From Actinopolymorpha cephalotaxi (GTDB taxonomy: Bacteria; Actinomycetota; Actinomycetes; Propionibacteriales; Actinopolymorphaceae), in assembly GCF_013408535.1 (NCBI RefSeq), contig NZ_JACBZA010000001.1, positions 1,758,850 to 1,822,849 on the forward strand: 64,000 nucleotides of DNA, written 5' to 3'. The notes under the pieces were generated by a model. It was not told the origin of the DNA, ran no database searches, and saw only the letters and a program-made list of their open reading frames with translations. The position numbers and the translations under genes are program-made. Shown here in pieces: positions 1 to 64,000 of this stretch (within the stretch, counting starts at the first letter, position 1; each line of letters opens with the position of its first letter).

Positions 1-820
1 CCTGCAGGCGCGGCCGGTTTTCGTCGTCGTTGCCGCGGTGGTATTCGTACTCCCAGCGCAGCGTGCCCGCGTCGGTGACCGGCGTCCAGAAGTTGAAGCC
101 CAGCGGCACCGCCGTGGCCGGGAGGTTGTTGCCCCGGGAGAACGCCCCGCTGGAGTGCGTGCCGCGGGTGGTGAGCACGTGGTCGGACAACCGGCGCGGC
201 TCCCCGGCGGGGCTTGCACGCTCGGCGAGAACGATGTCGTCCACCCAGCCACCGAAGGGCACGGTGGTGTCGGCGGTATCGGCGGCGTCGGCGGCGTCGG
301 GCTGGTGGTGGGTGAGCAGCACGGAGGTGACCCGGCGACCGGCGGCCACGGCACCGACCGCGATCCGCCGGGAGTTCCACTGGTCGGCGTAGAGCATCCG
401 GGCGGCACCCTGGCCGGCCGCGTCCGCCGGCTGGTCGTGCTGGTCGCGGGCGCCGAGCTCGCTGAGCCGGGTGCCGTCGGCGAACTCGAGGTCGACCGCG
501 GCGTAGGTCGCGGCGTAGGTCAGGTCGCCGGCGGTGAACTCCGGGAAGAGGACGTAGGACAGCTCGGTGTCCGGCCCGACCTCGACGTCCACCGCGAACA
601 GTCTCACGGTGCGCGGGTCGGAGCTCGCCCGCTCGGCGGCGTAGCGGAGCGCGTGCCGGCCGGTGAAGCCGACGCCCGGCTTGGCGGCCGGAGCGTGGGC
701 AGGCCCGCCCGCGACCTCGACGGTGAACCCGTCGGCGGCGTGGCCGTCGCCGCCCGCCACGTCGGGACAAGGGTCGCCGGGTTCGAACGAGGAGCGGAAG
801 TGCACCACCGAATTCGCCAT
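1..820 (-). CDS. GH92 family alpha-1,2-mannosidase, N-terminal part (truncated by window edge)
   Basis: The minus strand is open from an ATG at 820 to the window edge, giving about 273 residues with no stop. The translation begins [16 protein letters not shown] and contains [14 protein letters not shown] and [17 protein letters not shown] near residues 215-250, which are hallmarks of the N-terminal beta-sandwich of glycoside hydrolase family 92. GH92 enzymes are calcium-dependent exo-mannosidases that remove mannose from glycans, usually outside the cell. No signal peptide is seen at this start, so the exported form, if any, must start elsewhere or the protein is cytoplasmic. The catalytic (alpha/alpha)6 domain lies outside the window. 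The gene diverges from hisI. Confidence 0.88.
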
Positions 821-1023
821 GGCGGGCAGACTGCCACGGCCCACCGACAGGCCGATCATCGGCTCCGCCACGGGCGCCGCGGCATGGCGCAACCGGGGCG
901 GATCCGTGGGCGGGCAGCACAGGGGCGAGACGGGGGCGACGGCGAATCGGCGTTCGTACCGCTATGCCCGGCTCCGCACCCGCGTGGTCACGACCCGTCG
1001 CGCCCGCTGTCGGTGGCACCGGG

Positions 1024-1029
1024 AACAAT
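1024..1029 (+). promoter_or_regulatory. Candidate -10 box (AACAAT) of hisI-trpE, leaderless type
   Basis: AACAAT lies exactly 7 nt upstream of the ATG at 1037. That spacing would put the transcription start on or beside the start codon. No Shine-Dalgarno-like sequence precedes this ATG. The same layout recurs at several other genes here. No clear -35 box is visible. Confidence 0.35.
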
Positions 1030-1036
1030 GGCCGGC

Positions 1037-1480
1037 ATGCCCAGCGCCGATCCCAGTGCAGCCCCCAGGGCCAACCCCAGCGCCACCCCCAGGGCCGGCA
1101 CCGCACTCGCCCCCGAGGTCGCAGAACGGCTCAAACGCGACGACCACGGCCTGGTGGTCGCGGTGGTCCAGCAGCACGACACCGGCGAGGTGCTGATGGT
1201 CGGCTGGATGGACGACGAGGCGCTGCACCGCACGCTCACCTCGGGCCGGTCGACCTTCTGGAGCCGCAGCCGCAAGGAGTACTGGGTGAAGGGCGAGACC
1301 TCGGGTCACCGGCAGTGGGTGAAGGAGGTCCGGCTGGACTGCGACGGCGACACTCTCCTCGTCCGGGTGGACCAGGAGGGACCGGCCTGCCACACCGGCA
1401 CCCGCACCTGTTTCGACGACGGCCTGCTCACCGCGAAGGTGGGCACACCGGCTGCCACGGGCGGGGAGGCCCGGCCGTGA
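1037..1480 (+). CDS. hisI: Phosphoribosyl-AMP cyclohydrolase
   Basis: HisI hydrolyses the purine ring of phosphoribosyl-AMP in histidine synthesis (cytosol, Zn and Mg dependent). The 147-residue product has the family core: [32 protein letters not shown], the metal-site stretch DCDGDTLL and the zinc cysteines in [10 protein letters not shown]. The first 25 residues are a Pro/Ala-rich extension beyond the usual core. The ATG at 1037 is preferred to one at 1028 because a -10-like AACAAT sits 7 nt before it. The stop overlaps the GTG of trpE (GTGA), so the two are translationally coupled. No HisE domain is fused. Confidence 0.93.
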
Positions 1481-2982
1481 CGTCCCTCGGTGCCGCCACC
1501 CCCGACCTCGCCGGCTTCCGCGACCTCGCGCCCGGGCGCCGGGTGATCCCGGTGACCCGCAAGCTGCTCGCCGACGCCGAGACCCCCCTCGGCGTCTACG
1601 CCAAGCTGGCCCGGGACGAGCCGGGCACGTTCCTGTTCGAGTCGGCCGAGCACGGCGGGGTGTGGGGGAGGTACTCCTTCGTCGGCGTACGTTCCGCGGC
1701 GGTCCTCACCGAACGCGACGGCCAGGCGCACTGGCTGGGCAATCCGCCGGTGGGGCTGCCCGAGGGTGGCGACCCACTGGCCGCCGTGCAGGAGACGGTG
1801 GCCCGGCTGCACACGCCACACCTGCCCGGCTTGCCGCCGCTGACCGGCGGGCTCGTCGGCTACATCGGCTACGACGCGGTACGCCGGCTCGAGCGGCTGC
1901 CCGACCTCACCACCGACGACCTGGGGCTGCCGGAGCTGGCGCTGATGCTGGCCACCGACCTCGCGGTGCTGGACCACGTGGACGGCACGGTGCTGCTGAT
2001 CGCCAACGCGGTCAACTGGGACGACACCGGCGAGCGCGTCGACCAGGCCTGGTCCGACGCGGTCCAGCGGCTGGACGCGATGACGAAGGCGCTCGCCCAG
2101 CCCACGCCGTCGTTCGTGGCGGCCGCCGATCTGCAGGCCCCGCCCGCCTACGAGCGCCGGCGTTCCGCCGAGGAGCACATGGCGGCGGTCGAGCAGGCCA
2201 AGGAGGAGATCCACGCCGGCGAGGCGTTCCAGGTGGTCGTGTCGCAGCGGTTCGAGCGGGCGACGACGGCCCGGGCGTTCGACATCTACCGTGTGCTGCG
2301 CTTCTCCAACCCCTCGCCGTACATGTATCTCCTGCGCTTCGGCGACTTCGACATCGTGGGTTCCAGCCCGGAGGCGCTGGTGACGGTGACCGGCGAGCGG
2401 GCGCTGACGCACCCGATCGCGGGCACCCGGCCGCGTGGCGGCACGCCGGAGGAGGACCACGCGCTGGAGCAGGAGCTGCTCGCCGACGAGAAGGAACGCG
2501 CCGAGCACCTGATGCTGGTCGACCTGGGTCGCAACGACCTCGGCCGGGTCTGCGCGCCGGGCAGCGTCGAGGTGGTCGACTTCATGACCGTACGCAGATA
2601 CAGCCACGTCATGCACCTGGAGTCCACGGTGGTCGGCCGGCTGGCACCGGGCCGGACCGCCTTCGACGCCCTGTGTGCCTGCTTCCCGGCCGGCACGCTC
2701 TCCGGTGCGCCGAAGCCGCGCGCGATGGAGATCATCGAGAAGCTCGAACCCACCAGGCGCGGGCTGTACGGCGGGGTGGTCGGCTACCTCGACTTCGCCG
2801 GTGACCTGGACGCCGCGATCGCGATCCGCACCGCCTTGCTACGCGACGGTGTGGCGTACGTCCAGGCCGGCGGGGGCATCGTGGCCGACTCCGACCCGGC
2901 GGCCGAGGACGCCGAGACCCGCAACAAGGCGGCCGCGGCGCTGCGCGCGGTGGCGGTGGCGGAGACGTTCCGGACGCCGTGA
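1477..2982 (+). CDS. trpE: Anthranilate synthase component I
   Basis: TrpE converts chorismate to anthranilate using ammonia supplied by TrpG, the first step of tryptophan synthesis. The 501-residue protein has the N-terminal regulatory lobe with [19 protein letters not shown], where tryptophan feedback acts in this family, and a chorismate-binding C-terminal lobe with [37 protein letters not shown] and [14 protein letters not shown]. The GTG start overlaps the hisI stop by 4 bases. No trpG or trpD lies in the window, so the amidotransferase subunit must be encoded elsewhere. The next gene overlaps again, making a three-gene operon. Confidence 0.96.
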
Positions 2983-3656
2983 CCTCCGAGACTCCCGTGA
3001 ACCCCACGACTCCCGCGCCCTCCGCGTCCCCGAAGCAGGCCGCCCGGCGGCAGTTCTTCGTCGCCCTCGCACTGGTCCTCGGCGGCGCGGCGCTCGTGCT
3101 GTGGGCCGCGGGCCGCACCTGGCTCGCCGCCCGGTGGGCGATTCCGAACTACCCCGCGGTGCACACCTCGGTCACCGGAGCGCAGGCCGCCCCGCTGGCT
3201 CGCTCGGCCGGCTTCCTCGGGCTCGCCGGAGTCCTCGCGGTGCTGGCCACCCGGGGCCGCGGCCGCCAGGTCGCCGGCGGGCTGGTCGCGCTGGCCGGGG
3301 TCGCCGCGGTCGCCTCGGCCGTGACCTTCTGGACCCGCGCCGGCGCCGTCGCGGAGGCGGCGGTGCGCCGGGCGATCGCCGGGGGCGCGGGAACCGGCGG
3401 CGGGGGCAGCGACGGAGCGACCACGGCGACGGTCCAGGCCTGGCCCTGGCTCGCGGTGGCCGGCGGCCTGCTCGTCGTGGCCGGAGGTGTGCTGGCGATC
3501 GCGCGTGGTCGGACGTGGCCGGCGATGGGCAGCAGGTACGACGCACCGGCGGCCCGGCGTACCAACGACGACCCGTGGGCCGCGCTGGACCGCGGCGAGG
3601 ACCCCACGGATCCCGCGGACCCCCCGAGTCCCACCAACCCCACCCAGCGTGACTGA
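2979..3656 (+). CDS. Trp-region conserved membrane protein (TIGR02234-like)
   Basis: This 225-residue protein has four predicted hydrophobic segments (roughly residues 25-46, 70-90, 100-117 and 158-178) and a soluble C-terminal tail ending with SRYDAPAA...[14 protein letters not shown]. That tail pattern is typical of a membrane protein found beside trp genes in many actinobacteria. Its biochemical role is unknown; a part in tryptophan or precursor transport has been suggested only from context. The GTG start overlaps the trpE stop (GTGA), showing tight coupling. Confidence 0.85.
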
Positions 3657-3746
3657 TCGGCAGCCCCGCGGCCGGACGACCCCGGCTCGCCGGTGATCGG
3701 GGCCCGCGACACAATGAGACACGGTACGGAACAGAGAGGGTCGGCC

Positions 3747-4058
3747 ATGAGCGAGTTGAGCGCCACGAACGACGAACACCGGCACGAGAACACCACCCAG
3801 GCCCACCACGGCAACACCCCGGCGGCCTGGACGACCGTGGGGCTTCTGCTGGCCACCTCGGTGGTCGCCGGCCTGGCGGTCGTGATCGGCAACTGGTGGC
3901 TGTTCTTCGTCAGCGCGATCGGTGGAACGCTGATCTCCCTGCTCGCCGGCAAGGTCCTGCACGTCATGGGCCACGGCGGCCCGCGCGTGCCCCGGCACAG
4001 CCCGGCCGAGGTGCGGCAGATCGCGGAGGACTCCGCTGAGAGCAGCCAGGTCTCCTGA
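3747..4058 (+). CDS. HGxxPAAW family small membrane protein
   Basis: A 103-residue protein with the eponymous motif HGNTPAAW at about residues 21-28, then two adjacent hydrophobic segments (about 29-48 and 51-71) and a His/Pro-containing tail. The family is widespread in actinobacterial trp neighbourhoods and has no established function. The ATG at 3747 follows a purine-rich GAGAGG about 8 nt upstream. It lies 90 bp after the trp membrane protein, so it may share its transcript. Confidence 0.83.
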   Translation: MSELSATNDEHRHENTTQAHHGNTPAAWTTVGLLLATSVVAGLAVVIGNWWLFFVSAIGGTLISLLAGKVLHVMGHGGPRVPRHSPAEVRQIAEDSAESSQVS

Positions 4059-4091
4059 GACCCGTCCTCGCTCAGCTCAGATAGGCCACGC

Positions 4092-4739
4092 TCAGCCCAA
4101 GTAGGGCGCGAAGTGGTCGGCGACCTCGGAGGCCACCTGCTCGGCGTCCCTGGTTCCGTCCACCCACATCACCCGTACGCCGTGTTCGCGTGCCGCCTGG
4201 GCGGCCGACTCCGCGAGCAGCCGGTCCCGGTCCACCCGGTTGGCCTGGGCACGTTCGGGATCGCTGACGCGTAGCCCGAACTCCCGGGCACGGGGGAGTT
4301 CCCGCAACTGGTGCCGCCGGAACTCCTCGGTCGGCACCATCACCAGCATCCGGCCCGGCGACTCCAGCAGCGGCGTGACGAGTTCGGGACGCAGCCCCCA
4401 CCCCTCGGCGAGGATCGGCCGCCCGGACACCAGCCCCCGCAGGTCGTCCAGCGTCCACTCGAACCTCCGGCCGAACTCCGCCAGCGCGTCCTCGGCCATC
4501 TCGGCGGGCGTACGCCGGACCCACAGCTCGTCCGGGTCCCGCCCGGTCAGCGGCTCGCCCCGCGCGGCCCGCTCGGCGACGCGACGGGCATCGTGGCCGC
4601 GGGCGTCGTGGTAGTCGTAGTGGTACGCCGTGATCCCGCAGCGGTGGGCGAGGACGCGGGCCGCCGTCGACTTGCCGGCCCACTGCCCGCCGCCGATCCA
4701 CAGCGTGTTGGCGATCGTCCCGAACGGATCCCAGGTCAT
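4092..4739 (-). CDS. P-loop kinase-like protein
   Basis: The 215-residue product starts MTWDPFGTIANTLWIGGGQW and carries a Walker A motif, GGQWAGKST (about residues 17-25). A Walker-B-like or lid pattern follows, with REFGLRVSDPERAQANRVDRD in the C-terminal half. It resembles small AAA/nucleoside-kinase-type proteins of actinobacteria. The substrate cannot be told from sequence. It is transcribed toward the HGxxPAAW gene and follows another minus-strand kinase after a 91-bp gap. Confidence 0.6.
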   Translation of the reverse strand: MTWDPFGTIANTLWIGGGQWAGKSTAARVLAHRCGITAYHYDYHDARGHDARRVAERAARGEPLTGRDPDELWVRRTPAEMAEDALAEFGRRFEWTLDDLRGLVSGRPILAEGWGLRPELVTPLLESPGRMLVMVPTEEFRRHQLRELPRAREFGLRVSDPERAQANRVDRDRLLAESAAQAAREHGVRVMWVDGTRDAEQVASEVADHFAPYLG

Positions 4740-4830
4740 GGGCAGAGATTCTGCTGTCCTGGAAGGAAAAACTGCAGTCTTGTTCTTGTCCCGCCCGGGA
4801 TGGTTGATTGGGCGTACGGAAGGCGGTCGG

Positions 4831-5472
4831 CTACGCCCGGCCCAGTTCCGTACGACACCATGCCGCCAGCGCGCCGACGTCGACCGGCCCGGTGGTGTCC
4901 ACCCGCAGCACCGGTCCGATCGCCAGCGGCCGGCCGTCGGCGACCATCGCCGCCCACTCCGGCTCGGAGATCCGGGCGCCGTGGATCCGGTGCCGGTCCG
5001 CCCACCGGGCCCGGTCGCGGTCGTAGGAGACGCCGGCGGGTACGTCGCACCAGATCTCGATCGCCCGCGTCACCCTCGCCCGCGCCAGCCCGGCCTGGAC
5101 GAGCGGGCGTACGTCGGCTCGCCACGAACTCTCCAGCACCGCTCCGAGTGGCGCGTCGGCGAGCAGCGCCCACATCGTCTCGCTGGCGGCCCGTCCGAGG
5201 GTGGCGTTCCAGGCCCGCTGCGGCCGGTCGTCGGGCGGGTGCACACCGAGGACGTCCGCGTGCGTCTCCTTGATGACGTCCTTGGCGAACAGCGGAAGGC
5301 CGAGTGCCCGGGCCAGCCGCGGGGCGAGTGTCGACTTGCCGGAGGCGGGCAGACCGTTGACGAGGATCGCGGCCCGGCAGGCGACCGGAGCGGGAGCTGC
5401 CGGCCCCGGCGCCCCCGGATCGGCGGTCGCGGTGGCCTCGCCGGTGGGATCGGGTGCGCGGGAGCCGGTCAC
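4831..5472 (-). CDS. AAA-family P-loop kinase (zeta-toxin/chloramphenicol-phosphotransferase-like fold)
   Basis: A 213-residue protein with Walker A GLPASGKST near residue 40, followed by a substrate-binding region (FAKDVIKETHADVLG) and a conserved SSWRADVRPLV segment. This is the pattern of small-molecule kinases in the AAA_33 group. The GTG start at 5472 is chosen because a -10-like TAAACT sits 8 nt upstream on the minus strand and no Shine-Dalgarno is present; longer in-frame starts would run through the divergent Lrp gene. The N-terminal 25 residues are low-complexity. The substrate is unknown. Confidence 0.62.
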   Translation of the reverse strand: MTGSRAPDPTGEATATADPGAPGPAAPAPVACRAAILVNGLPASGKSTLAPRLARALGLPLFAKDVIKETHADVLGVHPPDDRPQRAWNATLGRAASETMWALLADAPLGAVLESSWRADVRPLVQAGLARARVTRAIEIWCDVPAGVSYDRDRARWADRHRIHGARISEPEWAAMVADGRPLAIGPVLRVDTTGPVDVGALAAWCRTELGRA

Positions 5473-5480
5473 GGGTGCAC

Positions 5481-5486
5481 AGTTTA
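5481..5486 (-). promoter_or_regulatory. Candidate -10 box (TAAACT) for the minus-strand kinase
   Basis: On the minus strand TAAACT is followed by 8 nt and then the GTG at 5472, a leaderless arrangement. It lies in the 55-bp gap between the kinase and the divergent Lrp gene, so the two promoters must nearly touch. Confidence 0.4.
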
Positions 5487-5527
5487 GGGCGGCCGGACGT
5501 ACCGGCGGCGGAGGAGGAGGAGCGAGC

Positions 5528-6004
5528 GTGCGGCTGGACCCCGTGGACGAACGCATCGTCGCCCTGCTGCTCGAGGACGGCCGGGCGAGCTTCGCCGAGA
5601 TCGGGGGACAGGTCGGGCTGTCTGCGCCGGCGGTGAAGCGCCGGGTGGACCGGCTCCGGCAGGCGGGCGCGGTCACCGGGTTCACCGCGAAGGTCGACCC
5701 GCGCGCGCTCGGCTGGACCACCGAGGCGTACGTCGAGTTGTTCTGCCAGGGCAAGACCTCGCCGGCGACCATCCGGGCCGGGGTGGCACGTTTCCCCGAG
5801 GTGGTGGCGGCCTGCACGCTGACCGGTGAGGCGGACGCTCTCGTGCACATCCTCGCCGCCGACATCGGGCACTTCGAGCGGGTGCTCGAACGCATCAACG
5901 CCGAGCCGTACGTCGCCCGGACCAGAAGCTCACTGGTGCTGTCCCGGCTGCTGGAGCGGCCCGGGCTGACCGGCCAGGAGACACCGGGCCAGACGTCGGG
6001 CTAG
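5528..6004 (+). CDS. Lrp/AsnC family transcriptional regulator
   Basis: The 158-residue product has an N-terminal winged helix-turn-helix (LDPVDERIVALLLEDGRASF, then GLSAPAVKRRVDRLRQAGAV) and a C-terminal RAM ligand-binding domain with VVAACTLTGEADALVHILA. Such proteins are octameric or dimeric amino-acid sensors. A strong purine run (GGAGGAGGAGGAG) precedes the GTG. It sits directly upstream of the ddaH-rocD genes in the same direction, so arginine or ornithine is a plausible ligand and that operon a plausible target; this is inference from context. Confidence 0.88.
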   Translation: MRLDPVDERIVALLLEDGRASFAEIGGQVGLSAPAVKRRVDRLRQAGAVTGFTAKVDPRALGWTTEAYVELFCQGKTSPATIRAGVARFPEVVAACTLTGEADALVHILAADIGHFERVLERINAEPYVARTRSSLVLSRLLERPGLTGQETPGQTSG

Positions 6005-6080
6005 GGCCCGGCCCGCCGAGGGCCGGCCCCCGGCGGGATCTGGCGGGCACAAATGCGCCCGTCAGGCGCGCCAAGCGGGC

Positions 6081-6121
6081 CACGCAACGATCCGCCGCGA
6101 TCAGCGCCGAGCACGCAACGA
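6081..6121 (+). promoter_or_regulatory. Candidate regulator-binding repeats upstream of ddaH
   Basis: The 10-mer CACGCAACGA occurs at 6081-6090 and again at 6112-6121, exactly 31 bp apart, about three helical turns. The pair lies 30-70 bp upstream of a -35-like box for ddaH. Such phasing suits a multimeric regulator such as the adjacent Lrp protein. Binding is inferred. Confidence 0.35.
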
Positions 6122-6149
6122 ACCACCGGCCAAGCGCAGTCCGGACGCA

Positions 6150-6179
6150 TTGGGTCGCGGGTAGGTGGCTACCTAGGCT
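6150..6179 (+). promoter_or_regulatory. Candidate sigma-70-type promoter of ddaH-rocD
   Basis: TTGGGT (6150-6155) and TAGGCT (6174-6179) are separated by 18 bp. A transcript starting near 6187 would have a leader of about 55 nt containing GGAGG just before the ddaH ATG at 6243. Confidence 0.4.
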
Positions 6180-6242
6180 CGGCACAGGGAAGGTCGCGGC
6201 GGCCGCTCGCGCCCCCGTTCGTAGTTCTGCGGAGGTTTCTCG

Positions 6243-7202
6243 ATGCCCACGACCACCAGTTCCGGCAACCCCGGCAACCCCGGCGACGGCGACAGCCGCA
6301 CCTCGCCGGCCGGCGCCCGGACCGCCACCCGCCGGCACTACCTCATGTGCCGGCCGACGTACTTCACCGTCGCGTACGCGATCAACCCGTGGATGCACCC
6401 GGAGAACGCGGTCGACACCGATCTCGCGATCGCCCAGTGGGAGCGCCTGCGCCAGACCTACCTCGACCTCGGTCACGAGGTCAGCCTGATCGACCCCTCG
6501 CCGGGCCTGCCGGACATGGTGTTCGCCGCGAACGGTGCCGTGGTGGTGGACGGGCTGGCGTTCGGCTCACGCTTCCGGCACCTGGAGCGGATGCCCGAGG
6601 CCACCCGCTACCTCGAGTGGTTCAAGACCCACGGTGTCGAGCACGGCGTTCGCGACGCGTACCTTCCGCTGTCCGTGGCCGAGGGGGAGGGCGACCTGCT
6701 CACCACGCCGGACCACATCCTCGCCGGCACCGGTTTCCGTACCGACCCGGCGGCCCACCGCGAACTGGCGGAGTACGTCGACCGGCCGGTCGTCACCTTG
6801 CACCTGGTCGACCCGCGCTTCTACCACCTGGACACGGCTCTGTCGGTGCTGGACGAGCACAACGTCGCGTACTTCCCGCAGGCGTTCGCGCCGGAGAGCC
6901 GCCAGGTGCTGGAGCGGCTGTACCCCGACGCGGTGCTCGCCGACGAGGCGGACGCGGTGGTGCTGGGCCTGAACGCCGTGTCCGACGGCCGCAACGTGGT
7001 GCTGCCCGTGCAGGCGACGGGGCTGGCGGGCCGGCTCGCCGAACGCGGGTACGAGCCGGTGCCGGTGGACCTGTCCGAGCTGCGCAAGTCCGGTGGTGGG
7101 CCGAAGTGCTGCACGCTGGAGATCCGGCCGGGCGCGGCCGAGAGCGGCATGGCGCCGGCGGGCGCGGGCGCGACGGGGGAGGAGGCCTCGGATGCTCGAT
7201 GA
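6243..7202 (+). CDS. ddaH: Dimethylarginine dimethylaminohydrolase / arginine-processing amidinotransferase-fold hydrolase
   Basis: The 319-residue protein belongs to the guanidino-group-modifying superfamily. Visible features are the substrate-loop region LPDMVFAANGAVV, the histidine region FYHLDTALSVL and the C-terminal nucleophile region GGPKCCTLEI with its cysteine. Family members hydrolyse methylated arginine to citrulline, or arginine itself to ornithine in some lineages. Being coupled to ornithine aminotransferase, it could supply ornithine or citrulline for catabolism. The first ~30 residues are a Gly/Ser/Pro extension. A clear GGAGG precedes the ATG. The exact substrate is not decided by the sequence. 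Confidence 0.8.
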   Translation: MPTTTSSGNPGNPGDGDSRTSPAGARTATRRHYLMCRPTYFTVAYAINPWMHPENAVDTDLAIAQWERLRQTYLDLGHEVSLIDPSPGLPDMVFAANGAVVVDGLAFGSRFRHLERMPEATRYLEWFKTHGVEHGVRDAYLPLSVAEGEGDLLTTPDHILAGTGFRTDPAAHRELAEYVDRPVVTLHLVDPRFYHLDTALSVLDEHNVAYFPQAFAPESRQVLERLYPDAVLADEADAVVLGLNAVSDGRNVVLPVQATGLAGRLAERGYEPVPVDLSELRKSGGGPKCCTLEIRPGAAESGMAPAGAGATGEEASDAR

Positions 7203-8487
7203 CCTGACGACGCGGACCGTGGACCAGACCGTGGACCGGACCGCGGAGCAGATCACGCTGGCCGAGCGGTACGCCGCGCACAACTACCACCCGCTGCCGG
7301 TCGTCGCCGCCGAGGCCGAGGGCGCCTGGGTGACGGGTGTGGACGGGCGGCGCTACCTCGACTGCCTGGCGGGGTACTCCGCGCTCAACTTCGGGCACCG
7401 CCACCCGGCCATCCTCGCGGCGGCGCGGGAACAGCTGGACCGGCTGACGTTGATCAGCCGGGCGTTCCACCACGACCAGTTCGGGGCCTTCTGCGCCGAG
7501 CTCGCCGGCCTGGTCGCGGCGTCGAACCCGAACGCCGGCAACGATGGCACCGGTTCCGGCGCGTCCCCGGACGTCATGGTGCTGCCGATGAACACCGGCG
7601 CGGAGGCGGTGGAGACCGCGCTGAAGGTGGCCCGCAAGTGGGGCTACGAGCGCAAGGGCGTGCCCGACGGGCAGGCCACCATCGTGGTCGCCGCCGGCAA
7701 CTTCCACGGCCGTACGATCACGATCGTCAGCTTCTCCGACGACCCCGACGCCCGCGACCACTACGGCCCCTACACGCCGGGCTTCGTGACCGTGCCCTAC
7801 GGCGACGCGGGTGCGATCGCCGACGCGATCGACGACACCACGGTCGCGGTGCTGATCGAGCCCGTCCAGGGCGAGGCCGGGGTGATCGTTCCTCCGGAGG
7901 GCTACCTGCGCGACGTCCGCCGTACGTGCACCGAGCGGGGCGTGCTCCTGCTCGCCGACGAGATCCAGGCGGGGCTCGGGCGGACGGGCACGACGTTCGC
8001 GTGCGACCGCGAAGGCGTCGTCCCCGATCTGTACATCCTGGGCAAGGCGCTCGGCGGCGGGGTCGTGCCGGTCTCCGCGGTGGCCGGCTCGCCGGACGTG
8101 CTGGGCGTGGTCCGCCCGGGCCAGCACGGCAGCACGTTCGGGGGCAACCCGCTGGCGTGTGCGGTCGGCCGGGCCGTGGTGGGCCTGCTCGCCGACGGCA
8201 GCTACCAGCGGCGGGCGGCGGACATGGGCGCCGTTCTCACCGAACGCCTGAACAGCCTGCTGGGCAAGGGACTGGTGGGCGTACGCACCGCCGGTCTGTG
8301 GGCCGGCGTCGACGTCGATCCCGCGCTCGGCACCGGCCGTGACATCTGCGCCGCCCTGGCCGAGCGGGGCGTGCTGGCCAAGGACACCCACGGCTCGACG
8401 ATCCGGCTGGCGCCGCCGCTGGTGATCGAGCAGCCGGACCTGGAATGGGCGGTGGACCAGCTGGCCGAGGTGTTGCGTACCCGCTAG
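7192..8487 (+). CDS. rocD: Ornithine--oxo-acid aminotransferase
   Basis: A 431-residue class III PLP aminotransferase. It shows the class features GYSALNFGHRHPAI, NTGAEAVETALKVARKWGY, LIEPVQGEAGV, LLADEIQAGLGRTG and the lysine region ILGKALGGGVVPVSAV that binds PLP. RocD moves the delta-amino group of ornithine to 2-oxoglutarate, giving glutamate semialdehyde. The ATG at 7192 lies inside the 3' end of ddaH (11-bp overlap) behind GGGGGAGGAGG, so both are made from one message. Confidence 0.93.
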   Translation: MLDDLTTRTVDQTVDRTAEQITLAERYAAHNYHPLPVVAAEAEGAWVTGVDGRRYLDCLAGYSALNFGHRHPAILAAAREQLDRLTLISRAFHHDQFGAFCAELAGLVAASNPNAGNDGTGSGASPDVMVLPMNTGAEAVETALKVARKWGYERKGVPDGQATIVVAAGNFHGRTITIVSFSDDPDARDHYGPYTPGFVTVPYGDAGAIADAIDDTTVAVLIEPVQGEAGVIVPPEGYLRDVRRTCTERGVLLLADEIQAGLGRTGTTFACDREGVVPDLYILGKALGGGVVPVSAVAGSPDVLGVVRPGQHGSTFGGNPLACAVGRAVVGLLADGSYQRRAADMGAVLTERLNSLLGKGLVGVRTAGLWAGVDVDPALGTGRDICAALAERGVLAKDTHGSTIRLAPPLVIEQPDLEWAVDQLAEVLRTR

Positions 8488-8542
8488 GCAGCCACCTCGG
8501 CACCACCTCGGCACCACCGAGGGACCACCCGAGCCGCCCACC

Positions 8543-8590
8543 TCACTGGCCGGAGCAGCCCGCACCGACGCGGCCTGCTCTGGCCAGTGA
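8543..8590 (+). terminator. Hairpin terminator after rocD
   Basis: TCACTGGCCGGAGCAG (8543-8558) pairs with CTGCTCTGGCCAGTGA (8575-8590) with one mismatch in 16, around a 16-nt loop. No T-tract follows, as is common for actinobacterial terminators. It lies in the 310-bp gap 8488-8797, which shows no gene. Confidence 0.65.
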
Positions 8591-8797
8591 TCTTGTCCGC
8601 ACCTGCCCGAGCACAGCACAATCGTCAACGCCCGGGGGCGGGCACCTGCTCGTCGTTTCCCAGCACGTCAGGCTTCTCGTGGTTCCGCACCTCTCGCACG
8701 TCGGTCCGCCCCGAGCGTTCGATTCCTCCGCACGTGTGCCCGGATCCCTTTTCCCAGCACGCGGACAGCGCTTACCCACCAGGCGGTGCGACGACCC

Positions 8798-10921
8798 ATG
8801 ACATGGAACAACAAGTACTCACGGCGAACCTTCGGCCGGATGGTCGTGGCCGGACTCGGCGCGGCGACGTTGCCGAACGTGCTCGCGCCCGGGGCCGCGC
8901 AGGCGGCGACGGGCGGCGCCGCGGCCGGCGCCAGGACCGCCGGCCTCACCGCGACGGCCACCCAGACGCGATCGGGCATCACCTGGCCGGAGGGGCAGGC
9001 GCTCCCGCACTTCGCGCCCGTACGCACTCTCGACGTCGTCGACATCACCGGCCTGTCCGGTGACGAGAAGCTGATGCTGGGAACGCTGCAGGGGCTGGTC
9101 AACCGGGTGCGCCCGCAGATCTACCTGATCGGCGACGACGCCACCAGCGGCGAGGGCCGGCTGACCTGGCTGCGCGACCTGGACGTGTCCTACACCGTGC
9201 ACAAGGACTTCTGGGAGCTGGTGGGGAAGTACCGCGGCGCGATCCGGGGCAGTGTCGTCTACGACCCCGGCGTACCCGACTCGCTCAACGTCGCCACCAC
9301 CCTCGCCGGCCTGCGCGGCCTGGTCGCCGTCGGCCCGGACCTGGCGGGGACGCTGGCGAAGAAGTACGGCGTGAAGGTGGTCGAGGACCTGCGCGGGCGG
9401 TTCACCAGCCGGATCGACGCCTACCAGTGGCAGTACGAACACCTGTGGCCGCAGACGACCCACCGGATGCTGATCGGCCTGCCGCCGTTGAAGGACGTCA
9501 GCCTGCCGCCGGGCCTTCCGGCGTACTACACCACCATCGCCAAGGTGGACGGCCACCTGCACGACGCCTCCAACCGCAAGGTGTACGACTTCGACCTCAC
9601 CGCCCAACTCGGCGGCGACGGCGTGTGGGTGCGCTTCGACGACGCGTTCACCAACGACGGCTGGGGTCCCGCGGTGCACCAGGTGACGCTGCGCGCGGAC
9701 GACACAGTGGTCGCCGACTTCGTGCCGGGCACCGACGCGGAGGATCCGTACCTCTTCGACGACAGCAACTCCCAGACCAGCCTGGGGCCGCCGCTGCACC
9801 GGTTCGCCGACGGCAGTCACTACTTCGTGTACGGGTTCGCCCCGCCTGCAGGCACGTCGAAGCTGACGCTCTCGGTGGAGATGTGGAACGAGTTCGCCGT
9901 GTCGGTGAGCAAGGTCGAGCCGGCCCGGCCGACCAAGGTGGCGTACGCATATCTGCGCGACTACGCCGTGGCCAACCAGGCGATGACGTTCTGGCTGGAC
10001 CCGAACGTCGACGCCGAACGCGAACTGTTCGAGCGGATCATGTCCGACGTCGAGCCGTACACGCCGTATCTCGGGTGGTTCGCCCAGGACATCGCCGGCG
10101 AGTTCGGCGGCACAGAACTGTGCTCGAAGCACGGCGTCTACGTGCTCGCCGCGGACTGGTTCGAGAACCTCTCCGTGCACTCGGGCTCCCGGGCGCCGAT
10201 CTCCGACCAGCAGAAGCCCGCACCCACACTGGCGCTGGAGAACAAGGTCTACGTCACCTTCACCATGTCCGAGGGCGACAACCTGCAGTACAACGAACAC
10301 CGGCTGCGGGTTCTGTGGGACAACCCCGGCAGGGGCAGCGTGCCGGTCAACTGGACCACCAACCCGCTGCTGGCCGACGCCGCGCCGAACTTCCTCAGCC
10401 ACTTCCAGCGCACCGCGACCGACAACGACCTGCTGGTGGCCGGCCCCTCCGGCGCGGGCTACATCTACCCGACCCCGTGGCCGGACGCCACCTTCACGAC
10501 GTTCACCGAACAGACCGGGAAGTACATGCGCGCGACCGGGATGGGGATCGTGTACGTCCTCAACCGGGTCGACGGTCACGACGTCGACCTGTCGGCGGAC
10601 AAGACCCGGGCGTACGTCTCCGACGTCCAGCCGCAGGGAATTTTCCTGAACTGGTCCGGCACGACCACCACCCGGCTCGTCGAGGGCGGTACGCCACTGG
10701 CCACCATCCTCGGCGTCGGCGGCGTGCAGGAGACCAAGGACGCGATCGCCCGGTCGGCCGCCGGGTGGGACGGGACGTCGCCGCGGTTCGTCTCGATCGG
10801 CGTGAACGCCTGGTCGACGACGCCGCAGGACCTGGCCGAGGTGACCGCCTCGCTCGGTGCCGACTACCGCGTGGTGCGCGGCGACCAGTACTTCGACCTG
10901 GCCCGGAAGGCGCTCGGGTAG
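8798..10921 (+). CDS. Tat-exported GxGYxYP-domain protein (putative glycoside hydrolase)
   Basis: A 707-residue secreted protein. The N-terminus has a twin-arginine signal (YSRRTFG, hydrophobic core, then APGAAQAA cleavage region). The mature part starts with a GxGYxYP_N-like segment (LDVVDITGLSGDEKLMLGTL, GLVNRVRPQIYLI), then a beta-rich insert at about residues 235-370 that looks like a carbohydrate-binding sandwich, then the C-terminal domain with the diagnostic GAGYIYP motif. This family is annotated as putative glycoside hydrolase without proven activity. A GTG 12 bases upstream (8786) is an alternative start. It stands alone, flanked by a terminator hairpin and a convergent gene. Confidence 0.82.
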   Translation: MTWNNKYSRRTFGRMVVAGLGAATLPNVLAPGAAQAATGGAAAGARTAGLTATATQTRSGITWPEGQALPHFAPVRTLDVVDITGLSGDEKLMLGTLQGLVNRVRPQIYLIGDDATSGEGRLTWLRDLDVSYTVHKDFWELVGKYRGAIRGSVVYDPGVPDSLNVATTLAGLRGLVAVGPDLAGTLAKKYGVKVVEDLRGRFTSRIDAYQWQYEHLWPQTTHRMLIGLPPLKDVSLPPGLPAYYTTIAKVDGHLHDASNRKVYDFDLTAQLGGDGVWVRFDDAFTNDGWGPAVHQVTLRADDTVVADFVPGTDAEDPYLFDDSNSQTSLGPPLHRFADGSHYFVYGFAPPAGTSKLTLSVEMWNEFAVSVSKVEPARPTKVAYAYLRDYAVANQAMTFWLDPNVDAERELFERIMSDVEPYTPYLGWFAQDIAGEFGGTELCSKHGVYVLAADWFENLSVHSGSRAPISDQQKPAPTLALENKVYVTFTMSEGDNLQYNEHRLRVLWDNPGRGSVPVNWTTNPLLADAAPNFLSHFQRTATDNDLLVAGPSGAGYIYPTPWPDATFTTFTEQTGKYMRATGMGIVYVLNRVDGHDVDLSADKTRAYVSDVQPQGIFLNWSGTTTTRLVEGGTPLATILGVGGVQETKDAIARSAAGWDGTSPRFVSIGVNAWSTTPQDLAEVTASLGADYRVVRGDQYFDLARKALG

Positions 10922-10931
10922 CTCCGCGCGG

Positions 10932-11435
10932 TCAGACGTGCAGGGCGGTGAACGGCGGCCAGGGCAGGTTGCGCAGCACCATGAAGACCACGGCCGCCGC
11001 CACCACCGCCGGGAGCAGCGCCGACCGTGCTCGCGGACCCAGCGCTGGGCGGGGGAGGCGTACGCGGGCATCCAGGCGTTCGAGCACCCAGCTCAGCCAC
11101 AGGTAGGCCACGACCAGGATCGCGAGAAGGGCCGGCGCGTTGAAGCCGAGCGCGCCGGCCAGGTCGCCGTGGAGTACGGCGGCGGCCATCCGGGTCGTAC
11201 CGCACAGCGGACAGTCCAGACCGGTGACGGTGTGCAGCAGGCACGGAACGCCGAACCGGCCGCCGGAGATGCTGTTCGCCGCCGCCAGTCCCAGGCCGGC
11301 GGCGCCCAGGACGGCGATGCCGGCCAGCGTGCTGTCCGAGGGCAGGCCGGCGGGGTGCGCAACGACGTGCTCGGCGGGGCGCGCCGCGGTGCCGGTGGGC
11401 GGTCCGCTCGGTCGTCGCAGGGTCGGATCGGGCAC
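10932..11435 (-). CDS. DUF2752 membrane protein
   Basis: A 167-residue protein with the DUF2752 signature: CLLHTVTGLDCPLCGTTRM, then AVLHGDLAGALGFNAPAL, followed by two hydrophobic helices (about residues 100-122 and 139-157). The CPxCGxTR pattern suggests metal or thiol chemistry but no function is established. The GTG start at 11435 is supported by a -10-like TACGGT 6 nt upstream on the minus strand; upstream in-frame codons have no ribosome site. Its 3' end is 10 bp from the convergent GxGYxYP gene, and it diverges from the RDD gene. Confidence 0.78.
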   Translation of the reverse strand: MPDPTLRRPSGPPTGTAARPAEHVVAHPAGLPSDSTLAGIAVLGAAGLGLAAANSISGGRFGVPCLLHTVTGLDCPLCGTTRMAAAVLHGDLAGALGFNAPALLAILVVAYLWLSWVLERLDARVRLPRPALGPRARSALLPAVVAAAVVFMVLRNLPWPPFTALHV

Positions 11436-11441
11436 GGATTC

Positions 11442-11447
11442 ACCGTA
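11442..11447 (-). promoter_or_regulatory. Candidate -10 box (TACGGT) for the DUF2752 gene
   Basis: On the minus strand TACGGT precedes the GTG at 11435 by 6 nt, the leaderless spacing seen repeatedly in this window. Confidence 0.33.
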
Positions 11448-11551
11448 ACCCCAACCCGTGATCATAAGTTGGTTCCAGGGGCAGGTGGTGACCGCTACTC
11501 TGCTCGAATTCAGTGCCAACCTCACTTGTGAATCCCAGAACGGAGACGGTT

Positions 11552-12274
11552 GTGAGTACACCGACCCCGCCGGGTCCCGACGCACGCGACGAGGACTCGT
11601 CCTCGGGACGGCACGGTGCTCCGCAGCCTCAGGATCCCTACGGCCGGCAGGCCCAGGGTCACGGCGGCCAGCAGGGCTACGGCCAGCAACAACAACAGAG
11701 TCACGGCCAGCAGCCGGGATACGGTCAGAGTTACGGCCAGCACCAGCAGCAGTACGACCAGGGCCAGCAGGGTCAGTACGGCCAGCAAGGTCAGTACGAC
11801 CAGGGTCAGTACGGTCAGTACGGCCAGAACGGCGGCACGCCCGAGATCGACCGGAACCTGCTCGCCCCGTGGGTCCTTCGCCTCGGCGCCTACCTCATCG
11901 ACGGGGTGGTGGTCTGGATTCCCGGTGCCATCGGCTCGGCGCTGATGGCCGGCATGCAGTCCGGTGGCCAGCCGTCCGGGGCGGCCACGGCGATCGGCTC
12001 GGTCCTGTACCTCGTGAGTCTCGGCATCAGCATCTGGAACATCGTCTTCCGGCAGGGCACCACCGGCCAGAGCATCGGCAAGCAGGTGCTCAACATCAAG
12101 CTGGTGCGTGAGTCCGACGGGCAGCCGCTGGGTCCGGGCACGACGTTCGTCCGGTCGCTCGCGCACATCCTGGACGCACTGCCCTGCTACGTCGGGTTCC
12201 TCTGGCCCCTGTGGGACAGCAAGCGCCAGACGTTCGCCGACAAGCTGATGCACAGCCTGGTCATCAAGCTGTAG
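11552..12274 (+). CDS. RDD family membrane protein with Q/G/Y-rich N-terminal tail
   Basis: A 240-residue protein in two parts. Residues about 28-95 are low-complexity, dominated by Gln, Gly and Tyr (repeats such as GQYGQQGQYDQGQYGQYGQ), which is prion-like or phase-separating in composition. Residues about 105-240 form an RDD domain with LAPWVLRLGAYLIDGVVVW, TTGQSIGKQVLNIKLV and a C-terminal FADKLMHSLVI, spanning two or three membrane helices. RDD proteins have unclear roles in transport or ion homeostasis. The GTG start follows CGGAGACGG. Confidence 0.85.
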   Translation: MSTPTPPGPDARDEDSSSGRHGAPQPQDPYGRQAQGHGGQQGYGQQQQQSHGQQPGYGQSYGQHQQQYDQGQQGQYGQQGQYDQGQYGQYGQNGGTPEIDRNLLAPWVLRLGAYLIDGVVVWIPGAIGSALMAGMQSGGQPSGAATAIGSVLYLVSLGISIWNIVFRQGTTGQSIGKQVLNIKLVRESDGQPLGPGTTFVRSLAHILDALPCYVGFLWPLWDSKRQTFADKLMHSLVIKL

Positions 12275-12279
12275 AGGTC

Positions 12280-12350
12280 GTGCGGGCGGCGGACGGACAG
12301 GTCCCGGCGGGCGACCGCCCGGGGTCCGCGCCGTCGCCCGCACGGGTTTT
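12280..12350 (+). terminator. Terminator-like hairpin after the RDD gene
   Basis: GTGCGGGCG (12280-12288) can pair with CGCCCGCAC (12335-12343), with further imperfect pairing between. GGGTTTT follows at 12344-12350, giving a short T-run. It lies in the 291-bp gap before trpC. Confidence 0.45.
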
Positions 12351-12504
12351 CGCACTGATTCCAGCCTGGTTCCAGTCCTGGGCCGGGCTTGACCCACACC
12401 CCTCCGCCGTGCGGGCGACCGTGCACGGGAGGGCCCCCGACAGCCAGCCGGTGTCGGGGTTGGGGGAGGTCGTCGTTACTCTGAGCAGGTCTCTGGAAGC
12501 GAGA

Positions 12505-12530
12505 GCGGGTTCGTTTCACCGAAGACCCGC
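12505..12530 (+). other. Small hairpin in the trpC leader
   Basis: GCGGGTTCG (12505-12513) can pair with the CGA...CCCGC side ending at 12530. It ends about 20 nt before the ribosome site GGAAGGA of trpC. No tryptophan-rich leader peptide with a believable start was found, so an attenuation role is not supported. Confidence 0.25.
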
Positions 12531-12565
12531 GCCTGCGCTTAGGTCGCTCAGGAAGGACTGACTGC

Positions 12566-13369
12566 GTGAGTGTTCTCGACGAGATCCTCGACGGGGTCCG
12601 CGCCGACCTTGAGGAGCGGCAGGCGAGAGTCTCGATCGACGATCTGAAGAAGCGGGTCGCCCTTCTTCCGTACGCCATCGATCCCGTCCCGGTTCTGCGG
12701 GGCGACGGCGTCGCCGTCATCGCGGAGGTCAAACGGTCGAGTCCGAGCAAGGGCGCCCTCGCCGCGATCGCCGATCCGGCCGCGCTCGCCGCCGACTACC
12801 AGGCCGGCGGGGCCGCCGTGATCAGCGTCCTCACCGAGCGCCGTAGGTTCGGCGGCTCGATCGACGACCTCCGGGCGGTGCGTTCCTCGGTGGACGTTCC
12901 GATCCTCCGCAAGGACTTCGTGATCACCAGCTACCAGCTGTGGGAGGCGCGCGCCTACGGCGCCGACCTGGTGCTGCTCATCGTGGCCGCGCTGAAGCAG
13001 AACGCCCTGGTCTCGCTGATCGAACGCGCGGTGTCGATCGGCCTCACCCCCCTGGTGGAGGTGCACACCGAGGAGGAGGCCGAGCGGGCCGTCGACGCGG
13101 GCGCCAAGCTGATCGGCGTCAATGCCCGTGACCTGCGCACTCTCGAGGTCGACCGGGCGGCGTTCGGCCGGATCTCGCCGCGGATCCCGGACGGTATCGT
13201 CAAGGTGGCGGAGTCCGGCGTACGCGGTCCGCACGACGTGATCGAGTACGCCCGCGCCGGTGCCCACGCCGTCCTGGTCGGCGAGAGCCTGGTCACCGGG
13301 AAGAACCCCCGGTCCGCGGTGGCCGACCTCGTTGCCGCCGGCGCCCATCCGGCGCTGCACCATGACTGA
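12566..13369 (+). CDS. trpC: Indole-3-glycerol phosphate synthase
   Basis: TrpC closes the indole ring, making indole-3-glycerol phosphate from CdRP. The 267-residue TIM-barrel protein has [14 protein letters not shown] (catalytic lysine region), [35 protein letters not shown] and [12 protein letters not shown]. It is a stand-alone TrpC without TrpF fusion. GGAAGGA precedes the GTG by 8 nt. It is followed by trpB and trpA in the same direction. Confidence 0.96.
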
Positions 13370-13407
13370 GCCGAGAGACCGACCCGACCCCGAACCGAAG
13401 TGAGTCG

Positions 13408-14694
13408 ATGACTGACGTGGCCGCTGCCAACACCGACCGGGGCGTGCTCGGTCAGGGACTCGACGGACATTTCGGTCGCTTCGGCGGCCGGTTCACCCCC
13501 GAGGCCCTGATCGGCGCGCTGGACGAGCTCGAGCAGGCGCACCGCTCCGCGCAGTCCGACCCGGCGTTCACCGCCGAGCTGGACCGGATGTTCCGGGAGT
13601 ACGCCAACCTTCCGAGCCCGCTCTACGACGCGACCCGGCTCTCCGAGGTGGCCGGCGTCCGGATCCTGCTCAAGCGGGAGGACCTCAACCACACCGGCGC
13701 GCACAAGATCCGCAACGTCCTCGGCCAGGCGCTGCTGGCGGTCCGGATGGGCAAGACCCGGATCATCGCCGAGACCGGGGCCGGGCAGCACGGCGTGGCC
13801 ACCGCCACCGCCTGCGCCTACCTCGGCCTGGAGTGCGTGGTCTACATGGGCGAGGAGGACACCCGCCGGCAGGCGCTCAACGTCGCCCGGATGGAGTTGC
13901 TCGGCGCCGAGGTCATCCCGGTGACCGCCGGGAGCCGGACGCTGAAGGACGCCATCAACGAGGCGCTGCGTGACTGGGTGGCCACCGTCGACGACACCCA
14001 CTACCTCCTGGGCACCGCTGCCGGACCGCACCCGTTCCCGGTGATCGTCCGCGACTTCTGCCGCGGCATCGGCGACGAGGCCCGGGCCCAGACGATCGAG
14101 CTGACCGGTTCCCTGCCCACCGCGGTGTGCGCGTGCGTGGGCGGTGGCTCCAACGCGATCGGTACGTTCAGCGCGTTCGTCCCCGACGAGTCCGTCCGGC
14201 TGTACGGCTTCGAGGCCGGCGGCGACGGCGTGGAGACCGGCCGGCACGCCGCGACGATCACCTCCGGTCAGGTCGGGGTTCTGCACGGCACCCGGTCCTA
14301 CCTCCTCCAGGACGAGGACGGCCAGACCATCGAGAGCCACTCGATCTCCGCGGGCCTGGACTACCCGGGGGTGGGCCCCGAGCACGCCTGGCTGCACGAC
14401 ACCGGGCGCGCGACCTACCTCCCGGTGACCGACGCCGAGGCGATGGACGCGCTCCGACTGCTGACCCGGACCGAGGGGATCATCCCCGCGATCGAGTCCG
14501 CGCACGCGGTGGCCGGTGCCATGCGGATCGCCAAGGACCTCGACCCGGACGCGACCGTGCTGATCTGCCTGTCCGGCCGCGGCGACAAGGATGTCGACAC
14601 CGCCGCCACGTGGTTCGGCCTGCTGGACGACAAGCCCGGCGTGGAGACGGCCGGCACCGAGCGCGAGAAGCAGAGCACGGAGGAGCAGGCGTGA
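13408..14694 (+). CDS. trpB: Tryptophan synthase beta subunit
   Basis: TrpB joins indole and serine using PLP. The 428-residue protein shows the PLP lysine in [11 protein letters not shown] (Lys about 100), [16 protein letters not shown] and the phosphate-binding loop [10 protein letters not shown]. It begins 38 bp after trpC with a poor ribosome site, so it probably depends on readthrough transcription. Its last bases overlap the trpA GTG, ensuring equimolar alpha and beta subunits. Confidence 0.97.
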
Positions 14695-15509
14695 GCACCT
14701 CGACGTCCGCCGCGGTGGGCCCGGCCTTCGCGCGGGCGAAGGAGGAGGGCCGCGGGGTGCTGGTCGGCTATCTGCCGGCGGGGTTCCCGAGCCACGACGG
14801 CGCGATCGCGGCGTTCGAGGCGATGGCCGAGGGAGGTGTCGACGTCTTCGAGGTCGGCCTGCCCTACTCCGACCCGACGATGGACGGCCCGACCATCCAG
14901 GCCGCCGCCGACCAGGCGCTGCGCGGGGGCACCCGCACCAAGGACGTTCTCCGTACGGTCGAGGCGGTTTCCGGCTTCGGCATCCCGACCCTGGTGATGA
15001 CGTACTGGAACCCGATCGAGCGGTACGGCGTTGAACGCTTCGCACGAGACCTCTCCTCGGCCGGCGGGGCGGGGCTGATCACGCCCGACCTGATCCCGGA
15101 GGAGGCCGAGGAGTGGATCGCCGCCAGCGACGCGACCGGCCTGGACCGGGTTTTCCTGGTCGCGCTGTCGTCGTCGACGGAGCGGCTGGCGCTGACCGCG
15201 CGGGCCTCCCGGGGTTTCGTCTACGCCGCGTCGGTGATGGGTGTGACCGGCGCCCGTGAGCAGACCAGCGTCGGTGCTCCGGGGCTGGTCGCCAGGCTGC
15301 GGGAGGTCACCGACCTGCCCGTCGGTGTCGGGCTCGGCGTGTCCAACGGCGACCAGGCCGCCGAGGTGGCGGCGAGTGCGGACGCGGTGATCGTCGGCTC
15401 GGCGTTCGTACGCCGGTTGCTGGACGCGCCCGACGAGCGCACCGGCGCCGAGCGGGTGGGCGAACTCGCCCGCGACCTCGCCGACGGCGTCCGCCGGCGA
15501 GCGCAGTGA
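14691..15509 (+). CDS. trpA: Tryptophan synthase alpha subunit
   Basis: TrpA cleaves indole-3-glycerol phosphate and channels indole to TrpB. The 272-residue TIM barrel has the catalytic Glu and Asp in [19 protein letters not shown], plus [24 protein letters not shown] and [12 protein letters not shown]. The GTG start overlaps the trpB stop and follows GGAGGAG. The long open frame that extends upstream in the same phase is not coding, because it overlaps trpB. Confidence 0.96.
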
Positions 15510-15573
15510 GGCCCCACCAGCATCCGGCGTCGCGACGTGGCGGCGCCGGTGGACAGATGAGGCGGAGAGCGGC

Positions 15574-16356
15574 ATGAGCAAGAAGTCGGCCCGGGACCAG
15601 TTGCGCGCAGAGCGTGCCCGGCAGGCCGCGCAGGCCAAGCGACGCGAGAACCTGATGCGCATCGGCGTGGCCGTGGTCGTGGCGGTGGTGATCGTCGCCA
15701 TTGCGGTCGTTGTCCAGTGGCAGCGCTCCAAGGTCGACACCACCGCGGCCTTCCCCGAGGGCGTGGTCGCGCCGTACAAGCCGACCTCCAAGAGCGACCC
15801 CACCCCGGTTGCCGGCAAGGCGGGCGGCCAGGGCGACGGCGTCGGCTTCGGCAAGTCCGGTGCCCCCGTCGTGGTGGAGATGTTCGAGGACTTCGCCTGC
15901 CCGCACTGTCGGGACTTCGAGTCCGACGCCGAGAAGACCCTGAACCAACAGGTCGAGGCCGGCAAGGCGCGGGTGATCTACTACCCCCTCACGCTGCCCG
16001 GCTTCGGCCGGCCGACCGAGCTCGCCGCCAACGCCTTCGGGTGCGCGGTCAACGCCGGCAAGGCCCGCGAGATGCACGACGCGCTGTACGCCAACTACAG
16101 CCAGAGCTGGACCAACGCCCAGCTGGTCGAGCTCGGCAAGGGGATCGGCCTCACCTCCGGATCGTTCCGCTCCTGCGTCAACGGCGACAACTTCGCCAAC
16201 TGGGTCAAGGCGGTCGACGAGACCGGTACCAAGCGCGGCGTCCAGGGAACCCCCACGGTCTTCGTCAACGGCAAGCAGCTCGACCCCGGCGACACCAGCG
16301 GGACCGGACTCAAGCTCGCGATCGACTCCGCGGCAGCCAAGTCCGGCAAGCAGTGA
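15574..16356 (+). CDS. Membrane-anchored DsbA-like thioredoxin-fold protein
   Basis: The 260-residue protein has a basic N-terminus, one membrane helix at about residues 28-48 and an extracytoplasmic thioredoxin-like domain with FEDFACPHCRDFES; the redox pair is C109-P-H-C112. The cis-Pro region GVQGTPTVFVNGKQ is also present. It probably oxidises or isomerises disulphides in exported proteins, as DsbA/MdbA-type proteins do in actinobacteria. Its partner VKOR/DsbB-like oxidase is not in the window. It lies between trpA and lgt, as in many relatives. Confidence 0.86.
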   Translation: MSKKSARDQLRAERARQAAQAKRRENLMRIGVAVVVAVVIVAIAVVVQWQRSKVDTTAAFPEGVVAPYKPTSKSDPTPVAGKAGGQGDGVGFGKSGAPVVVEMFEDFACPHCRDFESDAEKTLNQQVEAGKARVIYYPLTLPGFGRPTELAANAFGCAVNAGKAREMHDALYANYSQSWTNAQLVELGKGIGLTSGSFRSCVNGDNFANWVKAVDETGTKRGVQGTPTVFVNGKQLDPGDTSGTGLKLAIDSAAAKSGKQ

Positions 16357-16416
16357 GCGGGTAGTGAGCGGGTAAGGTCCGACCGACAGCCATCACCCGC
16401 AGGAGTGCCCCACGCC

Positions 16417-18066
16417 ATGCAGATCCTCGCGTCCATTCCCAGCCCCTCCCAGGGGGTGTGGCATCTCGGGCCGCTCCCACTCAGGGCGTATGCGATATGC
16501 ATCATCCTCGGAGTCGTCGCGGCGGTCTGGCTGGGTAACCGCCGCTGGATCGAACGCGGCGGCCGGGCGGGCACCGTCGCCGACATCGCCGTCTGGGCGG
16601 TCCCGTTCGGCCTGGTGGGTGCCCGGCTCTACCACGTGATCACCGACTACCAGCTCTACTTCGGTCCGGGCCGGGAGCCGCTGCGGGCGTTCGCGGTCTG
16701 GGAGGGCGGCCTCGGCATCTGGGGTGGTGTGGCGTTCGGCGCGCTCGGCGCCTGGATCGCCTGCCACCGCCGCGGCATCCCGCTGCCGGCGATGGCCGAC
16801 GCGCTGGCGCCGGGGATCGTGCTCGCCCAGGCGATCGGCCGATGGGGCAACTGGTTCAACCAGGAGCTGTTCGGCGCGCCGACCACCGCGTGGTGGGGCC
16901 TGCGGATCGACCCGGCGCACCGTCCGATCGGATACGAGCAGTACGCCACGTTCCAGCCGACCTTCCTGTTCGAGAGCATCTGGGACGTCGGCACCGCGCT
17001 GGCGGTGATCTGGGCCGACCGGCGGTTCCGGCTCGGCCACGGACGCGCGTTCGCGTTGTACGTCATGTGCTACACGCTGGGCCGGGGCTGGATCGAGTAC
17101 CTCCGAGTCGATCCGGTCAACCACATCCTCGGCCTGCGGCTGAACGTCTGGACCTCGGTCCTGGTGTTCCTGCTGGCGATGCTCTACTTCATCCTCTCGG
17201 CCACTCTGCGCCCGGGCCGGGAACGCGTCGTCGAGCCGGCGGCACCCTCCTCGCCCGGCGACGAGACGAGCGCCACCGCCGACACCCTGGGCGGCACCGC
17301 CTCCGCGACCTCCGTGACGGGCACGGCCGGCGCAGCCTCCGACGCCGCCTCCCGGTCGTCCGCCGATCGCCTGGCGGCGGCCGAGGACGACCGGCCCACC
17401 GCCGATCAGGGAACCGGCAGGGGGACCGGCGATCGTGGCGGTGCCACGAGCGATCCCGGCCGGGACCCCGCCCACCCGCGCGGCTTCGGCGAACCGGACG
17501 AGCCCGACCAGCCCGGCGACTCCGGCCACTCCGGTGATCCCGACGACTCCGATCCGGACGATCCGGCCGATCCGGCCGGTCTTGGCGATCCGGACGATGC
17601 GGACGAGGATCCGGCCTCGGCGGCCGAGCAGCACCTCGTGGTCGACCGCGGCCGGCTGGCGGAGCAGAAGACCCAGATCGAGGAGGCGGCCCGCCCGGAA
17701 CAGCCCGGGCGGCGCGGCAACGAGACGGATCCCCGCCAGACCGGACAGCCGGACCAGCCGGGGCAGCCGGGCCAGCCGGGGCAGCCGGGCCGGACAGGTC
17801 GCCAGGAGGCACCGCAGGGGACGTCTCGCCGGCCGAGCCACCCGGCGGACGCCGGGGAGCCCCCTCCCGCAGAGGACCCCGGCGTGTTCGCCGACGAGCG
17901 CTATCCGGGCGACGACCGGTACACCCCGGAGGAGAAGTACCTCGCCGACCAGCGCAACAGCGCCACCGAGCCCGACCAGGACTCCCGCCGGGGCGGGACC
18001 GGGCGGCGGCAGGTGTCCGAGGAGCGAACACGTTCGGCAGAAAACCCCCCGGAGGGGTCACAATGA
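16417..18066 (+). CDS. lgt: Prolipoprotein diacylglyceryl transferase with long disordered C-terminal tail
   Basis: Lgt transfers diacylglycerol from phosphatidylglycerol to the lipobox cysteine of lipoproteins. The first ~270 residues are the multi-spanning enzyme: WHLGPLPLRAYA, VGARLYHVITDY, WEGGLGIWGG, and the family signature GRWGNWFNQELFG. The remaining ~275 residues are hydrophilic and disordered: Ser/Ala-rich, then Asp/Pro repeats (DPDDSDPDDPADPAG), then QPGQPGQPGQPG. Such cytoplasmic tails occur in some actinobacteria and have no known role. ATG 16417 is chosen over GTG 16405 because AGGAG at 16401-16405 is properly spaced for the ATG only. Confidence 0.93.
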   Translation: MQILASIPSPSQGVWHLGPLPLRAYAICIILGVVAAVWLGNRRWIERGGRAGTVADIAVWAVPFGLVGARLYHVITDYQLYFGPGREPLRAFAVWEGGLGIWGGVAFGALGAWIACHRRGIPLPAMADALAPGIVLAQAIGRWGNWFNQELFGAPTTAWWGLRIDPAHRPIGYEQYATFQPTFLFESIWDVGTALAVIWADRRFRLGHGRAFALYVMCYTLGRGWIEYLRVDPVNHILGLRLNVWTSVLVFLLAMLYFILSATLRPGRERVVEPAAPSSPGDETSATADTLGGTASATSVTGTAGAASDAASRSSADRLAAAEDDRPTADQGTGRGTGDRGGATSDPGRDPAHPRGFGEPDEPDQPGDSGHSGDPDDSDPDDPADPAGLGDPDDADEDPASAAEQHLVVDRGRLAEQKTQIEEAARPEQPGRRGNETDPRQTGQPDQPGQPGQPGQPGRTGRQEAPQGTSRRPSHPADAGEPPPAEDPGVFADERYPGDDRYTPEEKYLADQRNSATEPDQDSRRGGTGRRQVSEERTRSAENPPEGSQ

Positions 18067-18330
18067 CCGAAGTACGATCGAACGCGCGTCTCGGCTAGTA
18101 CGTCACACCGCCGTGACCCGCCACGGCTCCGCGGCCTATGCTGTCGCGACCTGTGGCGTTGCCGGCTACCGCCGAAGTTCGCTCAGAGCGGACGCCACGA
18201 CGAGGTGGTGTGCCCGGGACCATCGTCCCTGGGGGTCACCGTCAGGTGTCCGCTACCCTGCATGCAACCGCCGGGGCCAACGTCGTCCCTTGAGCGTGTC
18301 CCAACGCGAGTTGACGACGGGAGTATTCAC

Positions 18331-22876
<4,546 letters not shown>

Positions 22877-22884
<8 letters not shown>

Positions 22885-24361
22885 CCCGAAGGGCTTCCTC
22901 ACCACCCCCCGCGAGGGAGCGCACCGAAGGCCGGTCGAAGAACGGCTTCGCGACTGGAACGAGGTCTACCCGGGCGAGGGGATCGGCGCCGCGCTGTTGC
23001 CGATCATCAGCAAGCAGGCCGGGCGCTGCATGGACTGCGGTATCCCGTTCTGCCACCAGGGCTGCCCACTCGGCAACCTCATCCCGGAGTGGAACGACCT
23101 GGTCTGGCGCGACGACTGGCGCGCCGCCATCGAACGCCTGCACGCGACGAACAACTTCCCCGAGTTCACCGGCCGGTTGTGTCCCGCGCCGTGCGAGACG
23201 GCCTGCGTGCTGGCGATCGACGAGACCATCTCCGGTGGTCCGGTGACCATCAAGAACGTCGAGGTCTCGATCATCGACCGCGCCTGGGCGCAGGGCTGGG
23301 TGACTCCGCAGCCGCCGGAGTGGCTGACCGGCCGGCGCGTGGCCGTGGTGGGTTCGGGACCGGCGGGGCTGGCTGCGGCGCAGCAGCTCACCCGGTCCGG
23401 GCACACCGTCGCTGTGTACGAGCGGGCCGACAAGGTGGGCGGGCTGATGCGGTACGGCATCCCCGAGTTCAAGATGGAGAAGCGGATCGTCGACCGGCGG
23501 CTGGACCAGATGTCGCGCGAGGGCACGATCTTCCGCTCCGGCGTCAACGTCGGCGTGGACGTGACCGGCCAGGATCTCCGCGCCCGTTACGACGCGGTGG
23601 TGCTGGCGATGGGGTCGACGATCCCGCGCGACCTGCCGATGCCGGGCCGCGAGCTCGGCGGCATCCACCAGGCGATGGAGTTCCTCCCGCAGGCCAACCG
23701 CGCCGCCCACGGCGAGGAGGTGCCCGGCCAGATCACCGCGCACGGCAAGAACGTCGTCATCATCGGCGGTGGCGACACCGGTGCCGACTGCCTGGGTACG
23801 GCACACCGGCAGGGCGCGGCGAACGTCGTACAGCTGGAGATCATGCCGCAGCCGACGGAGATGCGTCCGATGCATCAGCCGTGGCCGACGTACCCGATGC
23901 TGTTCCGCGTCTCCAGCGCGCACGAGGAGGGCGGCGACCGTCGGTACGCGGTGTCGACGACGGAGTTCCTCGGCGACGACAACGGCAACGTGCGTGCGCT
24001 CAACCTGGTCGAGGTGAAGTTCGAGAACGGCCGCTTCGAACCCGTCCCGAACACCGAGGTGGAGATCCCCGCCGAGCTGGTGCTGCTGGCGATGGGGTTC
24101 GTCGGTCCCGACCGTGGCGGCCTGCTCGAGCAGCTCGAGGTGGAGCTGGACGAGCGGGGCAACATCAAGCGGGACGCGTCGTACGCGACGAACGTCGAGG
24201 GTGTGTTCGTGGCCGGAGACGCCGGGCGCGGCCAGTCGCTGATCGTCTGGGCGATCGCCGAGGGCCGCGCGTGTGCGGCCGGAGTCGACGCGTGGCTGCG
24301 GGACGGGCACACGGCCCTGCCGGCGCCGATCAAGCCGACGGATCGTTCACTGGTGGTCTGA
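22877..24361 (+). CDS. gltD: Glutamate synthase small subunit
   Basis: GltD is the FAD/NADPH subunit that passes electrons to GltB. The 494-residue protein has N-terminal cysteine clusters for 4Fe-4S centres ([17 protein letters not shown] and CPAPCETAC), an FAD-binding [13 protein letters not shown] and an NADPH-binding [18 protein letters not shown], then [18 protein letters not shown] near the C-terminus. The ATG at 22877 lies inside the end of gltB and is preceded by ATGGAGG. Confidence 0.97.
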
Positions 24362-24421
24362 CAGGCGGGCGAGTCCTTCCGCTCCGGCGGACGACCGCCC
24401 GCGACTGAGTGAGGCGCAGGG

Positions 24422-24460
24422 GACCCCTATCGCGGTGTTGTGAGCCGCGGCAGGGGTCTT
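24422..24460 (+). terminator. Terminator hairpin after gltD
   Basis: GACCCCTATCGCGG (24422-24435) pairs with CCGCGGCAGGGGTC (24445-24458), 12 of 14 positions, around a 9-nt loop, followed by TT. It separates gltBD from the atypical lipoprotein locus. Confidence 0.7.
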
Positions 24461-24586
24461 CTGCGTCCGCGCGCCGTCCTGTCTGGTTCTGCGCTCGCTT
24501 CGCGGCCCGGGTCACGGTCAGTGGTCGGACCGGCCTGTGGACAGAGATCACCCGGTTTGCGACGGGTTCGCTACGGTATGCGAACT

Positions 24587-25192
24587 ATGAAGATTCTGTA
24601 CGGCAAATCAGCGCTGGTTCGCGGCGCGCTCGCCGGCGCGGTTGCCGTCGGCTTGGGCGTGTCCGGGTGCAGCAAGAACATCGAACCCGAGGCCGGCAAG
24701 ACGCCGACCCCCACGGCGTCCAAGTCAGCCACCCCCACCCCGACACCAACCCCTACGCGAACGCCGGCTCCCACGCCGACGGCTCCCACCGGCTCCGTCG
24801 AGGAGCAACTCCACGCCGCCACCGTCAACTTCTACGCGGTCCTCAACGAGGCTTACAAGACCCTCGATACAAGGCCAGTTGATGAGGTGCTGCTGCCAGG
24901 CTCCAATGCAGCAAGTGGCTACACGGACTTTATTCACGATGTAAAAAAGAAGAACCAGCATTTTACATTTGAGGGCGGCTACAAGATTAGCAATTTCGAG
25001 GTTAAAAGCACTTCGTCGAAGGAGTCTACACGCGTCGAATTCGATCTCGATCACGGTCCGGGGCAGGTGCGAAATACTGCGAACAAGGTAGTGATGAAAA
25101 TCCCGCAGACCCCGCCCTCCAGGGCTTGGATTGTCTTTTCGAAGAGAGGAAACAAATGGCTTGTCGTTGGACAAGACTTCCTCGATGGGTAA
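24587..25192 (+). CDS. Lipoprotein of unknown function with low-GC C-terminal domain
   Basis: The 201-residue product starts MKILYGKSALVRGALAG and has a lipobox, GLGVSGC, at about residues 20-26, so it is likely a lipoprotein. A Thr/Pro linker (PTPTPTPTRTPAPTPTAP) at about 45-65 leads to a ~130-residue domain ending with WIVFSKRGNKWLVVGQDF, which resembles NTF2-like or SCO-type small extracytoplasmic domains but is not firmly recognised. The DNA changes sharply after the linker: 24901-24960 has 26 G+C of 60, against over 65% in flanking genes. An alternative ATG is at 24578. A -10-like TACGGT at 24572-24577 precedes it. It overlaps the next gene by 37 bp. Confidence 0.7.
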   Translation: MKILYGKSALVRGALAGAVAVGLGVSGCSKNIEPEAGKTPTPTASKSATPTPTPTPTRTPAPTPTAPTGSVEEQLHAATVNFYAVLNEAYKTLDTRPVDEVLLPGSNAASGYTDFIHDVKKKNQHFTFEGGYKISNFEVKSTSSKESTRVEFDLDHGPGQVRNTANKVVMKIPQTPPSRAWIVFSKRGNKWLVVGQDFLDG

Positions 25193-26067
25193 TGGTCGTA
25201 GCGCTGTCCATCGCCGTGACCTCAGCACTATTACTGATCAACGCTTCATCCTCGGACGCCAGTGAGAGCCTGTCGAAATGTAGGGGATTCAAGTGTCCGA
25301 CGAAACCACCCCCACCGCCAGGTCCGGTGCCTGGCCCTCCAGATGGTGGCGACGGTAGGTTCACGGGGCAGGCAGCTCTGCTGACCAAAGACGGAGCAGT
25401 GGTTGACTCAGGTGCGGGTTCGTCATGTTCAGATTGCATTTGGAACTTGCGGAAGTCGTGCGAGATGGGCGGCCGGACCGTCTGCCGTCGAATCTTGCAG
25501 TGTGGAGTAAACCCAGACGGCACAGTGAAGTACTTCTACGACATTTATCTACTGAGAACCGGAAAATCGTGGCAGTTACGCGACACTGTTTGTTTGGGTG
25601 ATCCATCCGATGTGGTGACTACGGCGGACGTGGGAGCGGAGGTTCGTAAGAACTGGGAAGTGTGGGTGCCTCCGCAGCAGCTTTCGGTTCAGCCTGCTAA
25701 CGCGCGAACATTGGTAAATCTGCCGACGTACTTCCAGTCCGGTCAGCCGCAGCAGATGCCGGCGAAGACCGTGCACGTGTTCAACTTCGACGTCACGGTG
25801 ACGGCTGAAGGCGAGTGGAAGTGGACGTTCGATCCCGGTGTCACGAAGACGTTCGACACCCCCGGCAGCAGTTACGACGACTCCGACCCGAAGGTGAGCT
25901 ACACCTACGACAAGGCGGGGTCTCGGTCGGTGCAGTTGAACACCAGTTGGCACGGCCGGTTCAGCGTCGGAACATATGGTCCGTACGACATCGCACAGCC
26001 TGCTGTACAGGGGCCTGGCCAGATCGACCTCGAGGTCGTCGAATCCGGACCGGTCCTCGGCCGCTGA
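25156..26067 (+). CDS. Secreted protein with PKD-like C-terminal region, low-GC N-terminal half
   Basis: The 303-residue product has a basic N-region (ACRWTRLPRW), a hydrophobic signal core and a probable cleavage site after INASSSDAS. It continues with a Pro-rich linker (KPPPPPGPVPGPP), a cysteine-containing segment (SSCSDCIWNLRKSC, then CRRILQCG) and a C-terminal beta-rich region resembling PKD-type folds (VTVTAEGEWKWTFDPGVTKT, KVSYTYDKAGSRSVQL). Function is unknown. ATG 25156 follows AGAGGA; an alternative ATG at 25192 would give a TAATG junction with the upstream gene but no basic N-region. GC is low up to about 25740 and normal afterwards. Confidence 0.68.
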   Translation: MACRWTRLPRWVMVVALSIAVTSALLLINASSSDASESLSKCRGFKCPTKPPPPPGPVPGPPDGGDGRFTGQAALLTKDGAVVDSGAGSSCSDCIWNLRKSCEMGGRTVCRRILQCGVNPDGTVKYFYDIYLLRTGKSWQLRDTVCLGDPSDVVTTADVGAEVRKNWEVWVPPQQLSVQPANARTLVNLPTYFQSGQPQQMPAKTVHVFNFDVTVTAEGEWKWTFDPGVTKTFDTPGSSYDDSDPKVSYTYDKAGSRSVQLNTSWHGRFSVGTYGPYDIAQPAVQGPGQIDLEVVESGPVLGR

Positions 26068-26157
26068 GCCGGAAAATCCGAGGGGGCGAACTTCAAGAGT
26101 CAGTGATCGCCGACGGCTGAAGGATTCCTGGGCACGCCACCAATGGCGTGGAATCGT

Positions 26158-27351
26158 TCAGCCGTCAATGGCGTAGAGGCGGCGGGCGTTGTCGGCTCCG
26201 ACCATCGCCGCCACACGTTCTGTATCGCGTGCGGTGAGGTCGCCATCTCGCCACCAGTCGCGGAGAAGCCGGCCGAACGAGTGCCGGAACTGTGCCGCTC
26301 CGACCAGATAGCGCTCGGGCAGTCGATAGGCGTCGGTGGAGAACATCAGCTTGCCGAACGGCGCGAGTTCGCAGAACTCCGCCAGGACGGCACCTGCCCG
26401 AGCCCCGACCTGGCCGACCGTGAGCCCGACGTCCACGTAGACGTGCGGATAGACGGCGGCCAGCCAGCCGGCCTCACGCTGGTACGGATAGCAGTGCAAC
26501 AGCACGAGCGGCGTACCCACCGGCTCCACGGCCTCGATGAGCGGTTGTAGCAACGCGGGGTTGACAGACGGCAGGCGCAGGTCGCGATCACCGAATCCGG
26601 TGTGCAGCTGCACCGGAAGGCCACGATCGACACCGCACCACAGCACGAACCGCAACAGCACCTCGTGACGCAGCCGAGCCGCGGCCGGTCGACTCTCGGT
26701 CCCGCTCTGAGGAATGCCGAGGTCCCGGCGGCTCAGCAACCAGTCCCGCGCGGCGGCAGTGACCTCCGCGCGTGACGGTCGCCGAGGGTCGACGTCGAAG
26801 CCGTGCCGGTATCCGAGGATCGACTTCACCGCGACCGCGTTCCTGGTGGCCGTGGCGAGCGCGTCGACGTACGCATCGGCGAAGTCGGTGGCGGCGACCC
26901 CGGATTCCGCCAGGCCCTCCACAACCGACTCCAGCCGGACCACTTCCCGGCCCACAGCACCGGCCGCCGACGCGAGCCCCCGCACCGACCACCAGTCCGA
27001 GCCGGCTCCGTCGGTCCCGCCGATCCCGGTGTCGACCAGCAGGTACGACAACCCGGCGGCGCCGAGCAGTCGCCGAGCCACCTCCACCGGCCCGAGCTCG
27101 GCCCGCCGGTCCAGGAAGGTGTCCAGGGGAGCGCCGGCCGGCAGCCCGAGCGGGGGAGTGCACCAGCGCCGGACCGCGGCTCCGAGCAGGCTGTCGGCGT
27201 ACGACACACCGACCGGCGCGGGCCGGTCGGCCTCGCCCAGCATGCGTTCGAACTCGGCCCGCTCCTGCCCAGAAACTCCGGCCGATCCGACGAACACCGG
27301 GTGACAGTGGGCGTCCACGAGCGGGAGGTCCGCCAGCGGGAGATCGGCCAT
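26158..27351 (-). CDS. Amidohydrolase family protein (FluG N-terminal-domain-like)
   Basis: A 397-residue metal-dependent hydrolase. It shows LVDAHCHPVF at the N-terminus (metal-binding His-x-His), the mid-domain QLHTGFGDRD, LVLLHCYPYQREAGWLA and the late aspartate in FGKLMFSTDAY. The ATG overlaps the stop of the upstream glutamine-synthetase-like gene by one base (TGATG) and has GGAGG 7 nt before it. In fungal FluG and some plant and bacterial proteins these two domains are one polypeptide, so they probably act on one pathway, perhaps hydrolysing a gamma-glutamyl conjugate. That role is inference. Confidence 0.82.
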   Translation of the reverse strand: MADLPLADLPLVDAHCHPVFVGSAGVSGQERAEFERMLGEADRPAPVGVSYADSLLGAAVRRWCTPPLGLPAGAPLDTFLDRRAELGPVEVARRLLGAAGLSYLLVDTGIGGTDGAGSDWWSVRGLASAAGAVGREVVRLESVVEGLAESGVAATDFADAYVDALATATRNAVAVKSILGYRHGFDVDPRRPSRAEVTAAARDWLLSRRDLGIPQSGTESRPAAARLRHEVLLRFVLWCGVDRGLPVQLHTGFGDRDLRLPSVNPALLQPLIEAVEPVGTPLVLLHCYPYQREAGWLAAVYPHVYVDVGLTVGQVGARAGAVLAEFCELAPFGKLMFSTDAYRLPERYLVGAAQFRHSFGRLLRDWWRDGDLTARDTERVAAMVGADNARRLYAIDG

Positions 27352-28730
27352 CAGTACCTCCACCGGGTGGCGGCGACGACCTCCTCCTCGTCCGCCCCGG
27401 CGAACAGGTCGGCCTCGGCCCGGCGAACGGTGGCGAACGTGTCGAGCAGCGGCGCGCCCAGCGCCTCACCCAGCACCTCGTCCTCCTCCAGCAGGTCCAC
27501 CGCGGCGAGCACCGACTGCGGCAGCCGAGGAGGCCGGCGTTCCTCCGGGAGGGTCGCCGGGTCGACGGTCACCTCGGGCGGCAGCGGCCGGCCGGCGTCG
27601 ACACCGGCCAGGGCGACGGCGAGTACGGCACCGACGACGAGGTACGGATTGGCGCTCCCGTCGACGCACTTGAGCTCGGCGTTGGCGGCCCGGGGCTCAC
27701 TGCCGCGGGTGCCGGTGACCAACCTCAGCGCGGCCTCGCGGTTCTCCCGTCCCCAGCACTGGTAGGGCGCGGCCCACTGCTGCGGGACCAGTCGCAGATA
27801 ACTCGCCACGCTGGGTGCGGTCAGAGCGCACAGCGCGGGCATCCGGGCGACGAGTTCGGCGAGGATCGACTCGCCCCGGTCGGTGAGCCCGTGCGGTCCG
27901 TACCCTCCGACGAACAGGTTCTTCCCCTGCGCCCACGCCGAGAAGTGCAGGTGCGCGCCGTTGCCGACCGCCCCGGCCTCGACCACGGGAGCGAACGACG
28001 CGCGCAGCCCGTGCGCCCGCGACACCGCGCGGATCGTCTCCCGGACCAGCACGTAACGGTCGGCGGCGCCGACGGGATCGGTCGGGGCGACGGAGAGCTC
28101 CAGCTGACCGGGCGCGTACTCCGGATGGAACTGCTCGACCGGCACCCCCTGCGCATCCAGCGCCGACAGCAGTGCGGGCACGTAGTCCGCCAGGTCGGTG
28201 AGCCGCGACATGCCGTACGCCGGACCCGGCGCGCCCGGCTCCATGTCGTTCTCCGACCCCAGCACACCGACGTACCACTCGATCTCGAACGCGCACCGGA
28301 AACCCACCTCGCGCTCGGCGGCGATCGCCGCCATCCGCTGGGCGAAGGACCGCTGGCACATCGGGTACGGCTCGCCCTCCTGGGTCAGCCGGTCGACCGG
28401 CGCCCACGCCCACCCCGGCTGAGCCGACAACGAACCCACCCGCTGCAGATCCGGGTACAGGCGAAGGTCGCCGACCGGGCCACCGGCGTGCCGGCCGGCG
28501 GTGATCGAGTCGTCCACCAGGAAAACGTCGAACACCGGGGACATCCCGACACCCCAGCCGGCGGCGTCGGGCAGCCGGTCGACGGGAACGGTCTTCACCC
28601 GCGTGACCCCGGCGTTGTCGATCCAGGTCAGTGCCACGACGCGCACGTTGTCCTCGGTGAGCCGGGCGGTGAGTTCCTTCGCGTACGCGATCCGACGGGT
28701 TCGCTGGTCCGGGTCTGCCACGGATTCCAT
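27351..28730 (-). CDS. Glutamine synthetase-like gamma-glutamyl ligase (FluG C-terminal-domain-like)
   Basis: The 459-residue protein has the glutamine synthetase fold: N-terminal beta-grasp (VRVVALTWIDNAGVTRVKTV), catalytic Glu region FEIEWYVG, the ATP/glutamate loop VGNGAHLHFS and the C-terminal ELKCVDGSANPYL. It lacks the adenylylation-tyrosine region of GlnA, as expected for GlnA-like ligases that join glutamate to amines. Its substrate is unknown. It is co-translated with the amidohydrolase. A -10-like TATAGA 6 nt before the ATG at 28730 supports this start; a GTG three codons later is an alternative. Confidence 0.85.
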   Translation of the reverse strand: MESVADPDQRTRRIAYAKELTARLTEDNVRVVALTWIDNAGVTRVKTVPVDRLPDAAGWGVGMSPVFDVFLVDDSITAGRHAGGPVGDLRLYPDLQRVGSLSAQPGWAWAPVDRLTQEGEPYPMCQRSFAQRMAAIAAEREVGFRCAFEIEWYVGVLGSENDMEPGAPGPAYGMSRLTDLADYVPALLSALDAQGVPVEQFHPEYAPGQLELSVAPTDPVGAADRYVLVRETIRAVSRAHGLRASFAPVVEAGAVGNGAHLHFSAWAQGKNLFVGGYGPHGLTDRGESILAELVARMPALCALTAPSVASYLRLVPQQWAAPYQCWGRENREAALRLVTGTRGSEPRAANAELKCVDGSANPYLVVGAVLAVALAGVDAGRPLPPEVTVDPATLPEERRPPRLPQSVLAAVDLLEEDEVLGEALGAPLLDTFATVRRAEADLFAGADEEEVVAATRWRY

Positions 28731-28736
28731 GACCGA

Positions 28737-28833
28737 TCTATACCCCGTACGGCCTCGCGCCGTCTTCCCGGCCCGCGCGCCGCGCGCCGCCGCCGGTCCA
28801 ACGTGGTGCCTTCACAGCGCGTTCTGGTAGAAA
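28737..28833. promoter_or_regulatory. Divergent leaderless-type promoters
   Basis: On the minus strand TATAGA (28742-28737) is 6 nt from the ATG at 28730. On the plus strand TAGAAA (28828-28833) is 6 nt from the GTG at 28840. The ~85 bp between carries a run of GC-rich alternating GCGCGC-type sequence (28775-28790) and no gene. Confidence 0.4.
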
Positions 28834-28839
28834 CCCGAT

Positions 28840-29619
28840 GTGCGACTGCTGGACGTGCACGCCCGATACCCGGCGGGGGACGACTGGGTGCTGCGTGGCG
28901 TAGAGGCGGAGCTGCGGCCCGGCGACACGATCGTGGTGACCGGCCGCAACGGCGCCGGCAAGTCGACCCTGCTGCGCGCGCTCGCCGGCCTGACTCCGAT
29001 CGGTCGCGGCCGGGTCCTCGACCGGCCTGCCGTGGTGGGCTGGTTGCCCGACAAGTTCCCCACGGACCAGCGGTTCAGCGCGGCCGGTTACCTGCGCGCG
29101 ATGGGGCAGGTACGCGGACTGGCCCGCGCCGACGCCGACGTCGTGGTCGCCCGGCTGGCCGAACGCCTGCAGCTGACGGACTACCTGCCGGTCCCGCTCG
29201 CCGAACTCTCCCAGGGCACCGGCCGCAAGGTCGCCCTCGTCCAGGCGCTGCTGATCCGGCCCGGACTGCTGATCCTGGACGAGCCGTGGGAGGGCCTGGA
29301 CGCGCCGAGCCAGGCGGAGCTGCCCGCGCTCGTCGGCGAGGTGGCCGAGGCCGGCGGAATCTGCGTGGTCACCGACCACCGCGGCCGGTCGGCGGACCTC
29401 GGCTCCACCCGGCGGTGGACGGTACGCGACGGCCGGGTCGAGGAGCGGCCGCTCGCCGAGCAGTCGCCGGGCCTGGACGACCTGTCGGACCCTGGCGAGG
29501 GCGACCCGGAACCGTGGCACGTGATCGAGGTGGTCGTCCGGGCGCACGACCCGGCCGCCGAGGTGGCCCGGCTGCGCGCCGCCGGCTACGACATCCGCCG
29601 GGTACGGGGCGAGGCATGA
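28840..29619 (+). CDS. ABC transporter ATP-binding protein
   Basis: A 259-residue ATPase. Walker A is GRNGAGKST (residues 35-43), the signature region is LAELSQGTGRKVALVQAL and Walker B is LLILDEPWEGLDAP, followed by the H-loop region VVTDHRG. The last ~70 residues form an extra acidic extension. It overlaps the next gene, a membrane protein, by ATGA, so the two make an ABC-2-type exporter pair. The substrate is unknown. No ribosome site precedes the GTG, which fits a leaderless transcript. Confidence 0.85.
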   Translation: MRLLDVHARYPAGDDWVLRGVEAELRPGDTIVVTGRNGAGKSTLLRALAGLTPIGRGRVLDRPAVVGWLPDKFPTDQRFSAAGYLRAMGQVRGLARADADVVVARLAERLQLTDYLPVPLAELSQGTGRKVALVQALLIRPGLLILDEPWEGLDAPSQAELPALVGEVAEAGGICVVTDHRGRSADLGSTRRWTVRDGRVEERPLAEQSPGLDDLSDPGEGDPEPWHVIEVVVRAHDPAAEVARLRAAGYDIRRVRGEA

Positions 29620-30356
29620 CCGGCCAGCACGGCGCCCGACGCACACCACGTACCGACGCTGCGGGCGGTTTCCGCCGCACCCTCGCGCTGACCCGGATGC
29701 GGCTGGTGTCCTACGTCGCCAGTCAGCGGGCCTGGCCCCCGTGGGTGGCCGGCCTGGCGCTCGTCCTCGCCGCGCACGCCGGCGGCAGGTCCGCCCCCAA
29801 CCAGGCGTACGCCTTCTCCGCCGCACTGCTCTTCGCGGTGTTCGGGTGGCAGGCCAAGACGGTGCTCGACACCGAACCCGACGGGCAGCGGCTGCTGTCC
29901 CGCGCAGCCGTCGGCTCCGGCGCCCGCGAGGTCGTCGCGGGGCTGCTGGCGGCGCTGGCCGCGGCGGTGCCGGTCGTGGTCGTCGCGGTCGTCGTCCCGT
30001 ACGCCGTCGGCGCGCTGAAGATCCGCGGCCCGGCACTGCCCTGGCTGGGGTTCGGGGCGTGGATCCACCTGCTCGCCGTACTGGCCGGGATCGGGGTGGG
30101 CGCACTGGCCAGCCGGGTGGTGGTCGCGCGGGCCGGCTGGTCGGCGCTGATCCTGGTCGGCGCACCGGTCGCGGTGCTCGTGCTGGGCTCTCGCGACGCC
30201 CCCGCCGCCCGGGTGCTGGTGCCCCCGCTGATCTCCGCGGCACGCCTGGAATCCGCCGCTGACCTGGGCGGACTCCTCACCGCGACGCTGCACGCGACCG
30301 TCTGGGCGGCGGTCCTGCTGGCCGTCTACGGAGCTCTGCGCCGCACCCGATGGTGA
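29616..30356 (+). CDS. ABC transporter membrane subunit
   Basis: A 246-residue hydrophobic protein with about six membrane segments (residues roughly 45-60, 68-85, 105-135, 145-165, 172-190 and 215-238). It has no sequence signature of its own; the role is taken from its ATGA overlap with the ATPase gene. The long open frame extending upstream in phase is not coding because it runs antisense through the glutamine-synthetase-like gene. Confidence 0.75.
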   Translation: MTGQHGARRTPRTDAAGGFRRTLALTRMRLVSYVASQRAWPPWVAGLALVLAAHAGGRSAPNQAYAFSAALLFAVFGWQAKTVLDTEPDGQRLLSRAAVGSGAREVVAGLLAALAAAVPVVVVAVVVPYAVGALKIRGPALPWLGFGAWIHLLAVLAGIGVGALASRVVVARAGWSALILVGAPVAVLVLGSRDAPAARVLVPPLISAARLESAADLGGLLTATLHATVWAAVLLAVYGALRRTRW

Positions 30357-30374
30357 CGCCGGACGAAGCGGGCA

Positions 30375-30380
30375 TAGGCT
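30375..30380 (+). promoter_or_regulatory. Candidate -10 box (TAGGCT) of pyk
   Basis: TAGGCT is 7 nt before the pyk GTG at 30388. This would place the transcription start at the start codon. No Shine-Dalgarno is present. Confidence 0.45.
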
Positions 30381-30387
30381 CGGGTCC

Positions 30388-31830
30388 GTGCGTCGCGCAA
30401 AGATTGTTTGCACCTTTGGTCCTGCTACCTCCACGCCGGAGCGGATTCGTGAGCTGGTCGACGCCGGCCTCGACGTCGCCCGGCTCAACCTGAGCCACGG
30501 CACCTACGCCGAGCACGAGCGGATCTATCGCATGATCCGCGAGGCGGCGGAGGAGTCCGGTCGTGGAGTCGGGGTCCTGGTCGACCTCCAGGGGCCCAAG
30601 ATCCGCCTCGGGAAGTTCGCCGAGGGCTCGGCCAACCTCGTCTACGGCGATCGGTTCACGATCACCACCGAGGAGTGTCCCGGTGACGCGTCCCGGGCGT
30701 CCACGACCTACGAGGGCCTGCCCGGTGACGTCGGCGTCGGCGACCGGATCCTGGTCGACGACGGCCGGCTCATGCTGGAGGCCGAGGAGGTCACCGACAC
30801 CGACGTGGTGACCAGGGTGCTGATCGGCGGCAAGGTCTCCGACCACAAGGGACTCAACCTGCCCGGCGTGGGCCTGTCCGTCCCGGCCATGTCGGAGAAG
30901 GACCACGAGGACCTGCGGTGGGCGCTGCGCCTGCGCGCCGACATGATCGCGTTGTCGTTCGTACGCTCCGCCCGCGACGTCGAGGACGTCCGCCGGGTGA
31001 TGACCGAGGAAGGCGTACGGCTCCCGGTCATCGCCAAGATCGAGAAGCCGCAGGCGGTGCAGAACCTCGAGGAGATCATCGACGCGTTCGACGCCTTCAT
31101 GGTGGCCCGCGGCGACCTCGGCGTGGAGATGCCGCTGGAGGACGTCCCGCTGGTCCAGAAGCGCATCGTCGAACTCGCCCGCACCAACGCCAAGCCGGTG
31201 ATCGTGGCGACCCAGATGCTCGAGTCGATGGTCAACGCCGCCAGGCCGACCCGCGCGGAGGCCTCCGACGTCGCCAACGCCGTCCTGGACGGTACCGACG
31301 CGGTGATGCTGTCGGGGGAGACCAGCGTCGGCATCTATCCGATCGAGGCCGTACGCACGATGGCCCGGATCGTGGAGACCACCGAGGAACACGGCCTGGA
31401 CCGGATGGCCGGCATCGACTGGGAGCCTCGCACCAAGGGCGGCGTGATCGCCAAGGCGGCCGCCGAGGTGGCCGAGCGGCTCGGCGCGAAGTTCCTGGTC
31501 GCGTTCACCCAGTCCGGCGACACCGCGCGCCGGCTGGCTCGTTACCGCTCCCGGGTGCCGCTGCTGGCGTTCACCCCGGAGGAGATCGTCCGGCAGCAGC
31601 TGGCCCTCACCTGGGGCGTGGAGACGTTCCTCGTACCCACCGTCTCGCACACCGACGAGATGGTGAAGCAGGTCGACCGGGCACTGCTGGCGGTGGGACG
31701 TTGCCGGCGCGGCGACAGCGTGGTGATCGTGGCGGGCAGCCCGCCCGGACTCCCCGGCTCGACCAACGCGCTGCGTGTGCACCGCATCGGTGACGCGGTT
31801 GCCCAGGCGGCACCTGCCTACCGGGTCTGA
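30388..31830 (+). CDS. pyk: Pyruvate kinase
   Basis: Pyruvate kinase makes pyruvate and ATP from phosphoenolpyruvate in the last glycolytic step. The 480-residue protein shows RRAKIVCTFGPATSTPERI, LVDLQGPKIRLG, the active-site signature VIAKIEKPQAVQNLEEII, MVARGDLGVEMPLEDV, ATQMLESMVNAARPTRAEASDVANAV and a C-terminal allosteric domain. The GTG at 30388 starts the conserved N-terminus directly. Its place before pdtaR is conserved in actinobacteria. Confidence 0.97.
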   Translation: MRRAKIVCTFGPATSTPERIRELVDAGLDVARLNLSHGTYAEHERIYRMIREAAEESGRGVGVLVDLQGPKIRLGKFAEGSANLVYGDRFTITTEECPGDASRASTTYEGLPGDVGVGDRILVDDGRLMLEAEEVTDTDVVTRVLIGGKVSDHKGLNLPGVGLSVPAMSEKDHEDLRWALRLRADMIALSFVRSARDVEDVRRVMTEEGVRLPVIAKIEKPQAVQNLEEIIDAFDAFMVARGDLGVEMPLEDVPLVQKRIVELARTNAKPVIVATQMLESMVNAARPTRAEASDVANAVLDGTDAVMLSGETSVGIYPIEAVRTMARIVETTEEHGLDRMAGIDWEPRTKGGVIAKAAAEVAERLGAKFLVAFTQSGDTARRLARYRSRVPLLAFTPEEIVRQQLALTWGVETFLVPTVSHTDEMVKQVDRALLAVGRCRRGDSVVIVAGSPPGLPGSTNALRVHRIGDAVAQAAPAYRV

Positions 31831-31892
31831 GGAGCCTGACAGGGCTGAGGAATCCGAGCAGTCCGAAGAGTTCGAACTGGCGGAAGGACCGC

Positions 31893-31978
31893 TGGTGCCG
31901 GGTGTGGGATTCGAACCCACACGCCCTTTCGGACAATGGCTTTTGAGGCCATCATGTCTACCATTCCATCAACCCGGC
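31893..31978 (-). tRNA. tRNA-Leu (anticodon CAA)
   Basis: Read on the minus strand from 31978, acceptor GCCGGGT pairs with ACCCGGC near 31897-31903, and CCA is encoded at 31895-31893. The anticodon arm is ATGGC-CTCAAAA-GCCAT, giving anticodon CAA for UUG codons. A long variable arm (TGTCCGAAAGGGC) marks a class II tRNA, as for leucine, and the T-arm has GGTTCGAATCC. It lies antisense between pyk and pdtaR. Confidence 0.95.
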
Positions 31979-32104
31979 AGGTCGCGGGTTGAATCTTACC
32001 CGGTCCCGTCCGGCGATCGGCGGCAGCCGCCGGGGGTACGCTGTCGGCGCTGTAAGGCCCCCCACACCACCCTGTAAGTCATTCGTCCGCAGGAGGACCG
32101 CGCC

Positions 32105-32746
32105 GTGAGCAACCCCACCGAGCGTGCACCGCGCCGGGTCGTCGTGGCCGAGGACGAGGCACTCATCCGGCTCGACCTCGCCGAGATGCTGGGCGAGGAG
32201 GGCTACGACGTCGTGGGGCAGGCCGCCGACGGCGAGCACGCGCTCAACCTCGTGCGGGAGCTTCGCCCCGACCTCGTGATCCTGGACGTGAAGATGCCCC
32301 GGCTGGACGGCATCAGCGTCGCCGAGGCGATCGGCAACGAGAGCATCTGCCCGGTCATCATCCTCACCGCGTTCAGTCAACGCGAACTGGTCACCCGGGC
32401 CAGCGAGGCCGGCGCCATGGCGTACCTCGTGAAGCCCTTCACCAAGGCGGATCTGGTGCCGGCGATCGAGATCGCGGTGTCGCGGTTCACCGAGCGGGCG
32501 CAGCTCGAGAGCGAGGTGTCCGGCCTCACCGATCGCCTGGAGACCCGCAAGCTCGTCGAGCGGGCGAAGTCGATCCTGCAGCAGAAGTTCGGGCTGTCCG
32601 AGCCGGACGCGTTCCGCTGGATCCAGAAGACCGCCATGGACAAGCGGGTCGCGATGCGCCGGGTCGCCCAGCTCGTCGTCGACGAAGGTGACGGAACAAC
32701 AACGGAAAGTGCCGAAACCGGGCCTTCGGACCCTTCGGACCAGTGA
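32105..32746 (+). CDS. pdtaR: ANTAR-type response regulator (PdtaR-like)
   Basis: A 213-residue protein. The receiver domain has the acidic pocket VVVAEDEALIRLDLAEML, phospho-acceptor Asp61 in VILDVKMPRLDG and the lysine in AYLVKPFTKADL. The C-terminal ANTAR domain (about residues 145-200) has ETRKLVERAKSILQQKFGLSEPDAF and is the RNA-binding antiterminator fold. PdtaR acts after phosphorylation by PdtaS by binding hairpins in mRNAs. No sensor kinase is next to it, as is usual for this gene. GCAGGAGG precedes the GTG. Confidence 0.92.
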   Translation: MSNPTERAPRRVVVAEDEALIRLDLAEMLGEEGYDVVGQAADGEHALNLVRELRPDLVILDVKMPRLDGISVAEAIGNESICPVIILTAFSQRELVTRASEAGAMAYLVKPFTKADLVPAIEIAVSRFTERAQLESEVSGLTDRLETRKLVERAKSILQQKFGLSEPDAFRWIQKTAMDKRVAMRRVAQLVVDEGDGTTTESAETGPSDPSDQ

Positions 32747-32804
32747 TTTCGTCCATTTCGCTCACCTGTTGGGTTACGAAGCGGTAAGAGGCTCGCGAGG
32801 TTCG

Positions 32805-32833
32805 TTCACCCGCAGTGCCCGACCGGCTAGTCT
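32805..32833 (+). promoter_or_regulatory. Candidate promoter of the liv operon
   Basis: TTCACC (32805-32810) and TAGTCT (32828-32833) are 17 bp apart. A transcript starting near 32840 has a ~60-nt leader with GGAGGA before the livK GTG. Confidence 0.45.
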
Positions 32834-32902
32834 CTCTCCACCGCGGGCCAGGCCTGGCCTGCCGCAAGCATCACCTGACGTTGCTTGGCAATGGAGGATT
32901 TC

Positions 32903-34147
32903 GTGTACAGAACACGACTCGTTCGTGTGCTGGCGTTGACGGCGGCCCTGTCGCTCGGGGTCGCCGGATGCGCGCAGAACACCGACAAGACCGGTGAGAA
33001 CAAACAGAGTGGGGGCGGCCAGGCCAACGCACCGGCGATCAAGGCCGACCCGGCACCGCCGCTGCCCACCGACGCCGCCCTGCCGGCCGGCGACGGTAAG
33101 GGCAAGTGCGGCAAGGTGTCCATCGCCTACATCGGCACCATCGCCGGTGCCAGCGCCGCGCTCGGCCTGAACATCCTCAACGGCGTGAAGCTCGCGGTGA
33201 AGGAGCACAACGCCGCCAACCCCGGCTGCCAGGTGACCCTGAAGCAGTTCGACTCCGAGGGCAGCCCCGACAAGGCTCCGGGCGTGGTGACGCAGGCGAT
33301 CAACGACAAGTCGATCCTCGGCGTCGTCGGCCTGGCGTTCTCCGGTGAGTCCAAGGCGGTCGGCAAGGCGTTCAACGACGCCGGTCTGGTGACCGTCACG
33401 CCGTCGGCGACCAACCCCAACCTCGCCAAGAACGGCTGGAAGACCTTCTTCCGCGGTCTGGGCAACGACGCCGTGCAGGCGCCGGCGGTGGCCGCGTTCA
33501 TCGGCGACCAGCTCAAGGCCAAGAAGGTCTGCGTCGTCCGCGACGACTCCGAGTACGGCATCGGCCTGGCCGACCTGGTGACCCAGTCGCTGGGCTCCAA
33601 GGCCTCCTGCCAGCAGAAGGTCAAGACCGGCCAGAAGGAGTTCTCCGCCGTGGTCGGCGCGATCTCCTCCCAGAAGCCGGACGCGGTGTTCTACTCCGGC
33701 TACTACCCCGAGGCCGCTCCGCTCGTGCAGCAGCTGCGCGACGACGGCTTCGAGGGCTCGATCGTCGCTCCCGACGGTGTGCGCGACGACGAGTTCGTGA
33801 AGAACGCCGGTGGTTCGGCGGAGGGCGTCTACCTCAGCTGCCCGTGCCTGCCGTCGGCCGGTTTCACGAAGTTCACCAAGGACTACAAGGCGCTCGCCAA
33901 CCGCGAGCCGTCGACGTACTCCCCGGAGGGCTACGACGCCACCACCATCCTGCTCAAGGGACTGGACAAGGGGCTGAAGACCCGGCCGGCGATGCTCAAC
34001 TACGTCAAGAACTACCAGGGCCAGGGCCTCACCAAGCAGTTCAAGTGGAACGCCGACGGTGAGCTCACCCAGACCCCGGTCTGGATGTACGAGGTCAAGG
34101 ACGGAAAGATCGTTCAGCTGAAGGACATGAGCAAGGCCACCTCCTGA
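32903..34147 (+). CDS. livK: Branched-chain amino acid ABC transporter, substrate-binding lipoprotein
   Basis: A 414-residue lipoprotein. The GTG start at 32903 follows GGAGGA and gives a classical signal (YRTRLVRVLALTAALSLG) with lipobox GVAGC at about residues 20-24. The mature protein is a type I periplasmic-binding fold with IAYIGTIAGASAALGLNILNG, VVGLAFSGESKAV and YSPEGYDATTILL. An Ala/Pro-rich linker follows the lipid anchor. An ATG at 32891 is possible but lies in the ribosome site. It leads the liv operon and is separated from livH by a strong hairpin. Confidence 0.92.
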   Translation: MYRTRLVRVLALTAALSLGVAGCAQNTDKTGENKQSGGGQANAPAIKADPAPPLPTDAALPAGDGKGKCGKVSIAYIGTIAGASAALGLNILNGVKLAVKEHNAANPGCQVTLKQFDSEGSPDKAPGVVTQAINDKSILGVVGLAFSGESKAVGKAFNDAGLVTVTPSATNPNLAKNGWKTFFRGLGNDAVQAPAVAAFIGDQLKAKKVCVVRDDSEYGIGLADLVTQSLGSKASCQQKVKTGQKEFSAVVGAISSQKPDAVFYSGYYPEAAPLVQQLRDDGFEGSIVAPDGVRDDEFVKNAGGSAEGVYLSCPCLPSAGFTKFTKDYKALANREPSTYSPEGYDATTILLKGLDKGLKTRPAMLNYVKNYQGQGLTKQFKWNADGELTQTPVWMYEVKDGKIVQLKDMSKATS

Positions 34148-34178
34148 TCGTTCGGCCCTGATCGTCTGACGCAGGCGG

Positions 34179-34231
34179 GCTCCGGGTACGTCGCCTCCTT
34201 CCGGGGGCAAGCACGGCGACGTGCCCGGAGC
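34179..34231 (+). terminator. Intra-operon hairpin between livK and livH
   Basis: GCTCCGGGTACGTCGCC (34179-34195) pairs with GGCGACGTGCCCGGAGC (34215-34231), 16 of 17 positions with the remaining pair being G-U compatible in RNA, around a 19-nt loop. No T-run follows. It could act as a partial terminator or 3'-end stabiliser, making more livK mRNA than livHMGF. Confidence 0.65.
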
Positions 34232-34311
34232 ATTCGCGGGAACGGCCCCGCTCTACGTCACCAGGGAACGCGCCTCCGCCGGACGCGCCCAAGGAAGACA
34301 GGTCGCCCCTT

Positions 34312-35322
34312 TTGACGTATCACCTCGCGCTCACCCTCGCCCAGACCGAGAGCCACTGGATCGACTTCAACGTCGGGCTCCTCCGGGACGAGTTCTGGTC
34401 CAACACCATCGACGGCCTGGCGTACGGCAGCATCTACGCGCTGGTGGCGATCGGCTACACCCTCGTCTACGGCGTACTCCGCCTGATCAACTTCGCGCAC
34501 TCCGAAGTGTTCGTGGTGGGCGCGTTCGGCGCCTACTTCACCTTCGTCGGGCTCGGCTACCAGCCCGGCCCCACCAGCGATTCCGGGATCGTCCCGCTCA
34601 TTGTCAACCTGCTGTTGGCAGGGATCGTGGCGATGGTCGCCTCGGGTGTCATCGCCCTGATTCTGGAACGCGTCGCCTACCGCCCGCTTCGTAAACGCAA
34701 CGCGCCGCGGCTGGTCTTCCTGATCACCGCGATCGGTGCGTCGTTCGCCATCCAGCAGGCGCTGCTGATCTGGCGGGGCGGCAACCCCGAGCCCGCGATC
34801 CGGCTGCTCCGCCCGCAGGCGGTGTTCGAGTTCGGCACCACCCGGATCACCAACATCCAGATCATCGTCTTCGTCGCCTCGCTGCTGCTCCTGGTGGTGG
34901 CGGACGCCTTCGTCGGGCGTACCCGGCTCGGCCGCGGCATCCGTGCCGTCGCCCAGGACCCCGACACCGCGGCGCTGATGGGCGTCAACAAGGAACGCGT
35001 CATCATGTTGACGTTCGTGCTCGGCGGCGCCCTGGCCGGCGCGGCGGCGTTGTTCTACGTCATGCAGATCCCGCAGGGCGTGCTGTACAACGGCGGCTTC
35101 CTGCTCGGCATCAAGGCGTTCACCGCGGCGGTGCTCGGCGGCATCGGCAACCTGCGCGGCGCGCTGCTCGGAGGGCTGCTGCTCGGCGTGGTGGAAAACT
35201 ACGGCCAGTCGCTGTTCGGCGGGGAGTGGCGCGACGTCGTCGCGTTCGTACTCCTCATCGTCATCCTGATGGTGCGGCCCACCGGAATTCTCGGTGAGTC
35301 CCTCGGGAAGGCCCGCGTATGA
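34312..35322 (+). CDS. livH: Branched-chain amino acid ABC transporter permease LivH
   Basis: A 336-residue permease with about eight membrane segments. It shows the family features GLAYGSIYALVAIGYTLVYG, LINFAHSEVFVVGAFGAY and AVLGGIGNLRGALLGGLLLG, and the EAA-like region GRGIRAVAQDPDTAALMGVN. The start is a TTG at 34312 with no good ribosome site, so initiation may be inefficient; no better in-frame start was seen. Its stop overlaps the livM ATG (ATGA). Confidence 0.92.
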   Translation: MTYHLALTLAQTESHWIDFNVGLLRDEFWSNTIDGLAYGSIYALVAIGYTLVYGVLRLINFAHSEVFVVGAFGAYFTFVGLGYQPGPTSDSGIVPLIVNLLLAGIVAMVASGVIALILERVAYRPLRKRNAPRLVFLITAIGASFAIQQALLIWRGGNPEPAIRLLRPQAVFEFGTTRITNIQIIVFVASLLLLVVADAFVGRTRLGRGIRAVAQDPDTAALMGVNKERVIMLTFVLGGALAGAAALFYVMQIPQGVLYNGGFLLGIKAFTAAVLGGIGNLRGALLGGLLLGVVENYGQSLFGGEWRDVVAFVLLIVILMVRPTGILGESLGKARV

Positions 35323-36479
35323 GCGCCGGCGTCGGTACACAACGGGATCCGGGCACCGCACGGCAGCCGTTCGGGCAGCGGGTGCGCGACTGGTGGAACT
35401 CCCGCAGCCGGGCAGAGCAGTGGATGATCACCATCCCGGTGGTGGTGCTGGTCTATCTCCTCCCGATGCTGAACGTCTTCCCGCTGAGCACCGAGCCGTG
35501 GACCGACTACGAGCTCGCGCTGTTCAACGCCGCCCGGCTCGGCCTGATCGCCCTCGGCCTCAACGTCGTACTGGGCCAGGCGGGGCTGCTCGACCTCGGC
35601 TACGTCGGCTTCTTCGCCATCGGTGCGTACGTCGCGGCGATCATGACCAGCCGGGACTCCTTCCTGCACAACCCGCACTACTCGTGGCTGGTGGTCGTCC
35701 CGGTGGCGATGGCGGTCACGATGATCTCGGGTGTGCTGATCGGTACGCCGACGCTGCGGTTACGCGGGGACTATCTCGCGATCGTCACGCTCGGGTTCGG
35801 TGAGATGGTCCGGCTGCTCGCGGACAACCTCGACCCGCTGCGGGGCAACCGCGGCTTCCAGGACGTCGGCCGCCCGCCCGGCACGCATGCCGACGGGTCG
35901 CCGTTGTTCACCCAGACCGACGGCAAACCGTGGTACTGGCTCACCGTCACGTTCATCATCGTGATCCTGTTGCTGATCGGAAACCTCGAACGCAGCCGGG
36001 TGGGCCGCGCCTGGGTGGCGATCCGGGAGGACGAGGACGTCGCGGAGCTGATGGGCATCCCGACGTTCCGCTTCAAGATCTGGGCGTTCGTGATGGGCGC
36101 CGCGATCGGTGGGCTGTCCGGCGTGCTGTACGCGGGCCAGGTCGGCTTCGTCAACAACCAGCGCTTCGACGTGGTGACCTCCATCCTGTTCGTGGCCGCG
36201 GTGGTGCTCGGCGGTTCCGGCAACAAGGTGGGCGTACTCCTGGGTGCGCTGGTGATCTCCTACCTGCCCGACCGGTTCCAACTCGCGCCGCAGTACCGCT
36301 TCCTGGCGTTCGGTCTGGCGCTGATCGTGTTGATGATCTTCCGCCCGCAAGGCCTCCTTGGCGCCCGTCAACGGCTCCTTGCGCGCGGGCGGGACGCCTA
36401 CAAGCGGCTGGTGGGTGCTCCGGAGCCGGTGTCGGCCGACAGTGCCCTCACCGAACAGGGCAAGGGAGGCGACCGATGA
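35319..36479 (+). CDS. livM: Branched-chain amino acid ABC transporter permease LivM
   Basis: A 386-residue permease. The hallmark segments are [63 protein letters not shown] and [16 protein letters not shown], with about nine membrane helices. It forms a heterodimer with LivH. It overlaps livH and livG by ATGA on both sides. Confidence 0.94.
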
Positions 36480-37418
36480 GCGACACCCGGCCCGAACCCG
36501 AGGTGGACACACCGGCCGTCCCGCCCGACCCGGCGGCACCACCCGCGGAAGGACTGTCCGCCGAAGTCCTGCAGATGAGCGAGGAGGAACGCGCCGCCCA
36601 CTTCGCCGACGTGGCGGAGGCGGTCGCACCCGACCGGGAGATCGCGGTCGGGGTCGGCGAGACCCTGCTCGAACTCCGCGACGTCACCCTGCGGTTCGGT
36701 GGCCTCACCGCGCTGGACTCCGTGTCGTTCGAGTTGCGGCGTGGGGAGATCCTCGGCCTGATCGGCCCGAACGGCGCCGGCAAGACGACCTGCTTCAACG
36801 TCATGACCGGCGTCTACCGCCCGACCTCCGGCCAGGTCCGGCTGGAGGACCGGCCGCTGGGCCGGCTCAAGCGGCACCGGATCACGCGCTACGGCATCGC
36901 CCGTACGTTCCAGAACATCCGGTTGTTCGACGAGATGACGGCGCTGGAGAACGTCGTGGTCGGCGCCGACGCCCGGCACCGCACCAGCGTGGTCGGCGCG
37001 CTGTGCCGGCTGCCGCGGCACTGGCGGGAGGAACGCGAGGGCGTCGAACGCGCGATGGCGCTGCTGGAGTTCGTCGGCATCGCCGACCGTGCGGCCGACC
37101 GGGCCAAGAACCTCCCGTACGGCTACCAGCGCCGGCTGGAGATCGCCCGCGCGCTCGCGACCGAGCCGAAGATCCTCTGCCTGGACGAGCCCGCCGCCGG
37201 CTTCAACCCCGCCGAGAAGGACGACCTGATGTCGTTGATCCGCCGGATCCGCGACGACGGCTACACCGTCCTGCTCATCGAGCACGACATGCGCGTGGTG
37301 ATGGGGGTGACCGACCGGATCGTCGTACTCGAGTTCGGCAAGAAGATCGCGGACGGCACACCGGCCGAGGTCCGCGACAACCCGGCCGTGGTGGCCGCCT
37401 ACCTGGGGGTCCCCGACG

Positions 37419-37432
<14 letters not shown>
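36476..37432 (+). CDS. livG: Branched-chain amino acid ABC transporter ATPase LivG
   Basis: A 318-residue ATPase with Walker [10 protein letters not shown], the LivG-type region [21 protein letters not shown], signature [16 protein letters not shown] and Walker [14 protein letters not shown]. The first ~60 residues are an acidic Pro/Ala/Glu extension ([18 protein letters not shown]) absent from ordinary LivG proteins of ~255 residues. The ATG at 36476 overlaps the livM stop, supporting the long form. Its 3' end overlaps livF by 14 bp. Confidence 0.92.
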
Positions 37433-38132
<700 letters not shown>

Positions 38133-38246
38133 GGACGTGTCCCGGCGGACGGATCGGTCGCAGGGGTCACGAACCGGTCCGAAAGACGCGGCGCGCACTT
38201 CGCAATCGGTGCATGCGCGTTCCCCCGAACCGGAACACTGGTGGCC

Positions 38247-40088
38247 ATGGAGTGTCGGAGCAGGCGGCTGCTCATCCGGGACTTCGTCGAGGCCGACCGG
38301 GGTGCTGTCCGGCTGTGGCGCGAGGACGCCGACGTCACGCGGTATCTCGACAAGCAGGCCGGCACGAGTCCGGACGCGTGGTTCGACGCGGTGCTGCGGT
38401 ACAACGCGCAGGTGCCGCGCACGTCCCACGACGCGGCGATCGTGCTGCGGTCGACAGGTGTGGTGATCGGCTGGATCGGCATCGCCCGGTCCTTCGACCC
38501 GAGCGCCGGTGAGCTGACCGTCGGGTACGCGCTGGACAAGTCGGCGTGGGGCCACGACTACATGACCGAGGCCCTCGTCGCCGTGCTCTCCTACGGCTTC
38601 GCCAAGTTGGGCGTACGCAGCATGTCCGCCCAGTGCTACACCGCCAACGGCGCCTCGGCGCGGGTGATGGAGAAGGCGGGGATGAAGTTCGCCGGCCCGG
38701 CGCTGTCGGCCGACCCGAGCCTGGGTCACAGCGTCCGCTACGTCGCCGAACGCGACACCTGGCGACGGCCCGGGCGGCGCCGGCTCGGCCTGGCGGTCGC
38801 CATCGCGCTGCTCGCCCTCGTCGGCTTCCCGCTCGGAGCGGACCCCGTGCTGCGCGCCCTCAACCCGCCGGAGCCGCCCACCGACGCCCGGCTGGTGCGG
38901 TGGGTACCACGCGGAGACCTCTCCGGCGACCGGGAATTCATCGCCCAGGCCACCCGGGTGTGGCGGGAGTCGACGGGGCAGACGATGCCGGGCGCCCTGA
39001 GCAAGGTGTACGCGGTGTGGGCCGGCCGGATCGGCGCGGGCCGGGTGGCGCTGCTGCAGGGAGTCGGCAAGGACGGTCACGCGTACGTCGCCCAGGTCTC
39101 CGACCGCGGCCGGCCGCCGGTGCTGCGCCTCGATCGTCAGGAGAAGCTGGGCAGGCCGCCACCGAAGGCGCTGGTGATCAACTATTCCGGCGACCTCTCC
39201 GGCGCCGGCAGCGACGCGGCGGTGCTGCGACTGGTCCTGGCGCCCACCGACTTCACCTCGGGTGCGCCGGGCGAAGAGGCCGGGACCGCCGGAGCCGAGG
39301 CCGCCGGAGCCACCGGAACCGTGTCGAACTCCCGTCTGCAGATGTGGCGCCGGCTGGGAGACAGGCCGCTGGGCCGGGACTCGGAGTGGTCGAAGCTCCG
39401 CCCCGACCGGGACGGGCTGAGTGTCTCCTGGCTGCACGACGACAGGCGTTCGCCGTACGGCAGCATCGTGGTGTTCTCCCGTCCGCGGACCGAGGGTGCC
39501 GGCCGGCTGGACACGGTGGCCGCCTCGCCCACCCACCTCGTCGTCGGGCAGCCGCCGGTGCAGTTGGAGGAACCGACGTGGGGCCCCGCCCGGAAACTCG
39601 ACCTCGCGGCCTTCGACGACGGGCGCGCGGTCCTGGCCGAGTCGGCGGCGATGACGGTGGCCAGGGGCCTGGACATCTCGCTGCTGGCCGAGGCGCGTGA
39701 CCGGACCGGCCGGATGGTGGTGCTCGAGCTGCGCGGCCGGCAGGGCCACAAGATCGCGGTCGTCGCCTGGCGGGGCCGCCGGCTGGAGTGCGTGGCCGCC
39801 ATGGACGTGCCGCGGCTGCAGCGGCGGCGGGCGGTCGCCCTGGGGTGCGTCAACCCGCGGGCAGGTCTGCTCGTGCTGGCGGCGGTGGCCGGACCGGGCG
39901 CCACTCAGGTGGACCTGCTAGACGCCCGCCGGCGACTGGTGCTCCCGGTCGAAGGGCACTCCGGCCGGCTGGTACGCCTGCCCGTGGGAGCCGAGCCGCT
40001 GCCGCTGTCGAGCACCGTCGTCAGCTCCACCGGCGGACGCGAACGCGAACCGGTGGACGTCATCCCCACGATGACACCAGGGCCGTGA
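38247..40088 (+). CDS. GNAT acetyltransferase fused to a membrane anchor and extracellular region
   Basis: A 613-residue protein with three parts. Residues 1-170 are a RimJ/RimL-type N-acetyltransferase (RLLIRDFVEADRGAV, TVGYALDKSAWGHDYMTEAL with the acetyl-CoA region, TANGASARVMEKAGMKFAG). A basic stretch RRPGRRR and one membrane helix (about 180-196) follow. About 415 C-terminal residues lie beyond it, probably outside the cell, and match no family I recognise; they contain beta-rich repeats of the type seen in secreted lipoprotein-like domains. ATG 38247 is preferred over GTG 38241 because AACACT lies 7 nt before it. It follows the liv operon by 114 bp and overlaps the convergent DUF554 gene by 29 bp. 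Confidence 0.78.
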   Translation: MECRSRRLLIRDFVEADRGAVRLWREDADVTRYLDKQAGTSPDAWFDAVLRYNAQVPRTSHDAAIVLRSTGVVIGWIGIARSFDPSAGELTVGYALDKSAWGHDYMTEALVAVLSYGFAKLGVRSMSAQCYTANGASARVMEKAGMKFAGPALSADPSLGHSVRYVAERDTWRRPGRRRLGLAVAIALLALVGFPLGADPVLRALNPPEPPTDARLVRWVPRGDLSGDREFIAQATRVWRESTGQTMPGALSKVYAVWAGRIGAGRVALLQGVGKDGHAYVAQVSDRGRPPVLRLDRQEKLGRPPPKALVINYSGDLSGAGSDAAVLRLVLAPTDFTSGAPGEEAGTAGAEAAGATGTVSNSRLQMWRRLGDRPLGRDSEWSKLRPDRDGLSVSWLHDDRRSPYGSIVVFSRPRTEGAGRLDTVAASPTHLVVGQPPVQLEEPTWGPARKLDLAAFDDGRAVLAESAAMTVARGLDISLLAEARDRTGRMVVLELRGRQGHKIAVVAWRGRRLECVAAMDVPRLQRRRAVALGCVNPRAGLLVLAAVAGPGATQVDLLDARRRLVLPVEGHSGRLVRLPVGAEPLPLSSTVVSSTGGREREPVDVIPTMTPGP

Positions 40089-40809
40089 ACAACGGCGCCA
40101 GGGCCAGGGCGGGCAGCAGGTCACCCACCGGCAGCTGCCTGACTCGCAGCAGCCGCAGCGCGACCCCGACCAGCAACAGCCCGCCGGTGGCGGTCAGCGC
40201 CGAGACCTGACCGGTGGACAGGAATGTCCCCACCAGCGCGCCGACGACCGTGAGTCCGCCCTGGACCACGAGGACGGTGAGGGCGGCCGCGGCGACTCCC
40301 CAGCCGAAGGACGCCGCGAACGCCACCGAGGTGATCCCGTCCAGCGTCGCCTTCAGCGCCAGCTGCTCCGAGCCGCGGCCCAGACCGTCGGAGATCGAGC
40401 CCAGGACGGTGAGCGGGCCCACGCAGAACAGCAGCGACGCGGCCACGAACCCCTCCACGAACAGGCGGCGCTCCGGCGAGGCCGCCCGGCCGGCCAGCCG
40501 GGCCTGCAGCCGGTGCCCCAGCCCCTCCAGGCGGAGTTCGAGCCGCAGCAGCGACCCGATCACCCCGCCGACGACGAGCGAGGCGAGGACGATCAGCATC
40601 GGTGCGTTCGGCCCGACCAGGCCGACCAGTGCCGGGTCGCGGACGGCGTAGGCGGCGAACGCGGCGATCAGCAGGGTGACCAGCCCGATCGCGTCGGTCA
40701 CCACGTCCCGGGTGCGGGAGGGGAGGCGGTGGCCGAGCAGGACGCCCAGGCCGGTGCCGACCAGGATCGTGATGACGTTGAGCAGGGTGCCGAAGCCGCG
40801 GAACACCAC
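40060..40809 (-). CDS. DUF554 membrane protein
   Basis: A 249-residue protein with about seven hydrophobic segments. It opens VFRGFGTLLNVITILVGTGL and has GVLLGHRLP, VGGVIGSLLRLE, FVEGFVAASLLFCVGPLTVLG and KATLDGITSVAFAASFGWGV, which are DUF554/YqgA hallmarks. Function is not established; small-molecule transport has been proposed. The start is one of two consecutive GTG codons (40809 or 40806). Its 3' end overlaps the acetyltransferase fusion gene. Confidence 0.82.
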   Translation of the reverse strand: MVFRGFGTLLNVITILVGTGLGVLLGHRLPSRTRDVVTDAIGLVTLLIAAFAAYAVRDPALVGLVGPNAPMLIVLASLVVGGVIGSLLRLELRLEGLGHRLQARLAGRAASPERRLFVEGFVAASLLFCVGPLTVLGSISDGLGRGSEQLALKATLDGITSVAFAASFGWGVAAAALTVLVVQGGLTVVGALVGTFLSTGQVSALTATGGLLLVGVALRLLRVRQLPVGDLLPALALAPLFTALVSSWG

Positions 40810-40937
40810 CCGGACACTACCGATCACGCCTCCGGCCGCGCCGATCACGCCTCTGGCCCCGGGTTCCCGTCCGCCTGCCCGATCCGCCCGGCCCGCGTGA
40901 TCCGTACGATCCGTGCCGGTGGGCTCCGGTCCGGGCC

Positions 40938-40997
40938 GATCAGCGTCGATCCGAGCCGATCCGAGCCGATCAGCGCCGATCAGCGCCGATCCGAGGG
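40938..40997 (+). repeat. Six tandem 10-bp repeats upstream of the ileS leader
   Basis: Units start at 40938, 40948, 40958, 40968, 40978 and 40988: GATCAGCGTC, GATCCGAGCC twice, GATCAGCGCC twice, GATCCGAGGG. The period is exactly 10 bp, close to one helical turn, and the array ends ~28 bp before the -10-like box of the ileS transcript. Part of a 480-bp gap (40810-41289) without genes. Confidence 0.85.
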
Positions 40998-41025
40998 ATA
41001 CGGGAAAGACGCTGGCGCGCGTCGG

Positions 41026-41280
41026 TACTCTTGGCGTACAGGCGTCGACCCGGCCATCACCGGCGAGCCTCCGGAAGAACGGCGCCCCTCGGGGCTCCTA
41101 CTAGACCCGGACGGGTCCGGCCCGTGACAGCCGGCCAACGAGCGGGCTCGACCGCGACTCACCCGTCGCGACCGGGCCAAGCGAGGTGGTACCGCGGGCA
41201 CGCGCCGACCGGTGGCGCGGGTTCGTCCTCGCACGACCCGCACGGCGCGAGCACCCCAGCTCGAGCCGCGACCCGAGGAC
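41026..41280 (+). promoter_or_regulatory. T-box riboswitch leader of ileS (translational type)
   Basis: The T-box consensus AGCGAGGTGGTACCGCGG is at 41180-41197. The isoleucine specifier ATC is at 41056-41058, followed by ACCGGCGAGCCTCCGG, as in actinobacterial ileS T-boxes with ultrashort stem I. TGGT (41187-41190) suits pairing with a tRNA-Ile ACCA end. GCGAGG (41181-41186) can pair with CCTCGC (41227-41232), but GTCCTCG (41225-41231) is also a perfect 7-base complement of CGAGGAC (41274-41280), which is the ileS ribosome site. These pairings exclude each other, so uncharged tRNA-Ile should free the ribosome site. A -10-like TACTCT is at 41026-41031. Confidence 0.92.
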
Positions 41281-41289
41281 GCCTGCGAG

Positions 41290-44200
41290 ATGAGCTACCC
41301 CCGACACCGCGACGACGCGAAGGTGCCCGCCTCCCCGTCGTTCCCCGATCTCGAACGCGAGGTGCTCGACCACTGGGAGGCCGACAAGACCTTCCAGGCC
41401 AGCGTCGACCAGCGCCCGGCGGGTGAGCGTGGCGACAACGAGTTCGTCTTCTACGACGGCCCGCCGTTCGCCAACGGCCTGCCCCACTACGGCCACCTGC
41501 TGACCGGCTTCGTCAAGGACGTCGTTCCCCGCTACCAGACCATGCGCGGCCGCCGGGTCGAGCGCAGGTTCGGCTGGGACTGCCACGGTCTGCCGGCCGA
41601 GGTCGAGGCCGAGCGCGAGCTGGGCATCTCCACCAAGCGGGAGATCGTCGAGCTCGGTGTCGAGCGGTTCAACGAGGTCTGCCGCACGTCGGTGCTGCGC
41701 TACACCTCCGAGTGGGAGAGCTACGTCAACCGCCAGGCCCGGTGGGTCGACTTCGGCAACGACTACAAGACGCTCGACATCTCCTACATGGAAAGCGTCA
41801 TGTGGGCGTTCAGGTCGCTGTACGACAAGGGACTCGTCTACCAGGGCTTCCGCGTGCTGGCGTACTGCTGGCGGTGCGAGACCCCGCTGTCCAACACCGA
41901 GACCCGGATGGACGACGTCTACCGCGACCGGACCGACCCGGCGAGCACGGTGTGGTTCGAGCTGGAGACCGGTGAGCGGATCCTCGCCTGGACGACGATG
42001 CCGTGGACGCTGGTGCCCAACGTCGCCCTGGTCGTCGGGCCGGACATCGACTACGCCGTCCTCGAGCACGAGGGGCACCGCTGGATCCTCGCCGAGGCCC
42101 GGCTGGACGCCTACGCCGCGGAGTTCGAGGGCGCGACCCGGGTGGGCACGCTGAAGGGCAGCGAGCTCGTCGGCCGCAAGTACACCCCGCTGTTCGAGTT
42201 CCTGACCGAGGCGATGGCGGAGGTGCCCGCGGCGTTCACGGTGCTGGCCGGGGACTTCGTCTCCACCGAGGACGGCACCGGTGTCGTCCAGGTCGCGCCG
42301 TCCCACGGCGAGGACGACTTCAACGTCTGTACGGCCGCCGGCATCCCGGTGATCGTCACCGTCGACGACCACACCCGGTTCACGTCCGTCGCGCCGAGGT
42401 TCGAGGGGCTGCAGGTCTTCGAGGCCAACCGGCCGCTGCTGCGCGAGCTACGGGAGCGGGGCGTCCTGGTCCGCCAGGACAGCTACACCCACCCCTACCC
42501 GCACTGCTGGCGCTGTGACACGCCGCTGGTCTACAAGGCGGTGGACAGCTGGTTCGTGGAGGTCACCCGGGTCAAGGACCGGATGGTCGAGCTCAACCAG
42601 CAGATCGACTGGACGCCGGCGCACGTGCGCGACGGGTCGTTCGGCAAGTGGCTGGCCAACGCCCGCGACTGGTCGATCAGCCGGAACCGCTTCTGGGGTT
42701 CGCCGATCCCGGTGTGGAAGTCCGACGACCCCGCCTACCCGCGGACCGACGTCTACGGGTCGCTGGACGAGCTGGAGCGCGACTTCGGCGTACGCCCGAA
42801 CGACCTGCACCGCCCCGGCATCGACCAGTTGACCCGGCCCAACCCCGACGACCCGACCGGCTGCTCGACCATGCGCCGGGTGCCGGAGGTGCTGGACTGC
42901 TGGTTCGAGTCGGGGGCGATGCCGTTCGCCCAGGTGCACTATCCGTTCGAGAACACCGAGTGGTTCGAGAACCACTACCCGGGCGACTTCATCGTGGAGT
43001 ACCTCCCGCAGACCCGCGGCTGGTTCTACACCCTGCACGTCCTGGCGACGGCTCTCTTCGACCGGCCCGCGTTCCGGTCCGCCGTGGCACACGGCATCCT
43101 GCAGGGCGACGACGGACGCAAGCTGTCCAAGAGCCTGCGCAACTACCCCGACGTGCGTGCCGTGCTCGACTCCTACGGCGCGGACGCGATGCGGTGGGCG
43201 CTGATGTCGTCGCCGGTGCTGCGGGGCGGGGACGCGATCGTGGCCGACACGGCGTTCCGGGAGGCGGTCCGGCAGTCGATCAACCCGCTGTGGAACGCGT
43301 ACTACTTCTTCACGCTGTACGCCAACGCCGAGAACGCCCAGGCCCGCCGGCGTACCGACTCCACCCACGTGCTCGACCGCTACGTGCTCGCGAAGCTGCA
43401 CGACACGGTGGTGGAGACGACCGCGGAGCTGGATTCGTACGACATCTCCGGGGCGTGCGCGGCGGTGCGGTCGTTCCTCGACGTGCTGACCAACTGGTAC
43501 GTCCGGCGCTCGCGGGACCGTTTCTGGTCCGGTGACCAGGACGCGTTCGACACGTTGTACACCGTGCTGGAGGTGCTGTGCCGGGTGGCGGCGCCGCTGC
43601 TCCCGCTGGTGACCGAGGAGGTGTGGCGCGGGCTCACCGGCGAGCGTTCGGTGCACCTGGCCGACTGGCCGGACGCCGCCGACCTGCCGGCCGACGACGA
43701 CCTGGTGGCCTCGATGGACGGCGTACGCGCGGTCTGCTCGGCGGCGCTCGCGCTGCGCAAGGCGAAGGGCCTGCGGGTCCGGCTGCCGCTGGCCGGCCTG
43801 ACCGTGGCCGCTCCGGACGCCGAGCGGCTGCGCCCGTTCGTGGACCTGATCCGGGACGAGGTCAACGTCAAGGAGGTCCGCCTCGACGGTGACGTCGCCG
43901 CGCACTGTGAGCGCGTGCTGTCGGTCGTGCCGCGGGCGCTGGGCCCGCGGCTCGGCAAGGACGTGCAGCGGGTCATCCGCGCGGTCAAGGGCGGCGACTG
44001 GTCGGTCGCCGACGACGGCGTGGTGGCCGGCGGGGTGACTCTGGCCGAGGGGGAGTACGAGCTGCGGCTCGTCCCCGCCCGGCCGGAGTCCACGGCCGCG
44101 CTGCCCGGCGACGTCGGCGTGGTCGAACTCGACACCGAGGTGACGCCGGAGCTGACCGCGGAGGGCGTCGCTCGGGACGTGATCCGGGCGGTGCAGCAGG

Positions 44201-44421
44201 CCCGGCGCGACGCCGGCCTGGACGTCTCCGACCGGATCGCGCTGACGGTCGCGTCCCCTGACGAGGAGGTTCGCAAGGCGGTCGACACCCACCGCGAACT
44301 GGTGGCGGGGGAGACGCTCGCCCGCGAACTCTCGGTCGGCGCCACGGCCGACGGTGCGGGACCGGCGGTCGAGGTCGGCGAGGGCTGGACCGTCCAGGTG
44401 TCCGTACGCCGGGAGGCCTGA
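41290..44421 (+). CDS. ileS: Isoleucyl-tRNA synthetase (long, eukaryote-like type)
   Basis: IleS charges tRNA-Ile. The 1043-residue protein has the class I motifs HYGH (residues 66-69 in [12 protein letters not shown]) and KLSKS (611-615), the editing-domain stretch between them ([30 protein letters not shown]) and an anticodon-binding domain. There is no C-terminal zinc-finger cysteine cluster, which together with HYGH and the length points to the IleRS2 type. The ATG at 41290 follows GAGGA by 10 nt. Expression is controlled by the T-box leader. Confidence 0.96.
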
Positions 44422-44434
44422 CCCGCCCGGTAGT

Positions 44435-44866
44435 TCAGCCTGCGGCGGGCCCGGCCGGGGTTCCGGCTGACGCCTCGGCCGACGGCCCGGCGTCGCGGAG
44501 GTGACAGGTGAGGCGGGCGGTGCACACGCGCCGCCCGTCCTCGTCGCTGATCACCACCTCGTACGTCGCGGTGGTCCGGCCGCGGTGCAGCGGGGTGGCC
44601 ACCCCGGTGACCGAGCCGCCGCGTACGGCCCGGTGGTGGGTGGCGTTCAGGTCGACGCCGACCGCGATCCGGCCCGGTCCGGCGCCCAGCATCGCGGCGA
44701 CCGAGCCCAGGCTCTCCGCGAGAACGCACGACGCGCCGCCGTGCAACAGCCCGAACGGCTGGGTGTTGCCCTCCACCGGCATCGTCCCCACGCACCGGTC
44801 CGGGCCGGCCTCGGTGATCGTGATCCCGAGGCGGTCGTGAATGGGTGCGTCCGGCAGCTGCGACAT
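44435..44866 (-). CDS. PaaI-family hotdog thioesterase
   Basis: A 143-residue single hotdog-fold protein with PIHDRLGITITEAGPDRCVG, the active-site helix QPFGLLHGGASCVLAESLGSV, VGVDLNATHHRAV and a C-terminal TARLTCHLRD. Such enzymes hydrolyse acyl-CoA thioesters; this subgroup often acts on aromatic acyl-CoAs, but the substrate is not decided here. The ATG at 44866 is the first that leaves the divergent polA promoter free. The gene converges with ileS, with 13 bp between stops. Confidence 0.85.
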   Translation of the reverse strand: MSQLPDAPIHDRLGITITEAGPDRCVGTMPVEGNTQPFGLLHGGASCVLAESLGSVAAMLGAGPGRIAVGVDLNATHHRAVRGGSVTGVATPLHRGRTTATYEVVISDEDGRRVCTARLTCHLRDAGPSAEASAGTPAGPAAG

Positions 44867-44917
44867 ACGACCAGTTGACCAGACGACCGGTTGGCCCGGG
44901 CTGTCGGTGGGGCCCAC

Positions 44918-44923
44918 TAGAGT
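44918..44923 (+). promoter_or_regulatory. Candidate -10 box (TAGAGT) of polA
   Basis: TAGAGT is 7 nt before the polA GTG at 44931 and no ribosome site intervenes, giving a leaderless arrangement. Confidence 0.45.
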
Positions 44924-44930
44924 CGCCTGC

Positions 44931-47633
44931 GTGGCAGACGCACCCCGCACCGACCGACCCCGGCTCCTGCTCCTCGACGGCCACTCGCTGGCCTACCGGG
45001 CGTGGTTCGCCCTGCCGGCGGAAAACTTCTCCACCGCGACCGGCCAGACCACCAACGCGGTCTACGGCTTCACCTCGATGCTGATCAACATGCTGCGCGA
45101 CGAGCAGCCCACCCACATCGCGGTGGCGTTCGACGTCGGGCGGCAGACCTTCCGCAGCGAGGCCTACGCGGAATACAAAGCCGGCCGGGCGAAGACGCCG
45201 GACGAGTTCCGCAGCCAGCTGCCGCTGATCAAGGAAGTGCTCGGCGCGCTCAACATCCCGTTCGCCGAGGCGGAGGGTTACGAGGCCGACGACGTGATCG
45301 CGACGCTCGCCACGGCGGCGACCGCGCAGGGCCACGAGGTCCTCGTCGTGTCCGGCGACCGCGACGCGTTCTCCCTCGTCAGCGACGACCTGACGGTGAT
45401 CTACCCGACGCGCGGGGTGTCGGAGGTGGCCCGGATCACCCCGGCGGAGGTGGAGCGGCGCTACGCCATCCCGCCCGAGCGTTACAGCGACCTCGCCGCG
45501 CTGGTCGGCGAGACGAGCGACAACCTCCCCGGTGTTCCCGGGGTGGGGCCGAAGACCGCGGCCAAGTGGCTCAACCAGTACGGCTCGCTCGACGATCTGG
45601 TCGCCCACGTCGACGAGGTGAAGGGCAAGGCCGGTGAGTCGCTGAGGGCGCACCTCGGGCAGGTGCTGCAGAACCGCCAGCTCAACGAGCTCGTCCGCGA
45701 CGTGTCCCTCCCGGTGCAGCCCGGCGACCTCGCCCTGCGGCCGTGGGACCGCGACGCCGTGCACTCGGTGTTCGACGCGCTGGAGTTCCGGGTGCTGCGC
45801 GAGCGGCTGTTCGCGACCCTGCAGACGGCCGAGCCGGAGGCGGAGGAGGGTTTCGAGGTCACCGGCGCCGCCCTGGAGCCGGGCCAGCTCGCGGGCTGGC
45901 TGGACACACACGCCAAGGGGGCGCCGGGCACGGTGCGCACCGGGCTGCACGTCCAGGGCAGCTGGGGCAGAGGATCCGGGGACGTCGCCGGTGTCGCGCT
46001 GGCCTCCTCCGACGGCACCGCCGTCTGGCTCGACCCGACCCTGATGACCCCCGAGGACGAGCAGGTGCTCGCCGACTGGCTCGCCGACCCCGCGCACGAG
46101 AAGGCACTGCACGACGCGAAGGGCCCGATCCTCGCGCTCGCGGCCCGGGGCTGGACGCTGCGCGGCCTCACCAGCGACACCGCACTGGCCGCCTACCTCG
46201 TCCGTCCCGACCAGCGGTCCTACGACCTGTCCGACCTCACCCTGCGCTACCTCCGCCGGGAGCTGCGCACCGAGACCGCCGACGACGGCCAGCTCAGCCT
46301 GGACGGCGTGGACGACTCCGGTGGCATCGCCGAGACGGCCATGGTGGCCGCGCGGGCGGTCATCGACCTCGCCGCCAAGCTCGACGAGGAGCTGTCCCAG
46401 CGAGGCGGCGCCCGGCTGCTCGGCGAGGTCGAGCTGCCCCTGGTGAGCGTGCTCGCCCGGATGGAGCAGGTCGGCATCTGCGTCGACGCGGACCGGCTGT
46501 CGGAGCTGGAGGCCCACTTCGCCGGCCAGGTCAAGCAGGCCGCCGACGACGCCTACCGCGTGATCGACGAGGAGATCAACCTCGGCTCGCCCAAGCAGCT
46601 CCAGGTCGTCCTCTTCGACAAGCTCGGCATGCCGAAGACCAAGCGCACCAAGACCGGCTACACCACCGACGCCGAGGCGCTGCAGCAGCTGTTCGTGCAG
46701 ACCGAGCACCCGTTCCTCGCCCACCTGCTGGCCCACCGCGACGCGTCCCGGCTGCGGTCCACGGTCGAGGGGCTGCTCAAGACGATCGCCCACGACGGCC
46801 GCATCCACACCACGTTCAACCAGACCATCGCCGCGACCGGCCGGCTGTCGTCCACCGACCCCAACCTGCAGAACATCCCCATCCGCACCGAGGAGGGCCG
46901 CCGCATCCGGGAGGCCTTCGTCGTCGGGCCCGGGTTCGAGCGGCTGGTGACCGCCGACTACAGCCAGATCGAGATGCGGATCATGGCCCACCTGTCCGCC
47001 GACGCGGGCCTGATCGACGCGTTCAACTCCGGTGAGGACTTCCACGCGGCCACCGCCTCGCGGGTCTTCTCCGTTCCGCCGGCCGAGGTCACCCACGAGA
47101 TGCGGGCCAAGATCAAGGCGATGAACTACGGCCTCGCCTACGGCCTGTCGGCGTACGGCCTGTCCCAGCAGTTGCGCATCGACACCGCCGAGGCGCGCGG
47201 ACTGATGGACGAATACTTCGAACGCTTCGGTGGCGTGCGCGACTACCTGCGCGGCGTGGTCGACGCTGCCCGCAAGACCGGCTACACCGAGACGATCCTC
47301 GGCCGCCGCCGTTACCTTCCCGACCTCACCAGCGACAACCGCCAGCGCCGGGAGATGGCCGAACGCATGGCGCTGAACGCACCGATCCAGGGCTCTGCCG
47401 CCGACCTGATCAAGGTCGCGATGCTCGGCGTCGACGAGGCGCTGCGCACCGCCGGGCTCACGTCCCGCGTCCTGCTGCAGGTGCACGACGAGCTCGTGCT
47501 GGAGGTCGCGCCGGGGGAGCAGGGCCAGGTGGAGGAACTGCTCCGCGCGCAGATGGGTGGCGCCGCCGACCTGACCGTCCCCCTCGACGTTTCCCTCGGG
47601 GAGGGGCGCACCTGGCACGAGGCCGGCCACTGA
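44931..47633 (+). CDS. polA: DNA polymerase I
   Basis: PolA fills gaps and removes Okazaki primers. The 900-residue protein has a 5'-nuclease domain (LLLLDGHSLAYRAWFALP, AEGYEADDVIATLA, GDRDAFSLV, SDNLPGVPGVGPKTA), a middle domain, and the family A polymerase domain with motif A DYSQIEMRIMAHLS, motif B RAKIKAMNYGLAYGLSAYGL and motif C QVHDELVLEV. In the middle domain the usual proofreading DxE start is replaced (DVAGVALASSDGTAVWLDP), as in other actinobacterial PolA enzymes that lack 3'-5' exonuclease activity. The GTG start fits a leaderless message. Confidence 0.96.
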   Translation: MADAPRTDRPRLLLLDGHSLAYRAWFALPAENFSTATGQTTNAVYGFTSMLINMLRDEQPTHIAVAFDVGRQTFRSEAYAEYKAGRAKTPDEFRSQLPLIKEVLGALNIPFAEAEGYEADDVIATLATAATAQGHEVLVVSGDRDAFSLVSDDLTVIYPTRGVSEVARITPAEVERRYAIPPERYSDLAALVGETSDNLPGVPGVGPKTAAKWLNQYGSLDDLVAHVDEVKGKAGESLRAHLGQVLQNRQLNELVRDVSLPVQPGDLALRPWDRDAVHSVFDALEFRVLRERLFATLQTAEPEAEEGFEVTGAALEPGQLAGWLDTHAKGAPGTVRTGLHVQGSWGRGSGDVAGVALASSDGTAVWLDPTLMTPEDEQVLADWLADPAHEKALHDAKGPILALAARGWTLRGLTSDTALAAYLVRPDQRSYDLSDLTLRYLRRELRTETADDGQLSLDGVDDSGGIAETAMVAARAVIDLAAKLDEELSQRGGARLLGEVELPLVSVLARMEQVGICVDADRLSELEAHFAGQVKQAADDAYRVIDEEINLGSPKQLQVVLFDKLGMPKTKRTKTGYTTDAEALQQLFVQTEHPFLAHLLAHRDASRLRSTVEGLLKTIAHDGRIHTTFNQTIAATGRLSSTDPNLQNIPIRTEEGRRIREAFVVGPGFERLVTADYSQIEMRIMAHLSADAGLIDAFNSGEDFHAATASRVFSVPPAEVTHEMRAKIKAMNYGLAYGLSAYGLSQQLRIDTAEARGLMDEYFERFGGVRDYLRGVVDAARKTGYTETILGRRRYLPDLTSDNRQRREMAERMALNAPIQGSAADLIKVAMLGVDEALRTAGLTSRVLLQVHDELVLEVAPGEQGQVEELLRAQMGGAADLTVPLDVSLGEGRTWHEAGH

Positions 47634-47658
47634 GCGACCCCGCCCGTCCGCTGGTTTC

Positions 47659-48495
47659 TTACGCCGTGCGCTCGCAGACGAAGATCGCCGTCCCGGGCAG
47701 CAGCCGGCCGCGAAGTGGACTCCAGCCGCCCCAGACGTTGGTGTTGCCCGCGGGCCACTCGGGCTCCACCAGGTCCCTGACCACGAATCCCGTCGCGGTC
47801 AGCGCGCGCACCCAGTCGCCGATCGTGTGGTGGTACTCCGCGTACGCCCATCGCCCGGCCTGGTCGGTCTCGACGTACGGCGTCCGATCGAAGTAGGACC
47901 GGTCGGCCACCAGCCCCGCGGGCCCCGGGTCGTCCGGGAACGCCCACCGCACCGGGTGGCTGACGCTGAACACCCAGCGACCCCGCTCCCGCAGCACCCT
48001 GGCCACCTCCCGCAGCACCCCGTCGAGATCGGCGACGAACGGCAGTGCGCCGTACGCCGAACACGCCGCGTCGAACGCCCCGTCGGCGAACGGCAGCGCC
48101 CCGGCGTCCGCGGTGACCACGGGCACCGCCACGCCGGTCTGTTCGTCCAGCCGCCGGGCGTGCTGCGCCTGCCGGAACGACACGTCGACCCCGACCGGGC
48201 GGGCGCCCGCGGCGCGCAGCCGGCGGGCACACTGGGCGGCCCCGCACCCCACCTCGAGGACCCGCAGTCCGGCCACGTCGCCGAGCAGTCCCGCGTCCGC
48301 CTCGTCCAGCCCCTCCGGACCCCACACGAAGCCCGCGTCGCGCAGGAACGCCCCGTGTTCGAACTGGTAGTCGTCGGCGTTCTCGTCCCACCACCGCCGG
48401 TTGGCCGCGCCGGGCACCCTCGGGCCCGCCTCGGGACCGGACGGTCCACTCGTGTCAGGACTCCCGCCCACGCCGTGCACCTTCCCTTCTTCCAT
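47659..48495 (-). CDS. Class I SAM-dependent methyltransferase
   Basis: A 278-residue protein with RRWWDENADDYQFEHGAFL, motif I VLEVGCGAAQCARRL, PVGVDVSFRQ, motif II/III region ADAGALPFADGAFDAACSAYG and REVARVLRERGRWVFSVSHPV. The substrate is unknown. The start is uncertain: three near-identical copies of an (A/G)TGGAAGAAGGG unit lie upstream at 48546, 48511 and 48495, and the one at 48495 is chosen because family members begin about 30 residues before RRWWD. It converges with polA, 25 bp apart. Confidence 0.83.
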   Translation of the reverse strand: MEEGKVHGVGGSPDTSGPSGPEAGPRVPGAANRRWWDENADDYQFEHGAFLRDAGFVWGPEGLDEADAGLLGDVAGLRVLEVGCGAAQCARRLRAAGARPVGVDVSFRQAQHARRLDEQTGVAVPVVTADAGALPFADGAFDAACSAYGALPFVADLDGVLREVARVLRERGRWVFSVSHPVRWAFPDDPGPAGLVADRSYFDRTPYVETDQAGRWAYAEYHHTIGDWVRALTATGFVVRDLVEPEWPAGNTNVWGGWSPLRGRLLPGTAIFVCERTA

Positions 48496-48555
48496 GAGCC
48501 CCTTCTTCCATGAGCCGGCCTCTCCGCCGGGCGCCCCTTCTTCCACGAGCCGGCC
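48484..48555. repeat. Triplicated start-region repeat of the methyltransferase gene
   Basis: CCCTTCTTCCA(T/C) occurs at 48484-48495, 48500-48511 and 48535-48546. The last two copies extend into a 22-bp match (48499-48520 and 48534-48555) with one difference. On the minus strand each copy reads ATG or GTG followed by GAAGAAGGG, so each carries both a start codon and a purine-rich stretch for the next copy. Confidence 0.85.
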
Positions 48556-48571
48556 TGTCGGAGCAGCGCAC

Positions 48572-48577
48572 TAGGAT
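48572..48577 (+). promoter_or_regulatory. Candidate -10 box (TAGGAT) of the M18 aminopeptidase gene
   Basis: TAGGAT is 7 nt before the ATG at 48585, a leaderless layout. Confidence 0.45.
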
Positions 48578-48584
48578 CCTCCGC

Positions 48585-49913
48585 ATGTCCACTGAGCCCT
48601 CGACCGACACCCTGTCCGTGCCCGAGCGCTTCGCCGAAGCCGCCGGCCTGTGTGAGTTCATCGACGCCGCGCCGTCGCCGTTCCACGCCTGCGCCGAGGC
48701 GGCCGCCCGGCTGGAGGCGGCCGGGTTCACCGCGGTGGACGAGGCTGCCCGCTGGCCGCGCGAGCCCGGCCGCTACTACACCGTGCGCGGCGGCTCGCTG
48801 GTCGCGTGGAGCACCGAGCAGGCGGCCGAGGCGCACACGCCGTTCCGGGTCGTCGGCGCGCACACCGACAGCCCCAACCTCCGGATCAAGCCGCACCCCG
48901 ACACCACCCGGGCGGGCTGGCAGGCCCTCGCCGCCGAGCCCTACGGCGGCCCGCTGCTCAACTCCTGGCTCGACCGCGACCTCGGCCTGTCCGGCCGGGT
49001 TGCTGTCCGCACCCCGGACGGCACCGACGAACGCCTGCTCCTGGTGGACCGCCCGATCCTGCGGGTGCCGCAGCTGGCGATCCACCTCGACCGGGAGATC
49101 CGCGAGACCGGCGTGAAGCTCAACCCCCAGCAGCACGTGTTCCCGGTCTGGGGAGTCGGGTCCTCACCCGGCGACTTCACCGCGTTCGTCGCCGAGGAGC
49201 TGAAGGTCGAGCCGGGCGACGTCCTCGCCTGGGAGCTGATGACGCACGACCTCGCGCCGAGCACCCGGATCGGCCGGGACGGCGACCTGCTGAGCGCGCC
49301 GCGGCTGGACAACCTCGGCACCACCTACGCCGGCGTGCGGGCGCTGCTGAATGCGGTGGAATCCCCCGGAGCGTTCCCGCTGGTGCCGGTGCTGGCGTTG
49401 TTCGACCACGAGGAGGTGGGCAGCGTCTCCGAGCGAGGCGCGGCGTCCACGCTGCTGCCCGCGGTCCTCGAGCGGATCGTGCTCGCCGGCGGCGGCGACC
49501 GGGAGGACCTCCTGCGGGCCCTCGCCGGGTCGATCTGCGCGTCCGGTGACATGGCCCACGCGACGCACCCCAACTATCCCGAGCGCCACGAGCCCCACCA
49601 CCAGATCGCGGTCAACGGCGGCCCGGTGCTCAAGGTCAACGTCAACCTCCGCTACGCCACCGACGCCCGCGGCACGGGTTCGTTCGTGTCGGCCTGCGAG
49701 CAGGCCGGCGTCCCGCTGCAGCGGTTCGTCAGCCGCGCCGACATGCCGTGCGGGTCCACGGTCGGGCCGATCACGGCCGCCGGTGTCGGTCTCACCACCG
49801 TCGACGTGGGTGCGCCGCAGCTCGCGATGCACTCCGCGCGGGAGCTGTGCGGAGCCGCCGACCCCGGGATGTACGTCGGCGCGCTGGCGGCGTTCCTCGC
49901 GCCGGCGGGCTGA
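48585..49913 (+). CDS. M18 family aminopeptidase
   Basis: A 442-residue zinc aminopeptidase of the aspartyl/M18 family. Metal-binding regions are [54 protein letters not shown] and [16 protein letters not shown], with [20 protein letters not shown] and the C-terminal histidine in [15 protein letters not shown]. It removes N-terminal acidic or neutral residues from peptides in the cytosol. The ATG at 48585 begins the natural N-terminus; a longer reading would enter the repeat region. Confidence 0.92.
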
Positions 49914-49920
49914 GAGCGCG

Positions 49921-50937
49921 GTGCCGATGCCACCCACACCAGGCGCTCTTCCCGGCGACGGCGACCAAGGCGGCGAGCTCGGGCGAGAACCCGAGCGGGA
50001 GTCCGGCCGCGGAGCGGTGGCACATCCGGTGACCACGGCCGCCTGGCATCTTCTCGGCGCCGACGCGCGGCCGTTGTCGGGCGGGTACAGCGGCGAGACG
50101 TTCCTCGTCGGCGCCCCCGGGGAGGAGGCCGTACTCCGGCTCTACCTCCGCGACCCCGGCCGGGCCGGGATCGACGCCGCGCTGTTCGCCCTGGTCCGCG
50201 ACCTGGTGCCGGTGCCCCGAGTCCTCGACCTGCGCACCCGGGCGACCCCGGAGCAGCCCGCCTACCTCCTCATGGAGCGGTTGCCCGGGGAGCCGCTGGA
50301 CCGCTGGCTGCCGGACGCGTCTCCGCAGCTGAGGAAGGCGGCGGGTGCCGGCGTCGGCAGGGTGCTGGCGCGGCTGTCGGGCATGCCGTTCCCGACGGCA
50401 GGCGAGTTCGCCGACGCCGACCTGCGAGTCCGGCCCTGGGCCGGAGCCGCCGGCGGACTGGAGGAGTGGGTGGACGCCCACCGGGAGTCCGGCGCCCTCG
50501 CCGCCTGGAGTTTCGCCGACGTCGCCGGTCTGCGGGAGGTGGCCCGGCAGGGCCAGGACCTGCTCGACGGCGTACGCCGTAGCTGCCTGTGCCACTCCGA
50601 CTTCAACCCCAAGAACCTCCTCGTCGACCCCGGCACCGGCGAGGTGACCGGCCTGGTCGACTGGGAGTACGCCCACGCCGGCAACCCCTACGCCGACCTC
50701 GGCAACCTGCTGCGGTTCGAGACCGACGAGGTGTTCGCCACCGCCGTCGTCGACGCGTTGCGCACCTACGGGCCGCCGCTGGATCCGGCCTTCCGGCAGG
50801 TCGCACGGGCGGTCGACCTGTTCGCCCTGGTCGACCTGGCCGGCAGGGCGGAACACCACGAGATCACCCGCGCCGCCACCGACCTGTTGCTGCGCTGCGC
50901 ACGGGCCCGGGATCTGTCCGGCGGGCGCCCCGGCTGA
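49921..50937 (+). CDS. Aminoglycoside-phosphotransferase-like kinase
   Basis: The product has the APH/choline kinase fold: PLSGGYSGETFLVG (nucleotide loop), AYLLMERLPGEPLD (hinge), the catalytic loop LCHSDFNPKNLLVD and the metal aspartate in VTGLVDWEYAHAGNPYADLGN. Small-molecule phosphorylation is likely, but family membership does not show drug resistance. The start is uncertain: GTG 49921, ATG 49927, GTG 50017 and GTG 50029 are all in frame, and the first ~35 residues of the longest form are low-complexity. It follows the aminopeptidase by 7 bp, so the two are probably one operon. Confidence 0.78.
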   Translation: MPMPPTPGALPGDGDQGGELGREPERESGRGAVAHPVTTAAWHLLGADARPLSGGYSGETFLVGAPGEEAVLRLYLRDPGRAGIDAALFALVRDLVPVPRVLDLRTRATPEQPAYLLMERLPGEPLDRWLPDASPQLRKAAGAGVGRVLARLSGMPFPTAGEFADADLRVRPWAGAAGGLEEWVDAHRESGALAAWSFADVAGLREVARQGQDLLDGVRRSCLCHSDFNPKNLLVDPGTGEVTGLVDWEYAHAGNPYADLGNLLRFETDEVFATAVVDALRTYGPPLDPAFRQVARAVDLFALVDLAGRAEHHEITRAATDLLLRCARARDLSGGRPG

Positions 50938-51275
50938 CGGGCCTGCACGCATAGTGAGCGGCAAGTCAGCCGATAAGTGGACAAATCACCGCTTCGGCTC
51001 CCGATGTACCGCACAGTGGGAACGCTCCGCCGGGTTCTCGCGTTTGGGTTGGCCGCTGTCTGCGGGGTTGCGTTGACCCTTGTCGCGGGGCACCCGTATC
51101 CTGACATGAGCGTTGTGGGCCTGTGCGACCTCGGACGGAGCAGGCTCGCGCTCGTTCTTGTCGAAATCACCTGGTTCCGGCCCAGGAAGAATGGCCGCGA
51201 CTTATCGGCAGTGCGATCAAAGGGTCCACGCGCGCACGTGACGACGACCAACGCCATATCGGAGCCATCAACCAG
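50938..51275 (+). promoter_or_regulatory. rpsA upstream region with promoter
   Basis: A 338-bp gap without a convincing gene. TTGACC (51073-51078) and TATCCT (51097-51102) are 18 bp apart and make the best sigma-70-type promoter in the window. The resulting leader is about 165 nt long, which leaves room for autoregulation by ribosomal protein S1; no known RNA motif was recognised. Confidence 0.6.
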
Positions 51276-52814
51276 ATGACGAGCAGCATCGAGGCCCCGC
51301 TGACTGATTCAGCACCGGCCCAGCAGAAGACGCCGCAGGTCGCGGTGAACGACGTGGGTTCGGAAGAGGCTTTCCTCGCCGCGATCGACGAGACAATCAA
51401 GTACTTCAACGACGGTGACATCGTCGAGGGCACCGTCGTGAAAGTCGACCGGGACGAGGTCCTGCTCGACATCGGCTACAAGACCGAAGGCGTGATCCCC
51501 GCTCGGGAGCTGTCGATCAAGCACGACGTCGATCCGGGCGAAGTGGTGAAGGTCGGCGACCACGTCGAGGCGCTTGTCCTCCAGAAGGAAGACAAGGAAG
51601 GCCGCCTGATCCTGTCCAAGAAGCGTGCTCAGTACGAGCGCGCCTGGGGCACGATCGAGCAGATCAAGGAGGAGGACGGCGTCGTCACCGGCACCGTCAT
51701 CGAGGTCGTCAAGGGCGGTCTCATCCTCGACATCGGTCTGCGCGGCTTCCTGCCTGCCTCCCTGGTGGAGATGCGACGGGTCCGCGACCTGCAGCCCTAC
51801 GTCAGCCGCGAGCTCGAGGCCAAGATCATCGAGCTGGACAAGAACCGCAACAACGTGGTTCTGTCCCGGCGCGCCTGGCTGGAGCAGACCCAGTCCGAGG
51901 TCCGGCAGAACTTCCTGCACCAGCTGCAGAAGGGCCAGATCCGCAAGGGCGTCGTCTCCAGCATCGTCAACTTCGGTGCGTTCGTGGACCTCGGTGGCGT
52001 CGACGGTCTGGTGCACGTCTCGGAGCTGTCCTGGAAGCACATCGACCACCCGAGCGAGGTCGTCGAGGTGGGCCAGGAGGTCACCGTCGAGGTGCTCGAC
52101 GTCGACCTCGACCGCGAGCGTGTCTCGCTGTCGCTGAAGTCGACGCAGGAGGACCCGTGGCAGCAGTTCGCCCGGATCCACCAGATCGGCCAGATCGTGC
52201 CGGGCAAGGTCACCAAGCTGGTGCCGTTCGGTGCGTTCGTCCGGGTCGACGACGGCATCGAGGGCCTGGTGCACATCTCCGAGCTGGCCGAGCGCCACGT
52301 CGAGGTGCCCGAGCAGGTCGTCCAGGTCGGAAACGACGTCATGGTCAAGATCATCGACATCGACCTCGAACGCCGTCGGATCTCGCTGTCGCTCAAGCAG
52401 GCCAACGAGGGCGCCGAGGCGATCGGGGACCAGTTCGACCCGACGCTCTACGGCATGGCCGCCGAGTACGACGACCAGGGCAACTACAAGTACCCCGAGG
52501 GGTTCGACCCGGAGACGGGTGAGTGGCTCGAGGGCTTCGACAAGCAGCGCGACCAGTGGGAGCGCGAGTACGCCGAGGCGCACAGCCGCTGGGAGGCGCA
52601 CAAGAAGCAGATCGAGGCTGCGCAGCAGGCCGAGATCGAGGAGGCCGAGGCCCCGGCAGCGGCGGCAACGTCCTCGTCGTCCTCGTCCTCGTCGTCGTCT
52701 TCTTCCGGTCAGTCCTCCTACGCTTCGGCCGAGCCGTCCCGCGAGGCCGAGGGCACGCTGGCTTCGGACGAGGCGCTCGCGGCGCTGCGGGAGAAGCTCA
52801 CCGGCAACGGCTGA
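51276..52814 (+). CDS. rpsA: 30S ribosomal protein S1
   Basis: S1 helps the ribosome bind mRNA. The 512-residue protein has four S1 domains (about residues 45-115, 133-200, 218-288 and 303-375), each with motifs such as GIVEGTV or FGAFV: DIVEGTVVKVDRDEVLLDIG, VVTGTVIEVVKGGLILDIG, VVSSIVNFGAFVDLGGVDG and VPGKVTKLVPFGAFVRVDDG. The tail has a run of 12 serines encoded by tcc/tcg repeats and ends LAALREKLTGNG. GGAG lies 12 nt before the ATG. E. coli S1 has six domains; four is normal for actinobacteria. Confidence 0.96.
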   Translation: MTSSIEAPLTDSAPAQQKTPQVAVNDVGSEEAFLAAIDETIKYFNDGDIVEGTVVKVDRDEVLLDIGYKTEGVIPARELSIKHDVDPGEVVKVGDHVEALVLQKEDKEGRLILSKKRAQYERAWGTIEQIKEEDGVVTGTVIEVVKGGLILDIGLRGFLPASLVEMRRVRDLQPYVSRELEAKIIELDKNRNNVVLSRRAWLEQTQSEVRQNFLHQLQKGQIRKGVVSSIVNFGAFVDLGGVDGLVHVSELSWKHIDHPSEVVEVGQEVTVEVLDVDLDRERVSLSLKSTQEDPWQQFARIHQIGQIVPGKVTKLVPFGAFVRVDDGIEGLVHISELAERHVEVPEQVVQVGNDVMVKIIDIDLERRRISLSLKQANEGAEAIGDQFDPTLYGMAAEYDDQGNYKYPEGFDPETGEWLEGFDKQRDQWEREYAEAHSRWEAHKKQIEAAQQAEIEEAEAPAAAATSSSSSSSSSSSSGQSSYASAEPSREAEGTLASDEALAALREKLTGNG

Positions 52815-52844
52815 GTCCCGCCGCGTACCGACGCGACAAGCGAC

Positions 52845-52886
52845 AACGGCAACGGCCCCGCCACCCGGCGGGGCCGTTGCCGTTTC
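52845..52886 (+). terminator. Strong terminator after rpsA
   Basis: AACGGCAACGGCCCCGCC (52845-52862) pairs perfectly with GGCGGGGCCGTTGCCGTT (52867-52884) around an ACCC loop, followed by TCT. An 18-bp perfect stem is the best terminator in the window. Confidence 0.92.
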
Positions 52887-52973
52887 TGCGTGCGTGTGCC
52901 GACCGGGATGGCGTCTCGACCGCAGTGGGTGCTTCGACAGGGGTGGTGGGCGGGAGGCGGAGAGCCTCGGGGC

Positions 52974-53075
52974 CTACTCACCGCGGCGCGGCCGGCCGAG
53001 CGCGAAGGCGAGGTTGACTCGTGTCTACCCGCCGCGGCGCAGCTGGCCGAGCGCGAAGGCGAGGTTGACCACGAT
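52974..53075. repeat. Tandem 51-bp duplication of a gene 3' end
   Basis: Unit B (53025-53075) is the last 17 codons, including the stop, of the minus-strand gene. Unit A (52974-53024) lies just beyond the stop and is nearly identical over its first 45 bp, with four differences, including an equivalent TAG. Unit A would encode VNLAFALGRPRRGE* against VNLAFALGQLRRGG* in the gene. Confidence 0.9.
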
Positions 53076-53375
53076 GATCCCGATCCACGCCAGAAGCAGG
53101 CCGTCCCGCCCCGCGAAGTTGGCGGCGATGGCAGACAGCGGGATCGCCACTCCGAGCGAGACGATCGCCAAAGCCAGCGCGTGGCCGTCGTCCCTGCGCG
53201 CCGCGGGCGCGGAAGTCCTTGCCCGCTTGACCTCCTGGGCCACCCGCGCCTCGATGGCGGCGTCGATGCGTTCGACGAAGGAGTCGACGACGGCCGGCTC
53301 GAAGTCGGCACCGAGCTCGTTGCGGGCGTGCAGAGCGGCCTCGGCCTCGTCACGAGGAACGCGCGGTTCGGGCAT
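53025..53375 (-). CDS. Conserved two-helix membrane protein of unknown function
   Basis: A 116-residue protein. The N-terminal half is hydrophilic and helical (PEPRVPRDEAEAALHARNEL, AVVDSFVERIDAAIEARVA), and the C-terminal half has two membrane helices (about residues 68-85 and 93-110). Similar proteins are common in actinobacteria without assigned function. ATG 53375 is chosen because TATAAC lies 6 nt upstream on the minus strand; an ATG at 53393 would overlap that box. The 3' end is tandemly duplicated downstream. Confidence 0.72.
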   Translation of the reverse strand: MPEPRVPRDEAEAALHARNELGADFEPAVVDSFVERIDAAIEARVAQEVKRARTSAPAARRDDGHALALAIVSLGVAIPLSAIAANFAGRDGLLLAWIGIIVVNLAFALGQLRRGG

Positions 53376-53722
53376 GTCCCCGTTATACGGCATCGGTGCC
53401 CGGCGAAGCGATGGAAAACTCGGAGCAGCTGACCAGGAGCGACGCCCCGGGCCACCCGACGCCGGCGGCCGGCGAACCATGCCGACTGCCGGCGAACCGC
53501 GAGTGTGGAGCAGACCACCACGAGAGTCGTACGACCCGGACGTTCGTGACCACCGGACGAGCCGGACGGGACGGACATGACGGGCGGCGGTGATGCGAAA
53601 ATCCCGGCCGCCGATCGCACCCGGGTCCCCGCCTGAGTCCCCGCGTGGATGTCCGCGCCACCTCCCGGCCGGGGTTTGGTCGTGCACTGTCCCGATCTCC
53701 TTCCGTCGGCAACACTGGAGGG
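53376..53722. other. Intergenic region without a supported gene
   Basis: This 347-bp stretch carries the divergent promoter of the membrane protein (TATAAC, minus strand, 53387-53382) and, at its right end, AACACT (53711-53716) 6 nt before the next gene. Two copies of CCGGCGAACC lie near 53471 and 53490. Short open frames here have no recognisable features. Confidence 0.5.
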
Positions 53723-54292
53723 GTGCACGAGCTCGGATGGCAACCGGCGGGCGTGGGCCTGTTCGTCCCTGGACGGCGGGACGACGCGCTCGTGACCGAG
53801 GTACGCCAGGTCGTGACGCGGCTGGACGGGCTGCGCGATCCGGTCGTTCGGCGCTGCTCGCCGATGACCTCCCTGGCGCTGCTCGACGCCGACCCGATCG
53901 AGGTCGTGGTGGACGGTTCGGCCCTGGAACGCCCCTACACCGACGAGAAGGCGGCGTTCGCGCTGGGCGACCGGCTCCGGGAGCTGCTGGTCGCGCTGGC
54001 GGTGACTCTCCGGCCGTTGTACGCGTCGGTGGTGCTGGAGGCGCCCTTTCTGTCACCGAAGGACCTCCTGGTCACCCCGGAGCCGGATCTGTTCCTGGAC
54101 GCGTGGTTCGACCTGACCCGGCTGCACGCCGGCATCGCCCAGGCGTACCACGGCGCCCACGTCGAGGAGGTGAACGGCGGGCTGTACGCCTCCACCCGGG
54201 CGCCGTTCAACCCCCACCGGTTCGACGAGCCGCTGGCCACCAGCCTGGAGCGGGCCCGTCGCGCGATGTCGCAGGTCGTCGCGCACGGCTGA
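53723..54292 (+). CDS. Conserved hypothetical protein upstream of coaE
   Basis: A 189-residue soluble protein without a family I can name. It contains LFVPGRRDDALVTEVRQVV, PMTSLALLDADPIEVVVDG and a C-terminal EEVNGGLYASTRAPFNPHRF. No signal, membrane helix or catalytic motif is evident. The GTG at 53723 has GGAGGGG immediately before it and an AACACT -10-like box 6 nt upstream; which of the two drives initiation is unclear. It is 61 bp from coaE in the same direction. Confidence 0.68.
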   Translation: MHELGWQPAGVGLFVPGRRDDALVTEVRQVVTRLDGLRDPVVRRCSPMTSLALLDADPIEVVVDGSALERPYTDEKAAFALGDRLRELLVALAVTLRPLYASVVLEAPFLSPKDLLVTPEPDLFLDAWFDLTRLHAGIAQAYHGAHVEEVNGGLYASTRAPFNPHRFDEPLATSLERARRAMSQVVAHG

Positions 54293-54353
54293 GCCGCGTC
54301 TGAGCCAAGACTGAGCCACGGCCGAGCTGTCGTCTGGGCTATCGTCTCCGACT

Positions 54354-54974
54354 GTGCTGCGGGTGGGACTGACGGGTGGAATCGGCTCCGGCAAGAGCGA
54401 GGTCGCGCGGCGGCTCGCCGCCCACGGAGCGGTCGTGATCGACGCCGACCGGCTGGCGCGGGAGGTGGTGGCGCCCGGCACCGACGGGCTGGCCGCGGTG
54501 GTCGAGGCGTTCGGTGAGGCGGTGCTCGGCTCCGACGGGGCGCTCGACCGCCCGGCGCTGGGGCGCCGGGTCTTCGCCGACGCCGGGGTCCGCCGGCGAC
54601 TGGAGGGGATCATCCACCCGCGGGTACGCGCCCGGGCCGCCGAGCTCGAGCGGGCCGCCGTCGCCGCGAACCCGGACGCGGTGGTCGTCCACGACATCCC
54701 GCTGCTGGTCGAGACCGGCCAGCAGGGTGGTTTCGACGAGGTGATCGTGGTCGACGTACCCGAAGAGGTGCAGATCGACCGGCTCACCAGCGTGCGGGGG
54801 ATCAGCGTGGACGACGCGCGGGCGCGGGCCGCCGCGCAGGCTTCCCGGGACGAACGGCGGGCCGCGGCCACGGTGGTCGTGGACAACTCCGGGTCGCTGG
54901 CCGACCTCGACGCCCGGGTGGAGGAGCTGTGGCGGCGGCTGAGGTCGGCCGCGTCGGGCGGCGAGGACGGGTGA
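54354..54974 (+). CDS. coaE: Dephospho-CoA kinase
   Basis: CoaE phosphorylates dephospho-CoA, the last step of coenzyme A synthesis. The 206-residue protein has the P-loop [46 protein letters not shown] and [23 protein letters not shown], then the lid [21 protein letters not shown]. It lacks the long C-terminal GrpB-like domain found in mycobacterial CoaE. The GTG is 8 nt after a -10-like TATCGT. Confidence 0.95.
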
Positions 54975-55114
54975 CCCGGTGGTGACGGGGCAGGGTCCGT
55001 CCACGGGCCTGACCCGGCGCGCCGGGCCGGCCCCGATCCGGTCTGATCCGGGCCGATCCGGCCCGGTGTGCCCGGTTCACGGTCGGCGCGGAAGGGCCTG
55101 TCGGTGGTCGGGCG

Positions 55115-55120
55115 TACGGT
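55115..55120 (+). promoter_or_regulatory. Candidate -10 box (TACGGT) of uvrB
   Basis: TACGGT is 7 nt before the uvrB ATG at 55128, with no ribosome site, a leaderless layout. No SOS-box-like palindrome was recognised in the 150 bp upstream. Confidence 0.4.
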
Positions 55121-55127
55121 GGGCCTC

Positions 55128-57236
55128 ATGCGTCCGGTTACTGACATTGTCCGCAAGGTCGCGCCGTTCAAGGTGGTCTCGGACTTCGCCCCCTCCGGCG
55201 ACCAGCCGGAGGCCATCGACGACATCACCCGCCGAATCGAGGCGGGCGAACGCGACGTGGTTCTGCTGGGTGCCACCGGCACCGGAAAGACCGCGACCAT
55301 CGCCTGGGCGGTGGAGAAGCTGCAGCGGCCCACCCTGGTGATCGAGCCCAACAAGACCCTCGCGGCGCAGTTCGCCAACGAGCTGCGGCACTTCTTCCCC
55401 GACAACGCGGTCGAATACTTCGTTTCCTACTACGACTACTACCAGCCCGAGGCCTACGTCCCGCAGTCCGACACCTACATCGAGAAGGACTCCTCGATCA
55501 ACGAGGAGGTCGAGCGGCTGCGGCACTCCGCCACCAACTCGCTGCTGACCCGGCGCGACACGATCGTGGTCGCCACGGTGTCCAGCATCTACGGCCTGGG
55601 CACCCCGCAGGAGTACGTCGACCGGATGGTCCGGATGCGGGTCGGCGAGGAGATCGAGCGTGACCAGGTGCTCCGCCGGCTGGTCGAGATGCAGTACGCC
55701 CGCAACGACGCCGCCGGCACCCGCGGCACCTTCCGGGTCCGAGGCGACACCCTCGAAGTCTTCCCCGTCTACGAGGAGCTGGCCGTCCGGATCGAGTTCT
55801 TCGGCGACGAGATCGAGCGGCTGTCCACCCTGCACCCGGTGACCGGGGAGATCGTCACCGAGGACCAGGAGCTCTACATCTTCCCGGCGTCCCACTACGT
55901 CGCCGGTGCGCAGCGGATGGAACGGGCGATCACCGACATCGAGGCGGAGCTGGCCGAGCGGCTGCCCGAGCTGTCGCGCCAGGGCAAGCTGCTGGAGGAG
56001 CAGCGGCTGCGCATGCGCACGACGTACGACATCGAGATGATGCGGCAGATCGGCACCTGCTCGGGCATCGAGAACTACTCCCGCCACATCGACGGACGTG
56101 CGCCCGGCTCGCCGCCGCACTGCCTGCTCGACTACTTCCCCGAGGACTTCCTGCTGGTCATCGACGAGTCCCACGTGGCGGTGCCGCAGATCGGCGGGAT
56201 GTACGAGGGCGACATGTCCCGCAAGCGGACGCTGGTCGAGCACGGCTTCAGGCTGCCGTCGGCGATGGACAACCGGCCGCTGCGCTGGGAGGAGTTCCTG
56301 GAGCGCATCGGGCAGACGGTCTACCTCTCCGCCACGCCGGGCAACTACGAGCTGAGCAAGGCCGACGGCACGGTCGAGCAGATCATCCGGCCCACCGGCC
56401 TGGTCGACCCCGAGGTGGTGGTGAAGAACACCAAGGGCCAGATCGACGACCTCATCCACGAGATCCGGCTGCGGGAGGTCAAGCAGGAGCGGGTCCTGGT
56501 CACCACGCTGACCAAGAAGATGTCCGAGGACCTCACCGACTACCTCCTCGAGCAGGGCATCCGGGTGCGTTACCTCCACAGCGAGGTCGACACGTTGCGC
56601 CGGGTGGAGCTACTGCGCGAGCTGCGAATGGGCGAGTACGACGTGCTGGTGGGCATCAACCTCCTCCGGGAGGGGCTCGACCTACCCGAGGTGTCGCTGG
56701 TGGCCATCCTGGACGCCGACAAGGAGGGCTTCCTGCGTTCGGGCACCAGCCTGATCCAGACCATCGGCCGGGCCGCCCGCAACGTCTCCGGCCAGGTGAT
56801 CATGTACGCCGACTCGATCACGCCGTCCATGCAGATGGCGATCGAGGAGACCAACCGGCGGCGGGAGAAGCAGGTCGCCTACAACAAGGAGAAGGGGATC
56901 GACCCCACTCCGCTGCGCAAGCGGATCGCCGACATCACCGACATGCTCGCCCGCGAGGACGCCGACACCCAGAAGCTGCTGGGCGGCGCTGGGCGTCAGC
57001 AGAGCCGTGGGAAGGCGCCGGTGCCGGAGCTGTCCAGCCTCGGTGAGGCCGGCCGGCACGCCAAGGACCTCGCTGCCCTGCCGGCCTCCGACCTCGCCGA
57101 CCTGATCCAGGAGCTCAATCAGCAGATGAACACCGCGGCCGAACAACTCCAGTTCGAGCTGGCCGCGAGGCTGCGCGACGAGATCCACGAGCTGAAGCGG
57201 GAGCTGCGCGGCATGCACGAGGCCGGGGTGAAGTAA
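55128..57236 (+). CDS. uvrB: Excinuclease ABC subunit B
   Basis: UvrB verifies DNA damage in nucleotide excision repair. The 702-residue protein has Walker A GATGTGKT (residues 48-55), the beta-hairpin region [15 protein letters not shown], Walker B-like [16 protein letters not shown], helicase motifs ([42 protein letters not shown]) and a C-terminal UVR domain ([20 protein letters not shown]). An in-frame longer reading from 55068 is unlikely because the conserved N-terminus starts at 55128. Confidence 0.97.
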
Positions 57237-57318
57237 CCGGAGCGGGGGACCGGGCGGCCGAGGGTGAGGTGGCCCGGGACGAATGGCCGGAGTGAATTGG
57301 CCGGGGTGAAGTAGCCGG
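57221..57318 (+). repeat. Repeated copies of the uvrB 3' end
   Basis: GGCCGGGGTGAAGTAACCGG spans the uvrB stop at 57221-57240. A copy differing at one base lies at 57299-57318, and a more diverged copy (GGCCGGAGTGAATTGGCC) at 57284-57302. No hairpin terminator of note was seen in the 163-bp gap. Confidence 0.75.
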
Positions 57319-57399
57319 TTGGCTCGCCCCGCTCGCCGGTGTTCGCGGTGGGGTGCCAGGATCGTCGGGACCCAGTGCCTGTCAGCGGGAGGACCTGAC

Positions 57400-58179
57400 G
57401 TGACCACGGCCATCGCTCATCGCGGCGAGCCACGCGGCAACCGGGAGAACACCCTGCCGGCCATCGAGGCGGCCGTCGCCGCGGGTGCCGACATGGTGGA
57501 GATCGACCTGCGGCTGACCGCGGACGACCGCCTGGTCGTACTCCACGACCCCACCCTGGAACGACTGTGGGACGACCCACGGCCGGTGTCGTCGGTGTCG
57601 TTCGCCGACCTCGCGGCCGCCCACCGTGCACCCGGCGGCGCGTGGTCGCTGCCCACCGCCGAGGAGGCGCTCGACCTCGTCGCCCACCTCGGCACCCAGG
57701 TGATGCTGGACGTCACCTCCGCCGCGATCGGCCTGGCCACCCAGGCACTGGTGCGCGAGCGCGGGCTGGACGCCCACGTCCTCTACGCCGGGGACACCGA
57801 GGCGCTGGCCCAGATCCGCGAGCGGCAGCCAGATGCCGCGATCGCGTTGTCCTGGGGGCATCCGACGCCGCCGGGTGAGGAGGTGTGGGAGCGGGTGCGA
57901 CCGCAATACTTCAACCCGGAGTGGATTCATCTGGACGAGCCGGCGGTCGACGCCAACCACGCCGCCGGCCGGCTGGTGTCGACCTGGACGGTCGACGACC
58001 CCGAGCAGATGGCCCGGCTGGCCGGCCTCGGGGTGGACGCGATCATCAGCAACCGGATCGCCACCCTGGTCGACGTGGTGCGCGGGCCCACGAGCGACCA
58101 GCTCACCAGCGACCGGGGCACGAGCGCCGGCCGGCCCTTGGCCGGTCAGCCCGTGGACCGGCGGACGGAGGCCCGATGA
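57400..58179 (+). CDS. Glycerophosphodiester phosphodiesterase
   Basis: The 259-residue GDPD TIM-barrel enzyme has AHRGEPRGNRENTLPAIEAA (catalytic His and Glu), MVEIDLRLTADDRLVVLHDP with the metal and acid-base residues, and a C-terminal STWTVDDPEQMARLAGLGVD. It hydrolyses glycerophosphodiesters to glycerol-3-phosphate and an alcohol. There is no signal peptide, so it is cytosolic. GGGAGGA precedes the GTG. It overlaps the next gene by 4 bp. Confidence 0.9.
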   Translation: MTTAIAHRGEPRGNRENTLPAIEAAVAAGADMVEIDLRLTADDRLVVLHDPTLERLWDDPRPVSSVSFADLAAAHRAPGGAWSLPTAEEALDLVAHLGTQVMLDVTSAAIGLATQALVRERGLDAHVLYAGDTEALAQIRERQPDAAIALSWGHPTPPGEEVWERVRPQYFNPEWIHLDEPAVDANHAAGRLVSTWTVDDPEQMARLAGLGVDAIISNRIATLVDVVRGPTSDQLTSDRGTSAGRPLAGQPVDRRTEAR

Positions 58180-58961
58180 CGACGTACGCGGACGAGTTGT
58201 CCACCGCCCTCGAACTCGCCGACTGGGCCGCCGGCCGGATCCGGGCCCGGCCCACGTCGGTGACCACGAAGGCGAACGCCGCCGACCTGGTGACCGAGAC
58301 CGACCGGGAGATCGAACGCCGGGTGCGCTCGGTCGTGGCCGAACGCTTCCCCTCGTACGCGCTGGTGGGTGAGGAGTACGGCGGCCGTCCGGCCGACGAC
58401 GGCGCTCCCACCTGGTATCTCGATCCGGTGGACGGCACCACCAACTACGCCAGCGGACTGCCCTGGTGTTCGTTCAGCCTCGCCCTGGCCGACGCCGACG
58501 GGCCCGCGCTCGGTGTGGTCGCCGATCCGTTCCGCGGTGAGGTGTTCAGCGCCGTTCGAGGTGGCTCCGCGCTGTGCAACGGCGACCCGATCCGGTGCGC
58601 CGACGCCACCGGGCTGGCCGGTGAGGTGGTGGTCACCGAGTGGGCGGCCTACCGGCCCTGGCCCGGAATGACCGACATGCTCGACCGGCTCGCCGGGCAG
58701 CTGTGCACCACCCGGATCATGGGGTCCTCCGCACTCTCCCTGGTCAGTGTCGCCGCGGGCCGGGCGGCCGCGGGTGTGATCGGTGCGTTCAACCCGATCG
58801 ACCTGCTGGCCGCGGTGTTCGTCGCCGGCCAGGCCGGTGCCGACGTCCGCGGCGAGGACGGGAAGCGGACGCTGTTCCCGGAGTCGGGCGGGATCATGGT
58901 GGCCGCTCCCGGGGTCGCCGACCAGGTGTGGCAGTCCTGGACAGGCGTCACCGCCGGCTGA
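58176..58961 (+). CDS. Inositol monophosphatase family protein
   Basis: A 261-residue phosphatase of the FIG superfamily. The metal-binding motifs are LVGEEYGG (Glu), YLDPVDGTTNYASGLPWCSFS and the late aspartate in NPIDLLAAVFVAGQAG, which replaces the usual WDxAAG form. It may dephosphorylate inositol phosphate, histidinol phosphate or PAP; the sequence does not decide. Its coupling to the GDPD gene (ATGA) suggests phospholipid headgroup turnover, possibly of glycerophosphoinositol. Confidence 0.88.
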   Translation: MTTYADELSTALELADWAAGRIRARPTSVTTKANAADLVTETDREIERRVRSVVAERFPSYALVGEEYGGRPADDGAPTWYLDPVDGTTNYASGLPWCSFSLALADADGPALGVVADPFRGEVFSAVRGGSALCNGDPIRCADATGLAGEVVVTEWAAYRPWPGMTDMLDRLAGQLCTTRIMGSSALSLVSVAAGRAAAGVIGAFNPIDLLAAVFVAGQAGADVRGEDGKRTLFPESGGIMVAAPGVADQVWQSWTGVTAG

Positions 58962-59011
58962 CCGGGCGTGGCCGGCCGCGGAGTCCGCGCGCCCCGCGGC
59001 CGGCCGAAGTC

Positions 59012-59374
59012 TCACGCGCTCCTCGCCGCCGAGGCCGGCGCCGGGCGCAGGGACGCCGCGGGATACCAGCTCGCCGCGCCGCTGGCGTCCAGAGTGGCCC
59101 GGCCGTACCACCCGTCGTTCTCGTGCACCCACCAGTCGAGATGCCCGGGCCACCAGCGCCCGTCCACGAGCACCAGCACCGGCTTGGCCGGCACCACCCG
59201 GCGGGAACCGGTGTCGGGCCGGGCCTCCCTGGCCACGTGGCCGGCGTTCATCGTGTTCGCCAACTCCGTGGCCGCGGCCTCTTCGAGATCCTGCCTGCTG
59301 TGCCAGCCATTGACGGCCGCATCCCACACGCCATGCCCCTGGGAGGTTTTTCGCACGGCAAAGCGGTCGGTCAT
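59012..59374 (-). CDS. Small conserved hypothetical protein
   Basis: A 120-residue basic soluble protein. Its N-terminal half (FAVRKTSQGHGVWDAAVNGW, ATELANTMN) resembles short actinobacterial domains of unknown function; the C-terminal half is Trp-rich (VLVDGRWWPGHLDWWVHEN, DGWYGRATL). It has a good ribosome site, GGAAGGA, 7 nt before the ATG. No function can be assigned. Confidence 0.65.
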   Translation of the reverse strand: MTDRFAVRKTSQGHGVWDAAVNGWHSRQDLEEAAATELANTMNAGHVAREARPDTGSRRVVPAKPVLVLVDGRWWPGHLDWWVHENDGWYGRATLDASGAASWYPAASLRPAPASAARSA

Positions 59375-59843
59375 TCGGGGTCCTTCCGTCCGGTCACCTT
59401 GGGCAGGGGATCGAACTCATGTTCGAAGAATAGTTCATCGCCGGGTGCTCGCAAGCCGAACCCCGAGCGATCGTGGCGACCGGATCGGGACGCCCGGGCT
59501 GACCGGAACCGGGCCGCCGGGCAGAGACCCTCCGAGCCCGAACCAGGGCCGGACCAGGGCCCCGGACCGGGCCGATCCGGCCGCTGCCATTGCCGTGATC
59601 CATTTCTCACGTAGGGTCGAAACCCCCGCTCACGCGGGTCGGCTCGAGGGCCGCCCGGCAGACGACGGGTCGCTTCCAGACATTTCGGCCACTACTATCT
59701 CGGCGTCGAGAGATCGGCTCCGTCCCGCCCGCGGCTCGTTCGTGGGCAGGCGGAACGTCTCCGGCCGAGGGAGAAACGCCAGGCCGTGTACGGGAGGACG
59801 CCAGGTGTCGACGACATCGACGATGTGAGGAGCCAGCTCGGAA
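59375..59843. other. 469-bp intergenic region without a supported gene
   Basis: It holds a small hairpin (CCCGC 59625-59629 with GCGGG 59634-59638) and two adjacent ACCAGGGCC repeats near 59551-59570. GAGGAG at its right end serves the next gene. Short open frames on either strand show no recognisable features. Confidence 0.5.
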
Positions 59844-60674
59844 ATGGGAATCGCGGCGCAGTCCGGGACCGAGATCGAGACGACCGAGACCACGTTCGCG
59901 GACGACTGGGCGAAGTGGCACCAGCAGCGCCAGGCCGGCGTCAGCGGCCCGTACGCCATGCTCGCCCTCGTCGGCACCCACTGGGTGGACGGCGCGACCA
60001 GCGTCCCCGAGGTTCCCGGCGTGTGGAGCGTCGAGTCCGGAGTGGTGACCGTGCGCAGCGAGTCCGCCGCGGGCCTGGTCGTGGACGGAGTGATCGTCGA
60101 CGGTGTGGCCCGGCCTCGATCCGACCGCGACCCCGACCCGTCGACGATCTCCCACGGTGACTGGAAGCTCGCCCTGATCGAGCGCGAGGGCCAGTTCGCC
60201 GTCCGGGTCTACGACCCGCACGCCCGCACCCGTACGTCGTTCGACGGCATCGAGGCGTACGCCCCCGACGAGGCATGGGCACTGCCCGCGACGTTCGTGG
60301 CCTACTCCGGGGACTCAGCCGCCCGGGTGGAACGCGTGGCCAACGCCGACGGCCGCGACCGCGGGCTGGCGCTGGCCGGTGAGGTGAGGTTCGACCACGC
60401 GGGCCGGACGCACACCCTGCGGGTGGGCAACCGCAGGGGAGGCGGGCTGGAGGCAGTGTTCGCCGACCGGACCAGCGGCCGGGACGGTCACGACTTCCGC
60501 TTCGTCCACCTGCCGGCGCCGGACGAGGAGGGGCACACCCTGCTCGACTTCAACCGCGCCCACCTGCCACCGTGCGCGTTCGCCGACCACTATCTGTGCC
60601 CGTCCCCACCGGAGGGCAACACGCTGCCGTTCGCGGTGACCGCGGGTGAGCGGGCGGTTCGCCGGCGGGACTGA
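59844..60674 (+). CDS. DUF1684 family protein
   Basis: A 276-residue soluble protein. The family signature is clear: GDWKLALIEREGQFAVRVYD, and near the C-terminus LLDFNRAHLPPCAFADHYLC followed by PSPPEGNTLPFAVTAGE. The function of DUF1684 is unknown. No signal peptide is present. The ATG at 59844 follows GAGGAG by about 12 nt. It converges with the holin-like membrane gene, 22 bp apart. Confidence 0.85.
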   Translation: MGIAAQSGTEIETTETTFADDWAKWHQQRQAGVSGPYAMLALVGTHWVDGATSVPEVPGVWSVESGVVTVRSESAAGLVVDGVIVDGVARPRSDRDPDPSTISHGDWKLALIEREGQFAVRVYDPHARTRTSFDGIEAYAPDEAWALPATFVAYSGDSAARVERVANADGRDRGLALAGEVRFDHAGRTHTLRVGNRRGGGLEAVFADRTSGRDGHDFRFVHLPAPDEEGHTLLDFNRAHLPPCAFADHYLCPSPPEGNTLPFAVTAGERAVRRRD

Positions 60675-60696
60675 CCCGATCTCGAGCGGCGAGGAG

Positions 60697-61080
60697 TCAG
60701 CGCTCGTCGTACTTGTCGGGAATGACCAGGCTCAACGCGAAGCTGACCACCGTCATGATGATCGCGCCCCAGAAGCCGGCCCAGAACCCGCTCACGGTGA
60801 ACGCCAGATGCAGCTGCCCGGCCAGCCAGCCCACGAGCAGGAAGAGCAGCGCGTTGACCACGAACGAGATCAGGCCGAGCGTCAGGACGTAGAAGCCGCA
60901 GCCGACCACCTTGATGATCGGCTTGAGTACGGCGTTGACCAGGCCGAAGATCAGCGCGACCGCGATCAGCGTTCCGACCTTGGCGGATGTGGAACTGCCG
61001 CCGAGTTCGACCCCGGACACCCAGGTGGCGGCCCACAGGGCGACGGCGTTGATGGCGACGCGTACGACGATGGGGATCAC
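60697..61080 (-). CDS. Phage holin family 4-type membrane protein (Mycobacterium-like conserved superfamily)
   Basis: A 127-residue protein made of about four membrane helices, with VIPIVVRVAINAVALWAATW, LIAVALIFGLVNAVLKPIIK and GFWAGFWGAIIMTVVSFAL, the pattern of Pfam phage_holin_4_2. Despite the name these are chromosomal proteins of unknown function; no lysis genes are near. The GTG at 61080 is chosen because the conserved sequence begins there. Confidence 0.82.
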   Translation of the reverse strand: MIPIVVRVAINAVALWAATWVSGVELGGSSTSAKVGTLIAVALIFGLVNAVLKPIIKVVGCGFYVLTLGLISFVVNALLFLLVGWLAGQLHLAFTVSGFWAGFWGAIIMTVVSFALSLVIPDKYDER

Positions 61081-61366
61081 GGCGCGATCATCCCATGCCC
61101 GGCCGGTCGGTGACAGCACCGCAGCAGGGGCGGCGCCGGCCCGGCGGGGAGCCAAGGGGCGTGTCCTGCGGGGCGTACGGAAGACGTCCTAGACTTGTGC
61201 GGTTGCCCACTTGGGGGCAGCGTCACGAACTCGCCCGAGCCGGCTGGTTCGGCTACTCCGTCAGCCGACTCGGTCAGGTACGTCGTCGTAAACGTCGTCA
61301 GGTAATCGTCAGGTAATCGTCAGGGGCGGTGCCGGGGTGCACCGCAGGGCAGGGAGAACGCGCACG
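61081..61366 (+). other. Leader region of the helicase gene, with short repeats
   Basis: A -10-like TAGACT (61190-61195) would give a leader of about 165 nt. CAGGTAATCGT is repeated in tandem at 61299-61309 and 61310-61320. A short open frame from GTG 61197 (RLPTWGQRHELARAGWFGYS, ending RRRKRRQVIVR at 61316) is possible but unsupported. GGGAG near 61352 serves the next gene. Confidence 0.4.
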
Positions 61367-63598
61367 GTGCAGCCTTCCACCTCGGCCGAGCAGACCGAGA
61401 TCAGCCGCGAACAGCAGTACGTCGACCGCGTGTACACCCGACTGGCCGCGATGGTCGAGAGCGCCTCCGCGGTCCGCCGGGAGGGCCGCGAGCGCGGCCT
61501 GCTCGACTACACCGGCCAGATCAAGGAGGAGGACTACCGCAGCCTCTTCGAACGCGACGTGCTGGTCGACCACGCGGTCCGCCGGCTCGCCGTGCTCGAC
61601 GCGCAGCGCGAGGGCCTGGTCTTCGGCCGCCTGGACCACGTGGGCGGCGAGGTGCGCTACGTCGGCCGGATCGGCGTCCGGGACGCCGAGCACGAGCCGC
61701 TGGTGCTCGACTGGCGGGCGCCGGCCGCGGCGGTGTTCTACCAGGCGACCGCGGTCGATCCGCAGGGCGTGGTGCGCCGGCGGGTGCTGCGGTCGCAGGG
61801 CCAGCGGGTGGTCGGTGTCGAGGACGACCTGCTGGACGCCGAGAACGCGCCGGCCGACATGCACGTGGTCGGTGACGGCGCGCTGATGGCCGCGCTGACC
61901 TCGGCCCGCAGCGGCCGGATGCGCGACATCGTGGCCACCATCCAGCGCGAACAGGACCAGGTGATCCGCGCCCCCGCGCCCGGCGTCACCCTGATCAGCG
62001 GTGGCCCGGGGACCGGCAAGACCGTGGTGGCCCTGCACCGCGCCGCCTACCTGCTCTACACCGAGCGCCGGCGGATCCAGGGCGGCGGCGTGCTCGTCGT
62101 CGGGCCGTCGGCGGTCTTCATGAGCTACATCGAGCGGGTCCTGCCCTCACTCGGCGAGCACGAGGCGACGCTGCGTTCGGTCGGCGAGGTCGTCGACGGC
62201 GTGGTGGCCGAGCGGTCCGATCCCTTCCCCTGCGCGGTGGTCAAGGGTTCGGACCGGATGCGGCAGGTGCTGTCCCGGGCGGCGCGTGCCGGCGTGCCCG
62301 GTGCTCCCGAGGAGCTTCGCCTGTACGCCGCGGGCCGCCGGCTCGCGCTCGGCGTCCGGGAGCTGACCGCGATCCGCACCGACGTGCTCCGCCGGGGAGC
62401 GCGCCGCAACCGGGCGCGGGCGGAGGCGGTGCGGGCGCTGCTCGGCGCACTGTGGAAGCAGGCCGGCGGCGCGGCCGGGTCCGACGGCGGCGGTGCCGGC
62501 GGCCGGCCGATGTCGCGGGGAGAGTTCGACCAGGACGTACGCGAGCGACCGGCGTTCACCGAGTTCCTGGACGCCTGGTGGCCCAACGTCACACCGGCGG
62601 AGGTGCTCGGCTGGCTGGCCGACCGGGACCGGCTCGCTCGGGTCGCCCGTGGCGTGCTCCGTCCCGAGGAGGTCGACCTGCTCGCCGCCTCGTGGTCCGG
62701 CCCGGCCGGGACCGCCGGCTCCGGGTCCGTCGGGCGGGGCAGGACCGGCTACTCCGTCGAGGACGTGCCGTTGCTGGACGAGCTGGACGCCCTCCTGGGT
62801 GAGGCGGTGCGGCCGGTGCCGCCCCGCGACCCGTTCGACGAGGACGGCGCCGTGCAGGAGGTGGTCACGTCGTACGACCGCGAGCCCACCCGGTCCCGCG
62901 GCGAGCAGCCGCAGCAGTACGACGGCTACGCCCACGTGCTGGTGGACGAGGCGCAGGACCTGTCGCCGATGCAGTGGCGGATGCTCGGCCGCCGTGGCCG
63001 GCACGCGAGCTGGACGATCGTCGGCGACCCGGCGCAGAGCTCCTGGCCGGATGTCGCGGAGGCCGAGGCCGCCCGCGACGCGGCGCTGGGCGCCCGGACC
63101 CGGCGTACGTTCCATCTGGACACCAACTACCGCAACTCGGCGGAGATCTTCGACCTGGCCGCGGAGGTGATCGCCACCGCGCTGCCCGGCGTGCGGCTGC
63201 CGCGGGCGGTGCGCGAGACCGGCCACCCGCCGACGCACCTGACGACCGGCCCCGACGGCCGTCCCGAGGCCGTACGGGCCGCCGTCGGTGAACTCCTCGA
63301 CGCGGTGGCCGGGAACATCGGCGTGGTGGTCGCCGGGCATCGGTCGGACGAGGCGGCGCGATGGCTGGCCGAACTCGGGGACGATGCCGCCGCACGGGTC
63401 GTTGTCACCACGGGGTTGGCGAGCAAGGGCCTTGAGTACGACGGAGTGGTCGTGGTCGAGCCGGCCGAGATCGCCGCGGAGAGCCCCGTGGGTGTCCGCA
63501 CGCTGTACGTCGTCCTCACCCGGGCGACCCAGCGGCTGGTCACGGTGGGTGCCGACGGCGGCTGGCGCGGCGCGGATCCTGCTCGTCCGCGGGGGTAA
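61367..63598 (+). CDS. HelD/HelR-like UvrD-family ATPase
   Basis: A 743-residue SF1 ATPase. The N-terminal ~100 residues form a charged helical arm (EQQYVDRVYTRLAAMVESAS), followed by DWRAPAAAVFYQA, Walker A LISGGPGTGKTVVALHRAAY, VVGPSAVFMSYIERVLPSLGE, motif II HVLVDEAQDLSPMQWRML, motif III WTIVGDPAQSSWP and motif VI region GVRTLYVVLTRATQRLV. This order matches actinobacterial HelD proteins, which free stalled RNA polymerase from DNA; the HelR branch gives rifampicin tolerance. No 19-bp rifamycin-associated element was seen upstream. The function is inferred from domain order. Confidence 0.82.
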   Translation: MQPSTSAEQTEISREQQYVDRVYTRLAAMVESASAVRREGRERGLLDYTGQIKEEDYRSLFERDVLVDHAVRRLAVLDAQREGLVFGRLDHVGGEVRYVGRIGVRDAEHEPLVLDWRAPAAAVFYQATAVDPQGVVRRRVLRSQGQRVVGVEDDLLDAENAPADMHVVGDGALMAALTSARSGRMRDIVATIQREQDQVIRAPAPGVTLISGGPGTGKTVVALHRAAYLLYTERRRIQGGGVLVVGPSAVFMSYIERVLPSLGEHEATLRSVGEVVDGVVAERSDPFPCAVVKGSDRMRQVLSRAARAGVPGAPEELRLYAAGRRLALGVRELTAIRTDVLRRGARRNRARAEAVRALLGALWKQAGGAAGSDGGGAGGRPMSRGEFDQDVRERPAFTEFLDAWWPNVTPAEVLGWLADRDRLARVARGVLRPEEVDLLAASWSGPAGTAGSGSVGRGRTGYSVEDVPLLDELDALLGEAVRPVPPRDPFDEDGAVQEVVTSYDREPTRSRGEQPQQYDGYAHVLVDEAQDLSPMQWRMLGRRGRHASWTIVGDPAQSSWPDVAEAEAARDAALGARTRRTFHLDTNYRNSAEIFDLAAEVIATALPGVRLPRAVRETGHPPTHLTTGPDGRPEAVRAAVGELLDAVAGNIGVVVAGHRSDEAARWLAELGDDAAARVVVTTGLASKGLEYDGVVVVEPAEIAAESPVGVRTLYVVLTRATQRLVTVGADGGWRGADPARPRG

Positions 63599-63610
63599 TA
63601 CTGTTTCACC

Positions 63611-63669
63611 AGGACATTCAGCAGGACGTTCAGCAGGACCAGGCAGGACCAGGCAGGACTGGGCAGGAC
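63611..63669 (+). repeat. AGGAC-repeat array upstream of the phosphatidyltransferase gene
   Basis: AGGAC occurs six times at 63611, 63623, 63635, 63645, 63655 and 63665, with spacings of 12, 12, 10, 10 and 10 bp; the last units read GGCAGGACCA-like. It occupies most of the 100-bp gap after the helicase gene, and the ribosome site of the next gene lies just downstream. Confidence 0.8.
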
Positions 63670-63698
63670 CTGTTGTGGCCCCGGAGGGGGATTCGTTG

Positions 63699-64000
63699 GT
63701 GGCGGAGCCGGTCGACGCGCGTAAGGACGCGGGGGTGCTGACCCTGCCCAACTTGCTGAGCTTCGCCCGGCTCGCGGGTGTGCCGTTGTTCCTGTGGCTG
63801 GTCCTCGGCCCACGCGCCGACGGCTGGGCGATCATCGTGCTCGCGGTCTCCGGCTTCACCGACTGGCTCGACGGTCAGCTGGCGCGCCGGCTGCACCAGA
63901 CCAGCACGCTGGGCAAGTTGCTCGACCCGTTCGCGGACCGCCTCTACATCCTGGCGGTGCTGCTGGGCCTCGCTGTGCGCGAGGTGATTCCGGTCTGGCT
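63699..64000 (+). CDS. CDP-alcohol phosphatidyltransferase, N-terminal part (truncated by window edge)
   Basis: The partial product, about 100 residues, opens with LTLPNLLSFARLAGVPLFLW and holds the complete catalytic signature D-G-x2-A-R-x8-G-x3-D-x3-D (starting DGQLARR and ending DPFAD) between membrane helices. It joins a CDP-diacylglycerol to an alcohol such as glycerol phosphate or inositol phosphate. GGAGGGGG (63683-63690) fits the GTG at 63699 with 8-nt spacing; GTG 63675 is an in-frame alternative. PgsA-like identity is likely but not settled without the C-terminal part. Confidence 0.88.
   Translation, partial: MAEPVDARKDAGVLTLPNLLSFARLAGVPLFLWLVLGPRADGWAIIVLAVSGFTDWLDGQLARRLHQTSTLGKLLDPFADRLYILAVLLGLAVREVIPVW

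Follow-up and report, generated by a model that had tools for sequence, protein, structure and literature searches.

Judged from alignments and site patterns, the C-terminal domain of a predicted lipoprotein and the N-terminal half of its secreted partner, encoded by the adjacent gene, make up a single block; its allele classes are shared across species boundaries and remain matched to each other. By the same comparisons, the outer half of each gene tracks the species tree. We consider it probable that the pair is a two-gene specificity cassette, and we include an antagonist and protector role in this reading as the likeliest one.

The two genes and their neighbourhood

The pair lies between gltD and an amidohydrolase gene in the window, which here means the whole 64-kb stretch of DNA that was analysed. 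The features of the locus are listed below by their position in the window; G000 is the window genome, and G001, G002 and G004 are close species of its genus.

22880–24361, plus strand: left flank, gltD, glutamate synthase small subunit, after gltB (Pyr_redox_2, Fer4_20)
24587–25192, plus strand: lipoprotein gene, 201 amino acids; signal peptide, lipobox GVSGC, Thr/Pro linker and C-terminal NTF2-like domain (predicted); divergent DUF6318
24587–24796, plus strand: conserved left shoulder, codons 1–70 with signal peptide, lipobox and Thr/Pro linker; amino acid identity 0.81–0.90, dS 0.23–0.49
24785–25189, plus strand: NTF2-like domain (predicted fold), the lipoprotein part of the putative cassette; codons 106–201 diverged
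24800–25340, plus strand: core of the putative cassette, with an incongruent tree (G000+G004 against G001+G002)
25156–26067, plus strand: secreted partner gene, 303 amino acids; signal peptide, variable N-half and conserved PKD-like C-half, with the start inside the lipoprotein gene
25260–25600, plus strand: variable N-half of the partner, placed by amino acid identity; Pro-rich tether and Cys-containing part
25601–26064, plus strand: conserved PKD-like C-half, right shoulder
26158–27363, minus strand: right flank, amidohydrolase (Pfam), followed by glutamine synthetase-like, ABC ATPase and pyruvate kinase genes

The first-pass annotation had placed a low-GC segment across the junction of two exported-protein genes. 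Two such genes are present, but they overlap by 37 bases (24587–25192 and 25156–26067), and the overlap of the open reading frames (ORFs) recurs in relatives. The start of the secreted-protein gene, judged by eye, is most likely the ATG at 25156, after a AGAGAGGA stretch.

The lipoprotein matched DUF6318 (PF19843) with an E value of 0.0015 and 19.2 bits, below the gathering cut-off of 23.8, whereas its relatives in two other genera of the same order (g5 and g8) scored above the Pfam cut-off. Its translation contained the lipobox GVSGC and the Thr/Pro linker, and its C-terminal domain of approximately 130 amino acids was as in DUF6318 lipoproteins encoded beside PKD secreted proteins; this anatomy is described from relatives and is not Pfam's definition of DUF6318. 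Since the weak profile match, the anatomy and the neighbour agree, the protein is best regarded as a divergent DUF6318 relative and not as a curated member.

The PKD profile was weak in the window partner (E 0.096), but 16 of 30 family members matched it (best E 2.4e-7). No toxin or enzyme signature was found in the window partner by Pfam, NCBIfam or PADLOC, and a nuclease-type profile matched weakly in 1 of the 30 family members (E 0.004). Neither window protein matched the defence models of PADLOC, and a sequence search of the PDB with the PKD family gave no match. Of 198 genomes drawn evenly from the phylum, 5 carried DUF6318, the window genome among them. In a genus other than g5, 118 genomes were sampled and 106 had a PKD match. 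The literature search found no described function or exchange for DUF6318, no hypervariable lipoprotein in Kribbella and no NTF2-like lipoprotein immunity protein in Actinobacteria. One PKD protein of g5 had three weak plasmid matches.

Conserved flanks and a diverged block within the genus

The same-genus set consisted of the window genome and G001, G002, G003 and G004, with one genome per species in the comparisons. Relatives' records in this genus include Actinopolymorpha rutila, A. pittospori and A. alba. The order gltB, gltD, lipoprotein, PKD protein, amidohydrolase, glutamine synthetase-like, ABC and pyruvate kinase was common to G001, G002 and G004. G003 had the same order, but its PKD gene was frameshifted and a second lipoprotein was present.

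In the four close species, gltD had an amino acid identity of 0.95–0.98 and a dS of 0.12–0.16. In codons 106–201 of the lipoprotein, silent sites were saturated or nearly so (pS 0.59–0.83 over six pairs). Amino acid identity in these codons was 0.34–0.40 between {G000, G004} and {G001, G002}, and within the classes it was 0.64 (G000/G004) and 0.86 (G001/G002). The partner N-half had identities of 0.38–0.78 over the first segment compared and 0.63–0.73 over the Cys-containing part. Between-class identity in 100-bp windows was 35–73% from 24800 to 25400. In the PKD-like C-half, identity recovered to 0.88–0.94, yet the dS of 0.53–0.83 exceeded that of gltD. The first-pass annotation had suggested comparing strains for conserved flanks around a variable middle, and this comparison was positive both here and in g5 (see below).

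The pS of the worst 60 codons was 0.89 and 0.86 in the two genes, the highest among 50 window ORFs (a greedy choice that includes some doubtful ones); the next value was 0.45 and the median 0.27. Gene-level protein identity did not single out the pair, which ranked only 8th and 12th lowest of the 50, with several of the ORFs ranked below it being doubtful or without sequence in one genome. By lowest mean identity in 300-bp windows, the block took ranks 2 and 4 of 213. Positive selection in place was rejected as a sufficient cause, since the silent sites were nearly saturated too.

Ranks 1 and 3 of the 213 windows (4801–5400) were low only in pairs with G002; this stretch is present in G000, G001 and G004 and apparently absent from G002. 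Other fast-diverging ORFs were found at 52890–53432 (plus strand), 12187–12750 (minus strand) and 2784–3998 (minus strand), with approximately 50–58% coverage-weighted protein identity in relatives. These three had no Pfam match, and none ranked in the top 14 for silent divergence.

The topology also changed inside the block. Informative sites outside 24800–25600 grouped G000 with G001 and G002 with G004 (751 sites, compared with 282 and 297 for the other two splits). From 24800 to 25340, 49 sites grouped G000 with G004 and G001 with G002, a split with 297 sites outside the block, compared with 19 and 6 for the alternatives (Fisher p = 8e-15, odds ratio 6.8, with sites taken as independent). 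The stretch 25341–25600 was mixed (8/9/11 sites), and the C-half reverted to the flank topology (18/5/7). The eight 300-bp windows richest in the G000+G004 split in the 64 kb had starts at 24601–25501. By eye, the more distant G003 had a lipoprotein of the GGREVD type and a partner with a WACLGC start, both as in G001 and G002, and G000 and G004 had common other types in both genes. These results support the earlier suggestion that an internal cassette, encoding a domain of one protein and the N-terminal half of its partner, was exchanged. An exchanged block is present, but its limits by sequence comparison are approximately 24800–25340, ragged to approximately 25600, and not the 25740 first given. 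An artefact of one bad assembly was rejected on the agreement among four species.

The window genome contains two further copies of the pair (G000:C1:2151229-2152604 and G000:C1:4088815-4090304), and neither had a variable block in the four close species. Nucleotide identity was at least 0.69 in 200-bp windows through these genes, and their lowest 890 bp had GC contents of 0.661 and 0.640, with no deep dip. Variability was therefore rejected as a general property of the pair, since two copies in the same genome had no collapse of identity.

Further arrangements were observed at the gltD locus. In A. pittospori (L072 / L113), the PKD gene was split by frameshifts with intact lipoproteins on either side; the partner was apparently lost or misassembled and the lipoproteins kept. 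In A. alba (L084:7250-11160), the pair was absent and a DUF6318 lipoprotein ended a run of genes in which one product was YbaB-like (E 2e-12) and another was only marginally EspC-like (E 0.0064, below the cut-off). Beside this run was a plus-strand ORF labelled by eye as exported and substrate-binding-like. We regard the run as a lead towards secretion-linked conflict systems. A small protein of A. alba (L084:9762-10226) had a sub-threshold similarity to a glutamine-deamidase-like family (E 0.089), which is probably due to chance.

Recurrence in two other genera

In g5, the pair was mostly located near ppk, and the same 33 of 38 genomes carried both the lipoprotein and the PKD gene. For L119 and L123, the closest of seven aligned genomes, the flanks were 0.97 (upstream) and 0.95 (downstream) identical, compared with 0.57–0.58 across the junction and a return to 0.87–0.90 in the PKD C-half. 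Across 28 genomes, the outer halves were correlated with ppk (lipoprotein signal peptide, r = 0.70; PKD C-half, r = 0.66). The inner halves gave r = 0.03 (p = 0.23) for the lipoprotein domain and r = 0.18 (p = 0.004) for the PKD N-half. The domain and the N-half were correlated with each other (r = 0.58, partial 0.59, p = 0.0005), compared with 0.05 for the domain and the C-half.

One lipoprotein class of g5 (class W) was found in 9 of 29 genomes, with 8 changes on the ppk tree (mean of shuffled labels, 7.9). The partner carried a WG.[TS][VIL] motif in 8 of the 9 class-W genomes and in none of the 20 others. The class-W genome without the motif was G062. G036 had two pairs, in each of which the lipoprotein was class-W-like and a WG motif was present. 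Among seven independent pairs, 6–7 were concordant for class and motif and none was opposite (sign test, p = 0.016–0.031). The motif was chosen post hoc from the sequences, but the Mantel tests are independent of it, and in the 19 non-W genomes the domain and the N-half were likewise correlated (r = 0.70, p = 0.0005).

For the 29 pairs of g8, the comparison covered the two inner halves and the C-half, without a flank or species-tree control. The domain and the N-half were correlated (r = 0.72), compared with 0.34 and 0.31 for either against the C-half, and the pair of loci with the most similar C-halves had unrelated inner halves.

Orphan lipoproteins and predicted structure

The g5 genomes contained 47 DUF6318 matches and 34 PKD genes. 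The 13 lipoproteins in excess of the pairs all lay next to a PKD gene and occurred in 8 of the 33 pair-bearing genomes. Their class differed from that of the resident lipoprotein in 10 of 13 cases, and random sampling of the class pool would give approximately 9. This closeness suggests that most orphans did not arise by recent duplication of the resident gene, and it does not prove a protective role. By analogy, the g5 orphans resemble orphan immunity arrays. No orphan was seen at the window's own locus.

The lipoprotein domain is confidently predicted to have an NTF2-like fold, with a curved beta sheet and packed N-terminal helices (AF2 model, pLDDT 93). Among the best 50 matches listed, solved NTF2-like structures aligned with model residues 2–135 (approximately) at Z scores of 10.3–14.0, and a Foldseek match to 5u9o had an E value of 6.3e-6. 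The closest solved folds among the matches listed were those of ARC6 (5d9r, Z 14.0) and PARC6 (6jzn, Z 13.5), from the intermembrane-space domain; Z scores for the PARC6/ARC6 domains spanned 12–14. The ligand of PARC6 and ARC6 is a terminal peptide. In g5, the N-half of the partner was tether-like and carried short class motifs. The sequence identity to PARC6 and ARC6 was only approximately 10–13%, and a common NTF2-like fold does not show function. The available part of the source describes the PARC6 and ARC6 domains as binding PDV partner proteins (PMC6974557). The model of the PKD protein was of low confidence (pLDDT 48) and was not used.

A putative specificity cassette

The simplest route of exchange would be homologous recombination of the block through the conserved shoulders, with the signal peptide and linker on the left and the PKD half on the right. 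The NTF2-like domain, anchored on the outward side of the membrane, would bind its own secreted partner through the N-terminal segment of the latter and would bind other classes poorly, so that only matched pairs would work. Diversity would be kept through rare-type advantage, i.e. negative frequency-dependent selection, as in self/non-self systems. By analogy, long-kept trans-species alleles that are co-inherited in a narrow block are a mark of recognition systems under such selection, examples being fungal het genes (PMC11138114) and bacterial communication groups (PMC6334282). The PKD protein may act on neighbours, with the lipoprotein neutralising or tethering the cell's own version, and the lone extra lipoprotein genes downstream would be spare protection.

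Polymorphic toxin and immunity systems, such as those of the Vibrio type VI secretion system, are similar in having a matched neighbouring pair, exchange and downstream protector copies in the account available (PMC5361080). Matching and exchange of the pair, together with orphans that resemble immunity genes, were also found here (r = 0.58 in g5 and 0.72 in g8; 13 orphans). Unlike in those systems, the variable part is the N-half of the partner and not a C-terminal toxin domain, and no toxin domain was recognised in the window partner. MafA/MafB share the placement of a lipobox protein upstream of a secreted partner, but the MafA/MafB lipoprotein is invariant according to the excerpt available (PMC3482391). 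The same excerpt lists NTF2 folds and, exceptionally, a lipoprotein among immunity proteins (PMC3482391). Because of the orphan lipoproteins and these NTF2-fold and lipoprotein precedents, a role as antagonist and protector (immunity) is ranked first and is perhaps the most likely one.

Fungal heterokaryon-incompatibility (het) genes also have trans-species alleles with a narrow footprint (PMC11138114, part of the text); the proteins are unrelated, and the resemblance is limited to the evolutionary pattern.

More broadly, we tentatively suggest that the pair may represent a widespread, undescribed self/non-self system of actinobacteria of this order, in which the membrane-anchored lipoprotein reads a class-specific segment in the N-half of its partner, the two specificity halves are arranged head to tail in one exchangeable block, and alleles circulate between species under rare-type advantage. 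If so, a protein family without a known function would become a matched specificity pair, and the recognition system would be present in 33 of the 38 g5 genomes. Natural allele swaps would be at hand, as sisters approximately 97% identical on the upstream flank carry different classes, and the block of a few hundred bases would be a bacterial example of trans-species alleles.

Other explanations

An arms race with phages or predators, in which the complex of lipoprotein and partner on the surface is a docking site and swaps of the exposed parts evade attackers, is unlikely, although it comes first among the alternatives. Both proteins are exported to the surface, and trans-species alleles with narrow diversity would also fit frequency-dependent selection driven by enemies. 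However, neither window protein matched a defence model, a PKD protein of g5 had one weak partial match in a phage record, and there is no special reason under this explanation to keep orphan lipoproteins of another class, which would provide extra docking sites. The phage record (MT835671.1, 14883–15347; human faecal samples, unannotated) was 30% identical to part of the C-half of that g5 protein.

The halves could also match without any protein contact, recombination being unable to start inside a diverged block. If crossovers need the similarity of the shoulders, the inner halves would be matched only as an unrecombinable unit, with no interaction between the proteins. The divergence within the block (35–73% identity between classes) would indeed hinder inner crossovers, and the mixed topology at its right side (8/9/11) is expected where homology remains. 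Linkage of this kind explains neither why diversity has been kept for so long in so narrow a stretch nor the recurrence of diversity in these two halves at different loci of more than one genus. Moreover, the sequences are decoupled between lipobox and domain (median distance 153 nt) but coupled between the lipoprotein stop and the partner motif, which lie about as far apart (median 162 nt). We therefore regard simple linkage as improbable, just behind the arms race in rank.

A role as signal and receptor that sort cells into communication groups, with the partner N-terminus as the signal and the lipoprotein as its reader, would be a poor candidate. The anatomy is similar to that of comQXP of Bacillus subtilis, in which comQ, comX and the 5' end of comP are poorly conserved (PMC6334282, available part). 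Staphylococci have a hypervariable agrB-agrC region in the text available (PMC6834553). As far as these excerpts go, both share with the present pair a variable block across neighbouring genes and matched specificity (PMC6334282, PMC6834553), but they consist of a peptide signal, a processing protein and a sensor kinase, whereas only two exported proteins are present here. No secreted peptide signal of the pherotype kind and no membrane sensor kinase were found at the window locus, where the neighbours are gltD and the amidohydrolase gene. Apart from the export signal, no signalling part was seen in either protein. The neighbourhood changes from genus to genus, with gltD here and ppk near the pair in most g5 genomes, so no conserved response partner is seen. 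The pherotype of B. subtilis is strongly correlated with phylogeny in the portion of the source at hand (PMC6334282), whereas the lipoprotein class is scattered on the ppk tree.

Low GC content of the segment

The low-GC segment of the first-pass annotation (24850–25740) is real, with a GC content of 0.541. The lowest 890-bp stretch of the window was 24830–25719 (0.539; window mean 0.711), and the next lowest separate stretch had 0.628. The count of 26 G+C in 24901–24960 was exact. GC3 fell from 0.80 (codons 1–66) to 0.64 (codons 67–201) in the lipoprotein gene and rose from 0.58 (codons 1–135) to 0.74 (codons 136–303) in the secreted-protein gene; these steps place the change behind the Thr/Pro linker and before the PKD-like half, as had been described.

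The dip was at the same place in 4 of 4 same-genus orthologues, with lowest 890-bp values of 0.564 (G004), 0.543 (G001), 0.545 (G002) and 0.576 (G003). Mean GC3 in 28 g5 genomes was 0.743 for the lipoprotein domain, 0.707 for the partner N-half, 0.819 for the PKD C-half and 0.934 for ppk; the corresponding values for the 29 g8 pairs were 0.737 (domain), 0.715 (N-half) and 0.931 (C-half). The GC3 of the lipoprotein domain was lower than that of ppk in 28 of 28 g5 genomes and lower than that of the PKD C-half in 29 of 29 g8 pairs. The partner N-half was lower than the C-half in 27 of 28 g5 genomes and 29 of 29 g8 pairs. The difference was absent from some family members, e.g. L111, L086 and L087.

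Recent import of low-GC DNA as the sole cause was rejected on the shared dip and the family-wide low GC3: a single cassette from a distant donor would account for a GC of 0.54 against 0.71 in this genome, but with the dip position shared by 4 of 4 orthologues at the locus and lower GC3 frequent in the family (g5 and g8), it is very improbable. The low GC of the segment is thus inherited and common; with the dip present in all four orthologues, it marks the alleles and not one recent import, and it does not serve as the sign of exchange for which it had been taken. Relatives with the same sequence and a low GC by descent had been named as evidence against exchange; the low GC was found in them, but not the same sequence, as the alleles differ strongly. 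Inside the dip, the GC content returned to 0.61–0.62 at 25200–25500, where a Pro-rich stretch is encoded.
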